Below are positions 1 to 15,296 of a stretch of DNA of 15,296 nucleotides, one piece after another; the first letter of the stretch is position 1; each line of letters begins with the position of its first letter. The position numbers and the translations under genes were made by a program. This DNA is from Holophagales bacterium (GTDB lineage: Bacteria > Acidobacteriota > Holophagae > Holophagales > Holophagaceae). Under the pieces are notes generated by a model. It was not told the origin of the DNA. It did not search any database and saw only the letters and a list, made by a program, of their open reading frames with translations. Location of the stretch: positions 1 to 15,296 of the forward strand of contig JAITCJ010000113.1 in assembly GCA_031283145.1 (NCBI GenBank), in the 5' to 3' direction.

Positions 1-740
1 AGGATTTTATTTTTGCTCATAAATCCGCCGACGTTCCGGCTCTGGTTTCAGCCATGGTCCGCGGGGCGTTTGAGTATCAGGGCCAAAAATGCTCGGCTCT
101 GTCCCGCACGTTCATCCCCGAAAGCATTTGGCCTGATGTCAAGAAACTACTGCTTTCGGAAACCGCTAAACTCAAAACCGGCAATGTGTGCGATTTCCGC
201 AATTTTATGGGCGCCGTCATAGATAAAGCCAGTTTTGATACCATTAAACAGAGCATAGACGAAGCGAAGGCTTCGCCCGACGCGGAGGTGCTGTGCGGCA
301 GCTATGACGATTCCGTAGGTTATTTTGTCTATCCGACAATAATACAGGCTAAGGATAAATCCTACGCAACCATGCGGGAGGAACTGTTCGCCCCGGTTTT
401 AACAGTTTTTGTATATCCCGATGGTGAATTAGATGAAATGTTGCGCTTCTGCGATGAATCAACGCCCTACGCTTTAACAGGGGCCATTTTTGCCGAGGAC
501 AGGCAAGCCATAGTGCACGCGGAATGGATGCTGCGCAGCGCCGCTGGGAATTTTTACATAAACGACAAACCAACTGGCGCGGTGGTTGGACAGCAGCCAT
601 TTGGCGGGGCACGGGCTTCCGGCACAAATGACAAGGCAGGCAGCGCTCTGAACCTGTACCGCTGGATGAGCCTGCGCACAATAAAAGAAAATTTCGCTCC
701 AGCTAAAGAAATTTCGTACCCCTACATGTCGGAGACATAG
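1..740 (+). CDS. pruA: L-glutamate gamma-semialdehyde (1-pyrroline-5-carboxylate) dehydrogenase, C-terminal part
   Basis: The gene is cut by the window edge. It is open from base 3 in the frame that ends at 740, so the ATG at 54 is internal. This NAD-dependent aldehyde dehydrogenase oxidises glutamate semialdehyde (P5C) to glutamate, the second step of proline breakdown, in the cytoplasm. Visible motifs are FEYQGQKCSA, whose Cys (codon at 90-92) is the catalytic nucleophile, EELFAPVLTVFVY, and near the C-terminus GQQPFGGARASGTNDKAG. About 245 residues are present, and the family is about 540 residues long. The sequence resembles the stand-alone P5CDH of Bacteroidetes and eukaryotes more than the PutA fusion. 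A hairpin with a T-run follows 20 bp after the stop, so this is the last gene of its transcript. Family assignment is secure; the exact symbol is conventional. Confidence 0.93.
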   Translation, partial: DFIFAHKSADVPALVSAMVRGAFEYQGQKCSALSRTFIPESIWPDVKKLLLSETAKLKTGNVCDFRNFMGAVIDKASFDTIKQSIDEAKASPDAEVLCGSYDDSVGYFVYPTIIQAKDKSYATMREELFAPVLTVFVYPDGELDEMLRFCDESTPYALTGAIFAEDRQAIVHAEWMLRSAAGNFYINDKPTGAVVGQQPFGGARASGTNDKAGSALNLYRWMSLRTIKENFAPAKEISYPYMSET

Positions 741-759
741 ATAATAATAGCCAACAAAT

Positions 760-796
760 CTGAAAAACAGGCTGCGCTCAGCTTTTCAGGGTTTTT
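760..796 (+). terminator. Rho-independent terminator of the P5C dehydrogenase gene
   Basis: CTGAAAA (760-766) pairs with TTTTCAG (783-789), with an inner GCTG/CAGC stem (771-774 and 779-782), and GGTTTTT follows. A second, alternative hairpin, CTTTTCAGG/CCTGAAAAG (782-790 and 800-808), overlaps it. The left arm and its upstream bases (751-770) match in 19 of 20 positions the left arm of the perfect terminator at 13104-13151. Confidence 0.7.
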
Positions 797-868
797 GAGC
801 CTGAAAAGAGATTAGATTAGGACGCTCAGGCAGAATGACAGCACGTTGATGGCTATCCGGTGGGATTT

Positions 869-904
869 TATAGCAGTTCAACTTTTCATAGTCGGACTGC
901 TATA
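869..904. repeat. Short palindromic repeat, TATAGCAGT family, copy 1
   Basis: TATAGCAGT (869-877) and ACTGCTATA (896-904) form a perfect 9-bp inverted repeat, extendable to 14 bp with two mismatches. The left arm and the start of the loop, ATAGCAGTTCAACTTTT, are identical to those of the copy at 13995-14028. It abuts the truncated IS630 transposase remnant. It may be a minimal mobile palindrome made of two facing IS ends, or a terminator-like repeat. Confidence 0.65.
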
Positions 905-906
905 AG

Positions 907-1233
907 GCAATATTTCTTTTAGTTTTTGGTTCAGTCAGCCCCTGTGTCGGCAGGCACGACAGCCTTGTGATGCCGTGCATAGACATCAGAGCAATGTCCT
1001 ATTTTCGGCATAATAATTGTAGAAGATATTCAAAAGAACTCATTTATTGTTCATTAACGAGGCTTGGCGGCACACGGCAAATAGATCTGAAAACTTAGGC
1101 AAACATTGAATATTACTTCCTTTTGCTATATCTGTCAGAGTTGAACGCTCGGGAACAGGCCTGGGATGAAATAAGGGAAAAATTTTTTGAAAATAATTTT
1201 TTCTTGTGGAAAAAAATCGTGTATGTGAAATAA
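907..1233 (+). pseudogene. Decayed IS630-type (DDE) transposase remnant, C-terminal half
   Basis: No long ORF exists here, but three reading-frame pieces line up in order with the transposase at 11336-12434. They are VFGSVSPCVGRHDSLVMP (frame from 922), then HLLFINEAWRHTA (a different frame, around 1040-1080), then YLSELNAREQAWDEIREKFF (back in the first frame, about 1126-1185), which runs to a stop at 1231-1233. The matching pieces in the other copy are VFSAVSPVGGCHDSLVLP, YILVFMYQAAWHKA and YSPELNPQEQVWDELREKSL. At least two frameshifts are present, and the second catalytic Asp is Asn (INEAW). The N-terminal half is missing and the palindrome at 869-904 lies at the break. A weak continuation, LLDECVAKG, can be read up to about 1275. 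Confidence 0.8.
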
Positions 1234-1278
1234 TTCACAATTTGAAGTTACTGGATGAATGTGTAGCAAAGGGTTAAC

Positions 1279-1725
1279 ATGATGGAAGGCAATCCATATC
1301 ATACAATCGGCCCATTGACTGGCTATTGGTGGACTTTGTATGATCTGTCGTATAACGATATCTCTTTTGCATGCTCACATCTTCTTATCGAAGAACGTAT
1401 TAGCTCCGTAAAGGACGTGGGGGGGGTTGAGGCGTATTACAGTAAAGAAGCCTGGACGGCGTACGATGGCTGTACTGAACAAAAGGCCGCCGTCTGCGCC
1501 GTGTTTGATGCGTATCACGGCAGCTTTTCCGCTGTCAACGTGTGGTTGCGCGCAATGTCCAGAATTATTGAAAGTGCCTTAATAGGTGGCGATAAAAAGA
1601 TTGTTCGGTTTCTTGGGAGCAATTCTCAACGTAAGATATGGAACGCTATCGGCGGCGGCATTCGTCGGCTGTTCGGAATTCTGCGCGTCAAATCAGTTAG
1701 TACCATGATTTTTTCAGCTAGTTAG
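1279..1725 (+). CDS. Hypothetical protein, 148 aa, with an internal G8 tract
   Basis: I do not recognise this protein. It starts at ATG 1279 (a second ATG follows at once) with AAAGGG 6 bp upstream, and reads through to TAG, ending 28 bp before the NuoE-like gene. It is mildly hydrophobic and rich in aromatic residues (GYWWTLYDLSY), with a basic C-terminal stretch (IRRLFGILRVKS). No signal peptide is evident. Eight consecutive G residues (1419-1426) lie inside it, so one slipped base would truncate it. Its first 20 codons lie where the end of the old IS630 copy would be expected, and PLTGYWW faintly recalls the end of such transposases, so the true start could be further in. It could be a decayed gene. 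Confidence 0.4.
   Translation: MMEGNPYHTIGPLTGYWWTLYDLSYNDISFACSHLLIEERISSVKDVGGVEAYYSKEAWTAYDGCTEQKAAVCAVFDAYHGSFSAVNVWLRAMSRIIESALIGGDKKIVRFLGSNSQRKIWNAIGGGIRRLFGILRVKSVSTMIFSAS
1419..1426 (+). repeat. Poly-G tract, G8, inside the hypothetical ORF
   Basis: Eight uninterrupted G residues encode part of the DVGG segment. The frame is open with eight G. This is the same length as the tract at 8189-8196, where the frame is broken. Confidence 0.9.
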
Positions 1726-1737
1726 ATAACCATATTT

Positions 1738-1743
1738 GAGGGA
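1738..1743 (+). promoter_or_regulatory. Ribosome binding site that sets the NuoE-like start
   Basis: GAGGGA lies 10 bp before ATG 1754. It overlaps the in-frame TTG at 1736, which would otherwise be the first possible start, so the ATG at 1754 is preferred. Confidence 0.7.
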
Positions 1744-1753
1744 TGGACAAACC

Positions 1754-2254
1754 ATGATTCAAGAAAGTTGCCGACCAGAAGCGGGGGCGTTTGAAAAAAT
1801 GTTGTGGCAGTATCGCGGCGAGCCTGGAATGCTCATTCCCATGCTACAGGCCTCGCAGGAAAGCTACGGCTATGTGCCACCGGACGCCATTGAACGGATA
1901 TCTTACGTTATGGGGATTCCCGAAGCGGAGATATACGGCGTCATTACCTTTTATAAGCAGTTCCGCCTGAAGCCGCTGGGCAGGCACATCGTCCGGCTCT
2001 GTAAAGGGACGGCATGCCATGTCGTTGGCGCAGAAACAATTGGGCAGGTCATTTCCGATGAACTAAACGTCGCGCCTGACGAAACGACCGAAGACGGCAT
2101 TTTTACTTACATGGTTGTAGCCTGTCTCGGCTGTTGTAGCCTCGCGCCTGCTATGATGATCGACAACCAGACTTATGGACGTCTGACGCCGCAGACGACC
2201 CGCAAACTGCTTCGCCAGTATCGGCGCAATGCGGCGGCTGAGAGCGCGTCATAA
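1754..2254 (+). CDS. NuoE-like thioredoxin-fold [2Fe-2S] subunit of an NAD(P)H-linked complex
   Basis: This 166-residue protein is close to the family's usual 150-175. Its C-terminal thioredoxin-like fold carries the four cluster ligands in the pattern CKGTAC (C83 and C88) and CLGCC (C124 and C128). The N-terminal helical part contains PMLQASQESYGYVP and EIYGVITFYKQF, both typical of NuoE/HydC. In complex I, HydABC and related enzymes this subunit docks on the FMN subunit and carries the N1a-type cluster. It is the first gene of a tight operon with the NuoF-like gene (60 bp downstream) and the GltD/NuoG fusion. No other nuo genes are present, so it belongs to a soluble NuoEF-type enzyme rather than respiratory complex I. 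Confidence 0.93.
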   Translation: MIQESCRPEAGAFEKMLWQYRGEPGMLIPMLQASQESYGYVPPDAIERISYVMGIPEAEIYGVITFYKQFRLKPLGRHIVRLCKGTACHVVGAETIGQVISDELNVAPDETTEDGIFTYMVVACLGCCSLAPAMMIDNQTYGRLTPQTTRKLLRQYRRNAAAESAS

Positions 2255-2257
2255 ATG

Positions 2258-2284
2258 TAGGGACGGCTCTTAGCGGCCGCCCTA
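2258..2284 (+). other. Intercistronic hairpin between the NuoE-like and NuoF-like genes
   Basis: TAGGGACGGC (2258-2267) pairs with GCCGCCCTA (2276-2284) with one bulged A and an 8-nt loop. No T-run follows, so it is more likely an mRNA-processing or stabilising structure than a terminator. It lies 20 bp before the SD sequence CGGAGG of the next gene. Confidence 0.45.
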
Positions 2285-2314
2285 AACAACGATTGGCAGG
2301 AAATCGGAGGTTTT

Positions 2315-4072
2315 ATGCGGGAAGTGTTGGTAGGGTTGGGTTCGTGCGGGCTGGCAGCCGGCGGCCTCAAGGTATATGAACGATTTGAGGAACTTCTCGG
2401 TTCCGGCGAAAGCTGCGTTTCGGCGGCCGTCCTGAAAAAAACCGGCTGTATCGGCATGTGCCACGCAGAAGTGCTGGTTGAAGTCAGGGACGATGCACAC
2501 GGCAGTGTTTTTTACGGAAATGTTTCGCCCGAAAAAGCGGCTGCCATTTTTGAGAGCCATATAAAAAACGGCCGGATCGCAGATGAATTCAAATTTGACG
2601 CAGTCGCGGCCACGACGAAACAAAAGCGTATCGCCTTACGCAACAGCGGTGTTATCAACCCGGACAACATTGATGAGTACATCGCCCGTCAGGGGTACAA
2701 GGCGCTCGAAAAAGTGCTGACTGAGTTGACCCCAGCGGAAGTCATAACGACCGTATCAGAGTCGGGATTACGCGGACGCGGCGGCGCGGGTTTCCCGACG
2801 GGCACGAAGTGGAAATTCGCCGCAGCGAGCAAAGGCGATCATAAATATATCATCTGCAACGCCGACGAAGGCGACCCAGGCGCGTTTATGGATCGGAGTC
2901 TGCTTGAAAGCGATCCGCATTCGCTCTTGGAGGGAATGGCCATCGCCGCCTACGCGATCTGCGCGGATACGGGTTACATTTACGTTCGCGCGGAGTACCC
3001 GGAAGCGATCAAACATCTTAAACATGCGATCTCCCAAGCGACAAAGCGAGGATTCCTCGGGGACAATATTTTTGGCAAAGGTTTTAAATTTAATATCCGG
3101 CTGAAAGAAGGCGCGGGTGCGTTTGTGTGCGGCGAAGAAACGGCGTTGATAGCCTCCATCGAAGGTAAACGCGGGATGCCTAGGGTACGTCCGCCTTTCC
3201 CGGTCGAATCGGGACTCTGGGGATATCCAACGTCAATTAACAACGTGGAGACATTCGCAAACGTCGCCTGGATTATTCTGAACGGGCCGTCGGCATTCAA
3301 CTCGCTTGGGACCGAAGGCTCAAAAGGAACCAAAGTATTCGCCCTCGCCGGCAAAATCAAAAACGGCGGCCTTGTGGAAGTCCCGATGGGAATGACGCTC
3401 AATGAGGTCATTTACGACATCGGCGGCGGCACGACGCTGGGCGGGCCTTTCAAAGCCGTGCAAATGGGCGGTCCATCCGGCGGATGCATTCCAGCGAACC
3501 TCGGCAGCACACCGGTGGATTACGAACAGATCACGGCGACCGGCGCAATCATGGGTTCCGGAGGTATGGTCGTCATGGGCGAAACCACCTGTATGGTGGA
3601 CGTCGCCCGATTTTTCCTCTCTTTTACTCAGAACGAATCATGCGGCAAATGTACTTTCTGCCGAATCGGCACCAAGCGGATGCTGGAAATTCTTGAGCGT
3701 ATCTGCGTCGGCAATGGAAAAGAGGAAGACATTCCGCTTCTCCGTGAACTAGGCGAGCAGATCAAGTCCAGTTCCCTGTGTGGACTGGGGCAAAGCGCGC
3801 CTAATCCCGTGCTAACAACTCTTCGGTATTTTCTGGACGAATACACGGCGCACATCAAGGATAAAAAATGTCCCGCAAAGTCCTGTCTCGCGCTGGTTGA
3901 TTTTGCCATTGACGCTGAAAAGTGCATAGGTTGTGGGCTGTGCATCCCGTCCTGCGCCGTCGGCGCAATTACGGGTGAAAAGAAAAAGCTTCATACGATA
4001 GATGTTGCAATGTGCGTGCGTTGCGGCAAATGTATGACTGTCTGTACTGTCAACGCAATCTTAAAAAGATAA
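2315..4072 (+). CDS. NuoF/HydB-like FMN, NADH-binding iron-sulfur subunit
   Basis: This 585-residue protein has the domain order of bifurcating NuoF homologues. Residues 1-90 are a thioredoxin-like [2Fe-2S] domain (C11, C34, C45 and C49 visible). Residues 150-300 are the FMN/NADH domain, with GLRGRGGAGFPTGTKW at about 151-166 and CNADEGDPG at 181-189. An SLBB domain follows. A [4Fe-4S] site is formed by ESCGKCTFC (C443, C446, C449) and C489. The C-terminal 2x[4Fe-4S] ferredoxin has C537/540/543/547 and C567/570/573/577. The extra N- and C-terminal FeS domains separate it from complex I NuoF and match HydB/BfuB/StnB-type proteins, where the FMN site exchanges electrons with NAD(H). The SD is CGGAGG at 2305-2310. 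The next gene starts 18 bp after the stop. Confidence 0.95.
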   Translation: MREVLVGLGSCGLAAGGLKVYERFEELLGSGESCVSAAVLKKTGCIGMCHAEVLVEVRDDAHGSVFYGNVSPEKAAAIFESHIKNGRIADEFKFDAVAATTKQKRIALRNSGVINPDNIDEYIARQGYKALEKVLTELTPAEVITTVSESGLRGRGGAGFPTGTKWKFAAASKGDHKYIICNADEGDPGAFMDRSLLESDPHSLLEGMAIAAYAICADTGYIYVRAEYPEAIKHLKHAISQATKRGFLGDNIFGKGFKFNIRLKEGAGAFVCGEETALIASIEGKRGMPRVRPPFPVESGLWGYPTSINNVETFANVAWIILNGPSAFNSLGTEGSKGTKVFALAGKIKNGGLVEVPMGMTLNEVIYDIGGGTTLGGPFKAVQMGGPSGGCIPANLGSTPVDYEQITATGAIMGSGGMVVMGETTCMVDVARFFLSFTQNESCGKCTFCRIGTKRMLEILERICVGNGKEEDIPLLRELGEQIKSSSLCGLGQSAPNPVLTTLRYFLDEYTAHIKDKKCPAKSCLALVDFAIDAEKCIGCGLCIPSCAVGAITGEKKKLHTIDVAMCVRCGKCMTVCTVNAILKR

Positions 4073-4090
4073 CGGTGTAAAGGAAAGCAG

Positions 4091-7000
4091 ATGGCTACGG
4101 AAATGAAACAGACTTCTCAAATCGAATTGACGGTCAACGGCCAAAAAGTAACTGCGGCCGCCGGACAGACCATTCTTGATGTGGTACGCGAACAAAAGCT
4201 CGACGACATTCCGACTTTGTGCCACGACCCTCGGCTTGAACCTTACGGTTCTTGTTTCCTGTGTGTCGTTGAAGTTAAAGGCTGGTCCAGACTTATTCCC
4301 GCCTGCGTTACGCGCGTCACTCAGGGTATGGAAGTCACGACGCGAAACCCCCGCATTGTCAGCTCACGCAAGACCGCCCTGGAATTGCTCCTGACCGATC
4401 ATTACGCAGACTGCCTTTGCCCTGGAAAGAACGCCTGTCCGGCAGGCGTAGATGTCCAGGGCTACATGAGTCTAGCTTCGATGGGCCATTACAGGGAAGC
4501 GCTCGACCTTATCCGTGAAAGCAATCCACTCCCCATGACATGCGGGCGCGTCTGCGTGCGAAAGTGTGAGGTCAAGTGCCTGCGGCAGCATGTAGATGAG
4601 GGCGTCGGCGTCAACTTTATTAAACGCTATACCGCTGAAATTATTGGCCCTGTTTTGAAAAAACCCGACGTTAAAGCTTCCGGACGGCGCGTGGCGATTG
4701 TCGGCGGCGGCCCGAGTGGGCTGACCTGCGCTTATTACCTTACAATGAAAGGACACGAGGTTACGATCTTTGAATCGCTGCCGAAATTAGGCGGGATGCT
4801 CCGCTACGGCATTCCAGAATACCGGCTTCCCCGTAAGGAACTCGACGACGAGATACAGGGGATTCTTGATTTGGGCGTCAAGGTAGAAATCGGTAAAACG
4901 CTTGGGAAAGATTTTACGATAGACAGTCTGCGCTCGAAAAACGGCTTTAACGCGGTATTTGTCGCGCTTGGCGCGCCGCTCGGCAAAAAGATGGGCATCG
5001 AAAACGAAGACTCCATAGAGGGAGTTAGCCCGGCGCTTGATTTTCTGCGTGACTGTGAACTCAAAGGCGTGCCGAAACTTACTGGCAAGGTGGCAGTGGT
5101 CGGCGGAGGCAATTCCGCGATCGACGCCGCGCGCAGCTCTATCCGCTGCGGCGCTGAAGAAGTCATGATTCTCTATCGCCGCACCAGGAAAGAGATGCCG
5201 GCGCATCATGAAGAAGTGGACGCCGCCGAAAAAGAAGGCGTCAAACTTGAAATACTCGCCGCGCCGCTGGAACTCCTGGCGGAAAACGGCAAACTTACGG
5301 CCATACGATGCCAGCGTATGAAACTGGGCGAACCTGACGCGAGCGGACGACGCAAACCCGTGCCTATTCCGGGCGCGATTGTTGATTTTCCATGTTCTTA
5401 CGTTTTTGCCGCCATAGGGCAGGACACCGATCTTGGTGCGCTTGACAAGGAGCCTGAAAACGGCAAATTGGCCGTCAGCCGCTGGGCCACTATAAATGCC
5501 GACAACGCAACGATGGAGACCAGTGTCAAAGGCGTTTTTGCCGGAGGCGACGTGGTACTCGGCCCCGCCACCGTTATAGAGGCAATCGCCCAGGGAAAGA
5601 CAGCCGCGTTAGCGATTGATCAATATCTGATCGACGGGAAAGCGGTTGGAGACGCTCCCGAATTTCATAGCAGACGCGAATTTTTTGGCGCGTTTCCCGA
5701 GGGAACTTTCAGTGAAGTCTGCCGCCAGGCTCGAAATATCATGCCGGAACGCGAAGCATCTGAGCGGGTTCGCGATTTCGTCCAGGTGGAATTGGGTCTT
5801 GACAGATCGCAAATGAATAATGAGGCCGACCGCTGCATGGAATGCGGATGCAAATCCGTATTTAAGTGCGATCTGAAACGTTACGCCGGTGAATACGGCG
5901 TCGATCTCACGCGCCTGGTCGGTGAAGTCCGACGCCATAAGGCCGATCTAAGTCATCCGCTGATTTCGCTTGATCCCAATAAATGCGTTCTTTGCGGCCG
6001 ATGCGTCCGCACCTGCTCGCAAGTGGTAGGGCTCGGCGTAATTAGTTTTATGCGCCGTGGATTCAGCACTGTGGTAAGTCCGGCTCTGGGCAAATCACTG
6101 ATCCAAAGCGATTGTATCGCCTGCGGCTCTTGTGTTGAAAACTGTCCCACCGGCGCGCTTGAAGCCAAGCTGCCTTACGGCAAACAGGGGCCGTGGAAGA
6201 CGGAAAACAAACCTTCGGTCTGCGCATTCTGTTCCGTTGGGTGCGACCTAAATCTGAATGTTGCGGCGGACGGACTGCTTTGGGCAACTTCTGCCGAAAG
6301 AGCGCCGCTTGAGCGTGGCGGACTCTGCATGAAAGGCCGCTTTGGTACCGGACTCCTGCAGGTGAAACGTCTGCAATTCCCTATGGTGAGAAAGTCTGGA
6401 ACGCTCATTGAAACCTCCTGGAAGGCAGCGTTTGATGCCGCCGCCAAAGTACTGCGGAATGCCATGGAAGAGCACGGTGCCGACGCGGTCGGCGTTTTGG
6501 CAGCACCTCGTATGACGCTTGAGGAAGCGTGGCTGACGCGGCTGGTTGCCGGAGCGATAGGAACAAAGGAAATCGGTTGTTTTGGGCAGGCTTGGCGCGG
6601 CGGTCCACGGAGTGACCTAGACCAGATTTTAGGCGGCACGTTTTCTACCTGCGCGTTTGAAGATATTGCCGGTGCCGATCTCATCTTGCTGGCCAGCGCC
6701 GATCCGGAAACGACGCATCCGGCGCTCGGCATGGCGATACGCCGCGCCCTCAAACGCGGCGCGGAACTGGCGGTTGTAAATTCGTTGCCGATAAGTATTC
6801 TGCGGCCTGAAGACCTCTGGCTTGACGCCCGCAGGGGTACCGCCGGAATGATCTACGCAACGGCAATAGCGCGGGTGTTGAAAAACGGCAATGGCAATCA
6901 GCCGATTGACGCCGCCGATCTCGCCGCGTCTGTCAAGCTTTTGACCGAGATTGGGACGGCGTCCGTTTCCGGCGTTAACGCGGCGAAGATTGTGGCTCTT

Positions 7001-7720
7001 GCGGATAAAATTTCAGCAGCGAATAAAGTCGTTGCCATTTATGACCTTGACGATACGCTGGAACGCTCTGCGGATGATCTCGCGGGGCTGGCCCAACTGC
7101 TTGCCGTTACCGGGCATCTCGGCAAACAAGGAGAGGGCATACTGCTTTTGCGGACGGATTGCAATGGCGTTGGTGCGCGTCTTACAGGCATTGATACACT
7201 TACGGATACGGAAAAACTCCGTGCGGCGCTGGTGATGTTTGAAAATCCATTCAGAGGTGGGCGTGTACCCGATAAACTGGCGAACCTGACATCGCTGGTT
7301 GTTGTCGATCATTTCCTTACAGAAACGGCGGAAAAAGCGGAAGTTATTTTGCCCGCCGCGACGATGGCCGAATCCACGGGAACAGTCGTAAGCTTTGACA
7401 ACCGGACGGTTGGAATTGACGCCGCCGTGCGTCCCGTCTGCGGTTTATCCAACCTGGAAATCCTGGCGGAACTTGCCGCAGCTTTGGGACTGACCGGCCT
7501 TTCATATTCACCGGATGACGCACGCAGAGATTTGGCCGCGTCGCTGGGTATAAACGCTGTTGATATTGAAAAGGCGCGCGCCGAAAAAGCGTGCTGGCCG
7601 GGCAAAGCCGCCACGGTCAGAACACTGATTCCGCTAAAGACAGTTACGACCGTTCCGAAGGTTGATCTTCTTTCCTACGCCTCAATGGATGGCTTTGTAA
7701 AGGAAAAATTAAACATGTGA
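4091..7720 (+). CDS. 1209-aa fusion: NuoG N-domain, GltD/NfnB module, ferredoxins, inactive formate-dehydrogenase-like domain
   Basis: The domains run as follows. Residues 1-80 hold a NuoG-type [2Fe-2S] site (C44, C55, C58, C72). About 100-118 is a His/Cys cluster site (H104, C108, C110, C116). Residues 151-163 are the GltD-type CxxxCxxxCxxxC. FAD binds at VAIVGGGPSGL (201-211), NAD(P)H at VAVVGGGNSAIDAAR (334-348) with YRRTRKEMPA (362-371), and GGDVVLGPATVIEAIAQGK (485-503) completes the flavin site. C582/585/587/593 form a further cluster motif. A ferredoxin pair follows (C632/635/638/642 and C675/678/681/685). CAFCSVGC plus C746 is the N-terminal cluster motif of molybdopterin enzymes. The remaining roughly 460 residues resemble FdhA/NuoG, but the position of the catalytic Sec/Cys-His reads Trp835-Arg836, and no C-terminal dinucleotide-binding domain is evident. 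With the two upstream genes it probably forms a soluble transhydrogenase or bifurcating complex (BfuABC/Stn-like) linking NAD(H), NADP(H) and ferredoxin. The exact reaction is inferred. AAAGGAAAG precedes the start. Confidence 0.9.
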   Translation: MATEMKQTSQIELTVNGQKVTAAAGQTILDVVREQKLDDIPTLCHDPRLEPYGSCFLCVVEVKGWSRLIPACVTRVTQGMEVTTRNPRIVSSRKTALELLLTDHYADCLCPGKNACPAGVDVQGYMSLASMGHYREALDLIRESNPLPMTCGRVCVRKCEVKCLRQHVDEGVGVNFIKRYTAEIIGPVLKKPDVKASGRRVAIVGGGPSGLTCAYYLTMKGHEVTIFESLPKLGGMLRYGIPEYRLPRKELDDEIQGILDLGVKVEIGKTLGKDFTIDSLRSKNGFNAVFVALGAPLGKKMGIENEDSIEGVSPALDFLRDCELKGVPKLTGKVAVVGGGNSAIDAARSSIRCGAEEVMILYRRTRKEMPAHHEEVDAAEKEGVKLEILAAPLELLAENGKLTAIRCQRMKLGEPDASGRRKPVPIPGAIVDFPCSYVFAAIGQDTDLGALDKEPENGKLAVSRWATINADNATMETSVKGVFAGGDVVLGPATVIEAIAQGKTAALAIDQYLIDGKAVGDAPEFHSRREFFGAFPEGTFSEVCRQARNIMPEREASERVRDFVQVELGLDRSQMNNEADRCMECGCKSVFKCDLKRYAGEYGVDLTRLVGEVRRHKADLSHPLISLDPNKCVLCGRCVRTCSQVVGLGVISFMRRGFSTVVSPALGKSLIQSDCIACGSCVENCPTGALEAKLPYGKQGPWKTENKPSVCAFCSVGCDLNLNVAADGLLWATSAERAPLERGGLCMKGRFGTGLLQVKRLQFPMVRKSGTLIETSWKAAFDAAAKVLRNAMEEHGADAVGVLAAPRMTLEEAWLTRLVAGAIGTKEIGCFGQAWRGGPRSDLDQILGGTFSTCAFEDIAGADLILLASADPETTHPALGMAIRRALKRGAELAVVNSLPISILRPEDLWLDARRGTAGMIYATAIARVLKNGNGNQPIDAADLAASVKLLTEIGTASVSGVNAAKIVALADKISAANKVVAIYDLDDTLERSADDLAGLAQLLAVTGHLGKQGEGILLLRTDCNGVGARLTGIDTLTDTEKLRAALVMFENPFRGGRVPDKLANLTSLVVVDHFLTETAEKAEVILPAATMAESTGTVVSFDNRTVGIDAAVRPVCGLSNLEILAELAAALGLTGLSYSPDDARRDLAASLGINAVDIEKARAEKACWPGKAATVRTLIPLKTVTTVPKVDLLSYASMDGFVKEKLNM

Positions 7721-7809
7721 GGTATTGCAAAACATCCTTGGAGCACGGATTTTACCATAGGTAATATAACGATTTGCAGTCGGTTAGTGGCTGTAATTTG
7801 ATTGTGTGA

Positions 7810-7910
7810 TACCAGAGTTCCTATTGCCAATGCTACAAATGGTCGTGCGAATGCGGCTGTTTGCGGCATGTTGCGCTACCGCTTTTGCACAGCAGCAATG
7901 TGATTTGGTA
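7810..7910 (-). mobile_element. 101-bp TACCA/TGGTA miniature element, copy 1 (flanked by TGA)
   Basis: The element runs from TACCAGAG to GATTTGGTA and is flanked by TGA on both sides (7807-7809 and 7911-7913). Read on the minus strand, it shares GCGCAACAT at about offset 35 and an end of the form ATTGGCAATAGGAACTCTGGTA-like (compare GTTGGCAATGAGAATTGGTA) with the copy at 10989-11086. Its length matches the other two copies (98 and 99 bp). It has no coding capacity, so it is probably moved in trans by an IS transposase. It sits just upstream of the membrane-protein gene at 7953. Confidence 0.78.
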
Positions 7911-7914
7911 TGAT
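7885..7914 (+). promoter_or_regulatory. Probable sigma70-type promoter at the element/flank junction
   Basis: TTGCAC (7885-7890) is followed by an 18-bp spacer and TATGAT (7909-7914), a near-consensus -35/-10 pair. The -35 lies inside the miniature element. The -10 is made by its terminal TA joined to the flanking TGAT. Transcription would start near 7921, 20 bp before the AAGGAG ribosome binding site at 7941-7946. Confidence 0.55.
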
Positions 7915-7952
7915 ATATTGGAGTGTAAAATTATTTTTACAAGGAGTTTCTC

Positions 7953-8440
7953 ATGGACGAAAACACTGCCAACCCCAAAAAATTTGGTCGTTTTACCAAG
8001 CACATTATTGTGGGCAGCGTTATCAGCGGCCTGTTATCCGCAATTCCCCTTTTGAGTTGCTTAAACATAATCTTTTGCCTGCTGAATGTGGCGTCTATAG
8101 TTTTCGCGCTGTATCTGTATCTGAATGCTAATTCGGAAGATATGATAACTATCGGCGAGTCTGCGGGATTTGGGGCCGTTGCCGGAGCGGGGGGGGATTG
8201 ATTTCTGGAATCGTTGGTATCTTAATGAATATGCTGTTTGGCGCTGCCTTAGCTTCTTGGATGTCCGCCAACTTCCCTGGGGTCGATAGTGATAATTTAC
8301 TTGGCATCACAGCCTTCTCAGGCGGCGTTATAGCTTTCATGGTCATTCCATTACAGATGGCTCTGTTCGCTGGCTTTGGCGCGCTGGCCGGACCTTTGGG
8401 GATGCAATTTTTCTTTAAGACGCGTATCCACAGACCCTGA
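7953..8440 (+). pseudogene. Small multi-spanning membrane protein, frame broken at a G8 tract
   Basis: The first part starts at ATG 7953 behind AAGGAG and stops at 8199-8201, just after a run of eight G. The second part, in the +1 frame from about 8198, continues to 8440. One additional G would join them as ...GAVAGAGGGLISGIVGILMN..., giving about 163 residues. The joined product begins with a short charged N-terminus (MDENTANPKKFGRFTK) and then has about four to five hydrophobic segments: IIVGSVISGLLSAIPLL, IIFCLLNVASIVFALYLYL, GLISGIVGILMNMLFGAAL, AFSGGVIAFMVIPLQMALFA and the adjoining FGALAGPLG. I do not recognise the family. The break could be decay, a sequencing error in a homopolymer, or an OFF phase of a slippage-controlled gene. 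Its likely promoter comes from the element at 7810-7910. Confidence 0.65.
8189..8196 (+). repeat. Poly-G tract, G8, at the frame break
   Basis: There are eight uninterrupted G residues exactly where the two halves of the membrane-protein gene change frame. Nine G would restore one continuous ORF. Confidence 0.9.
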
Positions 8441-8537
8441 ACCGGATTTTCAGTCTCATCCTGATATTGTCTGCGGCTGGCAAACTGTTGTTGGTTTCGC
8501 TATTGCCGTTGCGGATGGATTTTTGCTGTGAGGAATA

Positions 8538-8580
8538 GGCGGTGGTTTATTGCTGTTTGATTGAGAACAAGCAAACCGCC
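8538..8580. other. Composite hairpin upstream of the antiporter gene
   Basis: GGCGGT (8538-8543) pairs with ACCGCC (8575-8580). Inside it TTGCTGTT pairs with AACAAGCAA with one bulge around an 8-nt loop. It lies 40 bp before the antiporter ATG and has no T-run, so a 5'-leader structure is as likely as a terminator. Apart from this hairpin I see nothing else definite in 8441-8620. Confidence 0.4.
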
Positions 8581-8620
8581 AATCTCGCGGTCATGATAAA
8601 GAAACTGGATAGTTTTATTT

Positions 8621-10603
8621 ATGCTCGTATTTGAATATGTGTTGATACTTCTCGCGGCGGTTTTGTTGTCAAATTTGATTAACCGCTTTGTGCCTGTATT
8701 GTCCGCGCCGATTTTGCAGATTGTTTTAGGAGCGGCTGTCGCGTTAATCCCTTTTGGCGCGTTCGGCTTTGAATTTGATCTGGAACCGGAATTATTTTTC
8801 GTTTTGTTCATCGCGCCGCTCGTGTTCTATACGAGCATGACCGCTGACAAAAAGACCCTGTGGGATATGAAAAGCCCGATTTTAGGCTCTGCCGTGATAT
8901 TGGTTGTTATAACGGTACTGACGGTTGGCTATGCGTTGCACGCGATTGTGCCCATTATTCCGCTGAGCGCGGCGTTCGTGCTGAACGCCGCGCTCAGCCC
9001 AACGGACGATGTGGCCGTGAGCGCGGTAGGAAAGCGCGTGGCCATACCGCAAAAAATTATGGGAATCTTGTCCGGAGAATCCATAATTAACGACGCTTCG
9101 GGTATAGTGTGTTTTCAATTCGCTATCGCCGCCGCTGTAACAGGCTCATTCTCAATAGCCAAAGCTACGGGTCAATTTCTGTTAGTGGGTTTGGGCGGCA
9201 TTCTGGCTGGTTTGGCTTTCACACTATTGAAATACGCGCTTGTAAAGTGGCTTCGTTCCCTCGGCATAGAAAATGTCACATTGCATATTTTAATAGGGTT
9301 GCTGACGCCGTTTATAATATACATGGCCGCCGAAAGACTTGGCGTCAGTGGCATTTTAGCCGTGTTCGCCGCCGGGGTTTCCCACTCCTTCGCGCGGGTT
9401 CAGTTGAACCCCGAAACAGTCAGCCTGAATACCGCCCTTGAGAGTATGTGGTCAATGCTGGCGTTTACTTTTGAAGGTATAGTGTTCGTCATGTTGGGTA
9501 CGCAACTGCCTGGCATTTTGAAAACTATTGAGAAACATTCCATTGGCGGATGGCAAATCGCGGGCTGTGTCCTGTTGCTTACATTGGTTTTTGCGGCTCT
9601 CCGCTTTGTATGGTGGATATTGGCTATACGAAAAAAGACTTATCAAGACCAGGGAAAAATCATTGGGCGAATAAAATCCGGCGTGATTTTCAGTCTCGCC
9701 GGCGCGCGCGGCACGGTAACGCTGGCAAGCGTGATGTCAATTCCGCTCATGCTGACGGACGGAAACCTTTTCCCCGTGCGCGACTTGATTATTTTGCTTG
9801 CGAGCGGCGTTATAGTCGTGTCGCTGCTCATTACGAATTTCTTATTACCCTTATTTGTTGAGCGGAAAGCAGAGCAGGGTAAAAATCAGTCGGAATCGGA
9901 GGCTTATGCTGAAATTATTCAAAGAGTAATGACGCGGCTATTATCCGAAGCGACGGAAGAAAACCGAGCGGCTACCCTAACAGTCGTAAGAAGCTATTAC
10001 GAGCGAAACGCCGCGTCTATGGGCGAGAATTTGCGCTTAGAAACGACTGAGGCTAAAAAACTGAAAAGGCAAGTTTTTATATGGGAAAAAGAAAACACCA
10101 CAGCCCTGCTTGAAAATGGCGTTGTCCCCGAAGCCGTAGCCAAACACTTCATTGAGTTTTTAGACACTCGTATCCAATCAGAAAGAAATGAAAGGTTTTT
10201 TCAAAAATTTACTTGGCTTATTAATAAATTGCATCGCTTTAATCATTTAAAAAGTGAAAAAAATACCAGAAATGATTTTTTTAAACTTTTGACCGCCAAT
10301 TCACTGTTTGTTTTAGAAAAGCTGAATAAAATAAGAAATAATGAAAATGCTGATGCCGTTGATAAATTAATTTCATCTTACGAACTAACCGCCGCTTTCC
10401 ATATGGGGGGCGGATGGGAAAAGGAAAGAATTGCCAATGCCGAAGCCGCTGAATCTCTCATTTATCAAGTCGCCTCGAAAGGTTTTCATATGGAACGCGG
10501 GCTTATTCACGAAATGTTTGAAGCGGGGCGTATTTCAAGAGAAACCGCTAAAGAAATGCGCGGCAATATCGCAGCGTTGGAAGCAAGATTTCAAATGGGT
10601 TGA
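8621..10603 (+). CDS. CPA1-family monovalent cation/proton antiporter
   Basis: This 660-residue inner-membrane protein has about 12 hydrophobic segments in residues 1-420 and a roughly 230-residue charged cytoplasmic tail. Family hallmarks are LSPTDDVAVSAVGKR (residues about 125-139) and GILSGESIINDASGIV (about 149-164), which contains the Asn157-Asp158 pair typical of CPA1 (NhaP-like, electroneutral) exchangers. RGTVTLASVMSIPL near the end of the membrane domain is also typical. It should exchange Na+ or K+ for H+; the ion cannot be told from sequence. The tail contains a helical region (about 430-540) and the segment YELTAAFHMGGGWEKERI, as seen in long bacterial CPA1 proteins. The start at 8621 gives the usual short N-terminus before the first helix, but its ribosome binding site is weak. 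The next gene begins 33 bp downstream. Confidence 0.92.
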   Translation: MLVFEYVLILLAAVLLSNLINRFVPVLSAPILQIVLGAAVALIPFGAFGFEFDLEPELFFVLFIAPLVFYTSMTADKKTLWDMKSPILGSAVILVVITVLTVGYALHAIVPIIPLSAAFVLNAALSPTDDVAVSAVGKRVAIPQKIMGILSGESIINDASGIVCFQFAIAAAVTGSFSIAKATGQFLLVGLGGILAGLAFTLLKYALVKWLRSLGIENVTLHILIGLLTPFIIYMAAERLGVSGILAVFAAGVSHSFARVQLNPETVSLNTALESMWSMLAFTFEGIVFVMLGTQLPGILKTIEKHSIGGWQIAGCVLLLTLVFAALRFVWWILAIRKKTYQDQGKIIGRIKSGVIFSLAGARGTVTLASVMSIPLMLTDGNLFPVRDLIILLASGVIVVSLLITNFLLPLFVERKAEQGKNQSESEAYAEIIQRVMTRLLSEATEENRAATLTVVRSYYERNAASMGENLRLETTEAKKLKRQVFIWEKENTTALLENGVVPEAVAKHFIEFLDTRIQSERNERFFQKFTWLINKLHRFNHLKSEKNTRNDFFKLLTANSLFVLEKLNKIRNNENADAVDKLISSYELTAAFHMGGGWEKERIANAEAAESLIYQVASKGFHMERGLIHEMFEAGRISRETAKEMRGNIAALEARFQMG

Positions 10604-10636
10604 AACGGCTATATCCTATAAGATAATAAAAGTTCT

Positions 10637-11157
10637 ATGCGTCCTGTACACGTTTCATACTTAATGAGATTTTTGGCCGCTTTAATAGGCGCGTTGCCTT
10701 GGGCGCTATCTGTTTTTGGCCAGTACGCTCTGGGCATGCCGCTGTTCAGGGGGCTTTGCCACCAGATGCCTGAGCGTACACTGATACTCTGCGGCGCGCC
10801 AATGGCTGTATGCAGCCGCTGCGCGGGTATTTACGCTGGTATTGCCATTGGATCTGTCATACCTCCTTTCGGCTTTATGGCTCGACATGGACGCGCGGCT
10901 GTATGGATAGCTTTTTCTGTCGCGCTGCTGGATGTTGCCATACAAGACTACCTTGCGCATTCAATAAATCACGGCTTTCGGATAGTGATACCAATTCTTA
11001 TTTCTAATGTGAGATAACACTCACGCAACATCTTTATTTTCAAGATATAGTGAACTGTTGGACAACGTTGGCAATGAGAATTGGTATGACAGGTCTTATC
11101 GCGGGTTTGGCGGCAAGCGCTTTTTTATTCAGTTCAATGGAAAAATCAAATGCCTGA
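10637..11157 (+). pseudogene. DUF2085 membrane protein, interrupted by a 98-bp element
   Basis: The N-terminal 117 codons (10637-10987) encode a small membrane protein with the DUF2085 signature: GLCHQMPERTLILCGAPM, then AVCSRCAGIYAGIAIG. The Cys/His spacing suggests metal binding, but no function is established. At 10989 a 98-bp element begins and the frame closes at 11017. Removing the element and one TGA copy joins GFRIV to TGLIAGLAASAFLFSSMEKSNA and a TGA stop at 11155-11157. That restores a 139-residue protein of normal DUF2085 form, so the gene was intact before the insertion. The truncated 126-residue product may still be made. The start has a weak SD and lies 33 bp after the antiporter gene, so co-transcription is likely. 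Confidence 0.85.
10989..11086 (+). mobile_element. 98-bp TACCA/TGGTA miniature element, copy 2 (inside DUF2085 gene)
   Basis: The terminal inverted repeat is TACCAATTCTTATT against AATGAGAATTGGTA, with one mismatch in 14. TGA flanks both ends (10986-10988 and 11087-11089). The core contains ACGCAACAT, and the tail CAACGTTGGCAATGAGAA matches the tail of copy 1. Excision of 101 bp (98 plus one TGA) restores the host reading frame exactly. It has no coding capacity. Confidence 0.88.
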
Positions 11158-11335
11158 AGCCATAACAGAAAGCGATGCCAATTTTAGGCATTGTTGGCAA
11201 TGACGGCCAAGCCAAGATTGAGAGGTTGAGAATCAAAAACTGTCTGATAGCAAGTTGCGATCAAATGATGTCACATTTCATACCAACTTGCAATCAAGTC
11301 TGCCGTAATATAAAATCGGTTTTGAAGGAGGCGCC

Positions 11336-12434
11336 ATGCGGCCGCCAAAACCGATACCGGAGGAAAGGCTCGCAGAGCTGGCGGAGTTCGGCAGACGGAG
11401 ACCGAAGGGCAAGGAGCTGTTGCGCTTCCTCTGCGTCTGGCTGCGCGTGGAGCACGGCATGCGGGCCGCGGCGGGGCGGGGGCGTTGCGCGAGGGTGCGT
11501 GCGGCGGGAGGCGCCGCCAGATTATGACCGTCGGGGAGGAAGCCGAGTTCCTCGGGGGTTTCCTCAAGGCAGCCGGCGACGCGTCGGTGCTTGTGGCGGG
11601 CGAGATAAAGGCCGTGCTGGAGGCGAGGCTGGGGCGGAAGGTTCACGAGACGACCGTGTACCGGATGCTCAAGCGGCACGGCTGGCGGAAGGTCGCGCCC
11701 GGACCGAGGCACCCGAGGCAGGACCCGAAGGCCGCCGAGGCCTTCAAAAAGGGGGTACGCGGAGGCGGTAGCGAAGGCACTGGCGGAGGCGAAGAAGAGG
11801 AAAGCGCCGCTGAGGATCGCGTTCCAGGACGAGGCCAGGATCGGCAGGATAAGCGACCCCAGGAGATGCTGGGCGCCGCGGCCGACGCGCCCCGGCGCAG
11901 ATGGTGAGGGAGTACGCGTACGTGTTCAGCGCCGTCAGCCCGGTCGGCGGATGCCACGACAGCCTCGTCCTGCCGTGGGCCGACACGGAGGCCATCTCCC
12001 TGTTCCTAAAGGAGGTGGCAGGGCGGCACCCGGACGAGTACATCCTCGTGTTCATGTACCAGGCCGCGTGGCACAAGGCGAAGGCCCTCAAGGTCCCGCC
12101 GAACATGACGCTGGCCTTCCTGCCGCCGTACTCCCCCGAGCTGAACCCGCAGGAGCAGGTCTGGGACGAGCTGCGCGAGAAGTCCCTGGCCAACAGGCTG
12201 TTCATACCAATTTGCGTTCAAATCTGCCGTATCGCAGCGTTGCTTTTGAGGAACGGTGCCGCGAACCGCTGAATGTAAATGCAACATTGGACGCAATCTG
12301 GTATCAAAAGCCTGGACGCCGTGGTGGACGCGGCTGTGGAGGGCCTGCGGCGCATCGAGGCCTCGCCCGGCGCGGTGGCGCGGCTTACGAGGCGGGACTG
12401 GATGGGATCGCTGCCGGAGAGTATTGGAAGTTAA
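11336..12434 (+). pseudogene. IS630-family DDE transposase, multiply disrupted
   Basis: It begins at ATG 11336 behind GGAGG. Continuous homology needs three frame changes, near 11475 (G-rich run), near 11750 (AAAAAGGGGG) and near 11885. The segments are MRPPKPIPEERLAELAEFG (start), FLKAAGDASVLVAGEIKAVL with VHETTVYRMLKRHGW (helix-turn-helix part), RIAFQDEARIGR with the first catalytic Asp, YVFSAVSPVGGCHDSLVLPW, and LPPYSPELNPQEQVWDEL with the catalytic Glu. The second catalytic Asp is replaced by Tyr (VFMYQAAWH, where DQAAWH-like is expected). A 99-bp element splits NRLF from KSLDAVVDAAVEGLRRIEAS, and the gene ends at TAA 12432-12434. It cannot encode an active enzyme as read. Some of the frameshifts could be assembly errors in GC-rich runs, but the Asp-to-Tyr change and the insertion cannot. 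Confidence 0.88.
12205..12303 (+). mobile_element. 99-bp TACCA/TGGTA miniature element, copy 3 (inside the IS630 transposase)
   Basis: The ends are TACCAATTTGCGT and ACGCAATCTGGTA, a 13-bp terminal repeat with two mismatches. TCA flanks both sides (12202-12204 and 12304-12306). Removing 102 bp restores the transposase as ...NRLF-KSLDAVV... in one frame. Its first 30 bp match the inner left end of the host IS (11281 onward) at about 26 positions, including TCTGCCGTA. The match extends, gapped, through the region of the IS ribosome binding site, which suggests an internal-deletion derivative of such an IS. It places a stop codon in the transposase at 12270-12272. Confidence 0.88.
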
Positions 12435-12524
12435 GGCAATATTTATTGCAAACTGGTATGATCGTAACTTGACATAGCGGCGATTGCTCACCGCCATACA
12501 GTATCTGGAGTCTGCCTCAAAAAC

Positions 12525-12563
12525 TTCCGTATCAAAATCGCGGAACGCGATTTTGATACGGAA
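12525..12563 (-). terminator. Strong hairpin terminator of the NTF2-like gene
   Basis: There is a perfect 18-bp inverted repeat (12525-12542 and 12546-12563) with a 3-nt loop. Read on the minus strand it follows the NTF2-like stop codon by 11 bp and is followed by GTTTTTG. Position and T-run suit a Rho-independent terminator. Confidence 0.8.
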
Positions 12564-12574
12564 CCGTCACATAT

Positions 12575-12967
12575 TCAGCAAGGATAGGCGGAGAACTGGT
12601 CTGCGACAGCCAACCAGTGCCCGTTCTCTTTCACTACAAAAAACAGGTCGCGGCCTGCTTGTTGTATTGTGTTTCCGTTCATGTCAAAGGACATATCAAA
12701 GTCGTAAGCCACTACAGCAGCGTTTTCATAGACGTGGATAACCGGATTTAATTCTCTCCAGTAATGAATTTTGGCGGCTCCGGTAAAGGACTTCCACCCT
12801 TCTATACAAGCGGGTCCGCCCTCAACGCGATGCCGACTCGTGGGCGTCACCGCAACCATGTTTGCGTGGAAGTAGTTTACCAGTTCATCTGGGTTGCCCT
12901 TTGTCCAGACGTCATTCATGGCCAGAATCATGGACCAGATTTCAACTTTTGTTGGATCATCAAACAT
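12575..12967 (-). CDS. NTF2/SnoaL-like domain protein
   Basis: This 130-residue protein has the alpha+beta cone fold pattern of the NTF2-like superfamily: an N-terminal helix with IWSMILAMNDVWTKGNPDELVNYF, then VAVTPTSRHRVEGGPACIEGW, ELNPVIHVYENAAVVAYDF, GRDLFFVVKENGHWLAVADQFS and AYP. This subgroup often carries small-molecule binding or isomerase-like roles, but no substrate can be assigned. The ATG at 12967, with GGGGGT just upstream, is preferred over the TTG at 12997, which would add ten residues that do not fit the domain. It is a single gene, ended by the hairpin at 12525-12563, and separated from the methyltransferase gene upstream by that gene's terminator. Confidence 0.8.
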   Translation of the reverse strand: MFDDPTKVEIWSMILAMNDVWTKGNPDELVNYFHANMVAVTPTSRHRVEGGPACIEGWKSFTGAAKIHYWRELNPVIHVYENAAVVAYDFDMSFDMNGNTIQQAGRDLFFVVKENGHWLAVADQFSAYPC

Positions 12968-13103
12968 CCGTACCCCCAGACTACAGACTATAGTCAATCA
13001 ACCTTAAAATCAACACAAACCATACTTGTTGCGCCACCAACAATGCAAACAGTGCTTGAAGCGGCCTGAAGGTTTTCTATAAACTGCCTCTGGAAAAGCA
13101 CTT

Positions 13104-13151
13104 CCAACAAACCTGAAAAACAGACTGAGGCCTGTTTTTCAGGTTTGTTGG
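13104..13151 (-). terminator. Perfect 20-bp stem terminator overlapping the methyltransferase stop codon
   Basis: The arms at 13104-13123 and 13132-13151 are exactly complementary over 20 bp, with an 8-nt loop. The methyltransferase stop (13139-13141 on the minus strand) lies inside the stem, so its last residues (NNQQT) are encoded by the repeat. The left arm matches 751-770 in 19 of 20 bases, so this is a dispersed terminator-like repeat. Confidence 0.75.
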
Positions 13152-13957
13152 TTATTGCCCTGAATCAGATTCATTTTACTCATGAGTATTGCCCCTGCCG
13201 CTGAAATGTTAAGGCTGTCTATCTGCCTTTCTAAGGGGATTCGGATGTGTTTTGTACACTTGGTCTGCCAGAAGCTGTCCAGGCCGTGGGATTCTGCCCC
13301 TAAAACAAGGGCTGTTCTTGGGGCTGGCATCCATTCCCAAAAGATCTCGGCGTTTGACGTAGCGGCTGTCCCAACTATTTCGGATTTAACATTTGGGCAA
13401 TGTTGAAGCCATTTGTCTAATATATGATCCGGGTAATTGGATTTGAGTATGGGTATTTTCCAAACAGCGCCCATTGAAACCCTGACACAGCGTCTTGCGA
13501 ATGGGTTTGGACCTCTGCCAATCAGTATGCCGTCTATAGCTAAGGCTGCTGCTGTACGCGAGAGCTGGCCGAGATTATCAACATTGTCTAAATGGGGCAG
13601 TACCAAGAGGCGCGATGCTTGCGATAATTGCGTCTCAAGCGGAGCTTCGGGAACGGCACAGCAGCATAGTACGCCGCGATGAAAATTAAAACCGACCAAG
13701 GAGTTCAATTCATCGGTGTCAAGCGTGAGGAGTCTGGCTTGATGGGGCGTTTTGTCTTTCCATTCTTCAATCTGGCTTGAGTCGCATAAGAGTGAGACGA
13801 ACCGCAACATTCCTTGCTCGGCGGCTCGAATGGCTTCTTCAACAAGGTATCTGCCTTCACAGATGAAGCAGGTACCTATATCTGAATGTTGCGCAAGTTC
13901 AGCTCCATGAAGCCCTCTGTAAGGAGCTAAATCTATTGAACTCATGGCGGTGCGCAT
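13139..13957 (-). CDS. SpoU/TrmH-family RNA 2'-O-methyltransferase
   Basis: This protein of up to 272 residues has a C-terminal trefoil-knot (SPOUT) methyltransferase domain. Motif 1 is DNVDNLGQLSRTA (about 124-136), with the conserved Asn and Arg134. Motif 2 is LVLGAESHGLD (217-227). Motif 3 is RIPLERQIDSLNISAAGAIL (239-258). The N-terminal part, FICEGRYLVEEAIRA, is the L30e-like substrate-binding domain. It uses S-adenosylmethionine to methylate a ribose 2'-OH in tRNA or rRNA; the target nucleotide cannot be inferred. Met1 (13957) and Met5 (13945) are both possible starts, and neither has a clear SD. AT-rich TAAAATATA about 10-20 bp upstream could be a -10 region. The end of the gene lies inside its terminator. 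Confidence 0.9.
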   Translation of the reverse strand: MRTAMSSIDLAPYRGLHGAELAQHSDIGTCFICEGRYLVEEAIRAAEQGMLRFVSLLCDSSQIEEWKDKTPHQARLLTLDTDELNSLVGFNFHRGVLCCCAVPEAPLETQLSQASRLLVLPHLDNVDNLGQLSRTAAALAIDGILIGRGPNPFARRCVRVSMGAVWKIPILKSNYPDHILDKWLQHCPNVKSEIVGTAATSNAEIFWEWMPAPRTALVLGAESHGLDSFWQTKCTKHIRIPLERQIDSLNISAAGAILMSKMNLIQGNNQQT

Positions 13958-13994
13958 AGGGCTATATTTTACGCTTTTTGGGTTTTGGTTGTAT

Positions 13995-14028
13995 ATAGCA
14001 GTTCAACTTTTTGTAGTTGAACTGCTAT
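13995..14028. repeat. Short palindromic repeat, TATAGCAGT family, copy 2
   Basis: A perfect 14-bp inverted repeat (13995-14008 and 14015-14028) has a 6-nt loop. The left arm, ATAGCAGTTCAAC, is identical to the copy at 870-882. It lies in the gap upstream of the methyltransferase gene and overlaps the end of the possible gene fragment on the minus strand. Confidence 0.75.
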
Positions 14029-14159
14029 GCCGGGATTTGCTTGCAGAATGAGGCTGACAACGTCGAAATGTCGGCTTGTGAGAAGATGGACGGATAATAG
14101 CCAAGCGATTGACGTGGCGGTCTTGCGTAGTAAATGGATACCAAGACTTCATGGCCGCG

Positions 14160-14202
14160 TATTGCTTGTAGGTGGGCGCTGCCCGCCGTTGCGCAAGCAA
14201 TA
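14160..14202. other. 43-nt composite hairpin upstream of the repeat lipoprotein gene
   Basis: TATTGCTTG (14160-14168) pairs with CAAGCAATA (14194-14202). Nested inside, GGTGGGC (14171-14177) pairs with GCCCGCC (14181-14187) around a GCT loop, allowing one G-T pair. It lies just upstream of the putative -10 at 14220. It could be a terminator for a plus-strand transcript, an operator-like palindrome or a repeat. Confidence 0.45.
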
Positions 14203-14216
14203 ATACAAGTGAAAAT

Positions 14217-14225
14217 TGCTATAAT
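14217..14225 (+). promoter_or_regulatory. Extended -10 promoter for the repeat lipoprotein gene
   Basis: TTGCTATAAT contains a perfect TATAAT (14220-14225) preceded by the TGn extension. No good -35 is visible at 16-18 bp, which extended -10 promoters tolerate. Transcription would start near 14232, about 53 bp before the ATG. Confidence 0.5.
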
Positions 14226-14249
14226 TGGAATAAAATAAAATTATATCCA

Positions 14250-14269
14250 GCGCAAGTTTTTTGTTGCGC
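14250..14269 (+). other. 5'-leader hairpin just before the ribosome binding site
   Basis: GCGCAA (14250-14255) pairs with TTGCGC (14264-14269) around GTTTTTTG. It ends 4 bp before the GGAG (14274-14277) of the lipoprotein gene. It may modulate translation or stabilise the message. Confidence 0.4.
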
Positions 14270-14284
14270 GAACGGAGTTATGAC

Positions 14285-15296
14285 ATGAACAAACAGTTGC
14301 TATACACAATCGCGGCCATGATGGCGCTGCTGGCTGTATTTGCTGCTTGTAAGAGAGAGAGCGTTGTGTATGTGGCGGGAGCGGAATACAAATCGCGGAG
14401 AAATAGCGTCATTGGGATATGTAAAAACGGAACTGCTCAAGACCTTACAGATGGAAAATCTAGGGCATGGGCCTCTTCCATTTTTGTGTCGGGTACGGAT
14501 GTATATGTGGCTGGAACTGAAGAAGATGAACTTAAAAATGTTGTTCCTACGGTCTGGAAAAACGGCGCTGCCCAACGTCTGAGCAGCAGAAATGCCCATA
14601 CGTCTGTTTCTTCTATTTATGTATCCGGCGCGGACGTATATGCGGTTGGTAATGAACAAGCCTCTATTGAAAAGCCTTCTGTCGCCGTACTCTGGAAAAA
14701 TGGCGACTCGCAAAATCTCAGCGATGGGGTTGACAACGCTATTGCTTCTTCCGTTTTTGTGTCCGGCGATGGTGTATATGTCGCTGGATATGAATGCAAT
14801 GCGCAGGGAATTCAGGTTGCCATTCTCTGGAAAAATGGCAGAGCTATGAGTCTAAGCAATGGGAAAGAACATGCGATGGCTATGTCTGTTTTTGTATCGG
14901 GTAAGGATGTGTATGTGGCGGGAATTGATGGAGGTACTCCCACGCTTTGGAAAAATGGAGAAGCCAAGGGTCTTAGAGGTATTCAATATGTTTCTTCTGT
15001 TTTTGTGTCCGGCAATGATGTGTATGTGGCGGGATGGGGATACGAACACTATAGTAAGCTGGATTTAATGTTGCGCGTTGCCAAGCTCTGGAAAAACGGC
15101 GTTGTCCAAAATCTTTGCGATGGCGATCACGAGTCTTCAGCCGAATCCGTTTTTGTGGCCGGCGATGATGTGTATGTGGCCGGAATGGAGAGAAATTTGC
15201 GAAAAACGAATACAGCCATACTTTGGAAAAATGGAGAAGCGCAGAGTCTCAGCGATGGAAGCCGCGACGCTGCGGCCGAATCTGTTTTTGTATTAA
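14285..15296 (+). CDS. Secreted lipoprotein of tandem WKNG repeats (beta-propeller-like), 3'-truncated
   Basis: The frame is open from ATG 14285 (SD GGAG at 14274-14277) to the window end, 337 codons without a stop. The N-terminus MNKQLLYTIAAMMALLAVFAAC is a signal peptide ending in a lipobox-like site, with Cys22 as the likely lipidated residue. The rest consists of repeats of about 40-55 residues of the form SVFVSG.DVYVAG...(I/V/T)LWKNG.AQ.LSDG. Seven KNG units are visible (first as ICKNG). The alternating strand pattern and regular aromatic/Gly positions suggest a beta-propeller or similar all-beta fold exposed on the cell envelope. Similar repeat lipoproteins are common in spirochaetes and other gut bacteria as I recall; function is unknown. 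DNA-level similarity between units is high enough that repeat number could change by recombination. Confidence 0.82.
   Translation, partial: MNKQLLYTIAAMMALLAVFAACKRESVVYVAGAEYKSRRNSVIGICKNGTAQDLTDGKSRAWASSIFVSGTDVYVAGTEEDELKNVVPTVWKNGAAQRLSSRNAHTSVSSIYVSGADVYAVGNEQASIEKPSVAVLWKNGDSQNLSDGVDNAIASSVFVSGDGVYVAGYECNAQGIQVAILWKNGRAMSLSNGKEHAMAMSVFVSGKDVYVAGIDGGTPTLWKNGEAKGLRGIQYVSSVFVSGNDVYVAGWGYEHYSKLDLMLRVAKLWKNGVVQNLCDGDHESSAESVFVAGDDVYVAGMERNLRKTNTAILWKNGEAQSLSDGSRDAAAESVFVL

Follow-up and report, generated by a model that had tools for sequence, protein, structure and literature searches.

Three MITE families with 3-bp TNA target duplications in a Holophagales genome and their probable link to a DD31E branch of IS630 elements

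Short mobile elements of bacteria such as RUP and Correia are thought to be derived from IS630 and show TA duplications. A 3-bp target duplication of the form TNA is typical of another family, IS5, namely of its IS1031 group. The TA duplication serves to recognise elements of the IS630/Tc1/mariner kind. ISY100 and IS630 both duplicate TA, as stated in the accessible part of PMC2170065, and the first-pass annotation of the locus described here had found a fixed TGA site unexpected on this ground. The rule holds for the two elements mentioned; the branch to which the present IS belongs behaves differently. In the accessible part of PMC7386202, TAA duplications are given for 341 of 385 Fot elements. 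Among the papers listed, to which neither ISfinder nor most of the subscription literature contributed, there was no bacterial IS630 element with a 3-bp or TNA duplication and no paper on "DD31E"; this does not prove that a 3-bp TNA duplication in IS630 is unrecorded.

The window, i.e., the whole stretch of 15,296 nucleotides that was analysed, belongs to a Holophagales MAG of 1.32 Mb in 207 contigs, which is 64% complete. Its relevant features are the following:

7807..7809, target duplication TGA, left of the family A MITE
7810..7910, forward strand, family A MITE, 101 bp, between open reading frames; 40 family matches in the host genome
7911..7913, target duplication TGA, right of the family A MITE
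10637..11157, forward strand, gene of a DUF2085 membrane protein (Pfam PF09858; congener alignments), split by MITE C
10986..10988, target duplication TGA, left of MITE C
10989..11086, forward strand, MITE C, 98 bp, inside the DUF2085 gene
11087..11089, target duplication TGA, right of MITE C
11248..11280, left part of a degenerate F-type MITE, cut by the IS; TGA at 11245-11247 precedes it
11278..11280, target triplet TCA of the IS, left; the F consensus reads TGA there
11281..12458, forward strand, decayed IS630-type (DD31E) IS with the ends TACCAACTTGCAATCAAG / TTTATTGCAAACTGGTA
11485..11907, forward strand, transposase piece, HTH_33 (E 8e-15)
11901..12434, forward strand, transposase piece, DDE_3, split by MITE B
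12202..12204, target duplication TCA, left of MITE B
12205..12303, forward strand, MITE B, 99 bp, inside the transposase piece of the IS
12304..12306, target duplication TCA, right of MITE B
12459..12461, target triplet TGA of the IS, right
12462..12499, the F-type MITE remnant, resuming 3' of the IS; similarity is weaker beyond

All three MITEs start with TACCA, end with TGGTA and have an identical triplet on each side. The first-pass annotation had placed them at 7810-7910, 10989-11086 and 12205-12303 between TGA, TGA and TCA, respectively, and these coordinates and triplets are confirmed. It had further described mobile MITEs that duplicate 3 bp instead of TA and had tied them to IS630-like elements, which is supported; a single family, a fixed TGA and an IS that starts at 11248 had to be given up.

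The three window MITEs are members of three families, not one, as is evident from family searches and from the comparison of their ends. Their common core and tail therefore look mostly like shared terminal sequence. In the host genome the pattern ATACCA-N80..110-TGGTAT had 39 forward matches and its reversed control had 1. The 99-base consensus of family A found 40 matches there, but had no match in the 59 relatives searched, among which are 3 congeners. When family A was collected by BLAST with the flanks unconstrained, the triplets were identical in 29 of 39 distinct flank pairs, and all of these were TNA (12 TGA, 11 TCA, 4 TAA and 2 TTA). The target site of the MITEs is TNA, not a fixed TGA. 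A second MITE family, F, measures 153 bp; the 9 copies retrieved whole all carry identical TNA triplets. Four further F pairs, which lie outside the pooled set discussed below, are equal at C90 and C98 and unequal at C54 (TCA/TGA) and C147 (TAA/TGA). Families A and F have the characteristics of MITEs: they are short, non-coding and multicopy, are bounded by inverted repeats and duplicate their target.

If the host MITEs that have TACCA/TGGTA ends and measure 85-112 or 150-156 bp are pooled, identical triplets are seen in 38 of 44, invariably TNA (19 TGA, 9 TCA, 6 TAA and 4 TTA). These loci, like the F copies above and the loci of the empty sites, were partly retrieved by patterns with A/T, or TNA with at most 1 mismatch, beside the ends; such patterns favour TNA, not an equal middle base, and do not affect the count of 29/39 in family A. 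Of the other 6 MITEs, 5 are TNA/TNA with a differing middle base and 1 is not TNA/TNA. Beyond the triplet there is no fixed base; two positions off, A/T is preferred. The pool leaves out 22 of 66 rows: four pairs of 185-199 bp and eighteen of 46-47 bp, the latter being internal palindromes of F or solitary, e.g., L108 (TAA/TTA). In the congeners G001-G003, where A/T beside the ends was also demanded for retrieval, 11 of 17 MITE-like TNA/TNA places had identical triplets, 4 complementary and 2 other ones; for this set, 19 of 35 listed places had been taken by end similarity, and L298 and L308 were dropped, one flank not being TNA.

Since family A was not found in the 59 relatives, paralogous empty sites were used. 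The search space was 254 kb of host-genome loci, some of them overlapping. An empty site with a single TNA was found for 17 of 38 host insertions (≤2 mismatches); L038, which adjoins another element and is doubtful, is counted twice therein, so that 15 are clear. An earlier pass had yielded 14 matches, L038 being an artefact beside the neighbouring element. Empty sites of the form TNATATNA, which a TA model demands and against which the first-pass annotation had set the single triplet, were looked for with queries 3 bases longer at the same 2-mismatch limit and turned up for 0 of the 38 insertions. The form without a duplication and the form without TNA were likewise found in 0/38.

Two of the window MITEs sit in genes and allow an inspection of the reading frame. 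If MITE C is taken out together with one TGA, the DUF2085 frame is open, and no gap interrupts its alignment at the join in 3 of 3 congener matches; joined under the TA model, the gene meets a premature stop at the join. Removing 12205-12303 together with one TCA keeps the transposase piece in frame. Both results agree with the earlier claim that the removal of an element plus one triplet restores the gene.

The IS had been assigned to 11248-12458, with TGA on both sides. A partial copy on contig C117 places its left end at 11281; its outer triplets are TCA on the left and TGA on the right, and an older remnant of MITE type begins at 11248. When 11248-11280 is joined to the sequence after 12461, it aligns to one F end with a score of 59, or of 63 if the other triplet is kept, the maximum of 500 shuffles being 40. 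By this alignment, an older F copy seems to have been hit by the IS, at a spot where F reads TGA. Measured against F, its empty site scores 63 or 59 with one TNA, 60 under the TA model and 57 with no duplication.

By transposase models the IS is a member of the IS630 family. PF13358 is hit with 45.9 bits (cut-off 28.6); with NF033545 (cut-off 100), the two pieces, being fragments, stay below with 35.4 and 73.4 bits, and the DDE half of L081, an IS630-type element of the congener G002, reaches 136.9 bits. A Tyr occupies the position of the second catalytic Asp, so the window IS is probably dead, even if one leaves aside the MITE within it and its broken frames. The host MAG, which is 64% complete, showed no intact autonomous copy.

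The ends of the MITEs point to the same kind of element. MITE B agrees with the window IS at 23 of 30 positions of the left end and 21 of 30 of the right one; ends that match MITE B are also present at C52, C129 and C160. Family F and the window IS are identical in their first 17 end bases. The left end of MITE C resembles the right end of L081 (23/30, ungapped) and its right end that of family A (18/22). At 23/30 positions, one end of family A agrees with that of an IS630-type fragment on the host contig C199; for A as for C, the second end is weakly similar to IS ends. Against IS630-type ends, B, one end of C and one end of A did better than shuffled sequences. By these similarities, B is close to the window IS; C (10989) and A (7810), with one end each, are close to an IS630-type lineage of the same genus.

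A scan of named genomes revealed relatives of the IS in Rhizobiaceae, Cloacimonadota, Planctomycetota and others; two congener contigs turned out to be Holophagaceae/Holophagales MAGs, whose isolate codes suggest that they come from termites. From 80 retrieved loci, 33 were set aside; among the 47 analysed, 15 had end pairs that could be accepted. Identical TNA triplets border 20 of 25 distinct full-length copies with defined ends, mostly from Rhizobiaceae; this count omits L208 and L212 (one end decayed), L253 (no ends) and the repeats of copies already counted (L258, L260-L262, L266, L271). The remaining 5 comprise 4 complementary pairs (L161, L201, L097 and the window IS) and one AAA/TAA (L265). 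The relatives thus behave like the MITEs, and the 2-bp TA duplication that marks the IS630 family is not what this branch displays (TNA in 20/25 IS copies and 38/44 MITEs). In Holophagae, each of the three full-length copies that have both ends carries complementary triplets (window TCA/TGA, L081 TAA/TTA, L097 TGA/TCA); in C16 the left triplet is TTA and the right end is decayed. Identical triplets were seen in none of the full-length IS copies examined from Holophagae.

A further empty site comes from L192 of Rhizobium sp. CCGE 510: with a single TAA between them, its flanks match 47 plasmid records. Of the three records inspected, the plasmid of Rhizobium sp. C104 carries precisely one TAA there, a 3-base gap lying a few bases further left, and the other two have TAA plus one more A.

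The branch also differs in its catalytic motif. From the second Asp to the Glu there are 31 residues in the window IS, L081, L097 and their relatives. By regex, the same spacing was found in 115 of the 120 nearest homologues; 1 has 33, and 4 were missed by the regex. The IS630 elements taken for comparison have a spacing of 34, the DD34E motif, which the window branch lacks. In a tree of 24 rows (10 of 34 loci were left out, the regex finding no motif), 20 DD31E sequences part from 4 DD34E ones with a support of 100/100; the window row is long. Within the DD31E clade, TNA duplications were seen in Holophagales, Rhizobiaceae and Cloacimonadota; DD31E transposases with undefined ends are present in Planctomycetota and Myxococcota.

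An identical outer triplet was seen in 0 of 6 end-defined DD34E copies, as compared with 20 of 25 in DD31E (Fisher exact p 0.0006); the DD34E ends were picked by TA beside the inverted repeat, a choice that partly presupposes their TA flank and leaves the lack of an equal outer triplet as the result. The DD34E set consists of 13 loci with spacing 34, and ends were accepted for 6. L280, L282, L284, L255, L256 and L264 have no accepted ends, and L288 is without the motif. For L287, no TA lies outside the best inverted repeat, and L286 has complementary outer triplets.

With good confidence we read the window as a set of non-autonomous MITEs of three families next to one decayed DD31E element of the IS630 family, the transposase of which we infer to join its substrates at TNA with a 3-nt stagger. 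On the sequences at hand, the DD31E branch would mobilise several MITE families, which is the best reading of the data. Its IS630-type transposase would act on the MITEs in trans and would take the element out together with its terminal TA (TACCA...TGGTA). Joining would then take place on the two strands of a TNA target, 3 nt apart, and fill-in of this stagger would leave a TNA on both sides. More tentatively, and at somewhat less than even chances, the DD31E clade may have changed the hallmark of IS630: TA would have become fixed in the transposon end, the strikes would fall 3 nt apart at TNA, and the shorter loop would be the structural correlate. That the Asp-Glu loop, being three residues shorter, is the cause of the changed stagger is meant as a hypothesis only.

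The unequal triplets call for a comment. Among the unequal TNA pairs, 9 of 15 are complementary, where one third is expected (p 0.03); adding C54, C147, C94 and L108 makes it 11 of 19 (p 0.02), both figures being based on pooled, non-independent copies. Such pairs could result from quasi-palindrome correction, from flank exchange or from a minority of TA-type insertions. In the first case, the terminal inverted repeats continue into TNA except at its N, and template switching perfects the arms, whereby the triplets become unequal. The excess of complementary pairs fits, as does the F consensus with its TGA at the place of the left-hand TCA of the window IS. The statistics are weak, however, flank exchange between copies explains the other unequal pairs and could explain some complementary ones, and a minority of TA-type insertions would yield complementary pairs too. 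We consider this correction possible, albeit rather unlikely.

A more general use of TA would amount to ordinary IS630/Tc1 insertion: the terminal TA would be the duplication, and TNA...TNA would merely reflect a preferred target TNATATNA; in a weaker form, this would apply to a minority of insertions. The transposase is of the IS630 type, after all, and ISY100 duplicates TA (PMC2170065, accessible part). The complementary middle bases of the 9/15 unequal pairs are what a palindromic, TA-centred target predicts, and the empty site of the window IS scores nearly alike in both models (60 versus 63). A TA duplication does not, however, predict identical triplets in 38/44 MITEs and 20/25 IS copies, and the empty sites (0/38 for TNATATNA, 17/38 for a single TNA) contradict TA as a general rule. 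For the MITEs such a rule is rejected by these empty sites together with the premature stop in DUF2085, and as a whole the idea is very improbable. Hardly any credit is due to the idea that a transposase unrelated to IS630, with TNA sites of 3 bp, moves the MITEs and that their likeness to IS630 ends is fortuitous: IS5 elements of the IS1031 group do make TNA duplications, but F has 17 exact end bases in common with the window IS, B, one C end and one A end beat shuffles against IS630-type ends, and full-length IS630 copies bear the same signature.

If the 3-nt stagger of the DD31E transposases is real, a bacterial branch with TNA sites and shorter spacing shows that the stagger of a well-studied transposase fold can change. 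DD31E/TNA and DD34E/TA elements, both present in rhizobia, then form a natural pair for asking what sets the stagger. There is also a practical side: with TA flanks as a requirement, searches would set the ends of such elements in the wrong place and overlook the MITEs that go with them.

Among the systems described so far, the IS1031 group has the same 3-bp TNA duplication and a different transposase family. RUP and Correia are likewise short, non-coding and bounded by inverted repeats, but differ by their TA duplications. The DD34E elements of IS630, such as ISY100 and ISRm2011-2 (named in a Sinorhizobium record, L283), share the NF033545/DDE_3 transposase, the terminal inverted repeats and a length of ~1.1-1.2 kb; they differ by a TA duplication, as given for ISY100 in the accessible part of PMC2170065, and by a spacing of 34, in contrast to 3-bp TNA and 31 here. 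The pogo/Fot elements of the IS630-Tc1-mariner group have also left the TA rule, in favour of TAA (PMC7386202, accessible part), but they are eukaryotic, have DDxD transposases and use TAA, not TNA.

Unequal TNA triplets, i.e., the three bases outside the left and the right end of an element, are complementary in their middle bases (as in TCA/TGA) in 9 of 15 elements, MITE and IS flanks being taken together (p 0.03). Once four more elements are included, the count becomes 11 of 19 (p 0.02).

TNA also flanks smaller units of the genome to which the window belongs. Near-palindromes of 46 bp, of the type TACCAACTTGCAATCAAACG...CGTTTGATTGCAAGTTGGTA, constitute one end of the 153-bp MITE family F and occur as solitary copies as well:

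Solitary 46-bp near-palindromes (contig:position; left/right flanks)
C12:5562-5613, flanks TAA/TTA
C107:3201-3252, flanks TAA/TAA
C111:6340-6391, flanks TAA/TAA
C94:6625-6676, flanks TAA/TCA

Near the F-type remnant, an older copy apparently split by the window IS, positions 12525-12563 hold an inverted repeat whose two 18-bp arms match perfectly around a 3-base loop. A different interspersed repeat, with stretches resembling GTTGAACTGCTATA / TATAGCAGTTCAAC, is seen at three loci of the genome (L079, L024 and L101) and is perhaps an additional mobile family.

IS630-type sequence is not confined to the window IS. A further transposase fragment, with 40% identity to a piece of that IS and one internal TAG, lies at 916-1203 of the window. 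IS630-type sequence is also carried by the ends of contigs C87, C149 and C199 of this genome, and the assembly may therefore break at repeats of an autonomous IS630-type element. At 7953-8440 of the window, two ORFs overlap with their junction at a run of G; they are perhaps a single gene, split through a frameshift or an assembly error.

Among the IS630 relatives, the copies of Rhizobium freirei, R. lusitanum and R. tropici (L202, L203 and L252) have their right-hand flank in common and, judged from this shared sequence, may therefore be one inherited insertion.
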